Below, in pieces: positions 1 through 64,000 of a stretch of 64,000 nucleotides of DNA. Both the position numbers and the translations under genes were made by a program. The DNA is from Actinomycetales bacterium (GTDB taxonomy: Bacteria; Actinomycetota; Actinomycetes; Actinomycetales; Microbacteriaceae), in assembly GCA_015654475.1 (NCBI GenBank), contig JAATGV010000012.1:62001-126000 (forward strand), given 5' to 3'. Under the pieces are notes generated by a model that made no database searches, had not been told where the DNA came from, and saw nothing but the letters and a program-made list of their open reading frames with translations. Positions within the stretch are counted from its first letter, which is position 1, and each line of letters opens with the position of its first letter.

Positions 1-53
1 CCCGCTATCGAAAGACATGCACGATAGATCGATCGACAGACCCAAGGAGCCCC

Positions 54-737
54 GTGGGAATACTCGACAACATTGAGCGTGGACTCGAGAAGGCCGTCAA
101 TGGTGCCTTCGCGAGGACGTTTCGCTCGGGCCTTCAGCCCGTCGAAATTGCCGCTGCGCTCAAGAACGAGGCGGATACGCGTGCGCAAGTGATATCTCGC
201 GAACGCATCCTCGTACCCCATCTTTACCGAGTGACCCTCAGCCCGGACGACTATTCACGACTCGACGTGACAAGCGGAAGTCTTCGTACCGAACTCGCCA
301 AAGTGCTCGAGGAACACGCCGAGAGTCAGCACTATGCATTCGCCGACCGCCTCAACATCGAGATCAACGCCGATCCCTCCCTCCCCATCGGGATGACCCG
401 GGTCAAGTCGGGTTCACTCGACACGGATGTGCGGTGGACGCCCGCCCTCGAAGTGGCAGGGAAGCTGTACCCCATCACCGGGCAGCGAACGGTCATCGGT
501 CGAAGTTCAGACGCGGACATCGTCGTCACCGACCCAGGCGTCTCCAAACATCACATGGCGGTGCTCTGGAACACCCATACGGCCATCGCCCGCGACCTCG
601 GATCAACGAACGGCACGACGTTAGGCGGTCGGAAGATCGCTGAAGCAGAGCTTCTGCCAGACACCAGCGTGCGAATTGGGCGTACTGCCATTACTTTCCG
701 CCTTGTCCCGCAAACCCAGTTCGGTGGCACCAAATGA
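54..737 (+). CDS. fhaA: FhaA-like protein (DUF3662 + FHA domain)
   Basis: This 227-residue protein is the first gene of the kinase/cell-wall operon. Residues 1 to about 115 match the DUF3662 domain that opens actinobacterial FhaA proteins. Residues about 140-220 form a forkhead-associated phosphothreonine-binding domain, with the signature GRSSDAD, SKHH and GSTNGT. FhaA proteins bind phosphorylated partners of PknA/PknB and influence peptidoglycan synthesis at the poles and septum. The GTG start is supported by AAGGAG five bases upstream. It is much shorter than mycobacterial FhaA because the long low-complexity linker is missing. Its stop overlaps the start of the next FHA gene by four bases, so the two are probably translated together. 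Confidence 0.9.
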   Translation: MGILDNIERGLEKAVNGAFARTFRSGLQPVEIAAALKNEADTRAQVISRERILVPHLYRVTLSPDDYSRLDVTSGSLRTELAKVLEEHAESQHYAFADRLNIEINADPSLPIGMTRVKSGSLDTDVRWTPALEVAGKLYPITGQRTVIGRSSDADIVVTDPGVSKHHMAVLWNTHTAIARDLGSTNGTTLGGRKIAEAELLPDTSVRIGRTAITFRLVPQTQFGGTK

Positions 738-1285
738 GCGAACTGACCTACTTTTTGCTCAAGATGGCCTTCCTCGGCCTGATGTGGTTTTTCGTTTTTG
801 CCGTCGTTTTCGCCATTCGAACCGATCTTTTCGGCCCCCGTGTTCGGGTACTGGCACGCGCAGAACGCAAAAAACGTAACAAAGAGCAAGCGGACGACAG
901 CATCAAAGCGCCCAAACCTAAGCCCAATCCCGCCGATGCCAGCATCCTCCCCACCGGTCCGATCAGCACCGAGAACACCGTGGCCACGGCCACAACCGCA
1001 ACCCGACTGACGATCCTTGAAGGGCCTCGGGCCGGGCATGAGTTCCTGCTCAGTTCGGAGCCCATCACCATCGGTCGTTCCCTTGAGTCATCGCTTGTGC
1101 TTCGCGATGACTACACCTCCACAAACCACGCGCGCATTTTTCTGCGCAATGATGTCTGGATGCTGGAAGACCAAGGCTCGACGAACGGAACACTTCTCGC
1201 TGGCACCCGGGTTTCCGAACCCATCGCCATTCCGCTCGACACCCCCATCACGGTCGGCACAAGCGTGCTTGAGTTGAGGCGGTAG
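734..1285 (+). CDS. fhaB: FhaB-like membrane-anchored FHA protein
   Basis: The protein has 183 residues with one hydrophobic segment near the N-terminus (about residues 5-28), a basic and Ala/Pro-rich linker, and a C-terminal FHA domain (about 95-180) with GRSLES, TSTNHAR and GSTNGT. This is the layout of actinobacterial FhaB (FipA), a target of the Ser/Thr kinases in the same operon, acting at the inner face of the membrane in division and elongation. The ATG overlaps the fhaA stop (ATGA). The gene ends five bases before the phosphatase gene. Confidence 0.9.
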   Translation: MSELTYFLLKMAFLGLMWFFVFAVVFAIRTDLFGPRVRVLARAERKKRNKEQADDSIKAPKPKPNPADASILPTGPISTENTVATATTATRLTILEGPRAGHEFLLSSEPITIGRSLESSLVLRDDYTSTNHARIFLRNDVWMLEDQGSTNGTLLAGTRVSEPIAIPLDTPITVGTSVLELRR

Positions 1286-1290
1286 CTCCC

Positions 1291-2556
1291 GTGCCCGTTT
1301 CGCTCGGTAGCGTGCTCTCAGACGTGGGCAAGGTCAGGTCGAACAACCAGGACTCCGCCTATTGCGGCACGCGTCTTTTCGTCGTTGCCGACGGCATGGG
1401 TGGCCACGCAGGTGGCGACGTTGCCTCTTCCATTACGGTGAACCAACTGACCGAGCTCGACCGCGAGTACGATTCCGCGGAGGAGGCGCTGGAGGCGCTC
1501 CGGTCCGGCATGCTTGAGGCGAACGAGGTGCTTGCGTCGACGGTTGCTCAGTACCCCGAACTCTCAGGCATGGGCACGACATGTTCGGCGTTCATCACCG
1601 TCGGCAACAAGCTCGCAATGGCTCATATCGGCGACTCACGAATTTATGTGTGGCGCAACAAAGAACTCACCCAGGTCACCAAAGACCACACTTTCGTTCA
1701 GAAGCTCGTTGATTCTGGTCGCATCACGCCGGAAGAGGCAGCAGTCCATCCACGAAGGAATGTGGTGATGCGTGTCCTGGGAGACGTGGATCTGGCTCCC
1801 GACATTGATGTGGCCATCATTGAGGCCCGTCCTGGGGATCGGTGGTTGATCTGCTCGGATGGCCTTTCCGGCGTTGTGCCTGAAAAACAGCTTGTCGACA
1901 TCCTCACGAAGACGCCGAATCGCGACCGCGCTGCCAACCGCCTGCTCCAGGCAGCACTCGACAACGGGGCACCCGACAACGTCACTCTCCTCCTGCTGGA
2001 TTCGCTCGTCAATGAGGCGACTCGTCCAAGTCCTCGCCTTGTCGGCGCCGCCGACAACCCTCTCGCCTTTGAGCCGGTTGTGTCGAAGGCTGCTGAGCCG
2101 CAGCCAGGTCGGCTTGCAAACTTGCGAATGTCTTCAATTCGCAGCCGCAGGTTCGAGCCGACACAATATGAGTCGGCAACGAGCGATTACCTCGAGTCGA
2201 TCATCAACGAAGACAGAGTGCGCGCGCGTCGGCGCCGCATTGCCGCGACAGTGCTCACCGTACTTGTCGCCGGCATTGTGGTGGTTGGCGGTTTTCTTGC
2301 ATACTCTTGGACACAGACTCAGTATTTTGTGGGAACATCCGATGGCCAGGTGGTCGTGTTTCAGGGAATCAGCCAGGATATCGGCCCGATTACGTTGCAC
2401 CACGAGGTGGAGGGGCTCAATCTTCCCCAGGTCAATCTCGATGATCTCCCTTACGACTCGCGCGTTGCCGTTGATGCGAATATCGCTTTCGGCTCGCTTT
2501 CCGAAGCGGAGACGAAAGTTGAAGAGCTGGCGCTGGAGGTGACCACGAATGAGTGA
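1291..2556 (+). CDS. pstP: PP2C-type Ser/Thr protein phosphatase PstP
   Basis: The 421-residue protein has an N-terminal PP2C catalytic domain (about 1-240) with metal-binding signatures NNQDS, DGMGGH, GDSR and a late DN motif (GAPDN). A linker, one transmembrane helix (about 312-337) and an extracellular tail follow. PstP reverses the phosphorylation made by PknA and PknB and acts on FHA proteins and cell-wall enzymes. The start is GTG at 1291. The 3' end overlaps the next gene by eight bases. Gene order fhaB-pstP-rodA is conserved across Actinomycetota. Confidence 0.95.
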   Translation: MPVSLGSVLSDVGKVRSNNQDSAYCGTRLFVVADGMGGHAGGDVASSITVNQLTELDREYDSAEEALEALRSGMLEANEVLASTVAQYPELSGMGTTCSAFITVGNKLAMAHIGDSRIYVWRNKELTQVTKDHTFVQKLVDSGRITPEEAAVHPRRNVVMRVLGDVDLAPDIDVAIIEARPGDRWLICSDGLSGVVPEKQLVDILTKTPNRDRAANRLLQAALDNGAPDNVTLLLLDSLVNEATRPSPRLVGAADNPLAFEPVVSKAAEPQPGRLANLRMSSIRSRRFEPTQYESATSDYLESIINEDRVRARRRRIAATVLTVLVAGIVVVGGFLAYSWTQTQYFVGTSDGQVVVFQGISQDIGPITLHHEVEGLNLPQVNLDDLPYDSRVAVDANIAFGSLSEAETKVEELALEVTTNE

Positions 2557-3967
2557 TCCTTCCGACTGGCGCACCACTACGTCTGAACTCACTGACACCA
2601 CTGCCGTTCGAGTGGCTGTCACGGACACCCCCCGCATTCGGACTCGGGCCCGCAACGTCGAGGCTCGCTTGCTGCTTCTTGCGTTTCTGATCGTCGCGTT
2701 TGCGATCGTGATGGTGGAGCTTGGCGCAACTGGATCTGTGCAGGTGCAGCTTCTGTTTCTCACTGCCCCGATTGCCGCGCTCGTGATCGGATTCCATATT
2801 GTGCTTCGCATCGTGGCCGCCAACGCCGACCCGATTCTTCTGCCGGTCGGCACGCTGATCAATGGCATTAGCATCGCTTTCCTCTACCGGCTCGATATCT
2901 TGGCTGGAAGCAGCGGCTGGGATTCTCTCAGCATGCGTCAGATCGTGTGGACTGCCTTGGCCCTGCTGTGTGCTGCGGTTGTTCTTATTGTGGTGAAGAA
3001 TCATCGGTCCCTTCAGCGTTACACCTACATATTCGGCCTCGTCGCCATTGTGCTGCTTCTGTTGCCGATGCTCCCGTTTGTGGGCGTGGAGGTCAGTGGC
3101 GCTCGTCTGTGGATCGCCATCGGTTCGTTCACGCTGCAGCCGGGCGAGTTCGCGAAGATCGCCCTTGCCATCTTTTTCTCCGGCTACTTGGTCACCCACC
3201 GGGATTCTTTGTCAGTCGTGGGCAAGAAGGTGCTCGGATTCACTTTTCCTCGGCTTCGGGATTCGGGCCCAATTCTCGTGTTCTGGGCCGTGTGCATGCT
3301 GATTCTCGTTGTACAGCGAGATCTGGGTACCTCATTGCTCTATTTCGGGCTCTTCCTTGTCATGATTTATGTGGCAACAGGCCGGTCGAGTTGGATAGTA
3401 ATAGGCTTCGGGCTTTTTGCCGTCGGCGCATATGTGGCTTCTCGAATATTCAGCTATGTGAACGATCGCATCGATGGCTGGCTCAACCCATTTGACCAGA
3501 GCCGCTACGAGGCCGTCTATGGTGGCAGCTATCAGCTTGTGCAGGGCCTGTTCGGCCTGAGCTCGGGTGGCTTGGTCGGCACCGGGCTTGGCCGGGGCAG
3601 CCCTGATCGCACTCCGAAGGTGGAGAACGACTTCATTTTTTCTGGAATCGGCGAAGAACTGGGATTGATAGGCCTGTTCGCGTTGCTGTGCCTGTACTTG
3701 ATTCTGGTGAGCCGCGGACTGAGGATCGGGTTTACGGGTCAGGATGATTTTGGGCGGCTGCTTGCCACGGGGCTCTCGTTCGTGATCGGCCTGCAGTGCT
3801 TCATCGTCATCGGTGGTGTGACTCGTGTGATCCCCTTGACCGGCCTCACCACACCATTACTCGCGGCGGGGGGGTCCAGTCTGTTGGCGAACTGGATCAT
3901 TATCGCTATCCTGTTGCGAATATCCGACTCGGTCCGAACCGAACCACGCGAGGTGGCGAAGCCATGA
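2549..3967 (+). CDS. rodA: RodA/FtsW-family peptidoglycan glycosyltransferase
   Basis: The 472-residue polytopic membrane protein has about ten or more hydrophobic segments and SEDS-family motifs such as LQPGEFAKIA and the C-terminal PLTGLTTPLLAAGGSS block. SEDS proteins polymerise glycan strands from lipid II and work with a partner class B penicillin-binding protein. Here the partner is the next gene, whose start overlaps the rodA stop by four bases. The N-terminal 35 residues are cytoplasmic. It lies in the elongation operon, so RodA rather than FtsW is the likely role. Confidence 0.92.
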   Translation: MSDPSDWRTTTSELTDTTAVRVAVTDTPRIRTRARNVEARLLLLAFLIVAFAIVMVELGATGSVQVQLLFLTAPIAALVIGFHIVLRIVAANADPILLPVGTLINGISIAFLYRLDILAGSSGWDSLSMRQIVWTALALLCAAVVLIVVKNHRSLQRYTYIFGLVAIVLLLLPMLPFVGVEVSGARLWIAIGSFTLQPGEFAKIALAIFFSGYLVTHRDSLSVVGKKVLGFTFPRLRDSGPILVFWAVCMLILVVQRDLGTSLLYFGLFLVMIYVATGRSSWIVIGFGLFAVGAYVASRIFSYVNDRIDGWLNPFDQSRYEAVYGGSYQLVQGLFGLSSGGLVGTGLGRGSPDRTPKVENDFIFSGIGEELGLIGLFALLCLYLILVSRGLRIGFTGQDDFGRLLATGLSFVIGLQCFIVIGGVTRVIPLTGLTTPLLAAGGSSLLANWIIIAILLRISDSVRTEPREVAKP

Positions 3968-5406
3968 ACCGTCCACTGCGACGCGTCACTATCTTCGTCG
4001 TCATTCTCTTTGCCGCCTTGTTCACCTCGACGACGGTACTACAGGTGTTTGCAGCGCCGAGCCTGAACGCGGACTCTCGAAATGTGCGCACCTTGTACGC
4101 AAGCTTCTCGGCCCAACGGGGCGCCATCATTGTCGGGAAGGAGTCGATCGCGAAGTCGACGCCGGTTGACGATGAGTGGCATTATCTCCGCGAATACAGT
4201 TCGCCGCAGATGTATTCGGCATTGACGGGGTATTTCACCCTTAATCAGGGGATGTCCGGTCTTGAGAGTGCGCTCAACGATTACCTCACCGGAACGACGG
4301 ATTCCCAGTTCTTTACCCAGTTCCACAACCTCATCACGGGTGAGAAGGCTCAGGGCGCGTCGGTCACTCTCACTATCGATGCAAAAGTGCAGAAGGCCGC
4401 CTGGGATGCCCTCGGCAATAAGAAGGGCGCGATCGTTGCCCTCGATCCAACTACCGGTGCGATCATCGCCATGGTTTCCAAACCCGGTTATGATCCGAAC
4501 ACTCTCGCCTCTCACGACACGACCGATGTGCTCAGCGCATACAACAAGCTGCTGAACGACTCGAGCAACCCACTTTTCAACCGGGCTATCGGCGGTGACC
4601 TGTACACGCCAGGGTCGACATTCAAGCTGGTTGTGGCCGCCGCCGCCCTCGCGAACGGATACACCGCCGACTCGAAGTTGGCGAACCCAGCCACCCTCAC
4701 GTTGCCTAATTCGACGAGCAGCATCCAGAACTCAACAAAGGGCAAGTGTGGTGGCATTTCGTCGTCAACGGTCACCCTCACGCAGGCTCTTCAGTATTCG
4801 TGCAACATCCCGATGGCCGAGCTGGGGCTAGCCCTCGGCCAGGAGAAGCTTCAAGCTACTGCGAACTCGTTTGGATTCGGCCAGACTGTCGACATTCCCA
4901 TGACATCCACCGCGAGCATTTTCCCGACGGGGATGGATGACGCGCAGCTCATGCTTTCGTCTTTCGGTCAGTACGACGTTCGAGTGTCTCCACTGCAGAT
5001 GGCCATGATTTCGGCATCCATTGCCAACGGCGGGGTTGAGATGACGCCAAACGTGGTTAAACAGATTCGTTCCAGCACGCTCGACTCTTTGCAAGATTTC
5101 ACTCCGACCACCTTCGCCGACCCGATCACTGCGGATGTCTCCAAAACCTTAACCACAATGATGGTTAATAACGTGGCCCACGGCTATGCCTCGGGTGCGA
5201 AGATTGATGGTGTCAGCGTTGCGGGCAAAACTGGTACGGCCGAGACAGGTGTCGATAACAAGTACACCCTGTCGTTTACTGGCTTCGCCCCCGCCGACAA
5301 CCCGAAGGTTGCTGTGGCTGTATTTGTTGAAAATCAGGAATTGGACTCCAACGTGGTTGCTGCTCCGATTGCAAAGAAGGTAATGGAGGCGGTACTTAAC
5401 AAATGA
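3964..5406 (+). CDS. pbpA: Class B penicillin-binding protein PbpA
   Basis: The 480-residue transpeptidase has an N-terminal membrane anchor (about 7-28), a short dimerisation region and a penicillin-binding domain with all three active-site motifs: STFK with nucleophile Ser218, SCN at 279-281, and KTGT starting at Lys422. It cross-links peptidoglycan together with RodA. I chose the ATG at 3964 because it gives the ATGA overlap with rodA and places the anchor at the N-terminus. The same frame is open farther upstream inside rodA but is not likely to be translated there. Confidence 0.94.
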
Positions 5407-7049
5407 GGCCCTCAAGCGGAATGACTTTCGGCGGTCGCTACCAGCTCAGTTCTCGAATTGCTATCGGTGGCATGGGAGAGGTGTGGCGTGCGGTAGATCT
5501 CGTTATCGGCCGCGAGGTCGCACTGAAGATCTTGAAAGACGAGTATCTCGGCGATCCAGGTTTCCTCGAACGCTTCCGAGCTGAAGCACGGCATGCAGCA
5601 CTCGTCAACCACGAGGGCATTGCCAGCGTGTACGACTACGGCGAGGAGGAGGGCTCCGCCTACCTCGTTATGGAGATGGTGCCGGGTCAACCGCTATCAG
5701 CCTTGATCGAGTCAACGGAGGCCCTGTCGACCGACCAGGTGCTCGATATCGTCGCGCAAACCGCTGCCGCGCTTGCTGCCGCTCACAAGGTGGGTCTTGT
5801 GCATAGGGACGTCAAGCCTGGCAACTTGTTGATCACTCCAGATGGCCGAGTCAAAATCACCGACTTCGGCATCGCGCGCATTGCCGACCAGGTTCCCTTG
5901 ACCGCGACGGGGCAGGTGATGGGCACAGTCCAGTACTTGTCTCCCGAGCAGGCGAGCGGCCATCCTGCATCCCCGGCCACGGACATTTACTCGCTTGGCA
6001 TCGTTGCTTATGAGGCGCTTGCCGGGCGTCGGCCGTTCTCTGGTGAAAGCCAGGTTGCCATCGCGATGGCGCAAATCAATGAGACTCCACCGGATCTTCC
6101 GCTCTCCATTCCGGCGAGCGTACGATCGCTCGTGATGGCCTGCATCGCCAAGAATCCCGCTGATCGCCCTGCGTCGGCAACCGATCTTTCCATCGCTGCG
6201 GAGGCACTGCGGCACAATGACCTGGCCACGGCCATTCGGGCCGTCCCACAAATTCGACCCGGCGGGATCTCTGATGCCACGCAGCTTCTGACTACCGCGG
6301 CGGACACGCAAGCAACGACTCTGATCCCCACTACTTCGGCAGCACCCGTTGCCGAAGCTGAAGAAGAAGAGGAGCAGCCGAAGAAGCGTAGCCCCTGGCT
6401 GTGGCCGCTGATCGTTCTCGTCGTACTGCTGCTGCTCATTGTGGCCGGAACCATTTTTGCTCTGCTGGCGCAGTCGGGTTCGACGGCGCCGTCGGCATCA
6501 ACGAGCCCCTCCACGTCTTCGTCGGCTCCGGCCTCATCGTCGTCAGCTCCGCCGTCGTCGAGCACCCCGACGACGGCAACAATTGACCAGTCGGCCTTCG
6601 ACAATATGTCCGGGGCTGAGGCCGAGGCCTACCTGAACGGAATGGGTTTCCTCAACACCAGGATTACGACTGGATCTGCTGCCAACGATGAGGATCAGGT
6701 CGGCCAGGTGGAGTCGATCTCCCCGACAGGAACGGTCGAGTTCTCTCGTCGCATTACCATCACGGTTTACGACGATGTCGCGGTGACTACAGTGACCTTG
6801 CCGAACCTGGTCAATCTCACGCAGAGTGATGCCACCAAGCAGTTGAGGAACGCCGGACTCAATGTCGCCATCAGTTCCACAACCCAGTTCAGCGACACAA
6901 TCCCATCTGGTTCCGTGATTTCGTCTGATCCGGGAGTGGGGGCCAAGGTAGAGCTGGGGTCAACCGTAACTCTTGTCATCTCAAGTGGTGCGTCCCCGAC
7001 CCCAACACCGACCCCAACACCGACAGCATCCCCAACACCGCAACAATGA
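5403..7049 (+). CDS. pknA: Ser/Thr protein kinase with PASTA-like domains (PknA-type)
   Basis: The 548-residue receptor-type kinase has a catalytic domain (about 13-270) with the glycine loop, Lys42, the HRD motif with Asp136, Asn141, DFG Asp154 and an activation loop TATGQVMGT. An acidic/basic juxtamembrane stretch, one transmembrane helix and a Ser/Ala-rich spacer follow. The ectodomain has one clear PASTA repeat and one divergent PASTA-like repeat before it, unlike mycobacterial PknA, which lacks PASTA repeats. The C-terminus is a Pro-Thr run encoded by a short tandem DNA repeat near 6995-7045. The start overlaps the pbpA stop by four bases. Confidence 0.92.
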
Positions 7050-7091
7050 CACACTCGTACAGCTTCGCTGTTTGTCGATAAAGTAGGCCTC

Positions 7092-8861
7092 GTGAATGAT
7101 GAACCCCGCCTCCTAGGGAGCCGCTACCGTGTCGGCAAGCTCATCGGACGCGGCGGTATGGGGGACGTATACCTCGGTACGGACACACGGCTAGGGCGCA
7201 CGGTTGCGATCAAGATCTTGCGTAGTCAACTTACGGAGGATGAGGGTTTTCGGCGACGGTTTCGCCAGGAGGCGCAGTCTGCGGCTCGCATGAACCACCC
7301 TAATATTGTGCGAACTTACGACACGGGTGAGGACGAGACGGTCGACGGGTCTGGCAATCCGGCGATCGTTCCCTACATTGTGATGGAGTACGTCGAGGGC
7401 AAGACGGTCAAAGACTTCATCCGCTCAGGTGCCCTTACTCAAAACGACTCAGTTCGTATCATCACCGATGTGCTGGCCGCACTGGAATACGCTCACGCGT
7501 CGGGCCTGGTTCACCGCGATATCAAGCCGGGCAACGTGATGGTGTCAGTGTCGGGGTTCGTCAAGGTGATGGATTTCGGCGTCGCCAAGGCTGTTGCCGA
7601 TTCTTCGGCAACAGTCGCGATGTCTGCTCATGTCATGGGCACAGCCACCTATTTTTCACCGGAACAGGCTAAGGGCGAATCGGTCGACTCGCGGTCGGAT
7701 CTGTATTCGGCAGGCGTCATGCTTTACGAGATGCTCACCGGGCAGCCACCGTTCCATGGGGATTCTCCGACCGCCGTCGCATACCAGCACGTCAATACCG
7801 TTCCCGTTGCTCCGACAGAACTCAACCCGGAGATCAGCGCTCGTTTGTCGCTCGTGGTCCTTACTGCACTGGCAAAGTCGAAAGATGCCCGGTACACGAC
7901 GGCACGGAATTTTTCTGATGACTTGTTGTACGCGGTCTCGGGCCGCGAACCGCGGAATGCTCACCTGCTTGCAGCAACGCATCCCGAGGCTGCTCCAACC
8001 GAGGCCACCGCCAGCCCAGCACCATCGGCCATCAAGGAACTCGGGTTCGATGCGCTGGTCGAGTCGGCGCCGAACACCGTGGCAACCTCTGCCCCGAAAG
8101 CCGAGAGCAAGACTCGCAAGCTTCTGCCGTGGATCGCCGTGATTGTGCTCGGTCTGGCTGCCGCTTTGTCTCTTATCTGGTTTCTCAACCTCGGCTCGTC
8201 AGTCGCTCCGACCGACAATCGAGTAGAGATTGCTGATCTTTCGGGAGCTGAGGTCGGCGATGCACGCGCAACACTTGAAGCCCTCGGTCTCACGGTCGTC
8301 ACCGAAGAGCAAGAGAGCGCTACCGTTGACGCCAATCGTGTCATCGAGACCGATCCTGTCGCCGGATCGAGTGTGTTGAAGAACACGAGCGTCACGGTGA
8401 TCGTGTCGACCGGGCCTGCAGAGGTTTCGGTGCCGAACCTGACGGGTTTGAGCCTGGAGACTGCGCGGACGCGCATTACCGACCTTGGGCTCACAGTCGG
8501 GGAGGTTTCGACGGAAGACGACGCCGATTATTCTGAGGGAACCGTGATCTCATCCACTCCCAAGTCCTCTACATCGGTGGATGTGGGCTCGTCGGTTGCC
8601 CTTGTCGTGGCGTCAGGCAAGATCAAGATCTCGGATGTGACGGGGGATTCGATTTCAGATGCCCGAAAGACCCTCGAGGATTTGGGCCTCAGCGTGAATG
8701 CGCAACCTCTGTATATCTGCAATGGTGCCGACGGTGAGGTAGTGAAGCAATCTCCCAGACGGGGCAAAGTCACCACCTCCACCACGGTGACGCTGGTCTA
8801 CAACCTCGTGGATCCGACGGCTTGCGAAAGCAGTCCATCTTCAGGCGCGAACACAGACTGA
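7092..8861 (+). CDS. pknB: Ser/Thr protein kinase with three PASTA domains (PknB)
   Basis: The 589-residue kinase has Lys41, HRD Asp143, Asn148, DFG Asp161 and an activation loop carrying SATVAMSAHVMGT. One transmembrane helix lies at about 343-366, followed by three extracellular PASTA repeats. The first is divergent; the last contains a lone cysteine. PASTA repeats bind muropeptides or lipid II and activate the kinase, which controls growth and division. The GTG start at 7092 follows a 42-base gap from the preceding kinase gene. The 3' end faces trpG tail to tail. Confidence 0.94.
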   Translation: MNDEPRLLGSRYRVGKLIGRGGMGDVYLGTDTRLGRTVAIKILRSQLTEDEGFRRRFRQEAQSAARMNHPNIVRTYDTGEDETVDGSGNPAIVPYIVMEYVEGKTVKDFIRSGALTQNDSVRIITDVLAALEYAHASGLVHRDIKPGNVMVSVSGFVKVMDFGVAKAVADSSATVAMSAHVMGTATYFSPEQAKGESVDSRSDLYSAGVMLYEMLTGQPPFHGDSPTAVAYQHVNTVPVAPTELNPEISARLSLVVLTALAKSKDARYTTARNFSDDLLYAVSGREPRNAHLLAATHPEAAPTEATASPAPSAIKELGFDALVESAPNTVATSAPKAESKTRKLLPWIAVIVLGLAAALSLIWFLNLGSSVAPTDNRVEIADLSGAEVGDARATLEALGLTVVTEEQESATVDANRVIETDPVAGSSVLKNTSVTVIVSTGPAEVSVPNLTGLSLETARTRITDLGLTVGEVSTEDDADYSEGTVISSTPKSSTSVDVGSSVALVVASGKIKISDVTGDSISDARKTLEDLGLSVNAQPLYICNGADGEVVKQSPRRGKVTTSTTVTLVYNLVDPTACESSPSSGANTD

Positions 8862-8883
8862 ACCGCCGGCGCCACCCGTGGTC

Positions 8884-9522
8884 TTAGGCGGCGACGACTG
8901 GCGTAAGCGTTGTTGAGGCTGCGGCCGAACCAGCGAGGCCCGCAACTTCGAGCCAATTGCCGATCATCCGGTATCCACCTTGAGTGAGCACCGACTCGGG
9001 GTGAAACTGCACTCCGAATACGGGGGCCGACGTGTGCTCTATCCCCATGATCACCCCGGCACCTTGTGTACGTGCCGTGACTTTGAGCACATCAGGAACT
9101 GTGCCGTCCACAACTGCGAGCGAGTGGTACCGTGTTCCGGTAAATGGATGCGGAACCCCGGCGAAGAGTGTCGAATCGTCGTGATCGATGAGCGACGTCT
9201 TGCCGTGCATGAGCTCGGGTGCGACGTCGACCACCCCTCCGAGGGCTTCGGCGATGGCCTGGTGCCCGAGGCAAACCCCGAGCAAAGGCGTCCCTGCGGC
9301 GATCGCGATGCCCACCGCCTCGATCGCGATGCCTGCATCGGCAGGAGTTCCTGGGCCTGGCGAAATGAGCAGGCCGTCGTATTCGCCGATGCGGTCAGTG
9401 AGTTCGGCCGCGCTCCACAAGTCATTTCGGATGACATCGGTCTCAGCACCCAGCTGGCGCAGGTAGCCGTTGAGCGTGTAGACAAAGCTGTCGTAGTTGT
9501 CGATGACGAGTATGCGCGTCAT
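8884..9522 (-). CDS. trpG: Glutamine amidotransferase subunit of anthranilate/aminodeoxychorismate synthase
   Basis: The 212-residue class I glutamine amidotransferase has nucleophile Cys84 in GVCLGHQ and the catalytic pair His174/Glu176 in QFHPES. It supplies ammonia from glutamine to a chorismate-using synthase partner, for tryptophan or for p-aminobenzoate/folate. The sequence alone does not settle TrpG versus PabA, and no partner gene is in the window. Its position beside pknB and crgA is conserved in many Actinomycetota. AAAGG lies a few bases before the ATG. It is divergent from crgA. Confidence 0.9.
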   Translation of the reverse strand: MTRILVIDNYDSFVYTLNGYLRQLGAETDVIRNDLWSAAELTDRIGEYDGLLISPGPGTPADAGIAIEAVGIAIAAGTPLLGVCLGHQAIAEALGGVVDVAPELMHGKTSLIDHDDSTLFAGVPHPFTGTRYHSLAVVDGTVPDVLKVTARTQGAGVIMGIEHTSAPVFGVQFHPESVLTQGGYRMIGNWLEVAGLAGSAAASTTLTPVVAA

Positions 9523-9594
9523 AACGACCTTTCATGGGTGGATGCGAATGTGCTCCTATCTTAAGGCTTGAAGTGAGTTGATAGCGTGGGCGTC

Positions 9595-9629
9595 TTGACA
9601 TCGGACGAGTTCTGTAAGATGTCTACGTG
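9595..9629 (+). promoter_or_regulatory. Leaderless promoter of crgA
   Basis: TTGACA (9595-9600) and TAAGAT (9615-9620) precede the crgA GTG start by only six bases after the -10 box, and no ribosome binding site is visible. This matches leaderless actinobacterial mRNAs, where transcription starts at the first base of the start codon. The 14-base spacer is short for a sigma-70 type promoter, so the -35 assignment is the weaker part. Confidence 0.55.
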
Positions 9630-9914
9630 GCTAAATCTCGTAAAGACCAGACTCACGACTCAGACGCGGTCGTCCCCCCTTCAGCGAAGAAGAAGGCAAA
9701 GCCGGTCGAGACGACGTCGACTCAGCAGAAGCCGAACGCGATCTGGTTCAAGCCGGTCATGTTTGGTCTGATGCTGCTCGGCCTGGCCTGGATCATCGTG
9801 TATTACATCAGTGGCAGCTTGTACTTGCCGATCCCTGCTTTGGGAGCCGGAAACATCCTGGTCGGTTTTGGAATCACGATGGTTGGATTCTTGATGACTA
9901 CCAGGTGGCGGTAA
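9627..9914 (+). CDS. crgA: Cell division protein CrgA
   Basis: The 95-residue protein has a Lys-rich cytoplasmic N-terminus (about 1-35) and two transmembrane helices (about 42-62 and 69-90), the CrgA family layout. CrgA links FtsZ-dependent divisome components to penicillin-binding proteins and helps coordinate septation. The start is GTG at 9627, apparently leaderless. It is convergent with the rhomboid gene, with a DnaA-box cluster between them. Confidence 0.9.
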   Translation: MAKSRKDQTHDSDAVVPPSAKKKAKPVETTSTQQKPNAIWFKPVMFGLMLLGLAWIIVYYISGSLYLPIPALGAGNILVGFGITMVGFLMTTRWR

Positions 9915-9951
9915 TCTTTCGGAGCTGATCCGCGAATTACACCGATGTGAT

Positions 9952-9983
9952 TTATCCCCACCTGTGGATAATCCTGTGAATAA
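9952..9983. promoter_or_regulatory. Cluster of three DnaA boxes outside oriC
   Basis: Three nine-base DnaA-box-like sites lie within 32 bases: TTATCCCCA (9952-9960, one mismatch), TGTGGATAA (9963-9971, exact reverse-strand match to TTATCCACA) and TGTGAATAA (9975-9983, one mismatch). They sit in the 98-base space between the convergent ends of crgA and the rhomboid gene, about 12.4 kb from dnaA. No gene promoter is expected there, so a titration or reactivation site for DnaA is a reasonable inference. A terminator function could also be present. Confidence 0.6.
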
Positions 9984-10012
9984 CTTACGCCCAGCCGGAG
10001 GGCTTCCCGACG

Positions 10013-10729
10013 CTAGAGTACGTATCCCTGCGCCACGAGCCAAGGCTGAATCTTGATGATCCATGCAGCTATGGTGATCGCGACCAGACCAACCGAAATT
10101 GCACCAACGGATCCCCACAACAGACCGCGTTGCTTGGGAAAACGATACGCCGAATAGACCGCACCAAGAGCAAGACCGATGACGAGACCCCCAACATGGG
10201 CCTCCCACGCAATGCCACTCCAGAAGAATCCCCATACCAGGTTGATCGCAACGATGATGAGGAACTGCGGGTTGTTGATGCCCATCTTGCGCATGATCAC
10301 GATGAAAGCGCCCATCATGGCGAAAATCGCGCCCGAAGCGCCTACTACTGCGGTACCGGGGGTCGCCATCACAGCGACTCCCACGCTGCCGGCAAAGCCG
10401 CCGATCAGAAACAGTGCGGTGAACCGCGCCTTCCCCAGCATCGGCTCAAGAACCATGCCCATCACGTAGAGGGAGTACATGTTGAAAAGAATGTGCAGCA
10501 ACCCGCTGTGGACGAAAACCGCTGTCAGCATCCGCCACGGTTGGGTTTTCGTCAGAAATGGCGCATAGGCGAACTGATTGCTGATCGAAAAACTGGGTGC
10601 GAACCTATCCGTAAGAAATTGCGCAATGAAGATCACCACGCACAACACGATGATGATCCATGTGACCAAGGGAAAACTGGGCCGACGCGCCGCCCACTTG
10701 AGTCGGGTCAACGCCGAGGGGTTCGTCAT
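10013..10729 (-). CDS. Rhomboid-family intramembrane serine protease
   Basis: The 238-residue membrane protein has about six to seven hydrophobic segments. The rhomboid dyad is visible as Ser132 in GASGAIF and His178 in AHVGG, with the HILFN motif (His79, Asn83) on an earlier helix. Rhomboids cleave transmembrane substrates inside the membrane; the substrate here is unknown. The gene lies five bases downstream of the cyclophilin gene on the same strand and is probably cotranscribed with it. Confidence 0.9.
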   Translation of the reverse strand: MTNPSALTRLKWAARRPSFPLVTWIIIVLCVVIFIAQFLTDRFAPSFSISNQFAYAPFLTKTQPWRMLTAVFVHSGLLHILFNMYSLYVMGMVLEPMLGKARFTALFLIGGFAGSVGVAVMATPGTAVVGASGAIFAMMGAFIVIMRKMGINNPQFLIIVAINLVWGFFWSGIAWEAHVGGLVIGLALGAVYSAYRFPKQRGLLWGSVGAISVGLVAITIAAWIIKIQPWLVAQGYVL

Positions 10730-10734
10730 CGAGG

Positions 10735-11274
10735 CTATGCCTTTGTTACAGAAATGGATTCAATGACCACATCTTCGAGCGGACGGTCGCGCTGATCCGT
10801 GGCCACTGCGGCAATCTCATCGATGACCGCTTTCGACGCGTCATCGGCAACTGCACCGAAAATGGTGTGCTTGCCCTGAAGCCATGGGGTCGGGTCTGTC
10901 GTCACAAAGAACTGTGAACCGTTCGTGCCCCTTCCCATCCGCTGGCCAGCGTTGGCCATGGCAAGCAGATACGGCTGCGCGAACGTCAACTCTGAGTTGA
11001 TCTCGTCGTCGAAGTTGTAACCTGGGCCGCCGGTCCCTGTGCCGAGCGGGTCGCCGCCCTGAATCATGAACCCGGGGATGATGCGGTGAAAGATGACACC
11101 TTTGTAAAGCGGTTCCTTCGTTTCAGCACCTGTCTTGGGGTCGGTCCACTCGATCTCACCTGTCGACAGTCCGACGAAGTTCTCGACGGTCTTGGGCGCG
11201 TGGAACCCGTAGAGCTCGACGTTGATATCGCCATGGTTGGTATGGATGGTCGCGGTATGTGTTGATACTGGCAT
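10735..11274 (-). CDS. ppiA: Cyclophilin-type peptidyl-prolyl cis-trans isomerase
   Basis: The 179-residue cyclophilin has no signal peptide and is probably cytoplasmic. Family signatures include FHRIIPGFMIQGGD, GTNGSQFFVTT and WLQGKHTIFG, with the catalytic Arg in FHRI. It catalyses proline isomerisation during protein folding. I chose the ATG at 11274, where the protein begins MPVSTHTATI; an upstream in-frame start at 11292 adds six unlikely residues. Placement between trpG/crgA and the dnaA region is typical of actinobacteria. Confidence 0.92.
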   Translation of the reverse strand: MPVSTHTATIHTNHGDINVELYGFHAPKTVENFVGLSTGEIEWTDPKTGAETKEPLYKGVIFHRIIPGFMIQGGDPLGTGTGGPGYNFDDEINSELTFAQPYLLAMANAGQRMGRGTNGSQFFVTTDPTPWLQGKHTIFGAVADDASKAVIDEIAAVATDQRDRPLEDVVIESISVTKA

Positions 11275-11392
11275 TGTGCCATTCTCGCACAAGGCCGCCA
11301 GGACGCATGGGAGTTTGCCCGAAGCCCAGATGGCTGTTGGTCTTGCGTCGTAGGATGTTTGCTAATGCTTCACTCGCTATGGAGGAGTTGAC

Positions 11393-11908
11393 ATGGTTAA
11401 CAAGGTCGATGTTAAGGAACTGTCGCAGAGCGTCGATGCTCTGATTCAGAAGTATGGAAAGCTTTCCGGCTCTGCCTCGGCCGCCGCAAAGGCAAAGCTG
11501 CTTGGTCGTGCAACCGAGTTGCGCGAGTCGCTCGAGAAGGCCAGCCGGGAGTTGCCTCCTGCTGTTGAGCGAGGGTTTGAGGCCACGAAAGAGGTAGCCA
11601 CAGCCGCGAAGAGCGCTTTCGTGAGCGATGTTGTTCCCATCGCTATCAGCGCATTGGCCACAGCTCTCGACGTCATTAGCGAGAAGTCTTCCCAGGCCAA
11701 GAGCGCATTGAGTGAGCGCGCCGAAGTGATGGTAGAAAAGGTTGCTCCCCCGAAGAAGAAGTCAAAATCGTGGATCGCTTTCGTGGCGGCTCCCGTCGTG
11801 GCCGCCGCAGTCGCTGGCGTGGCGTTCTCTCTGCTTCGTCCGAATGACGAGAACTGGATTCCGGTCGACGAAACGAAGCTGAAGTCAGAGGATTCCTCCG
11901 ACTCATAG
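11393..11908 (+). CDS. Unknown Ala/Lys-rich membrane-anchored protein
   Basis: The 171-residue protein belongs to no family I can name. Residues 1-115 are predicted to be mostly helical and alanine/lysine/glutamate rich, which suggests coiled-coil character. A Lys-rich stretch (KKKSKS) precedes a single transmembrane helix (about 125-148), followed by an acidic C-terminal tail. The GGAGGAG motif six bases before the ATG gives a strong start. A TAGGAT box at 11353-11358 could be its promoter. It stands alone between divergent ppiA and the fructose operon. Confidence 0.75.
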   Translation: MVNKVDVKELSQSVDALIQKYGKLSGSASAAAKAKLLGRATELRESLEKASRELPPAVERGFEATKEVATAAKSAFVSDVVPIAISALATALDVISEKSSQAKSALSERAEVMVEKVAPPKKKSKSWIAFVAAPVVAAAVAGVAFSLLRPNDENWIPVDETKLKSEDSSDS

Positions 11909-11952
11909 TCTGGGGTTTGCGCCTCTTTTTGTTCCTTTTCGCCCGATTCGAT

Positions 11953-12031
11953 TGACTCGGACCCCGTTTTGGTAGTAAAACAACATAAACAGACATTTGT
12001 TTGAGCTTGATCTACCGACAACGGGGTCTTC
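11953..12031 (+). promoter_or_regulatory. Promoter/operator region of the fructose operon
   Basis: Two nested inverted repeats lie before fruR. The outer pair is GACCCCGTT (11960-11968) and AACGGGGTC (12020-12028), a perfect nine-base match. The inner pair is AAACA (11987-11991) and TGTTT (11998-12002). A TTGACT hexamer at 11953 with TAAAAC at 11976 is a possible promoter. DeoR-family regulators usually control their own operon, so these repeats are candidate operators; this is inference. No other feature is seen in the 123-base gap. Confidence 0.5.
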
Positions 12032-12793
12032 ATGTACGCACCAGAGCGCCAAACGCTCATCCTCGCGCGCACGAGAAAAGACGGGCGAGTCGATGTTGCT
12101 ACGATCGCCGACGAACTCGATGTCACCCCCGAGACCATTCGACGCGACCTGACCGTTCTCGAACGCCACGGCAGCATCCGACGCGTGCATGGCGGGGCCA
12201 TTCCCGTCGAGCGTCTGAGCGAGGAACTCCGCGTCGAAGAGCGCCTGCAACGCAACGCGACCGAGAAGCTTGCCATCGCTCAGACCGCACTCACGCTCAT
12301 CCCAGAGACCGGCACGCTTCTCATCGATGCGGGCACCACGACGGCGAGCTTTGCCGCCGCGTTGCCAGTCGGAAGCGTATACACCGTGGTCACCCACTCC
12401 CTTTCGGTCGCCCACGCCTTGGCAGGCAGGCCAGGCATCACCCTTCATCTTCTCGGTGGCACCGTGCGCGAACGCACCCTCGCGGCCGTCGGGGCCACAA
12501 CACTGGATCAGATATCCAAGGTCACGGTCGACTACAGCATCGTGGGAATCAACGGAATAACCCCAGAGTTCGGTCTCAGTACCCCCGACAGCGAAGAGGC
12601 GGCAGTCAAGACCGCAATCATCCGGTCGGCCCGCCAGGTCATTGTGCTAGCCGACCACACCAAGTTCGGCATCAACGATTTCGCCCATGTGGCATCACTC
12701 GACGACGTCGACACCATCGTTACCGACGACGGCGTCGATCGCGAGCTCCTTTCCCGCATCGAAAGCGAAGGCCCCGAGGTCAAAGTCGCATGA
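12032..12793 (+). CDS. fruR: DeoR/GlpR-family transcriptional regulator of the fructose operon
   Basis: The 253-residue regulator has an N-terminal DeoR helix-turn-helix (about 3-58, including VDVATIADEL and VTPETIRRDL) and a C-terminal sugar-phosphate-sensing domain with the GTTTASFAA phosphate loop. It probably represses the operon until fructose 1-phosphate is present, as known for actinobacterial FruR. The ATG at 12032 opens the operon. The stop overlaps the fruK start by four bases. Confidence 0.9.
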   Translation: MYAPERQTLILARTRKDGRVDVATIADELDVTPETIRRDLTVLERHGSIRRVHGGAIPVERLSEELRVEERLQRNATEKLAIAQTALTLIPETGTLLIDAGTTTASFAAALPVGSVYTVVTHSLSVAHALAGRPGITLHLLGGTVRERTLAAVGATTLDQISKVTVDYSIVGINGITPEFGLSTPDSEEAAVKTAIIRSARQVIVLADHTKFGINDFAHVASLDDVDTIVTDDGVDRELLSRIESEGPEVKVA

Positions 12794-13743
12794 TCATTAC
12801 AGTCACCCCCAATCCATCCATCGACGTCGCACTCACCGTCGCGCACCTTGAAGTAGGAGAAGTCAACCGCGCCATTACCGTGCGACGCGATCCCGCAGGC
12901 AAGGGCGTCAATGTGTCGCGGGCGCTCAGCGCGAACGGCGTCGCCACAAGCGCGGTGTTTCCCTCCGACTCCGTCAATGGAACCCAACTGATTCGGCTTC
13001 TCGACGCGGCACAGGTCGATTCGCATCCTGTGCCCATCGAACAGCCGATTCGGCAAAACATCACCATCCTCGATGACCGCGGCACCACCAAGGTGAACGA
13101 GAGTGGTCCCCAGCTCTCCGAGGCCGAACTGAACGCTCTCACTGACGCGGTGATAAGCAATCTCGACACTCACCCTCGATGGCTCGTCGTCGCCGGTTCA
13201 CTTCCCCCAGGGCTGAACGAAAGCTGGCTTGTCACTATCGGCAAAGCCGCCCAGGACCGGAAAGTGCCATTCGCGGTCGACATTTCGGGAGACTCGCTTG
13301 CCGCAGTGGTTCGCAGCGGCGTGGCCACCGTGATCAAGCCCAACGACGACGAACTGACGGAGCTTCTCGGGCACCCGCTGAAGACCGTTGGAGACGTCGT
13401 CGACGGGGTTCGCACGATTCTTTTCACCCCAGGGGCACACGCTCTCGTCAGCCTCGGCTCACACGGAGCTCTTCTCGTCACCCAAGACGCATCGTGGTGG
13501 GCCGGAACCGCACCACGAACGGCCGTAAGTACGGTCGGCGCAGGCGATTCGACACTCGCCGGATACCTCAGCATCAACACGCCTGACCTCGCTACCCGCC
13601 TTGTCACTGGTGTCGCATGGGGAGCCGCCGCGGTAACCCTGCCCGGCACCGTCGTGCCAACACCTGATGTCATCAACACCGACGACGTCAACCTCATCAT
13701 CAACCCAGAGCCAACAACCGTGATCGGAGAACTTACCGCATGA
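12790..13743 (+). CDS. fruK: 1-phosphofructokinase
   Basis: The 317-residue PfkB-family kinase begins MIITVTPNPSID, a typical 1-phosphofructokinase N-terminus. It has the ribokinase signature AGKGVNVSRAL and the catalytic-base motif VGAGDSTLAGY near the C-terminus. It phosphorylates fructose 1-phosphate, the product of the neighbouring PTS transporter, to fructose 1,6-bisphosphate in the cytoplasm. The ATG at 12790 gives a four-base overlap with fruR. The same frame is open across the whole of fruR, but that upstream part is an overlap artefact. Confidence 0.94.
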   Translation: MIITVTPNPSIDVALTVAHLEVGEVNRAITVRRDPAGKGVNVSRALSANGVATSAVFPSDSVNGTQLIRLLDAAQVDSHPVPIEQPIRQNITILDDRGTTKVNESGPQLSEAELNALTDAVISNLDTHPRWLVVAGSLPPGLNESWLVTIGKAAQDRKVPFAVDISGDSLAAVVRSGVATVIKPNDDELTELLGHPLKTVGDVVDGVRTILFTPGAHALVSLGSHGALLVTQDASWWAGTAPRTAVSTVGAGDSTLAGYLSINTPDLATRLVTGVAWGAAAVTLPGTVVPTPDVINTDDVNLIINPEPTTVIGELTA

Positions 13744-14198
13744 CAACCACACCACTAGTGCTTCCAGAACTCGTTATTCGTGGCCTAAGCGCGACAGACA
13801 AGGTGGATGCGACCCACCAGCTCGCGGAACGCCTCTATGCAGCAGGCCGCGTCACCGACCTCGACGGATTCCTTGCGGACGTCGCGGCCCGCGAGACCCA
13901 GATGTCCACCGGATTGCCCGGCGGCATCGGAATCCCCCATTGCAGGTCAGCTTTCGTCACGGAGCCGAGCGTCGCTGTCGGCCTCGCTCCCGCCGGTGTC
14001 GACTTCGGTGCACCCGACGGCCCCGCAACGCTGATCTTCCTCATTGCAGCGCCGGACGGAGAGGATCAGGCACACCTCGCGATCCTCGCCTCTCTCGCGC
14101 GCAAACTCATCCATACCGAATTCAGAGAGTCACTTATCAGTGCGGATAGCGATTCGCTCGTATCCACCATCATCAATACGGAGGTAGCACCCAAATGA
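13740..14198 (+). CDS. PTS fructose-specific EIIA component
   Basis: The 152-residue EIIA of the mannitol/fructose type carries the phosphoryl-accepting His67 in GGIGIPHCRS. It takes a phosphate from HPr and passes it to the EIIB domain of the next gene. Separate EIIA and EIIBC polypeptides, rather than one fused FruA, are encoded here. Both gene borders are ATGA overlaps. Confidence 0.92.
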   Translation: MTTTPLVLPELVIRGLSATDKVDATHQLAERLYAAGRVTDLDGFLADVAARETQMSTGLPGGIGIPHCRSAFVTEPSVAVGLAPAGVDFGAPDGPATLIFLIAAPDGEDQAHLAILASLARKLIHTEFRESLISADSDSLVSTIINTEVAPK

Positions 14199-15745
14199 AA
14201 ATTGTTGCCGTAACGTCCTGCATATCAGGAATTGCACACACCTACATGGCCGCGGAGGCGCTCGAAGAGGCAGCCAAGAAGGCCGGCGTCGAGATCCGGG
14301 TCGAGACTCAGGGTTCGGCCGGTACCACGCCTATCGAGGCAGACTTCCTCGCTGATGCGGATGCGGCCGTCTTCGCGCACGAACTTCAGGTGAAGGATCG
14401 TGAGCGGTTCGCCGGTCTGCCCACCGTAGACGTACCGGTATCTGATGCGATCTCAGGTGCTGACGCGCTGGTTGCCAAGGCAATCGCTGAAGCGACGGAG
14501 CAGCAGAAGAGCGGAGCAAAGCGCTCTGGCGCAGCCGCTGCGAGCGCACCAAGCGCCGAGGCGAGCGCAACAAAGCCCAGCGCAGGCAAGTCCATCATGA
14601 ACAAGCTGATGACCGGCGTATCGTATATGATTCCGTTCGTTGCTGCCGGCGGTATTCTCATCGCCATCGGTTTCCTTCTCGGCGGATATCTCGTCATGAA
14701 TCACTACAGCATCGACGGCTTGAACGATATCCCCACGCTTTGGGCAAACTTCAATTTCGGTGACATCACCTGGTGGGGCGCACTCGCGTTCTGGACCGGC
14801 AAAGCCGCCTTCGCGTTCCTCGTACCAGTCTTGGCAGGTTACATCGCCTACGCGATCGCTGATCGACCCGGACTAGCCCCAGGCTTCGTCGGTGGCTCGA
14901 TTGCCGTCACTATCGGCGCAGGCTTCCTCGGTGGCATCGCTGCCGGCTTCATCGGTGGCTATGCCGCATACTGGATCGCCCGTATCAAGTTGCCTCGCGC
15001 GATCGACGCCCTCAAGCCGGTTGTGATCATCCCACTTATCGCGTCGATTGTGACTGGATTCTTGATGTTCACGGTCGTTGGTGCGCCCGTATCGCTTCTG
15101 ATGACGGCACTGAACGATTGGCTGAGCTCCTTCGGTAGTGGAAACCTTCTGATTCTCGGCCTCGTGCTCGGCGCGATGATGGGACTCGACCTTGGTGGTC
15201 CGGTCAACAAGGTCGCCTACCTGTTCGCCACTACCGGTCTTGACGCCGGAATCACGGCCCTGCAGGCGCAGTCAGGCCAGGATCCATCCTCGATTCCTCA
15301 GCTCGTCATCATGGCCGCGGTCATGGCCGCCGGCATGACGCCGCCGCTAGGAATTGCTCTCGCGACCGTGCTTCAGAAGAACAAGTTCTCCAAAGCCGAA
15401 CGCGATAACGGCAAGGCGGCATGGCTGCTTGGTGCGTCGTTCATCTCTGAGGGAGCGATCCCCTTTGCAGCCGCTGACCCGCTGCGCATCTTGCCAGCCA
15501 CCATCATCGGTTCGGCTGTTACAGGTGGCCTGGTCGGAATCTTCGGCGCAAGCCTCACCGCCCCGCACGGCGGAATCTGGGTCATCGGCCTGATCGGTCA
15601 TCCGTGGCTGTTCCTGTTGGCGGTCATCATCGGAACCCTCGTGACCGGCGCCGTCGTAGTTGCGGCGAAAAACATCGGCGCTGCGGCGAAGTCCAACTCA
15701 GCCGCGACTACGCCGAGCTCAGCGGACGAGCTCTTAGCTAGCTGA
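14195..15745 (+). CDS. fruA: PTS fructose-specific EIIBC transporter
   Basis: The 516-residue protein has an N-terminal EIIB domain (about 1-100) with phospho-accepting Cys9 and the SGIAHTYMAAEAL motif. An Ala/Ser-rich linker and a polytopic EIIC domain (about 130-500) with eight or more hydrophobic segments follow, including the conserved GLDLGGPVNK and PFAAADP motifs. It imports fructose as fructose 1-phosphate, which FruK then uses. It is the last gene of the operon. Confidence 0.94.
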   Translation: MKIVAVTSCISGIAHTYMAAEALEEAAKKAGVEIRVETQGSAGTTPIEADFLADADAAVFAHELQVKDRERFAGLPTVDVPVSDAISGADALVAKAIAEATEQQKSGAKRSGAAAASAPSAEASATKPSAGKSIMNKLMTGVSYMIPFVAAGGILIAIGFLLGGYLVMNHYSIDGLNDIPTLWANFNFGDITWWGALAFWTGKAAFAFLVPVLAGYIAYAIADRPGLAPGFVGGSIAVTIGAGFLGGIAAGFIGGYAAYWIARIKLPRAIDALKPVVIIPLIASIVTGFLMFTVVGAPVSLLMTALNDWLSSFGSGNLLILGLVLGAMMGLDLGGPVNKVAYLFATTGLDAGITALQAQSGQDPSSIPQLVIMAAVMAAGMTPPLGIALATVLQKNKFSKAERDNGKAAWLLGASFISEGAIPFAAADPLRILPATIIGSAVTGGLVGIFGASLTAPHGGIWVIGLIGHPWLFLLAVIIGTLVTGAVVVAAKNIGAAAKSNSAATTPSSADELLAS

Positions 15746-15762
15746 ACAGAGCGGGCGCCTTG

Positions 15763-15817
15763 AACAGAGGGCGTGCATCCGGGCTTACGAGTGTCGGTTG
15801 CGCGCCCTCTGTTTTCG
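15763..15817 (+). terminator. Terminator of the fructose operon
   Basis: An 11-base perfect stem, AACAGAGGGCG (15763-15773) with CGCCCTCTGTT (15803-15813), encloses a 29-base loop and runs into TTTTC. It lies 18 bases after the fruA stop. Confidence 0.7.
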
Positions 15818-15886
15818 TGCGCACGTGCCGCGCGCATTCGTACAAGCTGACCAACACCAATACCGGATGTACGTTGAAGCGGCAGA

Positions 15887-17017
15887 ATGAGTGATGTGAC
15901 TCGCATCCTGATCGCCCCAGACAGCTTCAAGGAAAGCTTGCCCGCTTATGACGTGTGTGCAGCCATCTCCGCGGGCGTGCGATCGGCTTGTTCCGACGTC
16001 CAGATCGACTGCGCGCCGATGGCTGATGGTGGCGAAGGAACTCTCTCCGCCATTCGTTTGGCCTACCCTTCCGCGGTCACGAGAACAAAGCGGGTCACTG
16101 GTCCCTCTGGCATTCCGGTAGACGCTGAATGGTTGGAGATCCGTGAAGTTGCGTCACCCGACGTCCACACGGCCGTCATCGAGCTCGCCAAGTCATCGGG
16201 AATTGAGTTGCTGCATGGAGCTCATTCACCATGGGATGCCGGCACGTTCGGCTTCGGTGAACTCATCGCTGCGGCTCTCGATGCCGGCGCAACGCGCCTT
16301 ATCCTCACCATCGGATCGAGCGCCTCTACCGATGGCGGGATCGGCATGCTACAAGCCCTCGGCGCACAATGTCTTGATTCGTCTGGACACCCCGTTGAAT
16401 CCGGGCTGCGCGGGCTCATGAATGTGCGCTCCATAGACATCTCTAGATTGCGCCCTGCGCCTGCCGACGGCGTGCTGGTACTGACCGACGTCATCAACCC
16501 GCTTGTCGGAGCGCAAGGATCCGCAGCTGTCTACGGGCCACAGAAGGGGTTGCCTTCCGACGCGATTGGCATCGCCGACGTAGCGCTTGCGCATTGGGCA
16601 CGCCTCATCGGTGTGGATGCGGCCGCTGTAGGGTCCGGAGCGGCCGGAGGAACCGGCGCGGCTCTACTGGCCTGGGGAGCGCAGCTTACGCCCGGGGCTG
16701 AGGTGGTCGCTGATCTTGTCGGGCTAAGACAGCGGATGGCTAGTGCGGACCTCGTGGTTACGGGAGAGGGTCAGTTCGATCGCCAATCGCAGTCGGGCAA
16801 GGTCTGCGCGACGGTTGCCAAAATGGCTCATGAGGCAGGCATTCCCATCGCTCTGATTGCGGGACGGATCGACACAGATGTAAGCGGCTTTGTTGCCTCT
16901 CAGAGCCTCATTGCCCTAGCTGGAACACAAGACCGGGCCATAACCGACGCCGCGCATTGGGTTTTCCGTGCAGCCGAATCCATCACCGGCCGACTCGTCG
17001 CGGCAGGAATGATCTGA
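15887..17017 (+). CDS. glxK: Glycerate kinase (GlxK type)
   Basis: The 376-residue protein has the class I glycerate kinase signatures IAPDSFKESL at the N-terminus, PMADGGEGT, GSSASTDGGIGM and VTGEGQFDRQS. It phosphorylates D-glycerate, usually to 2-phosphoglycerate, feeding lower glycolysis. It stands alone after the fructose operon terminator and is convergent with parB. I used the ATG at 15887; no strong ribosome binding site is visible, so the start could be slightly internal. Confidence 0.9.
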   Translation: MSDVTRILIAPDSFKESLPAYDVCAAISAGVRSACSDVQIDCAPMADGGEGTLSAIRLAYPSAVTRTKRVTGPSGIPVDAEWLEIREVASPDVHTAVIELAKSSGIELLHGAHSPWDAGTFGFGELIAAALDAGATRLILTIGSSASTDGGIGMLQALGAQCLDSSGHPVESGLRGLMNVRSIDISRLRPAPADGVLVLTDVINPLVGAQGSAAVYGPQKGLPSDAIGIADVALAHWARLIGVDAAAVGSGAAGGTGAALLAWGAQLTPGAEVVADLVGLRQRMASADLVVTGEGQFDRQSQSGKVCATVAKMAHEAGIPIALIAGRIDTDVSGFVASQSLIALAGTQDRAITDAAHWVFRAAESITGRLVAAGMI

Positions 17018-17078
17018 CGACCACCATCGACTCAGACACCAGCGCCGACTCAATGCGGGATGAGTCTCTTCGACACAT

Positions 17079-17112
17079 GCACTTTCGCGAGATCGCGGAA
17101 GTGCGGGTATTT
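17079..17112 (+). terminator. Hairpin terminator between glxK and parB
   Basis: GCACTTTCGCGA (17079-17090) pairs with TCGCGGAAGTGC (17093-17104) with one G-T wobble, followed by GGGTATTTT. It sits between convergent genes and ends with a T-rich tail on the + strand. It most likely terminates glxK transcription. Confidence 0.65.
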
Positions 17113-17122
17113 TGATCGCCCC

Positions 17123-18073
17123 TCAGTATCCTTCGTGCCCGAGTTCGCCAAGAATCCTGTTCAAGTCTGCAATGGTCGCGAAATCCACGACGAGCTGCCC
17201 CTTCTTAGCGCCTAAGCTAATGCGCACCCTCGTATTGAGCCGTTCTTCGAGTGACTGCTCTATCTCCGCGAGGCGGCCTCGCTGGTTGCCGGCTACCGGT
17301 TTGCGACGTTTGGACTCCTTTGTCGAACCACTCGCAATCAGGGCCTCAGTAGCACGCACCGACAACCCCTCGTTGACCACTCTATTTGCCGCCTTCTCCA
17401 TCGCTGCGGCATCTCCAGCACCGAGGATCGCCCGCGCATGCCCAGACGTCAACACGCCAGCGGCAACCTTGGTCTGAACCGTGGTCGGCAGCTTCAATAA
17501 CCTCAATGTGTTCGTCACCTGAGGCCGTGACCGACCGATTCTGTCGGCTAGTTGCTCCTGAGTAATGGAGAAGTCCTCAAGAAGCTGTTGGTAGGCGCTC
17601 GCCTCTTCGAGTGGGTTCAGATCGGACCGGTGCAAGTTCTCAAGGAGGGCGTCTCGCAGGAGGTCTTCGTCTGCAGTGTTCTTTATGATTGCCGGAATGG
17701 TCGCGAGCCCGGCCGCTTTCGCTGCCCGCAGCCGACGCTCCCCCATGATGAGCTCATAGCCACCGCCAGCCCTAGGACGAACCACAATAGGCTGCAAGAC
17801 CCCGAATTCACTGACGGAATGGATCAGCTCTGCAAGATCCTTTTCGTCGAACACACTGCGCGGCTGCTGCGGGTTAGGGCTGATATCTGCGGGAACAAGC
17901 TCGGCCAGCGCGAGACCCGGAATAGGAGCCGGGGCCGCCGCAGTGCCACCAAAGAACACATCGGTAGGCACCGACTGCCTACCTGAGGAGCGCGCTGGTT
18001 CAATAGTCTCCGATGTGGGGATGAGCGCGCTGATGCCGCGGCCAAGTCCGCCCTTGCGTGTAGCCATCGTCAA
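17123..18073 (-). CDS. parB: Chromosome partitioning protein ParB
   Basis: The 316-residue ParB has an N-terminal segment with the KGGLGRGISALIP ParA-contact motif. The CTP-binding/ParB N domain follows with ELVPADISPNPQQPR and GERRLRAAK. A helix-turn-helix region (ITQEQLADRIGRSRPQVTN) and a C-terminal dimerisation domain complete it. It loads on parS sites, two of which lie upstream, and spreads to organise origin segregation. Its start overlaps the parA stop by four bases. Confidence 0.95.
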   Translation of the reverse strand: MTMATRKGGLGRGISALIPTSETIEPARSSGRQSVPTDVFFGGTAAAPAPIPGLALAELVPADISPNPQQPRSVFDEKDLAELIHSVSEFGVLQPIVVRPRAGGGYELIMGERRLRAAKAAGLATIPAIIKNTADEDLLRDALLENLHRSDLNPLEEASAYQQLLEDFSITQEQLADRIGRSRPQVTNTLRLLKLPTTVQTKVAAGVLTSGHARAILGAGDAAAMEKAANRVVNEGLSVRATEALIASGSTKESKRRKPVAGNQRGRLAEIEQSLEERLNTRVRISLGAKKGQLVVDFATIADLNRILGELGHEGY

Positions 18074-18963
18074 TTACCTTTCCGTGCAATTTCGAGTGCC
18101 GACTCCCGGTAGGCGAGCGCTCCCGTCGAACCTGGGTCATAAGCGATCACGCTCTGCCCGTAACTCGGTGCTTCAGAAACACGCACGGCCCGGGGAATCG
18201 CAGTCGTAAGCGTCTGTGTCGGGAAGTGCTCGCGCACTTGTGCCGCCACTTCGGAGGCGAGCCGAGTACGTGAATCGTACATCGTCAAAAGAATGGTGCT
18301 GAGGGTGAGCTCTGGGTTGAGATGCTGCTTGATGCGATCGATGTTCGCGAGCAACTGGCTCAGCCCCTCCAGCGCGTAGTACTCGCACTGGATCGGAATC
18401 AGTACTTCGCGTGCGGCAACGAACGCATTCACAGTAAGCAGACCCAGGCTCGGAGGGCAGTCGATAAAGATGTAGTCGATCGGCTCATCTCGAGCTTGGA
18501 GGTAGGCGTCGATGGAGCGCAGTAGCCGGTGTTCTCGAGCAGGAAGAGAGACCAGTTCTATCTCAGCTCCAGCGAGGTCGAGGTTCGCAGGTGCACTTAA
18601 CAGCCGAGCATCCTCAGCGGAGGGAACGACGATCTTATCCAGCGGAACATCGTTCACAAGAGCATCGTAGATACTCAGTCGATCGTTTCTGTTCTCAATT
18701 CCTAGCGCGGTCGTCGCGTTTCCCTGTGGATCAAGATCGATAACGAGCACGGCAAGCCCCGCCTTGGAGAGAGCTGCAGCAAGATTTACCGTCGACGTGG
18801 TCTTGCCCACCCCACCCTTCTGGTTGGTTACCGTAAAAATGCGGGTGGATCGAGGCCGTGGAAAGTGGGCTGCGTCGAGTCGTGCACGCCGCTGAGAGTT
18901 CTGCGTCAACTCGTTTGCCAACGGAGTCGTGTTGTCGAACGGGAATTGTTCCACGTGAAACAT
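18070..18963 (-). CDS. parA: Chromosome partitioning ATPase ParA
   Basis: The 297-residue deviant Walker A ATPase has KGGVGKTTS after an approximately 45-residue N-terminal extension, and a Walker B DCPPSLG. It forms ATP-dependent DNA-bound gradients that move ParB-parS complexes. The start codon lies inside a parS site, so the protein begins MFHVEQ. The A of the start codon is shared with the rsmG stop (TGATG). Confidence 0.94.
   Translation of the reverse strand: MFHVEQFPFDNTTPLANELTQNSQRRARLDAAHFPRPRSTRIFTVTNQKGGVGKTTSTVNLAAALSKAGLAVLVIDLDPQGNATTALGIENRNDRLSIYDALVNDVPLDKIVVPSAEDARLLSAPANLDLAGAEIELVSLPAREHRLLRSIDAYLQARDEPIDYIFIDCPPSLGLLTVNAFVAAREVLIPIQCEYYALEGLSQLLANIDRIKQHLNPELTLSTILLTMYDSRTRLASEVAAQVREHFPTQTLTTAIPRAVRVSEAPSYGQSVIAYDPGSTGALAYRESALEIARKGN
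18947..18962. promoter_or_regulatory. parS site at the parA start
   Basis: TGTTCCACGTGAAACA matches the parS consensus TGTTTCACGTGAAACA with one change. It covers the parA start codon region, so ParB binding here could also affect parA expression. Confidence 0.9.
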
Positions 18964-19598
18964 CAGCCTTTCACTGTAGCGAGAAGTACCGTTGTTGCCT
19001 CAGGAATGACACCTTCCCCAACCACCCGAATCTCAACATCTACCAGGTTAGCCTTACGGATCTGCTGTCGCGCAGCGTCCAATTCAGTCGACACCGACTT
19101 TCCCTTGATAAGGGCCAGTCTTCCACCGTCTTTCACCAATGGAGCCGACATCGGGATCAGGGTGCGCAGTGCAGATACCGCGCGAGATGTGACCCCATCG
19201 CAGCTCCCTTTGATGGGTGCCTCTTGAGCAGACCGCGCATGCACGACTACATTGGCGAGCCCAAGTCTGGCCGACTCGTCACTCAACCAACGCGCGCGAC
19301 GTTCCATCGGCTCAATAAGGTGGCACTCCACATCGGGCAACATCGCTGCCAGAACTATGCCAGGCAAGCCCGCGCCACTCCCCACGTCGGCAATCCTGTT
19401 CATCCCAGAAAAGAAGGGTGCAACAACCGCACTGTTAAGAAGGTGCCTAGTCCAAAGCCGTTCGTACTCTCGCGGCCCAAGCAACCCAAAAAGTTCACCG
19501 AACTCGCCGAGGTCTGCCGCGAACTCGCGAAGAATCCCCAGCGCCTCCCCGTGAACCAAATCCTGTGCTGGTTCGACTTCGACCCCAGCAGATGTCAT
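18963..19598 (-). CDS. rsmG: 16S rRNA m7G527 methyltransferase RsmG (GidB)
   Basis: The 211-residue S-adenosylmethionine-dependent methyltransferase has the binding motif DVGSGAGLPGI. It methylates G527 (E. coli numbering) of 16S rRNA; loss of this enzyme is known to give low-level streptomycin resistance. The chosen ATG at 19598 overlaps the stop of an 11-codon upstream ORF. No clear ribosome binding site is visible, so coupling to that ORF is plausible. Confidence 0.93.
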   Translation of the reverse strand: MTSAGVEVEPAQDLVHGEALGILREFAADLGEFGELFGLLGPREYERLWTRHLLNSAVVAPFFSGMNRIADVGSGAGLPGIVLAAMLPDVECHLIEPMERRARWLSDESARLGLANVVVHARSAQEAPIKGSCDGVTSRAVSALRTLIPMSAPLVKDGGRLALIKGKSVSTELDAARQQIRKANLVDVEIRVVGEGVIPEATTVLLATVKG

Positions 19599-19630
19599 GA
19601 GACCGCCATGGAGTGTTTCACGTGAAACAT
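19595..19630 (-). CDS. Possible 11-residue leader peptide over parS
   Basis: An ATG at 19630 opens MFHVKHSMAVS and stops with TGA at 19597-19595, overlapping the rsmG ATG by four bases (ATGA). Many RsmG proteins elsewhere begin MFHVKH in frame, so this may be the remnant of an older start or a true leader that couples translation. I cannot tell which. Confidence 0.35.
   Translation of the reverse strand: MFHVKHSMAVS
19614..19629. promoter_or_regulatory. parS site upstream of rsmG
   Basis: TGTTTCACGTGAAACA is a perfect match to the bacterial parS consensus and a full 16-base palindrome. It is 667 bases from the second site near the parA start. ParB nucleates here. Confidence 0.96.
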
Positions 19631-19646
19631 TGCCACAGTCCGCCCA

Positions 19647-20198
19647 CTAGTCCGTCGATCGGGACAGTACAATATGACGATCTCGGCCTTGTCCTTCGGA
19701 TTCGGAATCGAGCCCGCGCTCGGCTGAAAGATCATGAATTACTTTGCGCTCATACGATGTCATCGGCGCAAGGGGAACCCGATCAGTTCCAGCGTCGATC
19801 CGAGCCACAGCATTCTCTACAAGCTCACGAAGCTCGGCCTCCCGGCGTTCCCGCGAATTCTGAACATCCAGAATGAGACGACTGAAGCGCCCGGTCTTCG
19901 CCTGAACCGCCAGTCGCGTCAACTCTTGTAGTGCCGCCACAGCCTGGGGTGAACCGAGCGCGGCCAGATTAGCCTCGCCCTCCTGAGAAGCCACAGAAAT
20001 ATACGACCGCCCATCGCGGACATCGATATCAATATCGCCATCGAGATCACAAATGTCGAGAAGCTCCTCGACGTAGTCTGCAGCGACTTCGCCCTCTTCT
20101 TCCAACTCCGTGACCGTCACTTCTGGAGCCTCTGCTTGAGGCGAAGTGGCAACCACGTCATCTACCTCCGCCACGTCAATGGACAGTTCTTCAGACAC
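19647..20198 (-). CDS. jag: Jag-type RNA-binding protein (KH and R3H domains)
   Basis: The 183-residue protein has an acidic N-terminus (about 1-45), a KH-like domain (about 50-120) and a C-terminal R3H domain with MTSYERKVIHDL. It lacks the N-terminal Jag_N domain found in Firmicutes homologues, as is usual in actinobacteria. Its role is RNA binding linked to membrane insertion or cell-wall control; the targets are unknown. The GTG start directly abuts the yidC stop (TAAGTG). Confidence 0.9.
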   Translation of the reverse strand: MSEELSIDVAEVDDVVATSPQAEAPEVTVTELEEEGEVAADYVEELLDICDLDGDIDIDVRDGRSYISVASQEGEANLAALGSPQAVAALQELTRLAVQAKTGRFSRLILDVQNSRERREAELRELVENAVARIDAGTDRVPLAPMTSYERKVIHDLSAERGLDSESEGQGRDRHIVLSRSTD

Positions 20199-21305
20199 TT
20201 ACTTGCCCTTCTTCTTGGGATTCTGACCGGATCCGCCCTGAGCCGAATTCTGCGTCGATCCGCTGCCGGTCGGCTTATTCGGTGAAGCAGCAGGCTTCGC
20301 TGCCGACGCACCCGTCTTGCTTTGCGACGTGCTCGGCTTGCCGGCAGCATTGGCCGGCTTGGTTGCGGATGCCTTTCGCTTCTTACTGACCGGCTGCTGC
20401 CGCTGACGAGATACCGGCGCCGCGCTCACCTCGGCGGCAATGGCTTCCGGCTCGACGAGTTTGCCCTTGCGCCGAAGGCGTTCGATGCGAGCGATATCCG
20501 CGTCCGAACCAGGATTCGGCATATTGCGGATGACGACGTATTGCTGAACCATCGTCCAGAAGTTCGATACGAACCAGTAGAAAACCACACCAAGGGGGAA
20601 GGCCACACCACTGAAAACCATCACGAAGGGGAGAAAATACAAGACCATTCGCTGCTGTTTGAACATGGGCGAGGCCTTGGTCTCTGGCGAGATGTTCTTG
20701 CCCATGATCTGAAGCTGGGTAAAGAACTGCGAGCCAACCATCAACGCAACGAGGATCGTAGCCACAATGATCACTGCGACGTTTGGATCAGCGGACGAGA
20801 ACTGTGCGCTCAAGGTGTCACTCAGTCGTGCGCCGAAAAGCGTCGCGTTGGCGAATCCCTTTGCCATCGTTTCTGACAAAAGCCCCACGCCAGCAAGGCC
20901 CTTGCCCGCCTCGTTGAGCACTGTATACAGGCCGAAGAAGATCGGCATCTGCACAAGCAGCGGCAGACAGGAAGCGAATGGACTCGTTCCGCGATTCTTA
21001 TACAGCTCCATCTGCTCACGCGACATCTGCTCACGCGAGTAACGATCGGTCTTACCCTTGTACTTGGCCTGAAGCTTCTTCAGTTCAGGGGCCAGCTCCA
21101 TCATCATGCGCTGCGACTTGATCTGCCGAACCATCAGAGGAATCATCGCGGAGCGCACCACTACAACGAGCCCGACTACTGAAAGCACCCATCCGACACC
21201 TCCGTCGGCAGGAAGGCCAAGCTGCGTGAACACCCAGTGCCACGACACGAGAACGACCTCGATCGCGAACTTGATGGGCCACATCACGAGGGCGAAGATA
21301 TCCAT
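20199..21305 (-). CDS. yidC: Membrane protein insertase YidC/OxaA
   Basis: The 368-residue insertase has about five hydrophobic segments, the 60KD_IMP core (about 30-270), and a long Lys/Ala/Ser/Pro-rich basic C-terminal tail expected to contact the ribosome. It inserts membrane proteins alone or with SecYEG. It follows yidD by four bases in the rpmH-rnpA-yidD-yidC-jag operon. Confidence 0.95.
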   Translation of the reverse strand: MDIFALVMWPIKFAIEVVLVSWHWVFTQLGLPADGGVGWVLSVVGLVVVVRSAMIPLMVRQIKSQRMMMELAPELKKLQAKYKGKTDRYSREQMSREQMELYKNRGTSPFASCLPLLVQMPIFFGLYTVLNEAGKGLAGVGLLSETMAKGFANATLFGARLSDTLSAQFSSADPNVAVIIVATILVALMVGSQFFTQLQIMGKNISPETKASPMFKQQRMVLYFLPFVMVFSGVAFPLGVVFYWFVSNFWTMVQQYVVIRNMPNPGSDADIARIERLRRKGKLVEPEAIAAEVSAAPVSRQRQQPVSKKRKASATKPANAAGKPSTSQSKTGASAAKPAASPNKPTGSGSTQNSAQGGSGQNPKKKGK

Positions 21306-21309
21306 ATAA

Positions 21310-21612
21310 CTACCCTTTCAGGGAAGGATCAGCGTGCACGAACCCGTGCTTGTCAATTACCGTGTGCCGGTGGAGAGGTGCCGGCACGTCGTCAACGCCA
21401 CCACGACTCCAGGGGTTGCAACGAAGCACGCGCCACACGGATAAACCAAAACCTTTGATCGCCCCATGAGTTGTGACAGCCTCGAGCGCGTATGCCGAAC
21501 AACTCGGGTAGTAGCGGCATACCTGGCCATAAAGGGGGGAGACGAGAAGCCTGTACAGCTTCAGCACTGAGATGAGCAGATTGCGCGGCAACAGCAGCAA
21601 TGCGTTAATCAC
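21310..21612 (-). CDS. yidD: Membrane protein insertion efficiency factor YidD
   Basis: The 100-residue protein carries the YidD signature YRLLVSPLYGQVCRYYPSCS with conserved cysteines and GFGLSVWRVLRCNPWS. It assists YidC-dependent insertion at the inner membrane face. The start overlaps the rnpA stop by four bases. Confidence 0.93.
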   Translation of the reverse strand: MINALLLLPRNLLISVLKLYRLLVSPLYGQVCRYYPSCSAYALEAVTTHGAIKGFGLSVWRVLRCNPWSRGGVDDVPAPLHRHTVIDKHGFVHADPSLKG

Positions 21613-21971
21613 TGAGTCACCTTCTGACCTTCATGTGCGGACCACTGAACCAACAACTGATTGACCTGACTCACAAGTGAGTGGAAACTTGATGCGCTTG
21701 CGGATTCCCGAGCTCGAACAACGATGTCGACTCCGGTCGGCAGTCCAGCGATCACCGTGCGCATCGATTCCCGGAGGCGACGACGCACAACATTGCGCAC
21801 GACAGCATTACCAACAGCCTTGCTGACGATCACGCATGCCCGCGGTGCCCGCTGACTCGTGCGATCGTACTTGATATGCAGAATGACGTCACGGCCGACG
21901 AACCTGCGCCCCGAACGAGCAACACTTCGAATCTCAGCACTGGTATGCAAACGATGTGAAGCCGGGAGCAC
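21609..21971 (-). CDS. rnpA: Ribonuclease P protein component
   Basis: The 120-residue basic protein has the RNR-type motif NAVVRNVVRRRLRE. It helps the RNase P RNA process tRNA 5' leaders. It follows rpmH by eight bases, the near-universal bacterial arrangement. Confidence 0.94.
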   Translation of the reverse strand: MLPASHRLHTSAEIRSVARSGRRFVGRDVILHIKYDRTSQRAPRACVIVSKAVGNAVVRNVVRRRLRESMRTVIAGLPTGVDIVVRARESASASSFHSLVSQVNQLLVQWSAHEGQKVTQ

Positions 21972-21979
21972 GGTGCTGG

Positions 21980-22117
21980 TTACGCAGAGAGCTCGGTGCG
22001 GCCCTTGCTACGACGTGCCGAGATGATGCTGCGTCCCGAGCGCGTGCGCATACGGGCGCGGAAACCATGGTTTTTGGCGCGGCGGCGGTTGTTCGGCTGG
22101 AAAGTACGCTTGGTCAT
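21980..22117 (-). CDS. rpmH: 50S ribosomal protein L34
   Basis: The 45-residue protein starts [20 protein letters not shown] and ends KGRTELSA, the canonical L34 sequence, very rich in Arg and Lys. It is a structural protein of the large ribosomal subunit. TTTTGGAG lies eight bases before the ATG. It heads the leftward operon that is divergent from dnaA. Confidence 0.97.
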
Positions 22118-22425
22118 AATTTTTCTCCAAAAGTGTTCTCGACTCGCAGTCGAGTTCTACGCAGTGTCACGAGTAACCGATTAAAACTACACGGACTCGC
22201 TAGCCCGGGTCAAGCCGACAACTTGGTCGGCCAGCTACACCACCAACCCCGATGACGCGGAATTGACACGCCACCCTCACAAAATACCATTTGCTTTCGA
22301 TGCTGCGTGTGAGTACCTTTGCTCCCAGTATCTTACGGGGGCGGAATGTCTCGAGAACGGTTTCCATGGGCGCCGTGGGGGGTGTGGAGAAATCTGTGGA
22401 TAATTGAGTGAGAGAGGGATCGCCA
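22118..22425. promoter_or_regulatory. rpmH-dnaA intergenic region with DnaA boxes
   Basis: This 308-base gap holds the divergent promoters of rpmH and dnaA. Two tandem DnaA boxes lie just before dnaA: TGTGGAGAA (22383-22391, one mismatch) and the exact TGTGGATAA (22395-22403). Their place suggests DnaA autoregulation, possibly as part of a split origin. I see no gene in the gap. Confidence 0.75.
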
Positions 22426-23811
22426 ATGCCAGAAAATGCCGATACTGTCGACCTGCTTTGGGACGCGGTCCTAAGTAAGCTTTCCGCCGATCACCACGTG
22501 ACTCCGCAGTTGCTCGGATTCGCTGAGAATGCAACCCCGAAGGGTGTGCTCGGTGACACGTTGTACCTTGAGGTCCGCGAAGAACTCACCCGCAAAAAGC
22601 TGGAGCTCAATCTCCGTATCAGCATCCTGAACGCTCTTGCAATGCTGCATACCGACGAGGTGGCCAATTTCGCGGTAGTGGTCAATCCGGATGCCATCAT
22701 CGACGCGACTCCGAACGAGCAACCCGAAGCCGACGACGCACCTGCCCCGCGGGCGGCGATCTCGGTTCAGTCCTCTACTCCGCCGCGGTTGAATCCCAAA
22801 TACACATTCGACAGTTTTGTCGTAGGCCCGTCCAACAGGCTTGCTCACGCCGCAGCCTTCGCCGTGGCCGAGGCTCCTGCCATGGCATACAACCCGCTCT
22901 TCATATATGGCAGTTCTGGTCTTGGCAAGACCCACTTGCTCCACGCCATCGGCCACTATGCGCTTCACCTCTCCCCCGGGATCCGCATCAGGTACGTCAG
23001 TTCGGAAGAATTCACCAACGACTTCATCAACGCGATCCGGTCGAACGAACAGGCCTCATTCATGGCGCGTTACCGTGACGTGGACATCCTCCTCGTCGAC
23101 GATATTCAGTTCCTGCAGCGGGCTCAAGAGACCCAAGAGGCCTTTTTCCATACCTTCAACACGCTGTACGAGCACAACAAGCAAGTTGTGGTGACGAGTG
23201 ATGTCGCGCCAAGAAAACTCGTCCGTTTCGAAGAGAGAATGACCTCGCGATTCGAATGGGGCCTCACCACGGATGTCCAGGCACCCGACCTCGCGACGCG
23301 CATCGCAATACTGCGCACCAAGGCCCAGTCGGATCGTCTCAACATACCGAGCGAGGTGCTCGAGTTCATCGGTTCGCGCATCTCGAACAATGTCCGTGAA
23401 CTCGAAGGAACACTGCTGAAGATCACCGCCTACGGCAGTCTTACCAAACAGCCCATCACCCTCGACCTAGCGCAGACCGCACTCAAAGATCTCATTCCGC
23501 TCAATGACGGCAGCCACATCGCACCAAGTGAAATCCTCAGCACAGTCGCAAAGTACTACTCGGTCACAGTCGACGACCTGCGTGGCTCGTCACGTGCGCA
23601 GCAATTTGCAATAGCACGTCACGTGGCGATGTACCTGTGCCGCGAACTCACCGACCTTTCACTGCCGAAGATCGCAAGCATATTCGGCAACAGAGATCAC
23701 TCGACGGTGCTCTATGCCAACAAAAAGATCACGACTCTGATGTCTGAAAGCGTCTCGGTATACAACGAAGTCACCGAACTGAGCGCCCAACTGAAGAACA
23801 GTCAACAGTAA
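22426..23811 (+). CDS. dnaA: Chromosomal replication initiator DnaA
   Basis: The 461-residue protein has domain I (about 1-90), a short linker, the AAA+ domain with Walker A GSSGLGKTHLLHA and Walker B LLVDDIQFL, and the C-terminal DNA-binding domain with DHSTVLYANKKI. It binds DnaA boxes and melts oriC. I chose the ATG at 22426, which has AGAGAGGG upstream; an in-frame GTG at 22408 is the alternative. Confidence 0.97.
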   Translation: MPENADTVDLLWDAVLSKLSADHHVTPQLLGFAENATPKGVLGDTLYLEVREELTRKKLELNLRISILNALAMLHTDEVANFAVVVNPDAIIDATPNEQPEADDAPAPRAAISVQSSTPPRLNPKYTFDSFVVGPSNRLAHAAAFAVAEAPAMAYNPLFIYGSSGLGKTHLLHAIGHYALHLSPGIRIRYVSSEEFTNDFINAIRSNEQASFMARYRDVDILLVDDIQFLQRAQETQEAFFHTFNTLYEHNKQVVVTSDVAPRKLVRFEERMTSRFEWGLTTDVQAPDLATRIAILRTKAQSDRLNIPSEVLEFIGSRISNNVRELEGTLLKITAYGSLTKQPITLDLAQTALKDLIPLNDGSHIAPSEILSTVAKYYSVTVDDLRGSSRAQQFAIARHVAMYLCRELTDLSLPKIASIFGNRDHSTVLYANKKITTLMSESVSVYNEVTELSAQLKNSQQ

Positions 23812-24138
23812 ATTCCACACCCCTCGCAAGATCTGTGGGAATCGCCGCAGAGCCTGTGGATAAGTCACCACCCACTTGTGAAGAACCGTACCGAACCAAG
23901 AACCGGCGTGACTCTTGATTCACGATCTTTCACCACTCAGCACACAACTTACAAAGATGTAGTTCCTAGATGAATCAAGACCACAGCAAAAACACCAACA
24001 CTCTCCACAACCGTTAAGAAGAAGAGTAGAGAACTTAAAGAAAACACACGATTATCACCATCCGCTCGGAGCAAGGGAGCCGAGCGGTTCGATCCGTGTG
24101 CCAATATTGACTTGATAGTCAAGGAAGTCGAGGCCACC
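23812..24138. other. oriC: Chromosomal origin of replication (oriC)
   Basis: The 327-base dnaA-dnaN spacer holds an exact DnaA box TGTGGATAA (23855-23863), weaker boxes such as CTCTCCACA (24001-24009) and several partial matches. A purine-rich, AT-rich stretch (about 24010-24060) could be the unwinding element. The context (rpmH-dnaA-dnaN-recF, nearby parS) makes this the expected origin location. Only one box is perfect, fewer than in streptomycetes. The dnaN promoter must also lie here. Confidence 0.8.
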
Positions 24139-25281
24139 GTGAAACTTCATGTGAATCGCGATCTGCTCAGTGACGCTGTGTCCTTTGTGGTCAAGCTCCT
24201 GCCGCAGCGCACGACCCTTCCAATCCTGAGTGGGGTTCTTCTCGATGCGTCGGGGCAAACGTTGACACTGTCGACGTTCGACTACGAGGTCTCTGCCCAA
24301 ACATCCGTTCCAGCAGAAGTAGCGACTGCCGGAGAAGTTCTCGTTTCAGCTCGACTGCTTTCCGACATCTCGCACCGGTTGCCTCATGAGGACGTCACCC
24401 TTGAGACCAATGACTCGACTCTGACCATTACCTCGGGGCAATCGACTTTTGTCGTTTACACGATGCCTGTTGACGAGTATCCGAAACTTCCGACAGTCGA
24501 GACCTGGTCGGGCGAGATCGATGCCGAAGAATTTGCCACCGCAGTGACGCAGGTGGCCATTGCGGCATCCCGCGACGATGTCACCCCCGTTCTCACTGGC
24601 GTCGAACTCACTGTGTCTGGCGACTCACTCACGCTTGTCGCCACTGATAGGTACCGCGTCGCACTACGAACGGTGCCATGGACCAACGCGTCGGACACCC
24701 AGGAGATCAGCGCACTTATCCCAGCGCGCACTATCGGTGAGGTCGCAAAGACTTTCAGCAATCAGGGTGTTGTTTCTATTGCGATCACCAACGGAACCGA
24801 TCATGACATGGTTGCCTTCCAAGCCGGCGGTAAGCGAGTGACCACACTGCTGATAAAAGGCAACTTCCCGCCAGTAACCAGGTTGCTGCCAGAAAGCGTG
24901 CCGAACTTCGCTGTTGTGAAGACAACGGATTTGATCGATGCATCACGCCGCGTCGGTCTTGTCCTGGATCGCGAGTCGCCGTTGCGTTTCACGTTCTCAC
25001 TTGATGGTCTGTTGCTTGAGGCCGTCGGATCCGACCAAGCTCAAGCCAACGAACAAGTCGAGGCCTTCCTGAGCAAGGACGACGTTGTGGTCTCCATGAA
25101 GCCCCAACTTCTTATCGATGCGTTGTCGCACGTTCATACTGAGTACGCGAAGCTGGGTTTCACTACAACCGACAATCCGAACAAGCCGGGTCCGGTGCTG
25201 ATTACTGGCCAGCTTGCCAAAGACCAGGTATCGGACGACAACTACAAATACCTACTGCAACCCAATCTGTTGCTCCGCTAG
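24139..25281 (+). CDS. dnaN: DNA polymerase III beta sliding clamp
   Basis: The 380-residue protein has three repeated clamp domains and ends with ITGQ followed by YKYLLQPNLLLR, typical of actinobacterial DnaN. It tethers the replicase to DNA. I place the start at GTG 24139 (MKLHVNRDLL), which has GAGG a few bases upstream; a TTG at 24112 in the same frame would add nine unlikely residues. Confidence 0.96.
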   Translation: MKLHVNRDLLSDAVSFVVKLLPQRTTLPILSGVLLDASGQTLTLSTFDYEVSAQTSVPAEVATAGEVLVSARLLSDISHRLPHEDVTLETNDSTLTITSGQSTFVVYTMPVDEYPKLPTVETWSGEIDAEEFATAVTQVAIAASRDDVTPVLTGVELTVSGDSLTLVATDRYRVALRTVPWTNASDTQEISALIPARTIGEVAKTFSNQGVVSIAITNGTDHDMVAFQAGGKRVTTLLIKGNFPPVTRLLPESVPNFAVVKTTDLIDASRRVGLVLDRESPLRFTFSLDGLLLEAVGSDQAQANEQVEAFLSKDDVVVSMKPQLLIDALSHVHTEYAKLGFTTTDNPNKPGPVLITGQLAKDQVSDDNYKYLLQPNLLLR

Positions 25282-25292
25282 GTTGCAAGCCT

Positions 25293-26405
25293 GTGTACTT
25301 GCAGGAACTCACGCTCACCAACTACCGCAATATCGCCGGTGCAAACGTTGTGCTCGGTCCAGGGATAACCATTTTCGTTGGGCCGAACGGCCAGGGCAAG
25401 ACCAATCTGCTCGAGGCGATCGGGTATGCGGCAACGTTGCAGTCACATCGTGTGTCGAGCGATTCCGCTTTGGTGAAATCGGGTAGGACAGAGGCCAGAA
25501 TTTCTGCCACCTTCCGCACAGAAGGAAGGCGTTCGGTGGTCGATATCGCGCTGCAAGCGACTGGTTCCAATCGTGTGGAGCTGAACAGCAACCCAGTCAA
25601 GCGTCGCGCAATTGCCGGGCAGTTTCCGCTTACGCTGTTTTCACCGCGAGATCTGGCCCTAGTGTCGGGGGATCCGAGCGATCGGCGCACATTTCTCAAT
25701 GAGCTTTCTGTGCAGTTGAGGCCTGCGTTCTCTGATCAGTTCGCCAACTATGAACGAGTGCTGAAGCAGCGTAACTCTCTACTCAAGTCGGCCCGGAACC
25801 GTGGGGTTTCCGGGGAGAATCTCAGCACTCTCGGCGACTGGGATGAGCAGCTCGCTCGATTCGGCGCCGCAATCTTGCATCGCCGCCGCGATACGGTTGA
25901 TGCTCTTCGCACTTATGTCGCCGCGGCGTACCACGAGATCGCAGGCACCGAAGAGGTGGTTGACATCGGAATGGAGACGACGGTCCCCGTTCTTGCAACG
26001 CCTGATGAGACGACTCAGGTGTTCAGGGAGTTGCTTTTCGCCGGTCGGGCCAACGAGATCGATCGTGGCATGACGCTTGTCGGACCCCATCGTGACGAGT
26101 TAGTCCTATCGCTGTCTACTCTTGTGGTGAAGCAGCATGCCAGTCACGGTGAGTCCTGGTCTTTCGCCCTCTCTTTGAGGCTGGCCTCTGCGCGCCTGGT
26201 CCGGGAATCGTCGCGCGTCGGCGATCCGATCGTTATGCTCGACGATGTTTTCGCCGAACTGGATAAGGATCGACGCAGCAGGCTTGCTCTCCTGGTTTCC
26301 GACTTTGAGCAGGTCTTGATCACTGCGGCGGTCGAAGAAGAACTGCCAGAGTTAGCTGGTGGAAGAAGAATTCGTGTTCGCGGTGGCGTGGTTGGTGGTG
26401 ATTGA
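25293..26405 (+). CDS. recF: DNA replication and repair protein RecF
   Basis: The 370-residue SMC-like ATPase has Walker A GPNGQGKTNLLEA and Walker B VMLDDVFAELD. RecF helps load RecA at gaps in replicating DNA. The GTG start is 11 bases after dnaN. The gnd gene that lies between dnaN and recF in some related actinobacteria is absent here. Confidence 0.96.
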   Translation: MYLQELTLTNYRNIAGANVVLGPGITIFVGPNGQGKTNLLEAIGYAATLQSHRVSSDSALVKSGRTEARISATFRTEGRRSVVDIALQATGSNRVELNSNPVKRRAIAGQFPLTLFSPRDLALVSGDPSDRRTFLNELSVQLRPAFSDQFANYERVLKQRNSLLKSARNRGVSGENLSTLGDWDEQLARFGAAILHRRRDTVDALRTYVAAAYHEIAGTEEVVDIGMETTVPVLATPDETTQVFRELLFAGRANEIDRGMTLVGPHRDELVLSLSTLVVKQHASHGESWSFALSLRLASARLVRESSRVGDPIVMLDDVFAELDKDRRSRLALLVSDFEQVLITAAVEEELPELAGGRRIRVRGGVVGGD

Positions 26406-26872
26406 GCGTGGCTGATCGAGGTGTGCCCGAATCGACTGTCTTGTATCTGACATTTCGTCGTGTCTATCGCGGCAGGCGCCGGCCTCAGCAACAAGAAAAG
26501 TCTCAGGCTTACGACTCCGGGCGCGATCCATTGGCAATATCTCACGCGGTGAGCGGCCTCGCGACGCAGCTGGGGTGGAGCACAGAGCTCACCCGAGCTC
26601 TGATAGCGAATCAGTGGATGGATATTGTCGGGCCAAGCGTTGCTGAGCACAGCTGGCCGGTGTTCGACGGCCCTGTCCTCACCATCCGATGCGCATCGAC
26701 CGCTTGGGCGAGCACATTGAAAATGATGCGAAGCACAATTGAGGGAACGCTGCGCGACTCCTATCCAGAATTGGAGATCGCGGATATACGGTTTCGAGGA
26801 CCGGACGTCCCTAGTTGGAAAAGGGGCCCTAGGTCTGTTCCAGGGCGGGGCCCGCGCGATACTTACGGTTGA
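26402..26872 (+). CDS. DUF721 (DciA-like) protein
   Basis: The 156-residue protein carries the DUF721 core at about 60-140, including LVANQWMDIVG-like and CASTAWASTLKMM segments. DUF721 contains the DciA helicase loaders, and the gene between recF and gyrB in actinobacteria is thought to serve replication. The start is uncertain: TTG at 26402 overlaps the recF stop, and GTG at 26408 is equally possible. The N-terminus is basic and probably disordered. Confidence 0.85.
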   Translation: MSVADRGVPESTVLYLTFRRVYRGRRRPQQQEKSQAYDSGRDPLAISHAVSGLATQLGWSTELTRALIANQWMDIVGPSVAEHSWPVFDGPVLTIRCASTAWASTLKMMRSTIEGTLRDSYPELEIADIRFRGPDVPSWKRGPRSVPGRGPRDTYG

Positions 26873-26948
26873 CAAGGCAAAACCGTCGCCAATCTGCCTT
26901 TCCGGGCCTCACAGGCCAAAAATGACCCCATTAGTCCGTTCCATTTGG

Positions 26949-26954
26949 TAGACT
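26949..26954 (+). promoter_or_regulatory. Putative -10 box of gyrB
   Basis: TAGACT preceded by TTTGG resembles an actinobacterial -10 element and lies 81 bases before the gyrB start. No clear -35 box is seen. A small GGCCT/AGGCC hairpin at 26905-26917 may end the upstream operon. Confidence 0.4.
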
Positions 26955-27035
26955 GGCAGTCGGGCAATATTCATGGACGATGCAGGCATTGCGTTGCGTG
27001 GTTGGCCCGTGAGATTCGAGGAGCCCAACACACAC

Positions 27036-28994
27036 ATGTCAGACGAGCCCGTTGTTTACGACGCCAGCGCAATCACAGTTTTAGAGGGGCTTGAGGCGGT
27101 TCGGAAACGGCCGGGAATGTATATCGGCTCGACAGGTCCCCGTGGCCTTCACCACCTCGTTTACGAGGTAGTCGACAACTCGGTCGATGAAGCGCTCGCC
27201 GGCTACTGCGACACAATCGTGATCACAATGCTGGCGGACGGCGGCGTGCGTGTTATCGACAACGGGCGCGGGATCCCAGTGGACATCCAACATCAAACCG
27301 GCAAGTCGGCGCTCGAGACCGTGCTTACGGTATTGCATGCTGGCGGCAAGTTCGGTGGTGGTGGATACGCCGTTTCCGGCGGTCTGCACGGCGTAGGGAT
27401 CTCGGTTGTGAATGCGTTGTCCTCACGGCTTGAGGTCGAAGTTCGCGTCAAGGGGTTCGTGTGGCGGCAGAATTTCGCCGACGGTGTTCCCCTTGCGCCG
27501 ATCGAACAAGGCGAACCGTCTGATGAGACGGGGACTCAGGTCACCTTCTGGCCGAGCACCGAGACGTTCGAGACCGTCGTGTTCGACTTCGAAACGTTGC
27601 GCCAGAGATTCCAGCAGATGGCGTTCCTCAACAAGGGCCTATCCATCACGCTCATCGACGAGACTGATACGGATTACGAGGGTGAAGGTTTTAAGACCGT
27701 CACGTATAACTATGCGAACGGCCTCGTTGACTACGTCAAGTTTCTCAACTCGGCTAAGAATTCCGAGGTTGTCAACGCTGACATCATCGACTTCGAGGCT
27801 GAAGACACAGTGAAGCACATTCAGGTAGAGGTGGCCATGCAGTGGACAACCGCATACACCGAAAGCCTCCACACCTACGCCAATACGATCAATACGCATG
27901 AGGGTGGCACCCACGAAGAGGGGTTCCGTGCCGCTCTGACGACGTTGATCAACCGTTACGCGCGCGAAAAAGGGATGCTCAAGGAGAAAGACGAAAATTT
28001 CTCCGGTGAGGATGTGCGCGAGGGGCTGACTGCCGTGGTTTCGGTCAAGCTATCCGAACCACAGTTCGAAGGTCAGACGAAGACCAAACTCGGCAATACC
28101 GAGGCTAAGGCCTTCGTGCAGAAAGTGACCGGCGAGCAACTCGGCGATTGGCTCGACCGCAATCCTGCCCAGGCAAGAGACGTCATCCGTAAGGCGATGC
28201 AGGCGAACCAGGCACGTCTCGCGGCGCGCAAGGCCCGTGAGGCAACCAGGCGTAAGAATGTTCTCGAGTCGGGGGGCATGCCAGGCAAGCTCAAGGACTG
28301 CTCAAGCCGTAACGCAGAGATTTGCGAAATTTTCCTCGTCGAGGGCGACTCCGCTGGTGGCTCGGCAGTGCAGGGGCGCAACCCGGAGACACAGGCGATC
28401 CTGCCACTTCGTGGAAAGATCCTGAACGTTGAAAAGGCCAGGCTCGACCGCGCGTTGCAGAATCTGGAGATCCAGTCGATGATTACGGCCTTCGGTGCGG
28501 GCATCGGCGAAGAATTCGATTCGTCGCGGTTGCGGTACCACAAAATCGTTTTGATGGCCGATGCCGATGTCGACGGTCAGCATATTCGGACCCTTCTGCT
28601 CACCTTCTTCTTCAGATACATGAGGCCGCTCATCGAAGAAGGCTACGTATATCTGGCACAACCGCCACTGTTCCGGCTCAAATGGATCGACCACGAGCAC
28701 CAGTACGTGTATTCGGACGAGGAACGCGATGCACTGCTCGAACTCGGGCGTTCGCAGGGATGGCGCATTCCTAAAGAGAACGGCATCCAGCGTTACAAGG
28801 GCCTTGGCGAGATGGATTACAGCGAGTTGTGGGAGACCACGATGGACCCCGAGACTCGCACGCTGCTTCGGGTGAGCTTGGACGATGCGGCGGCCGCAGA
28901 CGAGGTGTTCTCGGTGCTCATGGGTGAAGACGTCGAGTCGCGGCGCTCATTCATCCAGACGAACGCGAAAGATGTGCGGTTCTTAGACATTTAG
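27036..28994 (+). CDS. gyrB: DNA gyrase subunit B
   Basis: The 652-residue ATPase subunit begins [33 protein letters not shown]. It has the GHKL ATP-binding residues ([23 protein letters not shown]) and the TOPRIM motifs EGDSAGGS and DADVDG. With GyrA it introduces negative supercoils and is the novobiocin target. The ATG at 27036 follows CGAGGAG; an open frame extends 21 codons further upstream without a ribosome binding site. Confidence 0.97.
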
Positions 28995-29073
28995 ACAATT
29001 GGATTGAAGCTCCCAGCCGGGTGCGCTTCAACCACGAGACGACGAGCAACACTGCAGGCGAGGACAAGAGGAC

Positions 29074-31569
29074 ATGGCTGACGAGGTAACACCACACAAT
29101 CACGGCAACATTGAGCAAGTCGATCTCAATGTCGAGATGCAACGTTCCTACCTCGACTACGCGATGAGCGTCATCGTCGGACGTGCTTTGCCCGACGTGC
29201 GCGACGGTCTCAAGCCCGTCCATCGCCGTGTGATCTACGCCATGTACGACGGCGGGTATAGGCCGGACAAGGGTTTCAACAAGTGCACTCGCGTCGTCGG
29301 CGAAGTAATGGGGCAGTTCCACCCCCACGGTGACTCATCCATTTACGATGCTCTAGTGCGCCTGGTTCAGCCATGGAGCATGCGCTACCCGCTTGCTCTC
29401 GGACAAGGCAATTTCGGCTCCGCCGGCAACGATGGGGCTGCGGCCCCCAGATATACCGAGACCAAGATGGCTCCCCTTGCCATGGAGATGGTTCGCGATA
29501 TCGAGCAGGAAACCGTCGACTTCCAAGAAAACTATGACGGCAAGACTCAAGAACCACTCGTTCTTCCCGCCCGCATCCCGAACCTGCTCATCAATGGCTC
29601 GGTCGGAATCGCCGTCGGTATGGCCACAAACATCCCCCCGCACAATCTTCGTGAGGTGGTGGAAGGCGCGATCTGGAGCCTTGAGCATCCTGAGGCAACA
29701 CGCGACGAACTGCTCGACGCTTTGCTCGAACGGATAAAGGGCCCCGACTTTCCCACGGGCGCACAGATTCTTGGTCGTCGCGGCATCGAAGACGCCTACC
29801 GAACCGGGCGTGGATCGATCACGATGCGTGCAGTCGTCAGTGTGGAAGAGCTTCACGGTCGAACCTGCCTGGTTGTCACCGAGCTGCCTTACCAGGTCAA
29901 CCCCGACAACCTTGCCATGAAGATCGCCGATCTCGTCAAAGAGGGCAGAGTTCAGGGAATCGCCGATATTCGCGACGAGACATCCGGTCGAACAGGGCAG
30001 CGCCTTGTCATTGTGCTTAAGCGTGATGCGGTGGCTCGTGTCGTGTTGAACAATTTGTATAAGCACACGCAGTTGCAAGAAAACTTCGGCGCGAACATGT
30101 TGGCGCTTGTCGACGGCGTGCCGCGCACGCTGAGCCTTGACCAGTTCGTCAGCTATTGGATCACTCACCAAATCGAAGTCATTGTGCGGCGCACCCAGTT
30201 CCGGTTGCGCGAGGCCGAAGAGCGCGCCCATATCCTGCGCGGTTACCTCAAAGCTCTTGATGCTCTCGATGCGGTGATCGCTCTGATTCGCAACTCTCCC
30301 ACCGCCGATGTTGCCAAGACAGGCCTGATCGATCTGCTTGATATCGATGACCTGCAGGCTGACGCGATCCTGTCAATGCAGTTGCGACGTCTTGCTGCAT
30401 TGGAGCGCCAGAAGATTCACGACCAGCATGACGAGCTGGAGGCGAGAATTCGTGAGTACAACACCATTCTTGCCACCCCCACGCGTCAGCGCGAGATCAT
30501 CAGCGAAGAACTGGGTGAGATCGTTGCAAAGTGGGGCGACGACCGTCGTACCGAGATCATGCTTGGCTTTGATGGTGACATGACGATGGAAGACCTCATC
30601 CCCGAGGAAGACATGGTCGTGACTGTCACACGCGGCGGATACGTCAAACGCACCCGCATCGACAACTATCGCAGCCAGCACCGCGGTGGTAAGGGTGTCA
30701 AGGGTGCTCAGTTGCGGTCCGATGATGTGGTGGAACACTTCTTCGTCACAACGACCCACCATTGGCTGCTGTTCTTCACCAACACTGGTCGCGTGTATCG
30801 GGCAAAGACGTACGAGGTCACAGAGGCTGGGCGCGACACAAAGGGTCAGCACATTGCCAACTTGCTTGCCCTCGCTCCAGACGAGAAGATCACGCAGATC
30901 CTCGATATTCGCGACTACGCCCAAGGTCAATACCTCGTGCTTGCCACCAAGAACGGCTTGGTGAAGAAGACGGCGTTGACGATGTACGACTCGAGCAGAT
31001 CCGCTGGCCTTATCGCCATCAATCTGCGTGATGGCGACGAACTCATCTCGGCAATGCTCGTAAACGCCGACGATGACATCTTCCTTATTTCCAAGCAGGG
31101 CATGTCGGTGCGGTTCACAGCGAACGACGAAACATTGCGGCCGATGGGTCGGGACACGTCCGGTGTACGCGGAATTCGCCTGAGTGATGGCGATGAGCTT
31201 CTGACAGCGGCCGTCGCCGTTGAGGGCGGATACGTCTTCAGCGTGACCGAGGGAGGATTCGCCAAACGATCGCCGATTGCTCAGTATCGTCTTCAGGGAC
31301 GCGGTGGTAAGGGGATCAAGGTGGCGAAGGCCAATAAGGATCGTGGTGCCCTGGCCGGTGCTCTTGTTGTGGACGATGACGATGAAGTCTTGGTTGTTCT
31401 CGAGGGCGGCAAGGTGATTCGTTCACGAGTGTCCGAAGTCAGTGCGACCGGGCGCGATACCATGGGCGTAGTCTTTGCCCGATTCGACGCTGGAGACAAG
31501 ATCATCGCTGTTGCGAAGAACTCGGAACGAGTAGATGAGGCCGAACAGGAAGTGATTACTCATGAGTGA
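29074..31569 (+). CDS. gyrA: DNA gyrase subunit A
   Basis: The 831-residue subunit has catalytic Tyr127 in AAPRYTET and the quinolone-resistance region [10 protein letters not shown], with the usual serine and aspartate unchanged. The C-terminal DNA-wrapping propeller starts after about residue 500; its GyrA-box appears as QHRGGKG and a related GRGGKG recurs later. It lies 79 bases after gyrB. Its 3' end overlaps the next gene by eight bases. Confidence 0.97.
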
Positions 31570-31978
31570 TGTGACACAGAAGTCACCGAAGATTGCCAAA
31601 CCAGCAGCGAATGCGAAAGACAAGCAGGTCAAACTTCGCCTCGTTCACGTCAACGTTTGGTCTGCGACGAAGATCTCATTTTTCGTGAGTCTCGCAGTCG
31701 CTATCCTCAACGTGGTCGCAACATTCGTGATCTTTACTCTTATCCATGCTGCCGGTTTCTTTTCGTCGGTGAATGAGTTCATCGCAAGCATTGTGGGAAC
31801 GAACGCGGTTGACGTGAGTACGCCTTTCAGCGCCATGACCATGACGGGTTTCTCCATGCTCGGCGGCATTGTGCTTGTGGTCCTGGGTTCGATCTTCGGC
31901 GCACTTGCGGCCATAGTGTTCAATGCGATCTCTCGCATGACTGGCGGGCTTCGAGTCAGTTTTGCAAACGACAAGTAG
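31562..31978 (+). CDS. DUF3566 membrane protein
   Basis: The 138-residue protein has a charged N-terminus, the [19 protein letters not shown] segment and two transmembrane helices (about 40-65 and 95-125). DUF3566 genes follow gyrA in most actinobacteria; their function is unknown. It overlaps gyrA by eight bases and is surely cotranscribed. Confidence 0.9.
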
Positions 31979-32066
31979 TGGTCGGCGGCGATCTTCGACG
32001 TCTATCGGGGTCGCCAAGTTTTGTGCAGTACAGAATGCTGATAAGCTCTAATGTCGTTGCCTGCGG

Positions 32067-32140
32067 GGGCCTATAGCTCAGTTGGTTAGAGCGCTTCACT
32101 GATAATGAAGAGGTCGCTGGTTCAAATCCAGCTAGGCCCA
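32067..32140 (+). tRNA. tRNA-Ile (GAT)
   Basis: The 74-base cloverleaf has acceptor stem GGGCCTA/TAGGCCC and a T-loop GTTCAAATC. The anticodon stem CTTCA/TGAAG frames anticodon GAT. The 3' CCA is not encoded. It is followed after 37 bases by tRNA-Ala, the usual pair after gyrA in actinobacteria. Confidence 0.97.
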
Positions 32141-32177
32141 CTCTCCGTAGTCTTCGCCCCCGTGGCGATACGGTTAC

Positions 32178-32250
32178 GGGGCTTTAGCTCATCTGGTAGA
32201 GCGCCTGCTTTGCAAGCAGGAGGTGAGGGGTTCGAGTCCCCTAAGCTCCA
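32178..32250 (+). tRNA. tRNA-Ala (TGC)
   Basis: The 73-base cloverleaf has acceptor stem GGGGCTT/AAGCTCC and T-loop GTTCGAGTC. The anticodon stem CCTGC/GCAGG frames TGC. The 3' CCA is not encoded. Its 3' half is the likely attachment site of the adjoining prophage and remains intact. Confidence 0.97.
32229..32250 (+). repeat. Candidate prophage attL within the tRNA-Ala 3' end
   Basis: The integrase begins 79 bases after this tRNA, and phage genes fill everything to the right. Tyrosine integrases commonly recombine in the T-arm and acceptor stem of a tRNA gene and restore it. The matching attR lies outside the window, so the exact core cannot be defined here. Confidence 0.5.
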
Positions 32251-32279
32251 CAATAAACATAAGGGTTTCCGGCTCTCAT

Positions 32280-32308
32280 GTTGACACGGAATCAAAATCC
32301 GTTGACAC
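32280..32308. repeat. GTTGACAC direct repeats before int
   Basis: GTTGACAC occurs at 32280-32287 and 32301-32308, 21 bases apart, and again at 32509-32516 inside int, followed by GTTGACAG at 32518. The two copies between the putative attL and int fit the position of integrase arm sites. They could also be -35 elements (TTGACA), but spacing to a -10 box is poor. Confidence 0.4.
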
Positions 32309-32328
32309 GAGAGACTAGAATCAGTCTC

Positions 32329-33483
32329 ATGGCGAGCATTCGGGTACGCGAAAAGTCCGACGGAACCACAACCTGGGCGGTTCTCTGGCGCGATCCCAAC
32401 CTTGGCAAACAAACCAGTCTCTCCTACGACAACCCTGGCCAAGCGGAGACCCTGAAACGATTGCTCGACGCCAACTATCAGAAGCTTTCCCGTGTCGAAG
32501 GATTGCTTGTTGACACTGTTGACAGAGGGCCGCTGTTCGGCGAAGTGTTCGAAGGGTACGTGTCACATCTTGTCCGGCCCAACGTCGACACCGTTACTAA
32601 GTATCGGAACATGTACGCCAAACATATTGAGGCCCAGTTTGGGATGATCCCGGTCAAACTCATCGACGACGACCGCATCACGGATTGGATCATCGCGCTC
32701 AAGAAGAGTGGGCTTACCCCTAAGACGATTAGCAACGTGTCGGCCCCATTCAAAGCGGCACTCGATCGTGCTGTGCAACGTGGTCACGTGGGGGTGAACC
32801 CGTTCAATTCGGTGATTATGCCCGTTGATGATCGGGTCGATACAGTCGGGGACACTCTCGAAAGAGAAGAGTATTCTCTCCTGTTCGGGTTGCTCAAAAA
32901 GATTGGGCAGGAACATTACGAGACATTCGTCGACACGCTGATGGAGACCGGGGCACGATTTGGTGAGATCGCCGCCCTCGGCCCGAAGGACGTGGTGCTG
33001 CCGACTAAGGGGCCCGCCACTATTTCCGTCAACAAAGCATGGAAAGGCAACGGAACCACCCGTAGGATCGGGCCGCCAAAGAACCGACAGTCACGCAGGA
33101 ACGTGACAATCAGACGCAGCCTGGCAAAGGAGATCCTTGCACTCGACGCCACTGACGGCCTGCTGTTTACGACTAAAACTGGGCTTCCAATCAAGGGGGG
33201 AACATTCCGCAATCGCGTGTGGCAGCCCCTTCTGGAGACCGCACACAAGGAGGGCTTCGAAAAGAGTCCTCGAGTACACGACCTGCGGCACACCCACGTT
33301 GCATGGTTGATCGAGGCAGGTGTCGACCCGTACACGATCTCTCGCCGCCTCGGACACTCCTCGATCAAGACCACATTCGATATTTACGGTGACCTGCTCA
33401 ACAACGCAGAGATCCGTACCAGCGAAGTCCTCGACTCCACCTTTGACGGACTGCACACGGGCCTTTTGTCGAAGCGGCCATGA
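32329..33483 (+). CDS. int: Phage tyrosine-type site-specific integrase
   Basis: The 384-residue integrase has an N-terminal arm-binding domain, a SAM-like core-binding domain (about 65-155) and a catalytic domain with Arg210, Lys251 (probable), HDLR with His317/Arg320, LGH His343 and nucleophile Tyr353. It integrates the phage at the adjoining tRNA-Ala. I prefer the ATG at 32329 (MASIRVREK), the usual family N-terminus. TAGAAT lies seven bases before it and suggests a leaderless mRNA. An upstream ATG at 32278 in frame is less likely. Confidence 0.93.
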   Translation: MASIRVREKSDGTTTWAVLWRDPNLGKQTSLSYDNPGQAETLKRLLDANYQKLSRVEGLLVDTVDRGPLFGEVFEGYVSHLVRPNVDTVTKYRNMYAKHIEAQFGMIPVKLIDDDRITDWIIALKKSGLTPKTISNVSAPFKAALDRAVQRGHVGVNPFNSVIMPVDDRVDTVGDTLEREEYSLLFGLLKKIGQEHYETFVDTLMETGARFGEIAALGPKDVVLPTKGPATISVNKAWKGNGTTRRIGPPKNRQSRRNVTIRRSLAKEILALDATDGLLFTTKTGLPIKGGTFRNRVWQPLLETAHKEGFEKSPRVHDLRHTHVAWLIEAGVDPYTISRRLGHSSIKTTFDIYGDLLNNAEIRTSEVLDSTFDGLHTGLLSKRP

Positions 33484-33498
33484 CGACCGACTCCCCTG

Positions 33499-33753
33499 TT
33501 ACCGTATGTCGTACCGGTGGTCGGGAATGTGCTGGAGCCTGTTCCACTCGGCGACTGCGTTGAAGGCTTCTGTGTGGGTCTGATAAACCCCGATTTCGAC
33601 GGCCTGGTCGTCTTCGCCTCGGCCTTCTGCGAGCCAGCAGAGTGACCCTCTGCGTACGAGGCGGAAGCGTCCGATGTCGCGTTCGCCCATGCTGGTGACG
33701 ATGAAAGTGCCTGGGGTTGGTTCGTGGGATTCGTATGCGGGGATGCCGACCAT
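33499..33753 (-). CDS. Small prophage protein of unknown function
   Basis: I do not recognise this 84-residue protein. It is rich in charged and aromatic residues, has no membrane segment, and contains GRFRLVRRGSLCWLAEG and a C-terminal helix-like AFNAVAEWNRLQ. I chose the ATG at 33753, which has TTGGAG seven bases upstream; the frame stays open to 33837. It is convergent with int and divergent from the next small gene. Confidence 0.6.
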   Translation of the reverse strand: MVGIPAYESHEPTPGTFIVTSMGERDIGRFRLVRRGSLCWLAEGRGEDDQAVEIGVYQTHTEAFNAVAEWNRLQHIPDHRYDIR

Positions 33754-33822
33754 GAGAGTGCTCCAATCTCCGGCCGTCAGGAGAGTGTATGCGAGGGGTG
33801 TGACAAAAGCTACGCTCTCCCT

Positions 33823-33915
33823 ATGAGCTGTGAGCATCTGCTATCGGAGTGGATCGGTGAGGCCGAGGCCGATGTGTGGTGGTGTCCGGACTGTGGGGCG
33901 GTTTTTGAGGGGTGA
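33823..33915 (+). CDS. Tiny zinc-ribbon-like protein
   Basis: This 30-residue ORF, MSCEHLLSEWIGEAEADVWW followed by CPDCGAVFEG, has an N-terminal C-x-H and a C-terminal CxxC, so it could bind one zinc. TACGCT lies six bases before the ATG and no ribosome binding site is seen, which fits a leaderless transcript. Small zinc-ribbon ORFs of this kind are common in actinophages. Evidence beyond that is thin. Confidence 0.5.
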   Translation: MSCEHLLSEWIGEAEADVWWCPDCGAVFEG

Positions 33916-33968
33916 GCTTCTCTGGTGGAGGTCTATACGACGACGTGGTGAGCCCGTAGGCTGTGGGC

Positions 33969-34586
33969 ATGTGCGCGTCATATGGCCTCGACGGCGGCCC
34001 GGATCGATACGACTTCGAGCCGTTCTCGGAGATGCTGGACTACACGCCGATCCGACACTGGCAGGACGTCGGCGGGAAGGCGAACACGACCCGCGTGCGG
34101 AAACGCGACGGGCACATCAATTTGAACCCGATCATCCGCAACGTCGATGGCCACCTGCGGGTTGATCTGGCGTGGTGGTGGTTTTGGGTCGGGGGCAAGC
34201 CTGCGGAGTTCACCGCGTTCAACTCTCGCGACGACAAACTGCTCAGCTCGCCCGTCTGGAAGGGTGCCTATAAGAGCCGTCGGGCACTCCTCCCAGCGTC
34301 ATGGTACGTGGAGAAAGGGAAGCGTTTCGAGCTGCCAGGCGGGGAGCCGTTCACGCTCGGAGCGATCTGGAATGCGGGCTCTGAGGAAGTTCCGGTCAGC
34401 TATTCGATGGTCACCAGGGATGCTCTCGCGACCCCGGCAACCGTGTGGGATCGGATGCCGCTGATCATCCCTGAGCATCTCCGCGAGGCATGGCTCGACC
34501 CCAGCATTGACGGTGATGCTGCGCTGCTCGACCAGGTGCTTGCCGCTAGCGAGGCTGATACGCGGGAGCTTGTGATCGCGGGCTGA
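33969..34586 (+). CDS. SRAP-domain (YedK/HMCES-like) protein, divergent active site
   Basis: The 205-residue protein begins MCASYGL, placing Cys2 as the mature N-terminal residue used by SRAP proteins to form a covalent link with abasic sites in single-stranded DNA. Other family motifs are FNSRDDKL with Asn85, RRALLPASWYVEKGK with the expected Glu115, and DRMPLIIPEHLREAWLDP. The histidine that normally precedes DRMP is replaced by Trp160. TAGGCT six bases before the ATG suggests a leaderless mRNA. In a phage, the protein may protect abasic sites during replication or evade host defence; that is inference. Confidence 0.82.
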   Translation: MCASYGLDGGPDRYDFEPFSEMLDYTPIRHWQDVGGKANTTRVRKRDGHINLNPIIRNVDGHLRVDLAWWWFWVGGKPAEFTAFNSRDDKLLSSPVWKGAYKSRRALLPASWYVEKGKRFELPGGEPFTLGAIWNAGSEEVPVSYSMVTRDALATPATVWDRMPLIIPEHLREAWLDPSIDGDAALLDQVLAASEADTRELVIAG

Positions 34587-34682
34587 CGCCCCCAAAACAC
34601 GAAAACACCCCCGCACCTGCCATAAGACAGATACGGGGTAGTGTGATCGTGAGCGCAATGGAGAGTGGGCGACATGAGCAGT

Positions 34683-34707
34683 AAGACCTTCCGTAGAGAG
34701 AGGTCTT
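34683..34707. promoter_or_regulatory. Inverted repeat before the DUF5677-like gene
   Basis: AAGACCT (34683-34689) and AGGTCTT (34701-34707) form a perfect seven-base inverted repeat with an 11-base loop, ending six bases before the ATG at 34714. It covers the likely ribosome binding site, so it could be an operator or an RNA hairpin that limits translation. Confidence 0.45.
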
Positions 34708-34713
34708 CCTAAC

Positions 34714-35463
34714 ATGAGCGCGAAGAAAATGAGAGAGCGACGAAGAGCTCTGCGAGAGCGTCCTGAAGTTGAGCAAAATTGTGACTTTATCCTCGGCGCG
34801 GCGAAGCGCATTCTTGCAGTCGATATACAGATCTTTCCGGTCGATCGTGTGACACAGAGCATCCTTGGCTGGTTGCGCGCAATCTTCGATCAGAGCCGAG
34901 CGATCGCAACACTCACAAAGGTTGGGTTAGCTGCAGAAACATCACCAAATCGACGCACTGTCTACGAGACCGTAGTCCGGCTTCAGTGGCTGCACAGCAT
35001 GCAGCAAGAGGATCGAGCTGAGGCAATCGATGCAATGCTTGAAAACGAACGAAATTTGACCGAAAAATCATACCGTCACATGAGCAACATGGGAATCGAA
35101 CTTGAGCCTGACCTTAGCCATATGCAAGCAGTCATTCTCAATGTAAATAGCAAGAAGCTGAGAGAACAGGCGCGCAATTTCGTAGCCACTGCGACAAGTG
35201 TGGGCTGGCAAAGCGGCGGGCTCTACAAGGCGTGGCATGCGGAAACACAATTCGCACATGCAACTGTCACGATGGCAGTGTCATATGCTCCCGTCAAGGG
35301 CGGTACGGGGTTCCCGCCCGTGCATGATGAGAATCTCAGAATGCACTTGTACATGTTGTGGCTGGCGTTCTTTCTTGCTTACCAGCTTCTTGTTCAAGAG
35401 GGCATTCCCGAAGATGATGCCGAGGCCATAGTGGATGCATTTCTCGGACAAAACGCCGAATAA
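34714..35463 (+). CDS. DUF5677-like protein of unknown function
   Basis: The 249-residue, largely helical protein has a basic N-terminus (KKMRERRRALRERPE). A central conserved-looking block, RRTVYETVVRLQWLHSM, and a C-terminal region with KAWHAETQFAHATV and LYMLWLAFFLAYQLL resemble DUF5677, whose function is not established. It has no signal peptide; the last hydrophobic stretch could be a buried helix. It is an accessory gene on the opposite strand to the structural genes. The family call is tentative. Confidence 0.6.
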   Translation: MSAKKMRERRRALRERPEVEQNCDFILGAAKRILAVDIQIFPVDRVTQSILGWLRAIFDQSRAIATLTKVGLAAETSPNRRTVYETVVRLQWLHSMQQEDRAEAIDAMLENERNLTEKSYRHMSNMGIELEPDLSHMQAVILNVNSKKLREQARNFVATATSVGWQSGGLYKAWHAETQFAHATVTMAVSYAPVKGGTGFPPVHDENLRMHLYMLWLAFFLAYQLLVQEGIPEDDAEAIVDAFLGQNAE

Positions 35464-35621
35464 CCCCCGCCTACCCGGTGAAGGGTTGACAGGGGTGTGT
35501 GGTGAGGCTTCGGAGGCTTTGGAAAGTACGAGTAAGCTAGATATCGCGGGTGAGGGCTGGGAAGAACAAGGCTCACGTTTACGTTGATACTATTGCGAGT
35601 GCGGCAGAAGGAGGCGGGTGC

Positions 35622-36227
35622 GTGAACATTTCCATGTTTGAGAAGGATTCTCTGAGCGCGTTCGACGTTGCGGCCGCATTCGTGCGTCTATCGCAGCTAG
35701 AAGAGCAGCCGATGTCCCACATGCAGCTCCAGAAGCTTGTTTTTCTTGCCCAGAGCAAATATGCACATGACACTGGCTCTGGCATCTACCGTGAGGCAAC
35801 CCAAGCATGGGAACATGGCCCAGCGGTCAAGCCTTTGTTTGGCGTATACAAGGAGATGAAGAAAAGCCCAATTTCGAGAATCTTGTTGCCGATGTACCAT
35901 CCCGTCGTTGATGTGCCGAGCTACGTGCAGGCAGAGGCTATCGCCGAAGTATGGGGGCTGTTCAGCCCGCTCACGGCGGCGGAACTCCGACGACTGACTC
36001 ATCAGATTGGACCGTGGCCCACTCACTACGTTCCAGGCGGACGTGATATTGAGTTGCCATTGGGCGAAATTGCGGATGCGTGGGATGAGTTTCTGGGTGC
36101 AGTCCAAGATGAGGGCCCCGCGAGTGGTATGGACGTGGGGGCTGTCGGCGAGAGTTATCGCAGTTACACGGAAGATGACGTTGCGGACGCACGCGCATAC
36201 CTTGCTGCCCGCCAACGCGTCGCGTAG
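35622..36227 (+). CDS. Panacea-domain (DUF4065/SocA-like) protein, probable antitoxin
   Basis: The 201-residue protein contains a Panacea domain at about 12-150: FDVAAAFVRL, MSHMQLQKLVFLAQSKYAHD, a WEHGPAVKPLF motif and LTAAELRRLTHQIGPW. Panacea domains are known as antitoxin modules (PanA) that neutralise many unrelated toxins encoded next to them. The GTG at 35622 has AAGGAGG seven bases upstream, which decides the start over an open frame beginning at 35550. The next gene starts 18 bases later and encodes a PIN-like protein, so the two look like a toxin-antitoxin pair. Confidence 0.82.
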   Translation: MNISMFEKDSLSAFDVAAAFVRLSQLEEQPMSHMQLQKLVFLAQSKYAHDTGSGIYREATQAWEHGPAVKPLFGVYKEMKKSPISRILLPMYHPVVDVPSYVQAEAIAEVWGLFSPLTAAELRRLTHQIGPWPTHYVPGGRDIELPLGEIADAWDEFLGAVQDEGPASGMDVGAVGESYRSYTEDDVADARAYLAARQRVA

Positions 36228-36245
36228 ACAGCCGGACAATAGGCA

Positions 36246-36884
36246 ATGCCAGATGAGGGAGATGCTTGCGTCGTCGTGCCCGACGTTAACATCTTCCTGA
36301 ATATTGCCAGACACGTTGGGCGACCTTGGGACATAGGAGAATTTGGGGAAGTCGCCGCTCCCCTTCGTAAGCCGAGCACTCAGAAGTCAGGGATTTTTGA
36401 CTCCGTGCGATGTATTGACTGGTGCATGACCAAGCTTTCTCCCCACTCACTACGAATCGCAATTTCAACTGCTGACCACATTCTGAACACCGTGTTCTAC
36501 AAGGCGACACAGCCGCTCCACAGCGTCGAACACAATGGACAAGGTCTCGGATGGTCAAAAGCCGATGCGGAAAAGATAATCGACTTCATCCAGGACATCG
36601 TGAAGTTCACCTCTGGAGCGAATCTAGGGTTTGTGCCCCCACGTGGCAACCCACCACTAGACCACGAAGACGGCTCCGTTCTGGGAGCGGCAAGAGCGGC
36701 TATTCAAGCCACATCTGTTGCCAATGGATATATCGTCACCTGTGACAACGACTTCATCTCAGCCGCACCTAAGTCCTTAGACGTGAGTGTAGTCGACCCA
36801 TTTCAATGGGTTCACGAATGCCGAAAAGCCGAAAGAATCCGCCTCATACAGTCCATGCCTGCACCAACAACTCCTGCGACGTAA
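36246..36884 (+). CDS. PIN-like domain protein, probable toxin partner of the Panacea protein
   Basis: The 212-residue protein has PIN-type acidic positions: Asp13 in VVPDVNIFLN, the Asp139/Glu141/Asp142 cluster in DHEDGSVLGAA, and Asp167/Asp169 in VTCDNDFI. PIN domains are Mg-dependent ribonucleases, often toxins that cut mRNA, tRNA or rRNA. A long central insertion (about 25-120) makes it larger than VapC. The gene pair lies among accessory genes near attL. The ATG at 36246 has no strong ribosome binding site, and a GTG at 36279 is an alternative start. Confidence 0.72.
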   Translation: MPDEGDACVVVPDVNIFLNIARHVGRPWDIGEFGEVAAPLRKPSTQKSGIFDSVRCIDWCMTKLSPHSLRIAISTADHILNTVFYKATQPLHSVEHNGQGLGWSKADAEKIIDFIQDIVKFTSGANLGFVPPRGNPPLDHEDGSVLGAARAAIQATSVANGYIVTCDNDFISAAPKSLDVSVVDPFQWVHECRKAERIRLIQSMPAPTTPAT

Positions 36885-36906
36885 TGCCCTAAAACACAAA
36901 CACGCG

Positions 36907-36932
36907 CCCCGTCCCATTCCGGGATGGCGGGG
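36907..36932. terminator. GC-rich hairpin between convergent gene groups
   Basis: CCCCG and CGGGG arms enclose a region with further partial pairing (GTCCCATTCCGGGATGGC). It lies between the end of the rightward PIN gene and the leftward lysis end. There is no T-run, so the terminator call is weak. Confidence 0.35.
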
Positions 36933-37043
36933 GTGTGATGGCACGGCTATAGGGTGTTGAGTATGGCTTTTTACTTGACTATTGGTGGACCAGAGTCGTA
37001 TATCTCTCCGATAAAGAAGACGTATTTACCGTGAGTGCACGGC

Positions 37044-37307
37044 TTACTGAAGGCCTTGCAGCCATGACCGCAGTCTCGGTACGAATCGTGCCAGTAGACC
37101 AGCTTGAGGATGAGGTGATGTGGGTGAATCCGGTCGTCGCCCCGTATTGGCGGGTTGCAGAAGTTGCTCCCGCGTCACCGCTCGGGATTTGATGCTGTCC
37201 GTGTCTACGGCGTTTGCGGCGATCCTCTGATTGGTGATGGTACCGACGGCAATGTCGCGGCTGTTGACCGCGTGTTCCTGGATGGAGTCTGAGTCTGCGT
37301 CCCTCAT
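37044..37307 (-). CDS. Small tail-associated-type protein with repeated motifs
   Basis: The 87-residue ORF begins with about 45 residues of a repeated pattern, DSIxxxAVxxxxIAxxTIxxxxIAxxAV, seen in phage surface and fibre proteins. Its ATG overlaps the holin stop (ATGA), which supports expression. From about residue 50 onward the composition changes to Pro/Arg-rich, while another minus-strand frame becomes more coding-like, so the 3' half may be shifted. It is the last leftward gene of the structural block. Confidence 0.6.
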   Translation of the reverse strand: MRDADSDSIQEHAVNSRDIAVGTITNQRIAANAVDTDSIKSRAVTREQLLQPANTGRRPDSPTSPHPQAGLLARFVPRLRSWLQGLQ

Positions 37308-37594
37308 TCGGGCACTCCGGGGGTCATAGGTGCGGTTGGTGTGATGTCGGTGACCTGTTTGATGATCAGGGCGTATAGCGTCTGGGAAATCCCGACGACT
37401 GCGATCACTGTCGTGGCAATGGTCTGAGGCGATGTGAAACCTCCGGTAACGGCGAGGGCTACTACGGCGAGGAATACTGCGATGCCGAGTGCGAGGATGG
37501 TTTTCTGTTCTGGGTCGACGAGTTTCGAGACGATGAGGGTGATGACGGGGGCCAGGAGCCCCGCGAGAGCGGTGGCGATCGTAGTAGCGTCCAT
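37304..37594 (-). CDS. Putative holin
   Basis: The 96-residue protein has two or three hydrophobic segments (about 6-24, 32-50 and possibly 58-78) and a short polar C-terminus. It lies directly downstream of the endolysin gene. Size, hydrophobic pattern and position fit a phage holin, which makes lethal holes in the membrane. The ATG at 37594 starts five bases before the endolysin stop region; the next gene overlaps by four bases. Confidence 0.7.
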   Translation of the reverse strand: MDATTIATALAGLLAPVITLIVSKLVDPEQKTILALGIAVFLAVVALAVTGGFTSPQTIATTVIAVVGISQTLYALIIKQVTDITPTAPMTPGVPE

Positions 37595-37599
37595 GATGA

Positions 37600-38520
37600 T
37601 TAGCCTTTCTTGACTGTTTTGGTGAACGTTTTGTGCGTAGAAGTCGCGGGGATCAGCACCCGCAGCGTCCCACGCTTGGTGGTTTTGAGTGAGAAGCTCT
37701 TGACGCCCTTCTTGCTCTTGACGGTCACCCATTTGGAGCCCTTGCGGAACTGCAGACGAACCGTCGAACGGGCCGAGACTGTGCCGGTGACGCGGGTGCT
37801 CTTCTTGCCGATCTTCGTTTTGAGGGCGACTTTGAGGGCGGTCTTTCCGGAGGGAGTGACAGCTGTTGTGGCTGTTGTCGTCTCTTCGGGCAGTTGGATG
37901 AGGCCGCGTGGTACGAGGTAGCCGAGCAGATTCTTGGTGGGGTACCAGGTGATGTGGGTCGGGTCGCCTCGCGTTCCGTATCCCGCCGTTGGCGCATTCT
38001 GGTGTAGGAGGCGGATCGTGCTTGTGTAGTACCAATCCCAGACTTTACGTTTGGTGTGGCTCACGCCGTCCTGAGCGACCAGGGCAATATGCCCGGACTC
38101 GCCGTACCCGTAAACGGCGATCCACCCGACTTTTGGTGACGCCGAGGCGGGCTTCTTGATGAAAAGCGCTTTGAGTGCGGGGGTTGAGGAGTATTTGAGG
38201 TACCAGTTCTTGGCGTCCCCGAGCCCGTTGATCATCGGCCCGTAAAGTTTGTCGGTCAAGTCTTTGACCGGATCAACGCACTGAAAAACGTTGTAAGACG
38301 GCACATTGTCGGTGTCGATGTAGCGGCCGTCAGCCCACTTGATATAGGAGACGATCTTCTCCTTCACGCAGGTGGAGGTTGTGCACGAGGACGCGGTGCC
38401 CCCGGAGTAGCCAGTGATCGACGCCACGGTAGGTGTACGTGCCGCCGTCGCTGACGTCGGGACAAGCAGTGCACTAGCAGCAAGCGCCAGTACAGAGATG
38501 AGCGCAAGTGTTTTTCTCAT
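37600..38520 (-). CDS. Secreted CHAP-like endolysin
   Basis: The 306-residue protein has an N-terminal Sec signal peptide (about 1-27, cleavage near TSATAA). A CHAP-like amidase/peptidase region follows, with Cys81 in FQCVD and His144 in YGESGHIALV. The Lys-rich C-terminal domain (about 215-306) may bind the cell wall. It would cut host peptidoglycan at lysis. The ATG at 38520 opens the signal sequence; an upstream in-frame start at 38544 overlaps the terminator. The export signal means it may not need the holin to reach the wall. Confidence 0.8.
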   Translation of the reverse strand: MRKTLALISVLALAASALLVPTSATAARTPTVASITGYSGGTASSCTTSTCVKEKIVSYIKWADGRYIDTDNVPSYNVFQCVDPVKDLTDKLYGPMINGLGDAKNWYLKYSSTPALKALFIKKPASASPKVGWIAVYGYGESGHIALVAQDGVSHTKRKVWDWYYTSTIRLLHQNAPTAGYGTRGDPTHITWYPTKNLLGYLVPRGLIQLPEETTTATTAVTPSGKTALKVALKTKIGKKSTRVTGTVSARSTVRLQFRKGSKWVTVKSKKGVKSFSLKTTKRGTLRVLIPATSTHKTFTKTVKKG

Positions 38521-38543
38521 GATTCCTTCCGAGGTTTCGGGCA

Positions 38544-38570
38544 TAAAAAAACCGCCACAGGCGGGCGGTT
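38544..38570 (-). terminator. Rho-independent terminator before the endolysin
   Basis: On the minus strand AACCGCC (38570-38564) pairs with GGCGGTT (38556-38550) and is followed by six further T residues. It overlaps the stop of the DUF2746-like gene, so the endolysin probably needs its own promoter or read-through. Confidence 0.85.
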
Positions 38571-38964
38571 AGGGGATATATCCGGCGGGCGGGTCCGGTG
38601 GGGGCGGGGGAAGCTGCTGAAAGATATGGTTCTGCAGCGTTCCAACGTAGATACGTGACGCCGATTTGTCGTCCCACATCATGTCGAGGCGCTTGTTGTG
38701 CTCGGCGCGTTCTTTCTCGAGTTGCTCGATGTAAGCACGACGTTCCTCTTGTAACTGATCGATCAGCTGCGACTGCTGATCAGAGATGAGCTTCGCGGTA
38801 TCCGCCTTCGCCCGCTCAACCATCGCCGGTGTCGCACGGTTCTCTTGCGCAGCCTTCCACCACCCGACCGCCGCAGTTATCACCCCGCCGAGGGAAAGCA
38901 GGATCACACCCACGAAAATCAGAAGCGTGTTGATCCAGGCAGGAGCATCAGGGTCGAATGTCAT
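38569..38964 (-). CDS. Small membrane protein (DUF2746-like)
   Basis: The 131-residue protein has one N-terminal transmembrane helix (about 10-32), a long charged coiled coil (about 45-100) and a Pro-rich C-terminus (PPPPPDPPAGYIP). Phage proteins of the DUF2746 type have this layout and sit near the lysis genes; a spanin- or holin-like role has been suggested only by position. The ATG at 38964 follows the upstream stop by 11 bases. Confidence 0.65.
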   Translation of the reverse strand: MTFDPDAPAWINTLLIFVGVILLSLGGVITAAVGWWKAAQENRATPAMVERAKADTAKLISDQQSQLIDQLQEERRAYIEQLEKERAEHNKRLDMMWDDKSASRIYVGTLQNHIFQQLPPPPPDPPAGYIP

Positions 38965-38975
38965 GCGTCGGCCCG

Positions 38976-39668
38976 TTACGCGACGGGCCAGGAGCCGGAG
39001 AGAACTACGGTCGTTATTGTTGCGGTGTGGGTGTTTCGAATTGCAACCGTTCCTGGGGAGGGCGAAACCCATGCTTGTATCGGGTAGAGGGCTCCGCCGT
39101 ACGCTCCCAGCGCTTGTTGATATGCGGGTCGATAGTCGGACGGGATTGTGACTACCGGGTCGACGGAAAGGCCAGAAGCCACCGATGCGGATGTGGCCAA
39201 GAGCTCGAAATATACGATTCCTGACCGTACTGTGTACTGGGCCGTCATGTTCGTAGTTCCCAGGCCGGTGACTGTGAGTGATTGCCAGGCTCCAAGGTGG
39301 TCGAAGACCTTCCAGGTTGCCCCATTCCACCGGTATAGCCCGTTCACGGAGGCCGTGGTGTGGCCGGAAACGCGCATCATCTGACCCACACGCAAATTCG
39401 AGGCCGGGTAGTCAGCCAGCCAGGTGCGGTCAATCGTCCCGGTTACCCACCAAGTCGTGCCATCCCATTCGTAGGTGCCTTTATTTGAGTTTGTGTCTGC
39501 GGTGACCCTGGCCTGCTGACCGACGAAATCTCCGGAGGTGAGTAGCAGTGCAGCGAGAGTGGCAAAGGCGGGAAGTTCGTAGCGGGTTTGGAGGGATTTG
39601 GCGAATTGGTCGAAGCTGTCGGGGACGTTGGCTTGTGCCTCGGTGGCGGGGATAACAAAGGCGCTCAT
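38976..39668 (-). CDS. Minor tail/fibre-type protein
   Basis: The 230-residue protein shows phage fibre features: an N-terminal helix, then short beta-rich units such as GTYEWDGTTWWVTG and GLYRWNGATWKVFD, and a C-terminal beta-rich region. Such proteins usually lie at the tail tip and may contact the host. GGAGCACC precedes the ATG. It is not assignable to a named family by eye. Confidence 0.65.
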   Translation of the reverse strand: MSAFVIPATEAQANVPDSFDQFAKSLQTRYELPAFATLAALLLTSGDFVGQQARVTADTNSNKGTYEWDGTTWWVTGTIDRTWLADYPASNLRVGQMMRVSGHTTASVNGLYRWNGATWKVFDHLGAWQSLTVTGLGTTNMTAQYTVRSGIVYFELLATSASVASGLSVDPVVTIPSDYRPAYQQALGAYGGALYPIQAWVSPSPGTVAIRNTHTATITTVVLSGSWPVA

Positions 39669-39680
39669 GGTGCTCCTTAC

Positions 39681-39929
39681 TTAGGGTGTGGCGATCGGGA
39701 AAGCAATGGGTTGGGAGGGGCCTTCGATGACGATGACGGGGTTGCCTGGCGTGTAGTTGAGGCCAACAATTTTGACGGCTGTGAAGGTGACGGTTCCGTC
39801 TGTGAGGGTGACGGTTGTCCCGGTTGTTCCGACGGATTGGATGGTGAGGTTCCGTGAGGAAAGGGCTGTGTCTTCGAGGTGGTCGACGCGTTTCGCTGTT
39901 TTGAGGATGAGGTCTAATAGTTTCGACAC
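39681..39929 (-). CDS. Small prophage tail-region protein
   Basis: The 82-residue protein has a short N-terminal helix (LLDLILKTAKRVDHLED) and a beta-rich remainder (TVTLTDGTVTFTAVKIVG). It could be a small trimeric or connector protein between hub and fibre. The GTG start at 39929 lies nine bases after the tail-hub gene stop. No function can be assigned. Confidence 0.6.
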   Translation of the reverse strand: MSKLLDLILKTAKRVDHLEDTALSSRNLTIQSVGTTGTTVTLTDGTVTFTAVKIVGLNYTPGNPVIVIEGPSQPIAFPIATP

Positions 39930-39938
39930 GGTGGCCTC

Positions 39939-41039
39939 CTAGCTTTGGTATGCCCATCGACGGAGCTCGAGTGTTTCCAGGTAGGTTGTGACGTCGAGTG
40001 TGGTTGAGACGATCTGCATTTTTCCTGCCTCTACCGGGCCCCCGTCCCACCCGTAGACACCGAAGTAGGTGGTGTCGGCGGGTTCGAGGGAAGGGTCGCC
40101 GAAGATCTGAAAGGTGATGCCTCGTTCGTTGTCGATGGTGCGTTCGAGCTCGCGGGCGGCGATCGCCTTCGCTTCGATGAGGGTCCCGGTCAGATTGTCG
40201 ATGGTGAGGGGGATGTATCCGATCTTTGCAGGGTGGCGGGCCGAGCCGGTGTCGGTCATGGCCAGGATCTCTTTAGTCCACCCTTGTGACCCGTCGGTAG
40301 CGGTGGCAGAGACGGAGACGGAGTTGTAGGTGGTGGCGTTTTCTACTTGTACTGATCCGGACACGATCATTCCGCCGTCGCCAGAGCGGAGTGTGCCGAC
40401 GGCTGGCGGGTCGACGTATTTGTCTTCCATGTGAAACACACCCGAGCCGTCGATCCAGGTGCGGATGGAGCCGTCTGAGGAGAGTTGGTTGATCGCAGCC
40501 CAGTAGGTTCCGGACCAGGATTGTTGGGAGAGGAGTGTGCCGGTGTCTGTTGACGTGTCGGAGATGATGAGGTCGGGGATGCAGGTTTGGGCGAGTTGTT
40601 TGATTGCGTCACGCCTGGTCATGGTGGCGGCCTGGACGAGCATGGGCACGATGGTGGTGGTGTTCAGTTTTTGGGAGAGGTCGACGGCGGCGAAGCTGAT
40701 GGTTGCTTCACCAAACGTGAGACTGGGTGTGTACAGTCTGCCGGTGAGCACGGGGATGAGCTCTTCATCGCGGGATGACCAGACGACACCGGATTTGATC
40801 ACGATCGGCAGCCATGGCGCCCCAACCTTTTTGAAGAACGCGGCCAGGTCGGCGGTGTTTTGTGATCCAACGGAGAGCACTCCGGTGAAGGTTCGAAATG
40901 GTTGCGTGGCTTGAGCGTTCAGTGTTCCGGAGACTAGTGGCAGGAGGATGGGTGTGTCGTCGACGGTGATTGACGCAACCGTTTTGCGTTGCCCTCCCCG
41001 CCACAGGGAGTCTTTGAATCGGTCGGTGACGGAAAACAT
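39939..41039 (-). CDS. Tail hub-type protein
   Basis: The 366-residue protein follows the distal tail gene with a one-base TAATG overlap. It begins MFSVTDRFKDSLWRGGQRK and contains regions common in siphovirus hub proteins (FAAVDLSQKLNTTTIVPM, RAAIKQLAQ-like helix, LETLELRRWAYQS end). It is probably the gp27-like ring at the tail tip, similar to DUF5047-type proteins. Assignment rests on position and general pattern. Confidence 0.65.
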   Translation of the reverse strand: MFSVTDRFKDSLWRGGQRKTVASITVDDTPILLPLVSGTLNAQATQPFRTFTGVLSVGSQNTADLAAFFKKVGAPWLPIVIKSGVVWSSRDEELIPVLTGRLYTPSLTFGEATISFAAVDLSQKLNTTTIVPMLVQAATMTRRDAIKQLAQTCIPDLIISDTSTDTGTLLSQQSWSGTYWAAINQLSSDGSIRTWIDGSGVFHMEDKYVDPPAVGTLRSGDGGMIVSGSVQVENATTYNSVSVSATATDGSQGWTKEILAMTDTGSARHPAKIGYIPLTIDNLTGTLIEAKAIAARELERTIDNERGITFQIFGDPSLEPADTTYFGVYGWDGGPVEAGKMQIVSTTLDVTTYLETLELRRWAYQS

Positions 41040-42985
41040 TATGCCCTCCGGTTATCGACGAGCAGGTCATAGTAGGTGGCGTAGATTCGGGCGATGTCCC
41101 CATATGTCCAGCCTTGTGCGATGAGGTCACCGAACGTCCACGAGGACGTGACCACGTCGTTCGGGGCTGTTGTTTCCGTCAGTGGGAGCGTCCACGTGCG
41201 TTGGTAAAACCCTGGGGCCTCGACCAACGGATCTTCACTGATTTGCCCGACCCGGTAATACGTCTCTTTGAGCCGCATTTTGTATCCGGGCGGGAACCGA
41301 AACAGGATCGGCGACTGATCTGCGAGACACGTATCCAATGCTGTTGCTTCGTCTGCGGACTCCGTCAACACTTTGATCGTGCGCTCGTGGCCAGCACGGG
41401 CGGAAACTTGGCGGGTGAACACTGTCAAGTTGGAGCCGAGAGGGCGAGCAGACGAGTCAATCGCGTCCGAGGTGCGGCCCCCAATCTCTTGCAATGCGGC
41501 GACTCCGGGCGTCATCGACAGTGGGAATGACAGACCAGGGTTGGAAGTGTTGATGATCCAGGCCCGTTCAGACTCGATCGTGCTCACAGCCGACTCGTCG
41601 AAATCTGATGTGACGACCGTTGGTGGGAGGTATGTTGTCACGGGTCCGGCTTCAGCGTTCTTCTGTAATAGCTTTCGAACGATTCGCGCCTCTCTGTCGA
41701 CCGCGTAAATGGCGCCGGTGGAATCGACGGCTACCGCCCACATTGGCCCAACTGTGGACGACGTCAGCAGCAGCACTCCTGTGGGAGAGTACTTCTTGAC
41801 GGTGCCGCTACTCTCCGACACAACGTAAACGTTTCCTGCGGAGTCGGTGCCGATTCCGGAGGAATGGCCGGGAGTCCATGAGGCGATCAGGGTACCTGTG
41901 GAGGAGTATTTGCGAACCCGGTCACCGTAATTTTCGAGCACATAGATGTTCCCTGTGAGGTCAGCAGCGATGGCCCCAGCCGTTGTGACGCTCCATGAGG
42001 TGATCGCAGCACCCGTAGACGAGAACTTGCGAACAGTGCTGCCGTCGTTATCAAGCAGGTAGATGTTTCCGGTGGCATCAATAGCGATATCACCAGAGAT
42101 TGGGTATGATCCTGTGCTCCATGAGGTGATCGTTGCGCCTGTCGACGAGAACTTTCGGACGAGGTGATTGAACGTATCTGCAACATAGACGTTGCCTGCC
42201 GAGTCAATAGCGATACCCGCAGCGCCCGAATCAGTGGCGCATACCCAGGAGGTAATCGCGCCACCTGAAGATGAGAACTTTCGGACCCGATTGTTCATCT
42301 CATCGGTTACATACACGTTGCCTGCCGAATCAACAGCGACACTTGAAGGCTCCCCGGTTGTTCCCCACGAGGCGGTCTGCACCACGCTGGCAAGCGAGAC
42401 CAAGCGCACCGATGCGACGACCCCCGCAAACGGTACAGAGATGTCACCTGGCCCTGTCACGATCAGCCGGTTTGCCGTGACCTGCGCGGAGAACGTTCCC
42501 ACCGCGGAAATGACTGACGTGCTTGTCCCAGCAACGGTGGTGACGTCCGTCGATGCGACACTGCCGACGACTGCGCCGGTCGCGCTCAGAAACTCGAGCC
42601 GGACATAAGATGGGTCCTCGATAGTGATCCGACCGATACCTAACGCAGAGCGAGAAATGGACGCGCCAGGCACGGACGAGGCCGCTTTACTCGTAGATGC
42701 AGCCCAGTTTGATCCAGACCACGCCGACACATCCGGCCACGCCTCAGACCACAACGTCACCTCATCAACCGGTGTGGAGATCGTCCCAGCAGCCCGATAC
42801 GTGCAGGGCACGCTATAGGGTGGCTCGAAGTCCTCGCAGGCGGCCTGCCGGAAACCCAATGTTGGTTGAGTCCGAACCGGTGCCCCGTCACGGGTCACGG
42901 AGAGGGCCGAGAAATAAGACCCCTCGCCGGCGTCAAGCTGGACACGAACCGCAGGCGGCGTGTTCTGAAACTGTGTAACGTCCAC
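41039..42985 (-). CDS. Distal tail protein with inserted NHL beta-propeller
   Basis: The 648-residue protein sits between tape measure and hub, the place of the distal tail protein. Residues about 205-442 hold six repeats of the NHL type: each has a D(S/A)xGN(V/I)Y(V/L) strand pair followed by VRK(F/Y)SSTG and TSW. This predicts a six-blade beta-propeller. The flanking parts (1-200 and 450-648) look like an ordinary phage tail protein, including PILFRFPPGYKMRLKETYYRVG. The propeller may bind a host surface glycan or protein; that is inference. Confidence 0.8.
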   Translation of the reverse strand: MDVTQFQNTPPAVRVQLDAGEGSYFSALSVTRDGAPVRTQPTLGFRQAACEDFEPPYSVPCTYRAAGTISTPVDEVTLWSEAWPDVSAWSGSNWAASTSKAASSVPGASISRSALGIGRITIEDPSYVRLEFLSATGAVVGSVASTDVTTVAGTSTSVISAVGTFSAQVTANRLIVTGPGDISVPFAGVVASVRLVSLASVVQTASWGTTGEPSSVAVDSAGNVYVTDEMNNRVRKFSSSGGAITSWVCATDSGAAGIAIDSAGNVYVADTFNHLVRKFSSTGATITSWSTGSYPISGDIAIDATGNIYLLDNDGSTVRKFSSTGAAITSWSVTTAGAIAADLTGNIYVLENYGDRVRKYSSTGTLIASWTPGHSSGIGTDSAGNVYVVSESSGTVKKYSPTGVLLLTSSTVGPMWAVAVDSTGAIYAVDREARIVRKLLQKNAEAGPVTTYLPPTVVTSDFDESAVSTIESERAWIINTSNPGLSFPLSMTPGVAALQEIGGRTSDAIDSSARPLGSNLTVFTRQVSARAGHERTIKVLTESADEATALDTCLADQSPILFRFPPGYKMRLKETYYRVGQISEDPLVEAPGFYQRTWTLPLTETTAPNDVVTSSWTFGDLIAQGWTYGDIARIYATYYDLLVDNRRA

Positions 42986-42993
42986 GGGTTCTC

Positions 42994-45900
42994 CTACCTC
43001 ACCTGGACGAGCCCGAGAGAGCCCTCGTCGTCCAACTTCACTTCAACCACTGTTTTGATGCGCTCGTCGAGTGTGACGCCGTCAGCTGACTCGTTTCGTA
43101 CGGTGATGACCGGCCTCAAAATGATCTGCGGCACGGACGTTGACGTCTTGGCCTGCCCGATGATTCCACCGGCTGCCATGACCGGCTTATGCCGTCCGAG
43201 GGCGACCTCCAGATCGTCCATGACTCGGTTCGCTTCTACCCGGTACATGGGGTCTAGAGGGACGAAGCCTTCTGCGAACTTCTCTGCGAAAATGCTGGTG
43301 CGAGTCTCGATCCCACCCGGAGTGTAGGGGTAGATGCCGGGGGAAATGCCACCCGCCGCTTTCTTCCCTTTCGAAGACGACGAGGATTTCTTTTTCGACG
43401 AGGACTTGCTCTTAGAAGACTTGCCTTTCGACGAGGACACGGCGGCAGAGATTGCCTTGACGACCCTGTCCCCGACGTTATCGATCTTGTCTTGCGCGGT
43501 CTTCGCATCCGCCTTCGCCTGCGCGTATGCATCCTCTGCATCATCTTTCGATTCTTTGAGCACGGCGACAGTATTCTGTTGCGCCGTGATCTGTGCCGCG
43601 TACGCACTGTCCGCGACCGTCTTGCCTGCAGAAGTCGCCGAGTTCGATACCGAAGTCCAGTCCGTATTCGCTTGAGTCACCTCAGTGGCGCTCATCTTCA
43701 GGAACTCTTCCGCCAACGGAATACCGTCGTCGATCCCCGCATCAGTGACCATCTGAATCAGCTCGGAGGAGAACCCAGCCTTCTTCATTTTCGCCAACAA
43801 GTCCGCAAACTTCTTGGTCTGCGACTTCTTCGACGACAGCGACGAGAGGATCGACTTCTTTGTCGGTGTCGTGGCGGTTGTCGAATCTGGGGTGTATGAC
43901 CAGTTCCCGTCTTTACCCTTCGACCATGACGCGGACGTCGTCGTTTCGCCGAACAGTGACTTCAGGTCGAACGTGCCCTTGATTGACGACGCAATCGACG
44001 AAGCCATTGACGCGCTTTCCTGCTGAAGACTCGTCAGAGTGTCCTTCGCAGAGTCATAGGCATCAGTCGCCTTGTCTAGCGCCGTCTTGTTCTTGTCGAT
44101 CGCCGCGTTCGCTTTGTCGAGCTTCCCCGTCCATTTCAGGAGATCTTTTTCCGCCTCGGTTCCTGCCTTCGACAGATTCTTCGCCGTACCCTTGTCATAA
44201 TTCCCCGACCGGGCCATAGAGAACACTTGGTCCACCCTGGACATCCCGTTCCCATTCGCGAAGTCATCCGCGATCTCACCACGTTTGGTGTCGCGAGTGT
44301 ACGTGAACGCATCATCCTTGATCGCGTCACGGTTCGCCTTAGCATCACTCAACGCAGACTCAGCATCACTGATCGCATCATCACGACGGGACTTCTGCTT
44401 ATCCGTCTTCTTCGGCAAAGCCTTCGCCTTCGCCAGTTGCGCACTCGCTCGCTCCACCGCCGCATTCGCCTTATACAAACCACCCTCAGCAAACACGTCC
44501 ATGCCAAACATTTTCGCGACCCTGGCAAGGATCTCTTTCGACCGCGACCGCTTCGACTCAGCCAAAGGAATATACGCCTCGCCGCCAGTTTCCGGCTCAG
44601 CCCAAACCCTCCAGTCCCCCGCCTTCGCGATCTGTGCTGTGTGCTCCTCGACACCGTCCGCGAAGTATTGGGCACCCAGAATCCCGCCATTGGCCTGCTT
44701 GGAGACAGACTGTGTACTGACCTTGACGCCGACGCCAAACGTCTTCCCAGATATTCTGTTGAGAGAGTCCTCGAGGCTGAGTACCTTCTCGGTTGCGGTG
44801 ACGACCCCGTCGGCGGTGACGGTAATGTTTTTCGATTTGAGGCCGGCGACCTGTTGTTTAAGGTAAGCGATGGAGTCAGCAGATAAGCCTGCTTTGTCGG
44901 CGAGGGCGGCGGCCTCATCCGTGCCCACGCCCATTGCTTCGGCGGCCTTGATGAAGGCGTCTCGGCCGGAAGTGAGTGTTTTCTCGACCGCTGCACCTCC
45001 TTTCCCTGCCGCGAGTTGGGCGGCCGCCCAATCTCCCGTCTTGTCGGCGATGCTATCGAGAGCCTCCTGATTTGCTCGGCCCTTTGCCGTGTGGATATCG
45101 AGGGTTTTGCCGTTCTTTGTGAGAGCGGCTGACGCGTCATCGATCGCAGTCTGGTATTCACGGGACGCGGAGCGTTCATCCAGGAACGTGGACCCAAGTC
45201 CATCAAGGGCGTCTTTGAGATCATCAACCTTCTGCTGGGCGTCCTCAGCCGAGTCCGCTGTATCAGCTATGGAGGCTGTGGCCGTGTCAGCGCCCGCAGC
45301 GGCGGTCTCTGACGCGGCACCAACCTCACCCAGCGCAATTTTGAGAAGTGTTTGATCGTCAGCGGTGAGCTTCGCCTCGGTCGCTTGCTGAGTGAGAGCT
45401 TCCTTGAACTCTGGCATCTGGTTGAGGAGTGCTGTTTGCTCGTCCCCGCTCAGTTGATATTCCTCGGTCAGGTCCTTGAATCTTTTGGTGGCAGAGGGTA
45501 GGTCTGTCGCGGCGAGGGAAGAAAGCCCCTTCCCGTATTGGGTAAGGACATCGAGCGTGGCCTTCTGGGAAACGCTCTGATTCAGATATCCGAGAAACCC
45601 TTCGGATGCAGCCTTTGCGGAATCTAGTGCGTCCCTTACCCCGGCAGCGTCGGTTTCAGCATCGACCGCCCACTGCAATGGGTGGCTGTTGGCAATCGTT
45701 GCGAGAGCGACGCTTGCACTGGTTGACGTCGTCGCAATGTTTTCGAGCTCTGTGTCAGTCTTGCGCATTGAGTCAACGAGCGTGTCAAATATTCCGACGA
45801 CCAGTGCTACTCCAGCGACTACGCCAGCGGTTTTCCCCATAACCGCCAGAACTTTGCCGGCTTTCTGTGATTGGGTGCTCATTGTGGTGATTGCGTCGCG

Positions 45901-47331
45901 GTAAGCCTTGATCTTCGGCACGGCGATTAGGAACGTGCCGCCGGCGAGCGCAGTCGCCGCGATAAGCGCTGCGGTTGCCGTCACAGAAGTTTGAATAGGG
46001 GCAGGCAAATCACCGACCTCAGAGACAAGGTTTGTTACTGCCTGGACCATGAACCGCAAAACATCGTTGGTGCCGGACCCCGCCTTGATGAAAGTGGTGT
46101 CGAAGGCGGCACCAAGCTTGGTGACATCGCCTTCCAGGGAGTCCATTTTGTTTTTCGCCTGCTCGGCTGCGAAACCACTGTCGTCAACGGCAGCGGTCCA
46201 ATCCGTGATCCCCTGTGCTCCTTCAGAGTAGAGAATCTGCGCTGACTTGAGCCCGTAAGAACCGAATATTTGTGCCATTGCGGCGTCACGCGTGGCCTGG
46301 TCAACGCCTTGGAATGCGGTCTGGAGTTGACCAGCGAGTGCCGACATGCCGACGAAGTTTCCTTGGGCGTCATACAGGCTGATGTTGTACTCGTCCATCA
46401 ACTTTGATGCTTGGCTTGATGGTGCCTGGAGCGCTAAAAGCATCGACTTAAGCTGTGTGCCCGACTCGGCACCGATGGAGCCGTTCTGCGCGAACGCTGC
46501 CAGGGTGCCGATGGTTTCTTCGAGGGAAGCTCCGAGCGTTGAGGCTGTGAGGCCACCATTGCTTAGCGCCTCGCCGAGGTCCCCCACTGACCCCAACGCT
46601 TTGTCCGCACCTGCGGCCATCAAATCCGCGAGGTGCGGAATGTCCTTACCCGAAAGTTTGAACTGGGTCATCGCGATCGTCGCGTACGATGTCGCGTCAC
46701 CGACATCGATCTGACCGGCTGCGGCAAGGTTCAGGGACCCGGCGAGGGCACCGCCGAGCGTGTCCGACACGGAAATACCGGCCTTGGTTAGCTCGATCTC
46801 CGCATCAGCAACATCGTTGGCGGAGAGACCAATATTGGTGCCCATGCTGAGTGCCGCGTCACTCACCTTCGCCATGTCGATGCTTGTTGCCTGCGACAGC
46901 GACTTGTATTGCGCCATCTTTCCGGAGAAGGACGTGTACTTTGCGATTGCAACACCGAGACCGGCGGCGATCGCGGCACCAGTGGCAACCATGGCGGTAC
47001 CAACTTTGGTTTGCGCAGCCTCCAAATCTTTGAGCTCTTCGGCGTGCTTGCGTGCCTGTTGGGCGGCGGTGAGCTGCTTGTTGCCAGCGTCTTGAGTTTT
47101 CGACCCCAGCTCGCTGGTCTTTTTCGACGCCTTGTCAGTCTCACTCGCCAACGTTTTGGTTCCTGCGGCACCCTTAGAAGTACCTGCGTCGATGGCCGCA
47201 CCTGCGGTTTTCCCTGCCGCCCCAGCCTGCTCGAAACTGGCTTTGACTTTACTGATGTCTTGGCCGAGTTCTTTCGCCCCGACGGCTTCAAAAACGGCTC
47301 GGAGACGACCTACTTCAAGAGAGTCAGACAC
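42994..47331 (-). CDS. Tail tape measure protein
   Basis: The 1445-residue protein is long, Ala/Ser/Lys/Asp-rich and helical. It has a conserved tape-measure core at about 120-400 (KYTSFSGKMAQYKSLSQAT, GLSANDVADAEIELTKAGIS), hydrophobic helices around 455-510, and coiled-coil repeats to the end. It sets tail length and may take part in DNA entry. The GTG start overlaps the stop of the frameshifted chaperone by eight bases. Confidence 0.92.
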   Translation of the reverse strand: MSDSLEVGRLRAVFEAVGAKELGQDISKVKASFEQAGAAGKTAGAAIDAGTSKGAAGTKTLASETDKASKKTSELGSKTQDAGNKQLTAAQQARKHAEELKDLEAAQTKVGTAMVATGAAIAAGLGVAIAKYTSFSGKMAQYKSLSQATSIDMAKVSDAALSMGTNIGLSANDVADAEIELTKAGISVSDTLGGALAGSLNLAAAGQIDVGDATSYATIAMTQFKLSGKDIPHLADLMAAGADKALGSVGDLGEALSNGGLTASTLGASLEETIGTLAAFAQNGSIGAESGTQLKSMLLALQAPSSQASKLMDEYNISLYDAQGNFVGMSALAGQLQTAFQGVDQATRDAAMAQIFGSYGLKSAQILYSEGAQGITDWTAAVDDSGFAAEQAKNKMDSLEGDVTKLGAAFDTTFIKAGSGTNDVLRFMVQAVTNLVSEVGDLPAPIQTSVTATAALIAATALAGGTFLIAVPKIKAYRDAITTMSTQSQKAGKVLAVMGKTAGVVAGVALVVGIFDTLVDSMRKTDTELENIATTSTSASVALATIANSHPLQWAVDAETDAAGVRDALDSAKAASEGFLGYLNQSVSQKATLDVLTQYGKGLSSLAATDLPSATKRFKDLTEEYQLSGDEQTALLNQMPEFKEALTQQATEAKLTADDQTLLKIALGEVGAASETAAAGADTATASIADTADSAEDAQQKVDDLKDALDGLGSTFLDERSASREYQTAIDDASAALTKNGKTLDIHTAKGRANQEALDSIADKTGDWAAAQLAAGKGGAAVEKTLTSGRDAFIKAAEAMGVGTDEAAALADKAGLSADSIAYLKQQVAGLKSKNITVTADGVVTATEKVLSLEDSLNRISGKTFGVGVKVSTQSVSKQANGGILGAQYFADGVEEHTAQIAKAGDWRVWAEPETGGEAYIPLAESKRSRSKEILARVAKMFGMDVFAEGGLYKANAAVERASAQLAKAKALPKKTDKQKSRRDDAISDAESALSDAKANRDAIKDDAFTYTRDTKRGEIADDFANGNGMSRVDQVFSMARSGNYDKGTAKNLSKAGTEAEKDLLKWTGKLDKANAAIDKNKTALDKATDAYDSAKDTLTSLQQESASMASSIASSIKGTFDLKSLFGETTTSASWSKGKDGNWSYTPDSTTATTPTKKSILSSLSSKKSQTKKFADLLAKMKKAGFSSELIQMVTDAGIDDGIPLAEEFLKMSATEVTQANTDWTSVSNSATSAGKTVADSAYAAQITAQQNTVAVLKESKDDAEDAYAQAKADAKTAQDKIDNVGDRVVKAISAAVSSSKGKSSKSKSSSKKKSSSSSKGKKAAGGISPGIYPYTPGGIETRTSIFAEKFAEGFVPLDPMYRVEANRVMDDLEVALGRHKPVMAAGGIIGQAKTSTSVPQIILRPVITVRNESADGVTLDERIKTVVEVKLDDEGSLGLVQVR

Positions 47332-48027
47332 GGGTCACCTCGATTCGTAGACGGGATGTGGGGATATCGAAGAGGGCGATAATCAGGTGGTAGATGCGCC
47401 ACCAGGGGCCCGCCTCAATGACAGGGTCAGCAAGGTCGATGCCGAAGTGCTGCAAGAGGTCCGGGTAAACATGCGAGTCCCAGTTCTCGAACGCTGTCTT
47501 GAACACGTGGGGGATGCTGTAACTGGTGTTTGCGTCGGGCTGGGTTACGCCTCGTTGGATTGCGGCTCTGACTTCTGAGGGGATGACGTATCGGGGGTAG
47601 ATTCCGTTTCCATCTGGTTCTCCGACGCCGAATTGCTGTAGATCTGGGATGCGACCTGCTGCAAGTTCACGCCGCCACGCCGGAACAGGAGTTCCACTGC
47701 GGCTTTTGGGTCGTCATCACCCAAATACAGGTCGATGACTCTCCAGCCGCCTCCGTAGGCCTGCCAAAACATGACCACGTTGATGATCTCCGTAAACTCT
47801 TCGGATCGAAGCTGCTCGAGCTGGTCGTAGTGTTCGGTGCCGACGGCGAGACGGAAGGATCCTTCAACGAACTCATCTGGGGCGTACCCGACTGCGATGC
47901 CGGACAGGGCAGTGAGGAGGTCGCGACCGGTTTTCAAGTTCGCTGGAGGGACGGTGATGTCGAGGCCCCCGTCAGGGAGGGTGATGTGAAGATTACGACC
48001 GTCTTGGGTATATGTGGCGAGGGACAT
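47324..48027 (-). CDS. Tail assembly chaperone GT, made by -1 ribosomal frameshift
   Basis: The first 108 codons are those of the short chaperone gene starting at 48027. At codons 107-108 the zero frame reads C CCA AAA, a textbook -1 slippery heptamer. After slipping, the ribosome continues in the -1 frame for 126 codons to the stop at 47324. This extension contains GVGEPDGNGIYPRYVIPSEV and IPHVFKTAFENWDSH, which look like real coding sequence with no usable start of their own near the site. The product is about 234 residues. Such G/GT pairs are conserved in long-tailed phages and help load the tape measure. Confidence 0.85.
47545..48027 (-). CDS. Tail assembly chaperone G (zero-frame product)
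   Basis: The 160-residue protein begins MSLATYTQDGRNLHITLPDG. It includes LTALSGIAVGYAP and EFTEIINVVMFWQAYGGGW, typical of actinophage tail assembly chaperones. The acidic, Ser/Glu-rich C-terminus after residue 140 is likely disordered. It is made when the ribosome does not shift at 47710-47704. It lies between major tail protein and tape measure, the invariant place for this function. Confidence 0.85.
   Translation of the reverse strand: MSLATYTQDGRNLHITLPDGGLDITVPPANLKTGRDLLTALSGIAVGYAPDEFVEGSFRLAVGTEHYDQLEQLRSEEFTEIINVVMFWQAYGGGWRVIDLYLGDDDPKAAVELLFRRGGVNLQQVASQIYSNSASENQMETESTPDTSSPQKSEPQSNEA
47704..47710 (-). promoter_or_regulatory. Slippery heptamer CCCAAAA for -1 frameshift
   Basis: Read on the minus strand, CCCAAAA lies in the required phase (C CCA AAA) at codons 107-108 of the G chaperone. 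Both tRNAs can re-pair after a one-base slip. The -1 frame has a stop a few codons upstream and is open from here to 47324. Confidence 0.85.
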
Positions 48028-48045
48028 TTTTTCTCCGTGAGGTTA

Positions 48046-48083
48046 AGGAAGGGCCCGTCAGCGTGGTGCTGAACGGGCCCTCC
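48046..48083 (-). terminator. Strong hairpin after the major tail protein gene
   Basis: GGGCCCGTCAGC (48051-48062) and GCTGAACGGGCCC (48068-48080) form a long stem with a five-base loop and one bulged base; the minus-strand exit is TTCCTTAA. It probably lowers transcription into the chaperone and tape measure genes. Confidence 0.65.
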
Positions 48084-48103
48084 GGTTGGTGGGTGATGTT
48101 TGG

Positions 48104-48847
48104 TTATGCGCCGCGCGTATAGGCCAGGGCGGTGGAGACACCAGCACTGTTGGTGACGGTGAGCGGGGCAGAACCGGCCGTGCCGGCTGGCATGATCACG
48201 ACAATGTAGTTGTCGTTGACGATGACGTAACTGGTTGCAGCGACGGCACCGAACTTCACTGCCGTGGTGCCGGTGAAACGGGAACCGTAGATTGCGACCT
48301 GTGCACCAACGGCAGCACCCGAGGGTGATGCACCTGACAGCAACGGCACCTGTGCGCCGGCAAGCGGGTTGGTGATGGGTGCTGCGGTGCCGTCACCGGT
48401 GAGAGTGAACTGTGCCACCTCAGTTGTGTTGTCGTCGGTGTTCTGTCGTGACGGGTGCGACACCAAAGCTTTGGCCTGGTAGGCCTCGTCGGCGCCGAGC
48501 CCGTCATAGAACCGAACCCCGATCTTGTTCGCTTCACCCTTCAAATCGGCCTTGTTCTTCAAGGCCATGTACCACGGGTAGAACTGGTTCGTTCCTGGCA
48601 CGCGACGCTTGGTCACGTTGAAGGTGAGGACAAAGGACTCACCAGTTTTGGTTTGACCAGGGTTGCCTTTGTACGAATAGTTTGAAATTTCGCGGAGCAC
48701 GTCAGTGAATGCGGGAGTGAGCCCGGAGACCTCAGGGACGTTCAACCAGACGGGTGCTGCGTCGGTGCCGGTGTTGATGTCGGTGAGGAGCTCATAGGAG
48801 TTCGCAACATCACCGGGCGCCGGCGAAAGCGTGTCAAATGTAGTCAT
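48104..48847 (-). CDS. Major tail protein with C-terminal IPT/TIG domain
   Basis: The 247-residue protein has a tail-tube domain (about 1-150, with RREISNYSYKGN-like and GESFVLTFNVTKRRVPGTNQF segments). A C-terminal immunoglobulin-like domain of the IPT/TIG kind (about 165-245) follows: PLLSGASPSGAAVGAQVAIYG, VKFGAVAAT and APLTVTNSAGVST. Ig-like decorations on tail tubes project outward and may bind surfaces weakly. It is followed by a strong hairpin, as expected for a highly expressed gene. Confidence 0.82.
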   Translation of the reverse strand: MTTFDTLSPAPGDVANSYELLTDINTGTDAAPVWLNVPEVSGLTPAFTDVLREISNYSYKGNPGQTKTGESFVLTFNVTKRRVPGTNQFYPWYMALKNKADLKGEANKIGVRFYDGLGADEAYQAKALVSHPSRQNTDDNTTEVAQFTLTGDGTAAPITNPLAGAQVPLLSGASPSGAAVGAQVAIYGSRFTGTTAVKFGAVAATSYVIVNDNYIVVIMPAGTAGSAPLTVTNSAGVSTALAYTRGA

Positions 48848-48893
48848 GCTTCTTCCTTTGTTTGTTGGCGGAAACCGGTTCTACCGGCAGTGG

Positions 48894-49343
48894 TTACACC
48901 CCGTTGAGGGTGCCGACCGGTTGCATCGGCCTTGACCCGATAAACCGGAAGTTTGAGGAATACTCGTGTAGTCCGTTGGTGTCGACACCCATGTATGCGG
49001 CTGACCGGCGAGCAATGCTCGACACCCGTGCCGTGCCGAGAGTGACCGGCGGATGCCTGTGGAGGAGATCACGGATCTGTTCGGTCAGATTGACGACGTC
49101 GGTGAACGTTTTCGCACGCACACGAATCTGAATCATTTGGGTGACGACGGTGATGGTGGTGTCATCGGTGGGCCCGTACGGGGTGAGACAAATGATCTGG
49201 TTTGGTGTGGACGGCAATTTGCCGAACACGATCGCAGTCTCCGCGGCCGTGTACGCGCCCGTTTCCCGATAGGTGCCGAGACCAGTGTCGTTGAGGAGGG
49301 TGGCGAGGCCTTTCGTGAGTTGCATTACCCAGGAGTCGGTCAT
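48894..49343 (-). CDS. Tail terminator/minor tail completion-type protein
   Basis: The 149-residue protein lies between the head-tail joining gene and the major tail gene. It contains VVTQMIQIRVRAKTFTDVVNLTEQIRDLL, common in phage tail terminator proteins that cap the tail tube. The start overlaps the preceding gene's stop by four bases. The call rests mainly on position. Confidence 0.65.
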   Translation of the reverse strand: MTDSWVMQLTKGLATLLNDTGLGTYRETGAYTAAETAIVFGKLPSTPNQIICLTPYGPTDDTTITVVTQMIQIRVRAKTFTDVVNLTEQIRDLLHRHPPVTLGTARVSSIARRSAAYMGVDTNGLHEYSSNFRFIGSRPMQPVGTLNGV

Positions 49344-49696
49344 TCCAGCCCCTCCCGTGCTCTCGCCTTAATCAGATCAACGGAGTCTTTGAGGTCTTCG
49401 TCGAAGGGTTGTTCCAAGAATTTTGCTTGGGCTGCAGGGTTGGGGTCGGTGGTGAAGTTCACGTCTGCTTCTTCGTGTCGGCGTATCGCATAGTCGGTGT
49501 CGTAGGACACCGCTGACAGAAGATCCGTGGCGGTCGCCTCATGCACTGTTTGGGAGCGTTCCAAATCGCCCTCGAGGTGGGGGGTGAGCGGTTTTGCGTC
49601 ACCGGCGACTTTGATTGCGGCTTGGTTCAGGCCGCGTGCAACACCGTTGAGGAACTTACTGGGGTCGAAGTCTTTGGTTTCATAGGTGACTTCCAC
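49340..49696 (-). CDS. HK97 gp10-like head-tail joining protein
   Basis: The 118-residue protein contains VAGDAKPLTPHLEGDLERS and YDTDYAIRRHEE, a pattern seen in HK97 gp10-type proteins (a helix, a TPxxxGxLxxS motif, then a Y(A)xxxHE motif). These proteins join head and tail. It is in a run of short connectors between major capsid and major tail genes. Confidence 0.75.
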   Translation of the reverse strand: MEVTYETKDFDPSKFLNGVARGLNQAAIKVAGDAKPLTPHLEGDLERSQTVHEATATDLLSAVSYDTDYAIRRHEEADVNFTTDPNPAAQAKFLEQPFDEDLKDSVDLIKARAREGLE

Positions 49697-49709
49697 GACA
49701 ACCCCCTCC

Positions 49710-50042
49710 TTATTCGAGTGATAGCGCCGCGTGGTTTGGTGTTGCCCCGTTGAACGTGTTACGGGCGGCGACGATCAGGATGGTGGTGCGTGCTTGGGGG
49801 GTGTTGGCCCAGATGGTGACTCGTGAACTTGGCGCCGCCCAATACTCGAGCGGCAGGATCACTGTTGCCGACGAGACGACCTGGTCCCCGGTGGAGTTGC
49901 GCACCAAACGGTTCTTTTCTTCGATGAAAGAGGCCGGGACGAGGATGGGGGCTGTGTAGATGTCGCCGTCGGCGCCGGAACCTTCGAACCCTTCGATGAC
50001 GACCGCATTCTTATGGGGAAGAAGCCGGTTGGGGATGCGCAT
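49710..50042 (-). CDS. Head-tail connector-type protein
   Basis: The 110-residue, beta-rich protein (VIEGFEGSGADGDIYTAPILVPASFIEEKNRLVRN and AAPSSRVTIWANTP in shorter parts) sits second in the connector run, where stoppers are usually encoded. Its start shares one base with the preceding stop region. No exact family is assigned. Confidence 0.6.
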   Translation of the reverse strand: MRIPNRLLPHKNAVVIEGFEGSGADGDIYTAPILVPASFIEEKNRLVRNSTGDQVVSSATVILPLEYWAAPSSRVTIWANTPQARTTILIVAARNTFNGATPNHAALSLE

Positions 50043-50440
50043 CAGAGTGCCGCCCGTAAGAGCCCGGCGTTGGTGAGGATCTGGATTGCTTCGGGTGAGT
50101 CCCGTGATGTGGCAGGCGACGCGGTTGTGTCGTCACCGGAGCGTTTGGACATGGATACGGAGCCGATACCGACGGAGTCATATTGGCCGGCAGCGCCTGT
50201 GGGGTCGCCGTCGGCGGTTTCGAGATACCAGGCTGCTTGCGCACAGGTGGCGTCTTTGAATGCTTCAATGACGTATGGTTCGGTTGGCATTCCGGTCGCG
50301 TCACACGCGTATCGGGAGGTGAGCGTGTACCGGTCGATGTCGGCTGAACAGCGGCGGAGCAGGACACTAATGTTGGTGCCCGGGTCTACGTCGCCTATGA
50401 AATCGGTGAAGTCTTCTAGTGTGGCGTAAACCCGGGCCAT
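50042..50440 (-). CDS. gp6-type head-tail adaptor protein
   Basis: The 132-residue protein begins MARVYATLEDFTDFIG and continues with a helical bundle (LLRRCSADIDRYTLTSRY, CAQAAWYLETADG), typical of gp6-like adaptors that bind the portal. It is the first connector after the SAP/HeH-like gene. Confidence 0.72.
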   Translation of the reverse strand: MARVYATLEDFTDFIGDVDPGTNISVLLRRCSADIDRYTLTSRYACDATGMPTEPYVIEAFKDATCAQAAWYLETADGDPTGAAGQYDSVGIGSVSMSKRSGDDTTASPATSRDSPEAIQILTNAGLLRAAL

Positions 50441-50445
50441 GACGG

Positions 50446-50790
50446 TTATTCCTGACCTGCTGTGGTTGCTGGGGCAGTAGGGCCTGACGGGTCACTGGGC
50501 TTACTCGGCTCAACGTTAACGCCAAGTGCAGCAAGAATCGCGGGTTTCCCCTTGACCCCATCCAGGCTGATGTCCTTGGTGTCGGCATATGCGGTGAGTT
50601 GGGCGATAGTCCACTTATCGGTAGGTTCGCCCTCAGGGACGGTCGGGGTATCGGCTTCGACGGTGTATCCGTGTCGTGTGAAATAGTTGATGGCGTTTTG
50701 GTCATCGGTTTCGCCGACCCCGTCGGAGAAGGTGACGCCTGCGACTTTCCCGGTGTAGCCCTTGACGGGGCTGGTGATTTGTACGGTCAT
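50446..50790 (-). CDS. Small virion-region protein with SAP/HeH-like motif
   Basis: The 114-residue protein has a beta-rich N-terminus (VKGYTGKVAGVTFSDG) and a helix-extended-helix segment (KWTIAQLTAYADTKDI, GKPAILAALG) like that in SAP or Rho N-terminal domains. It ends in a Ser/Pro/Ala-rich tail. Such proteins are common after the major capsid gene in actinophages; the role may be DNA or capsid contact, but is not established. Confidence 0.6.
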   Translation of the reverse strand: MTVQITSPVKGYTGKVAGVTFSDGVGETDDQNAINYFTRHGYTVEADTPTVPEGEPTDKWTIAQLTAYADTKDISLDGVKGKPAILAALGVNVEPSKPSDPSGPTAPATTAGQE

Positions 50791-50818
50791 GATGTGTTTC
50801 CTCCGTAAAGCTGTGGGT

Positions 50819-50847
50819 GGGGAGGGGCACGCGGGGTACCCCTCCCC
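50819..50847 (-). terminator. Hairpin after the major capsid gene
   Basis: GGGGAGGGG (50819-50827) and CCCCTCCCC (50839-50847) form a perfect nine-base stem with an 11-base loop directly after the major capsid stop at 50860. No T-run follows, so partial termination or mRNA stabilisation is possible. Confidence 0.6.
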
Positions 50848-50859
50848 GGGGGGGTGGTC

Positions 50860-51864
50860 CTACTGGACTTTGATGTTGCGGAAGACTGCCGCAGCTTTGG
50901 TTGCTTTGAGAGCGACCGCGACAGGCCCCATTTCGACCTCACCGGTCTTCACAGCCCCAGAGGTGGTGAAGTCGGGCAGCCATGTCTGTACCAGCTGCCC
51001 ACCGGCGGTGGAGACGCCGTGGAAGCCATCGAGGCCGACACGGTAGGCGTACAGGTCGCTGAGGCCTGGCGTCGACACGGTAGCGACGGTGCGTGTCTCG
51101 ATCGGGATGATCGGGGTCGCACTGCCTGCCTTATCGCCGGCGTCAGCGAAGTAGATGCTGCCGTAGGATTCGCGGACGATCGGTCGGCCGTTGGCGCCAA
51201 CAAGGTCCTCGAATGGGTCACGAACGTACTGGCCGCTGCGACGTGCGATCGCGCGGACGCGGGCGAGCAGTTTCTTGTTGCCGACGAGTACGGTCGGGGT
51301 ACCATCGAGCAGAGCAAGGAACTCGTCAAGCGCGTCGAGCGCCTTGAAAGGTGCCCTTTCGTCGGTGTCGAGATCGGTCCAATCAGTCACTGAGGTGGCC
51401 CGGAACTCGGTTGAGGATCCGGTGAGGGCCTTGTCGAGGCCGTCGAAACCGTTGGCGTCGACGGCGGTGTCACCGTTGATGACTTCGTCTTGGAACTTGG
51501 TGCGGGTCGACTTGATGACCTGGCCGAGGTTGAGCGTGATTGCTGCGGATGCGGCGGGGCCGATCTTGGCGATCACACGGTCGACCTGGAACGAGCCTCC
51601 GAGCGGGGCCAGAGTGACACTGAACTTCCCGGTCGTGACATTGCCAGCCACGTATTCGCTGTTGAGGGCACGGAATGCAGCACCACGTTCGGTGATGAGT
51701 CGCCGGTATCCGTAGTCGAGGGTGGCGCCGCCACCAGATGGGTTGACCGCGTCGTCGAACGTCAGGGTGTCGAGGATGACGGATTCCTTGCGGAACTCGT
51801 CAATCACCGAGACGTCGAGATCGGTCTGTGCATTGTTCTTCGCTTCTGCGAGGGAAACAGGCAT
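50860..51864 (-). CDS. Major capsid protein
   Basis: The 334-residue protein follows the scaffold gene and looks like an HK97-fold capsid protein. It has an N-terminal helix (SLAEAKNNAQTDLDVSVIDEFRK), a long loop region, and a C-terminal part with LLDGTPTVLVGNKKLLARVRAIARRSG and FADAGDKAG. It forms the icosahedral shell. Start ATG at 51864 follows a good GGAGACTC site. A strong hairpin after the gene fits high expression. Confidence 0.85.
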   Translation of the reverse strand: MPVSLAEAKNNAQTDLDVSVIDEFRKESVILDTLTFDDAVNPSGGGATLDYGYRRLITERGAAFRALNSEYVAGNVTTGKFSVTLAPLGGSFQVDRVIAKIGPAASAAITLNLGQVIKSTRTKFQDEVINGDTAVDANGFDGLDKALTGSSTEFRATSVTDWTDLDTDERAPFKALDALDEFLALLDGTPTVLVGNKKLLARVRAIARRSGQYVRDPFEDLVGANGRPIVRESYGSIYFADAGDKAGSATPIIPIETRTVATVSTPGLSDLYAYRVGLDGFHGVSTAGGQLVQTWLPDFTTSGAVKTGEVEMGPVAVALKATKAAAVFRNIKVQ

Positions 51865-51882
51865 GATGAGTCTCCTTGTCTG

Positions 51883-52506
51883 CTATTTGCCTTTGGCGAG
51901 TGCCGCTGTGACGGCGTCGCTGAGGGTCTTGGATGGGTTTGGTGATTGGCCGCCACGGTGTTCGGTGTTTCCTGAACTTCCGGGAACTGTGGGGGCTGTT
52001 TTGAGTGCAGGATTCGCGTCAAGCTCTTCCTTGATCGCCGCCTTGATGGCGTCGACGTTCGACACGTCAAGCGTCGAAAGTTTGGTGGTGAAACTGTTCA
52101 GGTTCAGCAACAGTTTTGTGTCGGCCGCGAGGTCACCGGTGGCGAGCTCACGAACCTTGTCGGTGCGCGCCCGCTCAGTCTCTTTCGCCTCGAACGCGGC
52201 GAGCTTCGCGTTGGCTGCGGAGAGTGCGTCCTTAGCTTCCTTTTCGGCGACCCGGCGTGCTGCGTTCTCGTCACGGAGCTCACGAATGTACGGGTCGGCG
52301 GCGAGTTCAGACTTGGCAGGCTCTGTGGGTGTTGGTGCCGGCGGTGGCAGGACCGGGGCTTTGGGTGCGGCAGGTGGCGTCGGCACGGGTGCAGCGGGGG
52401 CTGCGGGTGGTGTCGGGTCGCCGCCCGCGGGGGCACAGTCAACAAAGCGCAACAGTGGACGTCGAGGGTTAACGATGGCCGGCCATGGGTGAACGCTTTT
52501 GGGCAT
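51883..52506 (-). CDS. Capsid scaffold protein
   Basis: The 207-residue protein has a Pro/Ala-rich N-terminal third (residues 25-65) and a long charged coiled coil (about 70-115). A helical C-terminal region follows, ending SDAVTAALAKGK, the typical end of phage scaffolds that bind capsid protein. It lies directly upstream of the major capsid gene in transcription. The N-terminus as given may be a few residues too long. Confidence 0.8.
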   Translation of the reverse strand: MPKSVHPWPAIVNPRRPLLRFVDCAPAGGDPTPPAAPAAPVPTPPAAPKAPVLPPPAPTPTEPAKSELAADPYIRELRDENAARRVAEKEAKDALSAANAKLAAFEAKETERARTDKVRELATGDLAADTKLLLNLNSFTTKLSTLDVSNVDAIKAAIKEELDANPALKTAPTVPGSSGNTEHRGGQSPNPSKTLSDAVTAALAKGK

Positions 52507-52610
52507 GGTTGAGACTCCTTCTCAATCTGGTTTTCTCCGTGTGTAACCTCCCCGCCCGCCACGGAGAAGCGGACAAGGAGGGTCATAGGTGGCCCAAGAT
52601 TTGGGCATAG

Positions 52611-52643
52611 AAAAACCCCCTTGCTCAACGAGCAGAGGGGGTT
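52611..52643 (-). terminator. Rho-independent terminator after the putative immunity gene
   Basis: On the minus strand AACCCCC (52643-52637) pairs with GGGGGTT (52620-52614), with an inner GCTC/GAGC stem, then a run of T. It separates the packaging/portal/MuF unit from the scaffold-capsid unit. The remaining sequence between 52507 and 52664 shows no gene; a promoter for the scaffold gene may be there. Confidence 0.85.
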
Positions 52644-52664
52644 GAGGCGAAACTAGTTCAGGAG

Positions 52665-52952
52665 CTAAGCGAGTTCGGCGTTCCAACCGAACTTGGTGTT
52701 GAGAGTGTCAACCAACCGCTGTGCGGCTTTCTCAAGACCGGGCTTTCCATCGCGCGGAGGAGCAACGTCGAACATTATCGTGCCGTCAATGTCGGACGCT
52801 TCAACATCCGCCCAATAACCGTCGCCAAGGTCTACGACGGGGAACCCATCGGAGGAGACCTTATGCGAAACAGTGGTTCCGTAGGCGCGCGCAACCGACT
52901 CCACTGCCTCCAGTGGGGTCCCGGTGAAACTGGTTAGCACAAGCTCGGTCAT
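52665..52952 (-). CDS. Putative immunity protein for the MuF-linked toxin domain
   Basis: The 95-residue acidic protein (15 Asp/Glu against 7 Lys/Arg) begins MTELVLTSFTGTPLEAVESVARAYG and has no membrane segment. Its ATG shares one base with the stop of the MuF-toxin gene (TGATG), and a terminator follows it. A small acidic gene directly after a polymorphic toxin domain is the standard place for the immunity protein. I recognise no named immunity family, so the function is inferred from context. A start at 52961 is possible but less likely. Confidence 0.6.
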   Translation of the reverse strand: MTELVLTSFTGTPLEAVESVARAYGTTVSHKVSSDGFPVVDLGDGYWADVEASDIDGTIMFDVAPPRDGKPGLEKAAQRLVDTLNTKFGWNAELA

Positions 52953-54616
52953 CACGGCCATCCTATGGTGAAGTCGGCACCGATGACAATGATGCCGTCA
53001 ACGTGGTTCCCATATTTTTGGGTGAACTCGTCGAGTACCGACTGCACTGTTTGCTGTGATACCGGTTGAGCCGTTGTGCGCAGGTCGAGGACGATGCGTC
53101 CGGACTGAAGTCGTGCCTTCTTCAGCAAGCTCATCATTGACCTGGTTGTGCCCGATGTTGAGGTTTTGAACTCAACCGTTGCGAGTGAACTTGTTATCAA
53201 TGCGTCAGGAGATTTGTGGGTATCGCTTGGTGTCACAGCCCACACCTCCACGCCGGAGGTTTGTAACCAGGTGGCGATGGCTTGCTCCTTCGGAAGGAAG
53301 CTGTCTCCCGTCTTATCGATGCGCCCTTCTGCGCTGATCTGTTTGTAGGTTTCGCGTTCCAGCGTCGAGTTTTTCGACGTGGTCAGACGAAACGCGGCGG
53401 GGATCGTGTCGGAATTGTTGGCGGTCGTCCCTGCGGTGTCTTGTGTTCCCAACCTGGTTGATGCGCCGGTTGAGAAGCGTGTTTGTTCCCTCCACTGTTT
53501 GCGTGGTAGCCCGGTCGTGTCAACATGTTCGCGAATTCGAGCCTGCTTAGTCCGAATCTTGACGCCGAGGTGTTTCTGCTCGAGCGGGTCATCCTCGACG
53601 GCAAGTTTCTGCTTCAGCTTGCGTTCGTCGCGCTCGTACCTGCGCAAATCGTCACGAGCCTTCTCAAGTACGGGATTCGCTGTGGTGGTGTTCGACCAGT
53701 TGGTGAGCCCGGGCAGGTAGCTGGCAAGGTGGCACCGGCAGTTAGGATGGCCCCACATGGATGCGCGGAGCTGCTCATAGGTGGCGTCAACATGCACGGT
53801 CATCATCTGACCGGTCGTCGCGTGACGAACGGTGATGTCACCGACGGACCCGTCGAGGCTGATAATCTTCCCAGCCCACTGACCACATTTCGTACACGCT
53901 GAGGCACCGACGATGACCTGGGACAGGTTGATGCCGTTGCGAAGCATCTGGTCAACCCCGGCGTCGACGTAGGCACGTTGTACTGCGGTGCGGGTCGCCA
54001 TTTCGGCATAGGACCCGATTGTCCAATTTCGGCCGGCCTTATCCTGAAACCCTGTGACGCCGCGGGCGAGGAACTCTTTGACTGCGACCCGACGAGCATC
54101 TTCAACCGACGCGGTGCGCAATAGGACGCTTGGTGTGACCTCACTGATGACCTGTTGGTAGACGTCGCCACCAGGTAACCATGCGCCGGTTGCTGCTTCG
54201 ACTGGGTAGCGAAGGATCCGGTTGTTCAGCACCGTGTATGTGTTGTTGAGGTCGGCAGTAAGCATGGTGACCGATTCGGCCATGCTCCTCGAGATGGGTG
54301 CTCGAGGTGAGTAGGTCGCTTTGGTCAGGTCGTGCAATGCGGCGGCGGCACCACCGGACTGTGCGGCAGTGATGATGCGGGCCGCCAAGTCATCGGGAGT
54401 GTTCTCGGCCAACAGTTTGCGTGCGTCTGCTTTGAGCTGCTTGATCGTGGCCGCGGTGACTTGTTGTTGAACAATATTTTTGCCGCGTCGGGTGCGATCA
54501 AGGATTATTTGGATCAGTTGCGCTTCGACACGTTGGTATGCTGCTGCGGCCTGTCTGCCGAGGTCTTCGATCAGTTGGGCCGGGTCGGCACCGGGTGGTG
54601 GTGTCCACACTGGCAT
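52952..54616 (-). CDS. MuF-type minor capsid protein with C-terminal CdiA-CT-like nuclease domain
   Basis: The 554-residue protein has two parts. Residues about 1-310 resemble phage minor capsid proteins of the MuF/min_cap2 type, with ACTKCG (Cys241, Cys244) and HPNCRCH (His290-His296) near the end of that part. After a charged linker (310-415), residues 416-554 look like the nuclease domain of CdiA-type contact-dependent toxins: SPDALI with Asp471, then EFKT with Glu482 and Lys484, then KKARLQSGRIVLDL. MuF-fused toxins are known in temperate phages. The expected target is RNA or DNA in a competitor or host; this is inference. Confidence 0.8.
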   Translation of the reverse strand: MPVWTPPPGADPAQLIEDLGRQAAAAYQRVEAQLIQIILDRTRRGKNIVQQQVTAATIKQLKADARKLLAENTPDDLAARIITAAQSGGAAAALHDLTKATYSPRAPISRSMAESVTMLTADLNNTYTVLNNRILRYPVEAATGAWLPGGDVYQQVISEVTPSVLLRTASVEDARRVAVKEFLARGVTGFQDKAGRNWTIGSYAEMATRTAVQRAYVDAGVDQMLRNGINLSQVIVGASACTKCGQWAGKIISLDGSVGDITVRHATTGQMMTVHVDATYEQLRASMWGHPNCRCHLASYLPGLTNWSNTTTANPVLEKARDDLRRYERDERKLKQKLAVEDDPLEQKHLGVKIRTKQARIREHVDTTGLPRKQWREQTRFSTGASTRLGTQDTAGTTANNSDTIPAAFRLTTSKNSTLERETYKQISAEGRIDKTGDSFLPKEQAIATWLQTSGVEVWAVTPSDTHKSPDALITSSLATVEFKTSTSGTTRSMMSLLKKARLQSGRIVLDLRTTAQPVSQQTVQSVLDEFTQKYGNHVDGIIVIGADFTIGWP

Positions 54617-54619
54617 GGG

Positions 54620-56191
54620 TTACGCCGTAGCAGAGTCGAACGGTGTGCGACCGAGGACGGTGGGGTCGATCTCGCCTTCACTGTTGATCGCCGCAACCTC
54701 GTTCTCAACTCGTATGTCGTCCCAGTCGGGGTGTTGCATGCGAACACCCGTCTCGATCGAAATGAGTTTCGCGTCACGCAGAAACTTGAGCGTCTGCGAG
54801 TCCTTGAGGGGGTCGGTCTGTGATTGTTCTGGTGCGGTGACGGCAGGGAGATCGAACTCGCCACCGCCCTTGCCCGCAAATACTCGGCCGTCGAGCGCGA
54901 GGGCAGCTTGTCCGAGGTGTCCGAGTGCGCTTTTCCAGGCCAACATTTTTCGGTCCCTGGTGCGCTCCGACATGCTGCGACGGTCGGATACTTCGGTGGC
55001 TGTTTTCGCGGCCCCGTCACCATACTCGTCGTAATCACTCAGACTATATCCGGCAGCATGGAGGACCTCAGTCGACAGTGCTTCGGTGGTGCGGGCATGC
55101 TCGTCAACACGGATCTTGAACTGTTCCACACTGAGATTCTCGGCAAGGCCTTTGCCGGGTTGCATGCCGGGGAGTTGGGTGAAGAATTCGGCTTCGTCGT
55201 CAAACGAGGCTCCTTGTCTGACCTCGTTGCCGTCCCGGTCCCGGCGGTGGTGGTCGAGCATCCCTGCGGCTACGAACGCGCGTGCTTTGCCAAGGCGAAT
55301 GTCTCGCATCCAGGATGACCAGGTTTCGTCCAGGGCGTCGAGGAAACTGTCTTGGCTTTCGTAGTCGGAGCGGCCCAAGTGCATGAGCGTGCCGATCTTT
55401 CGCCACTGGCGGGCCGCGGCGTTGGGGATGTATGCGGCGGTCAGGTGCGGAATGTTGGTGATGATGATCGAGTCGGCGTTGACGAGCTTGGCCAGGTATT
55501 CGGTTTCTGGTCGTTCTTGCAGGGGGATGCGTGTGCCGATTGATGTGGCGGTGCCTTGGTAGAGGGCGTGCTCGATTCCGCCAATGGCGTGCCGTTCTAG
55601 GTGCCGGTACACGGTGGTGGTGTTTTGTTCCGTGTATTCGGTCCACATGGTGATGGCGGAGGTGCGGCCGGCTTGAAACTCGGGGAGGATGAGGTCGGCA
55701 CCGGAGGTTTGAAACCATGGTTTGTCGGACACTTTGTTGTCCCAGGCGAGGGTGAGTGCAACACCGCCGAGGGCTGCCTGTATTTCTGCTGCGTCGAGCA
55801 GGGTGGCGTGGGTTTCGTCACTGTTCATGATCAGGTCGAGCCGTGCCTGGGCCGCATCCTGGTTCGGCAGGGTGAGTGTTGGTGGTTCGGCGAAGAGGAG
55901 TTCTGAGGAGAGGCGTGCCATGTTCGCGGCCAGGGGTGCGTGTAAACGTGTTGATGGGCGACGGGTCATGTCGCCGAGGGGTTTGCCCCAAAAGAATGAT
56001 TGGACTGCCCCGACGAGGCCACCGGTGCGGTTGACGCCGTGGATGCGGTATGCGGGGCGTGAGTGTGTTTGGTAGGCGTTGGTGAGTCTGTCGGTGTCTC
56101 CGGTGTACCACGCGTCGTAGGTGTCGAGTTGTTGGTAGGCGACATCGAACGGGGTAGGAGGCCAGGGTGTGCCGTTGATGGGTAATGGCAT
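54620..56191 (-). CDS. Portal protein
   Basis: The 523-residue protein begins MPLPINGTPWPPTPFDVAYQ, typical of actinophage portals of the SPP1 gp6-like type. It follows terminase and precedes the MuF-like gene, as in most tailed phages. Features include a clip/stem-like central region (FLDALDETWSSWMRDIRLG) and a C-terminal helical region with DRKMLAWKSALGHL. The dodecameric portal forms the DNA channel and binds terminase. GAGGCCACC precedes the ATG. Confidence 0.88.
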   Translation of the reverse strand: MPLPINGTPWPPTPFDVAYQQLDTYDAWYTGDTDRLTNAYQTHSRPAYRIHGVNRTGGLVGAVQSFFWGKPLGDMTRRPSTRLHAPLAANMARLSSELLFAEPPTLTLPNQDAAQARLDLIMNSDETHATLLDAAEIQAALGGVALTLAWDNKVSDKPWFQTSGADLILPEFQAGRTSAITMWTEYTEQNTTTVYRHLERHAIGGIEHALYQGTATSIGTRIPLQERPETEYLAKLVNADSIIITNIPHLTAAYIPNAAARQWRKIGTLMHLGRSDYESQDSFLDALDETWSSWMRDIRLGKARAFVAAGMLDHHRRDRDGNEVRQGASFDDEAEFFTQLPGMQPGKGLAENLSVEQFKIRVDEHARTTEALSTEVLHAAGYSLSDYDEYGDGAAKTATEVSDRRSMSERTRDRKMLAWKSALGHLGQAALALDGRVFAGKGGGEFDLPAVTAPEQSQTDPLKDSQTLKFLRDAKLISIETGVRMQHPDWDDIRVENEVAAINSEGEIDPTVLGRTPFDSATA

Positions 56192-56255
56192 GGTGGCCTC
56201 CTTTCGATTGGTGGTTTGTGGCGGGGCGTTCGCGCTTCTTGCCGGCCCGCGCGGC

Positions 56256-56402
56256 TCAGTTCAGGTGGACAGGACCTTGGCGCTTCCCTACTTGGGGTAG
56301 GGGGTCTTTCATGTTGTCGTGACGACAACGATCTCTCAGTGAGGTGACCACCCACCAATGCCCACAGATAGGGCAACGATGCTGGGCTTCGATAGTGTTC
56401 AT
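56256..56402 (-). CDS. 48-residue zinc-finger-like protein after terminase
   Basis: This short ORF starts MNTIEAQHRCPICGHWWV and contains HRCPICGHWW and RCRHDN, so a C-P-x-C and C-x-H pair could bind zinc. Its ATG overlaps the terminase stop by four bases (ATGA), which supports translation. I do not know its role; position suggests a packaging accessory factor. Confidence 0.55.
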   Translation of the reverse strand: MNTIEAQHRCPICGHWWVVTSLRDRCRHDNMKDPLPQVGKRQGPVHLN

Positions 56403-57727
56403 GCGGCGAGTGTGTACGCTTGCGCAAGAATCGGTCGCCACAGGTGCCGGGTTGAATGCACCGCATACCTCCATGCATCCATGTCGTGATCCGCAACCTT
56501 GAGTGGCTTGTCTTCGCCCTTCTCGGTGGCTTTCGGGTCCCACGAGTAGGCGGGGGCTTCAAGGATGAGGCCTTTGCACCGGTCGGTGACGATCATGTGG
56601 TCGTTGCCGAGGAGTGATGCGATTTCGCTAATGCCGGCGGTGACTTCGTTGTCGGCTTCCCACGTGTTGACCCCATCTGTCCAGAGTTGTTCACGGAAGC
56701 TGGCGGCGGACGGGTCGAGGATGACTTGTTCAACGTCGATTGGCATGTCGTCTGGTGTGCGCAACCCTTGCATCCATTCGCGTAGTTGCTTGGACAGGAC
56801 AGCGTCGGTGAGGCGTTGGTTAGTGACCCTTGAGTCCCACCGCCATTCGTCCACAACAACGAGTCGTGGTGTTGGGTTGCCTTTGGTGTCGTATTCGTCT
56901 GTGACGGCAAGCAGGACGGCAGCTGTGGCGTTGGTGGTGCCGTAGTCGATGCCGATTGCGAGCCATCGTTGGACGGGTGGGAGGCTGGCCCAGGGGATGA
57001 CGTGCCGGCTTACTTGCCACAGGTCGTAGATGGCGCCCTCGGCGGCAACCCATTCGGATTCGATGTACCGGCGGTACCACAGTCCGACGTACGTGTTCTT
57101 GAGGTCGGCGATGTAGTCGGGGTTGTTGCGGACCATCCACGTGTTGTCATCGAGAATGAATGTGACTCGGAACAATGACAACACGTTGGTGTCGGTGTCC
57201 AAGTGTTCTTGCCCGAGTTTGTCGATCCAGATGCGTGCCCGGTCGAGCCATTTCTTCTTCAACCAGTGTTCCGGGCCTTCGGGGTTGCAGGTGAGGATGA
57301 TCTGCGCACCCGGCACACTGAGTCTTGAATAGAGCATGTTGAAGAACGACTCCGGCAAAGTGGACGCTTCATCAACGTATGCGCCTGCCAGGGTGAGGCC
57401 TTGGATCTTTGAGGTGGCACCTTCATTGGTGGCACCGATCAGCAACACTTCTCGGCCGAGGATTGAGGCTGTGCCGTTGCCGCGGTTGATCTTGACTCGC
57501 TGTTTCCCCAACATGGCCTGTAACGGCATGAGGACGTTTTGGATGATGGTGCGCTCGGTTTTGCCTGTCATGAGGAGGATGCCGGCGGGCCCGTTGCGAA
57601 CGTATTTGATCCACCATAATGAGGAGGCGTGGGTTTTGCTCGAGCGGACGGCACCGTCAAAAGCGGTGATTTTCGTGCCTCGGTCTTGGACGGCGAGGAA
57701 TGCTTTGCCTTCGAGTGGTTCGATCAT
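56399..57727 (-). CDS. Terminase large subunit
   Basis: The 442-residue protein has a Walker A-like motif GAVRSSKTHA (25-34), Walker B LAGAYVDEA with Asp119/Glu120, and a C-terminal nuclease domain with GIDYGTTNATA, VEQVILDPSA and DHDMDAWRYAVHS. It is the motor and endonuclease that packages phage DNA into the portal. The ATG at 57727 gives an ATGA overlap with the small subunit; an upstream start at 57760 lies inside that gene. Confidence 0.92.
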   Translation of the reverse strand: MIEPLEGKAFLAVQDRGTKITAFDGAVRSSKTHASSLWWIKYVRNGPAGILLMTGKTERTIIQNVLMPLQAMLGKQRVKINRGNGTASILGREVLLIGATNEGATSKIQGLTLAGAYVDEASTLPESFFNMLYSRLSVPGAQIILTCNPEGPEHWLKKKWLDRARIWIDKLGQEHLDTDTNVLSLFRVTFILDDNTWMVRNNPDYIADLKNTYVGLWYRRYIESEWVAAEGAIYDLWQVSRHVIPWASLPPVQRWLAIGIDYGTTNATAAVLLAVTDEYDTKGNPTPRLVVVDEWRWDSRVTNQRLTDAVLSKQLREWMQGLRTPDDMPIDVEQVILDPSAASFREQLWTDGVNTWEADNEVTAGISEIASLLGNDHMIVTDRCKGLILEAPAYSWDPKATEKGEDKPLKVADHDMDAWRYAVHSTRHLWRPILAQAYTLAA

Positions 57728-58203
57728 GGGGTTTTGTTTCCCATTGCGAAGTCGAGCCATTCGTCAACAGCGTTGGTGTCACCGACCATGGTGTCTTTGT
57801 CGACGATTTTGGAGGCTTTGTCGAATGCGATGGCCGCACTTGTCATGATTTGGCGTTGTGCGTCGACGGGTGGGTGGTCGAGTTGGACTTCGCGGTAGAT
57901 GTTGTCTTTGCCGCCGAAGTTGTAGGCCTTGAATGGTTGGTGGAGTTGGTCGAGGAACCAGTGGGCTTCTTCGATCATGCGTTCGGCGAGTTCTTGTCGG
58001 CGGACGGTGAGGTCGACGCTGCGTGCTCTGGTGGCGTTTCGTGTTTGGGCGCGGTCGAAGCGGAGGCCGATTCGGGCGGCGTGCACTGAGATGGTTTTTT
58101 TGGCGAAGCCGAGTTGTTTGGCGATGGCGGTGAGTGTGAGGCCTTGGGTGTGGAGTTGGCGGAGTTTTTCGAGGTCGTCGGGTGTGACGGTGCGTTGGGG
58201 CAT
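57724..58203 (-). CDS. Terminase small subunit-type HTH protein
   Basis: The 159-residue protein has an N-terminal helix-turn-helix (about 8-45: LEKLRQLHTQGLTLTAIAKQLGFAKKTISVHAARIGL), then a long amphipathic helix region (QELAERMIEEAHWFLDQLHQ), and a C-terminal part. This is the usual layout for small terminases that recognise phage DNA ends. It is translationally coupled to the large subunit. Confidence 0.82.
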   Translation of the reverse strand: MPQRTVTPDDLEKLRQLHTQGLTLTAIAKQLGFAKKTISVHAARIGLRFDRAQTRNATRARSVDLTVRRQELAERMIEEAHWFLDQLHQPFKAYNFGGKDNIYREVQLDHPPVDAQRQIMTSAAIAFDKASKIVDKDTMVGDTNAVDEWLDFAMGNKTP

Positions 58204-58265
58204 GGGTTCACCTCCGACGCGTCTTGCGTCCTGCCGGTGTCAGTGGGGCGTTCTAAGGTTCAGTC

Positions 58266-58517
58266 ATGACGAATGGATTGATTGTGACTGTAGCTATCTC
58301 TGCAAGTGACTTCGACGAGGCGGTGCATGCGATCGATGTGGCGCCGGGCTTGCACGTATTCTCGGATATAAATCCGGCCGCTAAGACGGCCCTGACGATC
58401 GCCAAGTCGACGGATGACGTTGCGGAGGGTGACCAACTCAAATTTAGGGATGAAGTAGCTGACGCGCTTGGACGCTCTGGTATCACTGCGGTTGTGGTTG
58501 GTGGGGGACTCTACTGA
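58266..58517 (+). CDS. Small rightward prophage protein, unknown
   Basis: The 83-residue protein shows an alternating helix-strand pattern (LIVTVAISASDFDEAVHAIDV, GITAVVVGGG). It runs against the surrounding genes. TAAGGT lies six bases before the ATG and no ribosome binding site is seen, which fits a leaderless promoter. No family is recognised. Confidence 0.5.
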   Translation: MTNGLIVTVAISASDFDEAVHAIDVAPGLHVFSDINPAAKTALTIAKSTDDVAEGDQLKFRDEVADALGRSGITAVVVGGGLY

Positions 58518-58597
58518 TATAGGAGTCTCAGTACTGGACGCTCTGCGCCCGACCTTATAAATGAAGTGTGCCACCTGTGCCACCCTTCTTGCAAGCA

Positions 58598-58795
58598 TTA
58601 CGGTTGCGTGTCGCGAATAAGTTGTGGAGTCTTTTCGGCTTCGAGGGTGGCGAGGTCGTCGCGGTTGAGGTAGAGGGTGCGTGAGGGGCGAATGGTTCGT
58701 ATTCGTCCCTCACTGAGCCACCGGTAGATGGTGCGTCTGGCACGGCCCGTAAACTCGCATGCTTCGGAAAGGCTAAGCCAGTCATCACGATTCAT
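58598..58795 (-). CDS. AlpA/excisionase-like helix-turn-helix protein
   Basis: The 65-residue protein is a MerR-like winged helix of the excisionase family: LSLSEACEFTGRARRTIYRWLSEGRI, then a wing with RTLYLNRDDLATLEA. It could be a phage excisionase or transcription regulator. It lies far from int, so a regulatory role in late or replication genes is equally likely. Confidence 0.75.
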   Translation of the reverse strand: MNRDDWLSLSEACEFTGRARRTIYRWLSEGRIRTIRPSRTLYLNRDDLATLEAEKTPQLIRDTQP

Positions 58796-58842
58796 GAGAG
58801 CTTGAGTTCTCTACTTTGTAACGCCGGACATATCATCGACCT

Positions 58843-59043
58843 ATGGCAAAAAAACTGCTTCACTATTACGGAAACAAGTTCGAGCTCGCTCCTAATCAAG
58901 ATAACGCCGGTACGCAGCTCGACGATGAAGGTATTAAATTCGACTTGGCCGATGGCAAGTTTGTGGTTCTTTACGGTGACCCTAATTATGCGATCGAAGT
59001 TGAGACAGTTGAATATAATATGATTCCTCAGCGCATCCGCTGA
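58843..59043 (+). CDS. Small rightward prophage protein, unknown
   Basis: The 66-residue protein is basic at the N-terminus (MAKKLLHYYGNKFEL) and beta-rich after (IKFDLADGKFVVLYGDPNYAIEV). TATCAT lies six bases before the ATG, another leaderless pattern. No family is recognised. It is divergent from the HTH gene at 58598-58795. Confidence 0.5.
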   Translation: MAKKLLHYYGNKFELAPNQDNAGTQLDDEGIKFDLADGKFVVLYGDPNYAIEVETVEYNMIPQRIR

Positions 59044-59101
59044 CCTCAGCACAAGGCCAGCCGTGTCCCTCCTGATCGTCGTGGGGGGATGCGCTGGCTG
59101 C

Positions 59102-59293
59102 CTATACCGTTTGCCCAAGGCCGCCCTCCTCGTCGAGAACCTCAAGCAACGCTTTGCTCCACCAATCAACCTCGTGATTGCCAGAAATCGCTATCTCGTC
59201 CGCGTACACACGCACCACATCAAATGTGGTCTGTAGCGCGTCTACCACAGGAGACCATCGCTTCTCCGCTTCTTGGCGTGCTTGATCACTCAT
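59102..59293 (-). CDS. Small prophage protein, unknown
   Basis: The 63-residue acidic protein begins MSDQARQEAEKRWSPVVDAL and ends EVDWWSKALLEVLDEEGGLGQ. It overlaps the stop of the preceding gene by four bases and is probably cotranscribed with it. No function can be given. Confidence 0.55.
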   Translation of the reverse strand: MSDQARQEAEKRWSPVVDALQTTFDVVRVYADEIAISGNHEVDWWSKALLEVLDEEGGLGQTV

Positions 59294-59955
59294 TGTTGTT
59301 CCCTTTCCTGTGCCCGGCGAGACTGCCCTGTCTTGGCTTGTTCTTGTTCCAATACCATCGCGTCCAACAGCATCAACTCATACGGCTCAACCGCGTGACA
59401 AAACCGACACTGCACCACAATGTCACCCCGATATTCAAGCGGCGGCTTATACACCAAACCAAGCTTCTTGCACGCCCGGCACTTCACATACGGCACCCTG
59501 TGCGCCCTATCAACCGCCGGCCACTTACGTTGCACCCTCTGCACCTCCCGATACAGCTCAACAGCCGCACGAGCCCCATCCGGTGAGGTCACGATGTCGC
59601 GCAGTTCCGTACCCCAATAGCGATACCAGTCACCCACATACGCCCCCAGGTCGTGAGCGGCCAACACTGAGGCGGGAATCGGGATTGATGGTTCCGTGGA
59701 GGTTTTCACTCGAATGTTCTCAACTCGCACCGATGACGGGCCGGTGCGCAGGTAGGCGAGGTATGGCATGATGTCGTGGTCGACTTGGACGAGTTTCCGC
59801 CAACACGACGCACACAACATGCCCGCCGTCGCCTCAGCCGGCGCACAACCCAAACACGCCTCACCGAGGCTCGTGACACCAGTACAGCCTTCGTGGTGCA
59901 CACCGTGGGCTCGGCAGGCCCAACCGGACATTTCATGTGTAATGCAAGCAATCAT
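59290..59955 (-). CDS. Cysteine-rich zinc-binding prophage protein
   Basis: The 221-residue protein has two cysteine clusters. The N-terminal one (about 4-50) has CxxH, CxGC-like and CASCWRK. The C-terminal one (about 160-195) has VKCRACKKLGLVYK and VVQCRFCHAVEPYE, a classic four-cysteine zinc ribbon. The middle is helical. It may be a DNA- or RNA-binding factor in the early region. Overlap at 59955 joins it to the next gene. Confidence 0.7.
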   Translation of the reverse strand: MIACITHEMSGWACRAHGVHHEGCTGVTSLGEACLGCAPAEATAGMLCASCWRKLVQVDHDIMPYLAYLRTGPSSVRVENIRVKTSTEPSIPIPASVLAAHDLGAYVGDWYRYWGTELRDIVTSPDGARAAVELYREVQRVQRKWPAVDRAHRVPYVKCRACKKLGLVYKPPLEYRGDIVVQCRFCHAVEPYELMLLDAMVLEQEQAKTGQSRRAQEREQQ

Positions 59956-60344
59956 CAGAACGGTGCCTCCTCAGGCAACACGGCGGCGGGTGGACGGGTG
60001 ACAAGCTGAAACTGGCCCGGGAATCGGAACCCGGCACAGTGGTGGGCAGGGAGGATCACGGGCGGGTAGAGGAAGTGGCGGCCGAGCTCACCACGACCCG
60101 CCCACCACTCAAACCTCGACATCGTGCCTTGAAAGACCTCGGCGGCAGCCACCTCGAATGTGAATGTGCGCTGCGTCACCGCCCACAACTGACGGCCAGC
60201 AAGGATGCAACCAATCTGCTGTTCCAAAGTGAGCGGGGTCGGGTCAATACGTTTTTTGGCGGGGAACGTCGCGAAGCCGGTTACCCAGTCGTGAGTGATT
60301 TGGATGATTTCGGCGCCGCAGTTTTTGCAAGTGTCGGTGCTCAT
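59955..60344 (-). CDS. Prophage protein with N-terminal CxxC, unknown
   Basis: The 129-residue protein begins MSTDTCKNCGAEIIQITHDW, with a CKNC pair, and continues with mixed beta and hydrophobic segments (EQQIGCILAGRQLWAVTQRTFTFEV). It overlaps neighbours by one and four bases in a run of translationally coupled genes. No family is recognised. Confidence 0.55.
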   Translation of the reverse strand: MSTDTCKNCGAEIIQITHDWVTGFATFPAKKRIDPTPLTLEQQIGCILAGRQLWAVTQRTFTFEVAAAEVFQGTMSRFEWWAGRGELGRHFLYPPVILPAHHCAGFRFPGQFQLVTRPPAAVLPEEAPF

Positions 60345-60658
60345 GCGGCGGCCTTGCTGGGATTGTCGGGTGCCTGGTGGTGTCCGGTTTCTCGCTCTAT
60401 GACGCTATATACGTGTTTTTGAGTTGCTTTGACTACCTCTATACGCGTACTTGGTAAAAACCGGGCACCACTAGGCACCCGTACCTTAGTCGGCCAGTGA
60501 TTATGGGGCATGTAGCGGGTGCCCGGTTCCAAAATAACTGAGCACCCACTAGGCACCCGTCGCCCGAACTGAGCACCCGCTGTCCGGGTGCTGCTTGTGG
60601 ATAACTTGGTGGGGGTGCCCGGTTTGGGTGCCGGGTTTGAGACTGTGGCGGTGCTCAT
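60341..60658 (-). CDS. Small prophage protein with repeated RVPSG motif
   Basis: The 105-residue protein begins MSTATVSNPAPKPG. It contains RRVPSGCSVILEPGTRYMPHN and KVRVPSGARFLPSTR, so the RVPSG motif is repeated. The DNA beneath is full of GGGTGCC-type repeats and one DnaA box and may act as an origin. The ATG overlaps the preceding stop (ATGA). Function unknown. Confidence 0.55.
   Translation of the reverse strand: MSTATVSNPAPKPGTPTKLSTSSTRTAGAQFGRRVPSGCSVILEPGTRYMPHNHWPTKVRVPSGARFLPSTRIEVVKATQKHVYSVIERETGHHQAPDNPSKAAA
60464..60632. repeat. GGGTGCC/GGCACCC repeat cluster with DnaA box (possible phage origin)
   Basis: Nine copies of GGGTGC(C/T) or its complement lie here: 60464, 60474, 60517, 60541, 60552, 60572, 60586, 60613 and 60626 (first bases, both strands). 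The 14-base block CACTAGGCACCCGT is repeated at 60469-60482 and 60547-60560. A perfect DnaA box TGTGGATAA is at 60596-60604. The cluster sits about 0.5 kb downstream of the primase-helicase gene. Confidence 0.6.
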
Positions 60659-61119
60659 TCGGACTCCGATACGGTGTCGAGAATGGCGAAAAGGTCGCTT
60701 GCAATACGACCGGAGTTCACCGTGTTCAGGTGGCCACGTGCGTGAAAAGCGCGATCCTCGGCGTACGCCCGCACTTTGGCGAGCTTGGCCTCCAGGTCCG
60801 CGATTCGTATCGCACTGTATGTCGCGGGGATGTAGGTCAGGGTTAGCCCGTGCCCTGACACCCCGCACGATGGGTGTCGCCTGTCCTCCGCCTGAGATAC
60901 TGCTGTTCCTCGCGCGATATTGTCACACCACGCGCAAAGCGTCGATGTGCTGTCTCTCAGCTCGGTGCGTAGGAGGCCAGAATCCGCGAGGTATCTGGCT
61001 CTCGGAAGATTCCTCTCTGTCAGGTACGGGATGATTGCAGGGTCTTGGTCTAGCTCCTTCACCGCAGACTCAGCCAAAGCCCGTGCCGTTCTCTCGATGA
61101 TGCTCATTGCGTTCCTCAT
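60655..61119 (-). CDS. Early-region prophage protein, unknown
   Basis: The 154-residue, mostly helical protein contains a CAWCDNIARG segment and a later HPSCGVSGHG, so it may bind one metal ion. It has a C-terminal coiled coil (RIADLEAKLAKVRAYAEDRA). Both ends overlap neighbours by four bases. No family is recognised. Confidence 0.55.
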   Translation of the reverse strand: MRNAMSIIERTARALAESAVKELDQDPAIIPYLTERNLPRARYLADSGLLRTELRDSTSTLCAWCDNIARGTAVSQAEDRRHPSCGVSGHGLTLTYIPATYSAIRIADLEAKLAKVRAYAEDRAFHARGHLNTVNSGRIASDLFAILDTVSESE

Positions 61120-63650
61120 TTCCAGTAGGTGTCTTTGTCGTCGGGGTCGAGGGTGTTTTCGTCGGCGTAGACGGTGATGCCGACGTAGTAGTGCTTGCCG
61201 TGTGATCGGGCGTCGCCGATGGAGTATTTGGCTTTGAGTTGCCGGCCGAATTGGGTGGCGTTGAGTTCGTGTTCGCCGTTATCGTGGCACCAGTCGACGT
61301 AGGCGGCGCGCACTTCGGTTTTGAGTGCTCGTGCGTTGGTGCCGCCGCCGAGTTTGCAGCGTTCGTCGATGAACCGTCCTAAGTGGTCTTCTTCTTGCTT
61401 ATAGGTGTCGGTGGCGAGGCGGACGGTGAGGGGTTCTTGGAGTCCGTCTTTGAGGTAGTTGACGGCTCCTTGGATGATCCAGTGGAGGATGCCGGGGCCT
61501 TCGTTTTCGATGAGGCGTTCTTGGAGGTTTTCGACTTTTTGTTCTTCGGTGACGGTGTGGGTGAAGGGGATGAGTCGGAGGCGTCGCCAGAAGCTGGGTC
61601 CGCCTGTTTCGACTTTGGGTTGGCTGTTGCCCATGAGCCAGAGGGTGTGTGTGGGTGTGAATTCGAAGAAGTCTCCGCGCATGAATCGGGCGCTGATGGT
61701 GTCGCCGCCGGTGACGAGTTTCATTTTGGCTTCGTCGAATTTGGTTCCTTCGTTGATTTCGGAGGCGATGACGAATCGTGTGCCACGTAGTTTGGCGAGT
61801 TCTGTGGGGTGTTGGTCGCGGGCGGCCATGAGGAAGTTGGCGGGTGTGGATTGGGCGTAGTCGCCGAGTACTCCTTTGATGGTTTCGAGGAAGACTCCTT
61901 TGCCGTTGCCCCCTCCTCCGCGGAGGAAGGGGAGGATGTTTTCGAGCACTTCGCCGATGGCGCTGAGTCCTGTGAGGCGTTGTACGTAGGTGATCATGGC
62001 TTGGTCGCCTTCGAATGTTTGCTCGAGGAATGCCGACCAGAGGGGTGTTGCTTGGTTGGTGTCTAGGTGGGTGCGTGTTTGCATGGAGTGGTAGTGGGTG
62101 GGTAGGGGGCCGATTTGTTCGCCGGTGCGCAGGTTGATAATGCCGTCGGGGGTGTTGAGTTCGTAGGGTTGGTGGTCGAATTGGTCGGCGGGGACTCGCA
62201 TTTGGGGCATGGTTTGGAGGATGGTGCGTGCGTTGGCGAGGCTCCTGGCGGACAATGATTTGAGCCTGTGTGCGTGTTCGGCTTTGGTGGTGTCGGGGAG
62301 GCGTTCGGCGATGTCGAGGGCGGCTTGGATTGCTTCGGCGTCGTCGGGTTGCCATGCCCAGCGGCTGCCGGTCCAGTGGACCCATTTGCCGGCGTCGGGT
62401 ACGTATTTGAGGGTGTTGGAGTATTCGGTGGCGGCGAGGCGGGCGTTGCCGGTGTCGGTGTAGTCGGTGTCGTCACCCAGGGTGGTGGCAACGGTTTCGG
62501 GGATGCTGGTTGGACTGGTTTCGGGCGCTCTGCCGCCTGCTCGCCCATTTGGGGTTGTCTCGCCTGTGGGCGTCGGTATATTTGCTGGTATGTTTTCGGC
62601 GCTCGCCGTAATGTCTCGTCCGTTGGGTGGTGTGAGGGCTCGGGGTGCCCGGTGCCCGTAGCCTGAGCTGGCTAGTTCTCGGGCGGCTGCGGAGTGGTCG
62701 CCGCCGTGCTTGAGGAGGGCGTAGGCGCCGAATTTGGTGTAGGGCACCTCGGGTGTGAATTCGGTGCTTGAGCTGAAGACGTATAGCCGGTCGCGGTCTT
62801 GGGCGTGGCCGGTGGTGGCTGAGAGGCCGATCTGTTTGCCGGGGCGACGCCAGTACCTGGTGGTGCCGCGTTGTCCGACGAGTGTCCAGCCTTCGAGGAT
62901 CTCAGCCCAGTCGGTGCGGGCTTCGAAATCGTCGCCGGGTTTCAGGTCTTCGTCTGATTCTTCGACTTTGGTTGACCAGATGGGTGCGAGCTCGTTCGAC
63001 GTGTGGGCGGCGGGTTCGGGTGTTTCGTCGAGGATTGCGGCGAGGGTCTGGTGGAGGGCGTCTCGTTCGGCACGGCTGATCGATGCGACGGTGGTAGGGC
63101 CGCCTGTGAGGCGCACCCAGGGCAGACCGGTGGGGTGGACGGTGCCGGCGGACGGGGCGAGGACAACGAATCCGCCTTCTCCCCTGGTTTCGACGAGGGT
63201 TTGCCATTTTTGGGTTGGGTTTGCTGCGAGTTCCTCGTTGTTCGATGGTCGCGTCGCGATCTTGGTGTTTCCTGGCACCTCGGAGTCGGTGATCTTATAG
63301 AAGAGGTGCAACCCACCGGATGGTGATTGTTCAGCCCAACCGCCAAGGATCCGCTGGTAGAGGGCGAGCAGTTCAGCACCGTCCAAGAGTTCGAGTACTT
63401 CGGGTAGCCGGTTCATGACGCGGCCTTCGAATTCGAGGAGTTCAAGGTTGCGGGAGATGGCGCCGGTGATGATGCCGATGCCTTGCGTAGTCCAGTTATC
63501 GAACCAGGTTTGCAGCTGCGCGGTTGTGGCGCGCAGCTGTGTGTATGGCTTCCAGTTGGTGGCGGGTGCTTTGGAGCCGTCGGCACGGACTGGGACGACG
63601 GAGACGCCGGAGGTGTGGAGTTCGAGGGCGGTGCTGAGGATTGTGGTCAT
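61116..63650 (-). CDS. Phage primase-polymerase/SF3-type helicase
   Basis: The 844-residue protein joins an N-terminal bifunctional primase-polymerase domain (about 5-240, with GIGIITGAIS, LELLEFEG and SPSGGLHLFYK) to a D5_N region and a superfamily 3 helicase domain with Walker A GGGGNGKG (Lys584). The C-terminal part (about 750-844) may bind DNA. It would initiate phage DNA replication. I chose the ATG at 63650, which overlaps the preceding gene by four bases; the frame extends upstream without a likely start. Confidence 0.9.
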   Translation of the reverse strand: MTTILSTALELHTSGVSVVPVRADGSKAPATNWKPYTQLRATTAQLQTWFDNWTTQGIGIITGAISRNLELLEFEGRVMNRLPEVLELLDGAELLALYQRILGGWAEQSPSGGLHLFYKITDSEVPGNTKIATRPSNNEELAANPTQKWQTLVETRGEGGFVVLAPSAGTVHPTGLPWVRLTGGPTTVASISRAERDALHQTLAAILDETPEPAAHTSNELAPIWSTKVEESDEDLKPGDDFEARTDWAEILEGWTLVGQRGTTRYWRRPGKQIGLSATTGHAQDRDRLYVFSSSTEFTPEVPYTKFGAYALLKHGGDHSAAARELASSGYGHRAPRALTPPNGRDITASAENIPANIPTPTGETTPNGRAGGRAPETSPTSIPETVATTLGDDTDYTDTGNARLAATEYSNTLKYVPDAGKWVHWTGSRWAWQPDDAEAIQAALDIAERLPDTTKAEHAHRLKSLSARSLANARTILQTMPQMRVPADQFDHQPYELNTPDGIINLRTGEQIGPLPTHYHSMQTRTHLDTNQATPLWSAFLEQTFEGDQAMITYVQRLTGLSAIGEVLENILPFLRGGGGNGKGVFLETIKGVLGDYAQSTPANFLMAARDQHPTELAKLRGTRFVIASEINEGTKFDEAKMKLVTGGDTISARFMRGDFFEFTPTHTLWLMGNSQPKVETGGPSFWRRLRLIPFTHTVTEEQKVENLQERLIENEGPGILHWIIQGAVNYLKDGLQEPLTVRLATDTYKQEEDHLGRFIDERCKLGGGTNARALKTEVRAAYVDWCHDNGEHELNATQFGRQLKAKYSIGDARSHGKHYYVGITVYADENTLDPDDKDTYWK

Positions 63651-64000
63651 GACAGTGCCTTGATTGCGTCGGTGAGAATCTGTTGCGTGGTCTGCCAGGC
63701 GTGGAGGCGTTCTGCCCAGCCGGCGCGGGCGTGGTCGTTTTCGATATATGAGGGATGCCAACCGTCCGCTTCGTGCCACAGTTCGTACGGGCGGTACCAG
63801 TCTTTCCACCGGTCAGGTGTCGTGAGAGATTCGGCCCAGGCAGAGATCTCCGCGCGACGCGGGTCGTTGCCGATGAGTGTGCGCAGTTGGTCCCAGGTGA
63901 CGAGGTTGGCTGGCCAGGTCTCCCAAAAGCCAGCGGCTGGCTTCTCAACACGAGATTGGAATCGGACCCCGGCGATGGTGGTTTGGTATGCCCACGGCCC
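63647..64000 (-). CDS. C-terminal part of an early prophage gene, cut by the window edge
   Basis: An open minus-strand frame runs from the edge to a TGA at 63649-63647, giving 117 residues: it includes ETWPANLVTWDQLRTLIGND, WYRPYELWHEADGWHPSYIE and ends QQILTDAIKALS. The stop overlaps the primase start (ATGA), and the residues look like real protein. The N-terminus is outside the window. Function unknown. Confidence 0.7.
   Translation of the reverse strand, partial: GPWAYQTTIAGVRFQSRVEKPAAGFWETWPANLVTWDQLRTLIGNDPRRAEISAWAESLTTPDRWKDWYRPYELWHEADGWHPSYIENDHARAGWAERLHAWQTTQQILTDAIKALS

Follow-up and report, generated by a model that had tools for sequence, protein, structure and literature searches.

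A six-bladed NHL propeller as part of a probable exchangeable cassette in a tail protein of an actinobacterial prophage

A continuous stretch of 64,000 nucleotides of actinobacterial DNA, referred to here as the window, contains a prophage tail gene whose product carries a six-bladed NHL propeller. The gene probably encodes the protein at the distal tail protein (Dit) position of a temperate phage with the gene set of a long-tailed phage, and this protein would present an exchangeable surface-recognition cassette in the F-G hairpin of an FN3-like domain. The fold of the propeller, the site of the insertion, the presence and absence of the propeller in relatives and the incongruence between propeller and flanking sequences were all computed. 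The features of the window on which the analysis is based are listed in Table 1.

Table 1. Coordinates of the tail gene, its domains and neighboring prophage genes within the window.
Feature	Coordinates	Strand	Basis or remark
Propeller-bearing tail gene	41039-42985	minus	648 aa, GTG start
FN3-like domain, N-terminal part to F strand of hairpin, residues 1-75	42761..42985	minus	core profile
Jelly-roll-like beta domain, first half of inserted cassette, residues 76-203	42377..42760	minus	similarity to relatives' inserts
Six-bladed NHL propeller, residues 204-443	41657..42376	minus	Pfam, PHROG, AlphaFold2, VIA-align
Return linker to FN3 G strand, residues 444-463	41597..41656	minus	between propeller model and core profile resumption
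FN3 G strand, tail-tube-like domain and C-terminal helices, residues 464-648 plus stop	41039..41596	minus	core profile
Tape measure protein, directly upstream of propeller gene	42994..47331	minus	Pfam PhageMin_Tail 1.1e-42; PHROG tape measure 1.1e-70
Hub-like tail protein, directly downstream of propeller gene	39939..41039	minus	phrog_1887 tail protein 3.5e-16
Prophage integrase beside tRNA-Ala	32278..33483	plus	Pfam Phage_integrase 1.1e-15

An earlier note on this DNA had placed six NHL repeats at 41660-42373, which corresponds exactly to residues 205-442, and the repeats were confirmed there by Pfam (NHL, residues 204-443, 3.8e-20, 71.3 bits compared with a curated cut-off of 20). The propeller is also matched by Pfam SBBP (4.2e-12), and its residues 208-430 by PHROG 8401, a 'beta-propeller repeat protein' (3.7e-21). 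The best sequence relatives with solved structures were the designed Pizza propellers (5e-54) and the sensor domain of PknD (1rwi, 9.3e-25). The match to a propeller is far beyond chance. The structure prediction that the note had proposed as a check, performed with AlphaFold2 on an alignment of five rows, returned a complete six-bladed ring: the predicted model has 24 strands, six times four, between residues 200 and 442, with pLDDT values mostly of 85-95 and three of 24 ten-residue blocks at 71-77. According to VIA-align the best match is the NHL domain of TRIM3 (Z 33.8, rmsd 1.9 Å, 244 residues, window residues 200-443); the scores for other solved propellers were Z 30.0 for Pizza6 (3ww9) and Z 29.6 for PknD, and Foldseek, too, groups the predicted ring with solved six-bladed NHL domains. 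The order of strands in the sequence would be compatible with ring closure in the last blade through an outer strand from the N-terminal side. The blades have 27-61% of their residues in common.

Two further properties of the propeller were considered and rejected as arguments. An Arg/Lys pair in each blade might hint at a basic patch for polyanions, but the net charge of the propeller is -2 and polyanion binding is therefore not claimed. The GC content of the propeller (55.8%, compared with 62.7, 62.0 and 58.7% in other parts of the gene and 58.3% in the window) leaves a gap too small to argue for a foreign origin by composition.

Homologs of the protein were searched at several levels of relationship. 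With the whole protein as query, any match was obtained in 13 of 199 relatives' genomes, its own included, and matches to the flanks beyond its own genome were found only in G029 and G052. A profile of the C flank matched six of 398 family genomes and seven of 396 order genomes, and a nine-row profile matched 10 of 394 class genomes and 16 of 398 family genomes; the own genome is included in each count, and the samples overlap. One of the seven order-genome matches (G638, 9.2e-4) was discarded, since it is a short frame beside a helicase-like gene and likely a chance match. The annotated minor tail proteins of the phages Samy and Whytu are members of the same protein family. Scans of viral contigs with the C flank of the window protein, with its three-row alignment, with the G052 protein and with gp9 of Whytu detected no relatives, tblastn with the hub protein of the window gave no match in phage records, and 50,697 phage records contained no place with 80% coverage of the protein from the window, from L099 or from L110. 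Among 49 homolog rows, which represent 36 distinct ones by coordinates and lengths and include one that matches only the FN3 part (L079), the propeller occurs only in the two rows (window and L069) that represent the window protein itself, with the qualification that several rows are truncated at the end of their locus and a propeller might have escaped notice there. Scanning IMG/VR with the alignment of the propeller yielded at least 206 relatives, of which 80 were taken on. Among the matches listed, 116 of 133 loci (L099-L231, some contigs twice) hold a propeller ORF, and propeller and core are combined in one ORF on three viral contigs, L099, L110 and L136. These three proteins are 35, 29 and 31% identical to the window protein over almost the whole length and have the same domain order, i.e., FN3 part, jelly-roll-like domain, propeller, FN3 strand and core. 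The proteins of G052 and L195 carry the jelly-roll-like insert without a propeller.

The fold of the core was predicted from the homolog L062 with a nine-row alignment (pLDDT 71.6, pTM 0.64). Residues 1-98 of this model correspond to an FN3 domain (best VIA Z 10.0, 2.1 Å, 86 residues; tenth FN3 of fibronectin, Z 9.4), the VIA list being filled by FN3 domains so that other folds could be absent from it. Residues 100-241, which follow in second place, show a weak likeness to tail-tube-like proteins in the predicted model. A Foldseek search of the PDB found no match at E <= 0.001 for this part; the matches that missed this threshold included the Dit of SPP1 (2x8k, E 2.6e-2) and a gene-transfer-agent chain (6tba_50, E 1.2e-2). 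A baseplate chain of phage Mu (9ki1_0) was aligned to the tube-like part with a VIA Z of 9.5 but at 5.2 Å over 114 residues. In BFVD, 34 viral models match at E <= 0.001, several of which are named minor tail proteins. According to the model, the uninterrupted core of the relatives would thus consist of an FN3-like domain and a weakly tail-tube-like domain.

A core profile of 265 positions was established from ten cores, six of them trimmed by hand, and with the window, G052 and Whytu proteins excluded. Profile matching was used for the N flank of the window protein; a MAFFT alignment of 13 whole proteins misplaced that flank. Profile positions 42-84 were found at residues 35-75 of the window protein and positions 92-263 at residues 468-644 (73.6 bits). 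Since the profile stops at 84 and resumes at 92, the core is interrupted between about residues 75 and 464. Residues 1-80 reached 14.9 bits against the core profile; among 1000 shuffles, 778 scored at all and the highest of them reached 6.8. The N part scored 131 against the same part of the G052 protein, where the shuffle maximum was 53 and none of 500 shuffles was as high. On the G052 protein itself the profile aligned with positions 5-106 on the N side, poorly past 84, and with positions 85-263 from residue 258; it resumes at 85 in L099, at 84 in L110 and at 92 in L136. Relative to its homologs, the window protein has an insert of about 390 residues, from about residue 76 to about residue 463, which comprises the jelly-roll-like domain followed by the propeller. 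By hand count, profile positions 84/85 are residues 86/87 of L062 and lie next to the turn that connects strand 71-79 to strand 85-94. Read from the model of this homolog, the insertion site would be the F-G hairpin of the N-terminal FN3-like domain. The FN3 reading of the window protein rests on L062, because most residues of the window model outside about 204-443 have a pLDDT under 50. An uninterrupted tail protein split by the propeller, as the earlier note had described it, agrees with the uninterrupted core of the relatives and has to be amended in that the jelly-roll-like domain is inserted as well and the split lies in the predicted FN3 F-G hairpin.

The designation 'jelly-roll-like' is a reading of the sequence, and most of that domain has a pLDDT under 50; a Pfam search gave no family name for residues 76-203. 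The domain is 40% identical to the insert of L099 and 39% to that of L136, and in neither case did any of 300 shuffles score as high. Weaker similarities exist to L110 (33%, 1 of 300 shuffles), L195 (28%, 9 of 300) and G052 (27%, 1 of 300, and 3 of 500 in a second run). Other additions to the core were found as well. Pfam detected CBM_4_9 before or within the FN3 part in the Galbitalea homolog (1.8e-7) and in L072 (1.2e-5), and in L074 the region of the F-G hairpin holds about 200 inserted residues that look different. Genome G922 encodes two homologs with different extra domains: L076 has a polysaccharide deacetylase-like domain beside the core (1.1e-5) and L078 a CBM_4_9 below the cut-off. 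Both N-termini are cut by contig ends.

Terminase, portal, capsid and major tail genes are all located within the window. An exact 27-bp repeat of the tRNA-Ala end was detected at 32227-32253 and at window coordinate 73268 (L098), which is beyond the window on the same contig, and these repeats likely represent att sites, which would delimit a prophage of about 41 kb. The hub-like protein resembles a protein annotated as baseplate hub in Streptomyces phage Samy (1.9e-7), and the tape measure protein matches an ORF in six of 12 and six of nine homolog loci in two sets. The gene order tape measure, propeller/core gene, hub-like gene is present in the window, G052, L110, L195 and L136; PHROG confirmed the upstream tape measure in G052, L110, L136 and L195 and the downstream phrog_1887 hub-like gene in G052, L110 and L195. 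An exception is L099, where a gene for a GDSL lipase/acylhydrolase (3306-5318, 8.2e-14) separates the tape measure gene from the tail gene with the propeller and no hub homolog was found in the locus. The earlier designation as a distal tail protein holds with regard to position, with the tape measure gene directly before and the hub-like gene directly after. It does not hold with regard to the canonical domain order of Dits, since an N-terminal belt followed by a C-terminal galectin-like domain is not what the L062 model displays.

Several other genes of the prophage region were noted. The major tail protein (48104-48847, PHROG major tail 5.2e-19) has a TIG/Ig-like domain at its C-terminus (Pfam 4e-9), and this domain is another decoration on the surface of the same tail. 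The lysogeny side carries cargo at 33963-36884 (an SRAP peptidase, a DUF5677-like gene and a SocA/Panacea antitoxin-like gene), and the latter is followed by an ORF without Pfam match with which it may form a toxin-antitoxin pair. The tape measure proteins of L136 (1622-5356) and L195 (2141-5956) contain an M23 peptidase domain.

The comparison of relatives with and without the insert, which the earlier note had proposed, revealed both forms at the same site. The propeller-bearing protein of L136 and the propeller-free protein of L195 are 60% identical in the N flank and 58% in the C flank, and their neighbors are likewise related, with identities of 65% for the tape measure, 60% for the upstream gene and 35% for the hub-like gene. 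As relatives with and without the propeller exist at one site, the propeller is not shared by all members and does not belong to the core fold. This agrees with the idea of a swapped-in module, apart from the fact that the inserted unit includes the jelly-roll-like domain besides the propeller. Judged by sequence identity, the window's own propeller-free relatives are distant: the flanks are 45% (N) and 25% (C) identical to those of G052 and 39 and 30% to those of L195, and the C part is 31% identical to that of the Galbitalea homolog.

A midpoint-rooted tree of the joined flanks was calculated for 12 proteins including six other family members. It pairs L136 with L195 (UFBoot 100) and L110 with G052 (UFBoot 99); a topology constrained to unite the four propeller proteins was rejected (p-AU 1.2e-4). 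The C flank alone gave the same groups (UFBoot 100 and 98, respectively) and a p-AU of 1.4e-6 for the forced grouping. The presence of the propeller is incongruent with the descent of the flanks, and since the grouping of the propeller proteins was rejected, more than one gain, loss or exchange of the propeller has taken place. In L136, the jelly-roll-like domain resembles that of L099 (40%, local score 246) and of the window protein (39%, 214) more than that of the sister protein L195 (31%, 60), so that both inserted domains probably moved together in L136/L195. The jelly-roll-like domain of L110 follows the flanks, its highest match being that of G052 (38%, score 151). The sequences thus seem to give the idea of a joint cassette its basis in one pair, L136/L195, with no such signal in the pair L110/G052.

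The blades themselves were compared within and between the four propellers. Their mean identity within a protein is 44% for the window, 57% for L099, 42% for L110 and 27% for L136; between proteins it is 33.8% for blades at the same position and 34.8% for blades at different positions. Over all four proteins, the identity within exceeds that between proteins by 8.0 points (0 of 5000 permutations), an excess to which L136 is the exception. A positional signal across the four propellers was not found (same minus different -1.0; 4367 of 5000 permutations as high). The propellers of the window and L099 are 43.9% identical in register and 39.4-41.7% in other rotations, and the blade tree contains few well-supported groups. 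This pattern fits independent amplification, homogenization within genes, or acquisition of different propellers. Changes in blade number were noted elsewhere: a protein of the viral contig L188 (5842-7116) has about nine nearly identical NHL-type blades, apparently a recent amplification, and the tail genes of the phages NrS-2 and NrS-3 (L055/L056) contain six and three SBBP stretches, respectively.

An ancient propeller lineage, inherited vertically and lost repeatedly without any exchange, would explain the occurrence in four divergent proteins and the best alignment of the window and L099 propellers in register, and the monophyly tested in the tree would fail even with losses alone. Such a history is nevertheless rather improbable, because the proximity of the L136 jelly-roll-like domain to L099 and the window rather than to L195 needs an exchange or an old duplication, and because blade similarity lacks the positional signal. 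The latter observation also speaks against the propeller being a structural spacer or a docking platform for another phage protein, e.g., a receptor-binding protein, as blades without correspondence between proteins are unexpected for a conserved internal partner. Moreover, L195 and G052 have no propeller yet keep their tape measure and hub-like neighbors. We consider this role unlikely as well, although propellers are common protein-binding platforms and the tail side includes another gene, at 38976-39668, to which no family name was assigned. For phage p2, an insertion of the Dit ('arm' and 'hand') is described to hold the receptor-binding proteins (PMC7291167).

That the propeller might be an enzyme, a tail depolymerase or lyase which trims surface polysaccharide instead of binding it, appears least probable of all. 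NHL is the best Pfam match and NHL domains are the best structural matches, whereas lactonase-like propellers score lower (Z 25-27). Histidine-metal lyases with a propeller fold are known to need more than two histidines, and by histidine count the window propeller has only two. The missing positional correspondence of the blades in four propellers argues against a shared active site. Pfam SGL (SMP-30/gluconolactonase), on the other hand, passes its cut-off with 35 vs 26.3 bits, its best stretch covering only 36 residues, and does so in L099, L110 and L136 as well; Vgb lyase remains below its cut-off (25 vs 50 bits). Six-bladed propellers have also been presented as predicted depolymerase domains of Klebsiella phages, some of them accompanied by jelly rolls or belonging to baseplate assemblies (PMC11448410).

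The favored reading, a protein at the Dit position with an exchangeable recognition cassette, has its closest counterpart in the evolved Dits described for siphophages of Gram-positive bacteria (PMC7291167, PMC10688798). Their genes likewise lie directly after the tape measure gene, they carry binding-type domains in a loop of a peripheral beta domain, and related phages occur with and without the insert; an extra domain in a loop and relatives lacking it at the same site were also found for the window protein. The two differ in that the insert of evolved Dits is a CBM and that of the window protein a jelly-roll-like domain with an NHL propeller for which binding is presumed, and in that the host domain is a C-terminal galectin-like domain in the former and would be an N-terminal FN3-like domain in the latter. 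Because the domain order of L062 is reversed, the window protein may work like an evolved Dit and is not filed as a canonical one. CBMs inserted in Dits are reported to bind the host, and cloning of an evolved Dit into skunaviruses is reported to have restored their infectivity fully on exopolysaccharide-bearing hosts; adsorption improved slightly on these hosts and was reduced on those without exopolysaccharide (PMC7291167, PMC10688798).

Further comparisons concern single traits. In the actinophage Corndog, the distal tail protein gp58 is described to have an extra domain between the two usual ones; this insert is Rossmann-like, unlike that of the window protein, and its cryo-EM structure is known (PMC13252515, preprint). 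A sugar-binding role has been proposed for the insertion domain that a gene transfer agent has in its distal tail protein (PMC7296036), and baseplate domains of phage Douge are reported to bind mycobacterial glycans (PMC13033339). The receptor-binding protein Gp45 of Staphylococcus phage phi11 contains a beta-propeller that is proposed to hold GlcNAc and thus to be a glycan-binding part of a siphophage tail tip; it is five-bladed, however, and belongs to a trimeric receptor-binding protein instead of a Dit (PMC4901313). The 'tail fiber' proteins NrS2_61/NrS3_61 of the Nitratiruptor phages are encoded by a siphophage tail gene with six NHL-type repeats in NrS-2, three of which are absent in NrS-3, according to PMC9723563. 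Our Pfam analysis gave six SBBP stretches for NrS-2 and three for NrS-3. The gene lies two places after the tape measure; these phages infect a different host phylum and are likened to the window phage by repeats and gene position. The six-bladed NHL propellers closest by sequence among solved structures, PknD (1rwi) and Pizza (3ww9), are a kinase sensor and designed proteins and, unlike the window protein, do not derive from phages.

The earlier view that a propeller is unusual in a tail-tip protein has to be toned down, as the precedents in Nitratiruptor, Klebsiella and Staphylococcus phages lower the surprise. A published propeller in a Dit or a report on FN3 FG loops in phage tails was not found in the open-access literature searched. 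As far as these searches go, the host site, the domain combination and the pairs with and without the insert are new, and propellers in phage tails were already known.

By analogy with these systems, ring assembly, exposure and ligand binding may be pictured as follows. The tail-tube-like C-terminal domain would build a ring at the tail end, and the FN3 domain would hold the cassette outside the ring, off its F-G hairpin; a hexameric ring like that of known siphophages would give each tail six copies of the cassette. During adsorption the propeller may bind a glycan or protein of the host cell surface and could thereby, like the insertions of evolved Dits, assist dedicated receptor-binding proteins. 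Host recognition by the propeller, as the earlier note had suggested, is a reasonable assumption on these grounds.

A broader hypothesis is offered tentatively, and we regard it as possible rather than likely. The F-G hairpin of the FN3-like domain could serve the tail tips of actinophages as a docking site that tolerates recombination and would then be the natural equivalent of the FN3 monobody loop varied by engineers. Phages would exchange the cassette of jelly roll and NHL propeller there, and each lineage would then remake its propeller by within-gene copying of blades, diversifying the binding ring faster than the rest of the tail. The favored reading would extend the concept of the evolved Dit to an FN3 host domain and an NHL propeller in phages of an actinobacterial family. 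With L136 and L195, a natural pair with and without the propeller is available, in which the propeller is an optional part of a tail-tip protein, and the missing blade-to-blade correspondence provides a case where the evolution of propellers could be tied to host surfaces.
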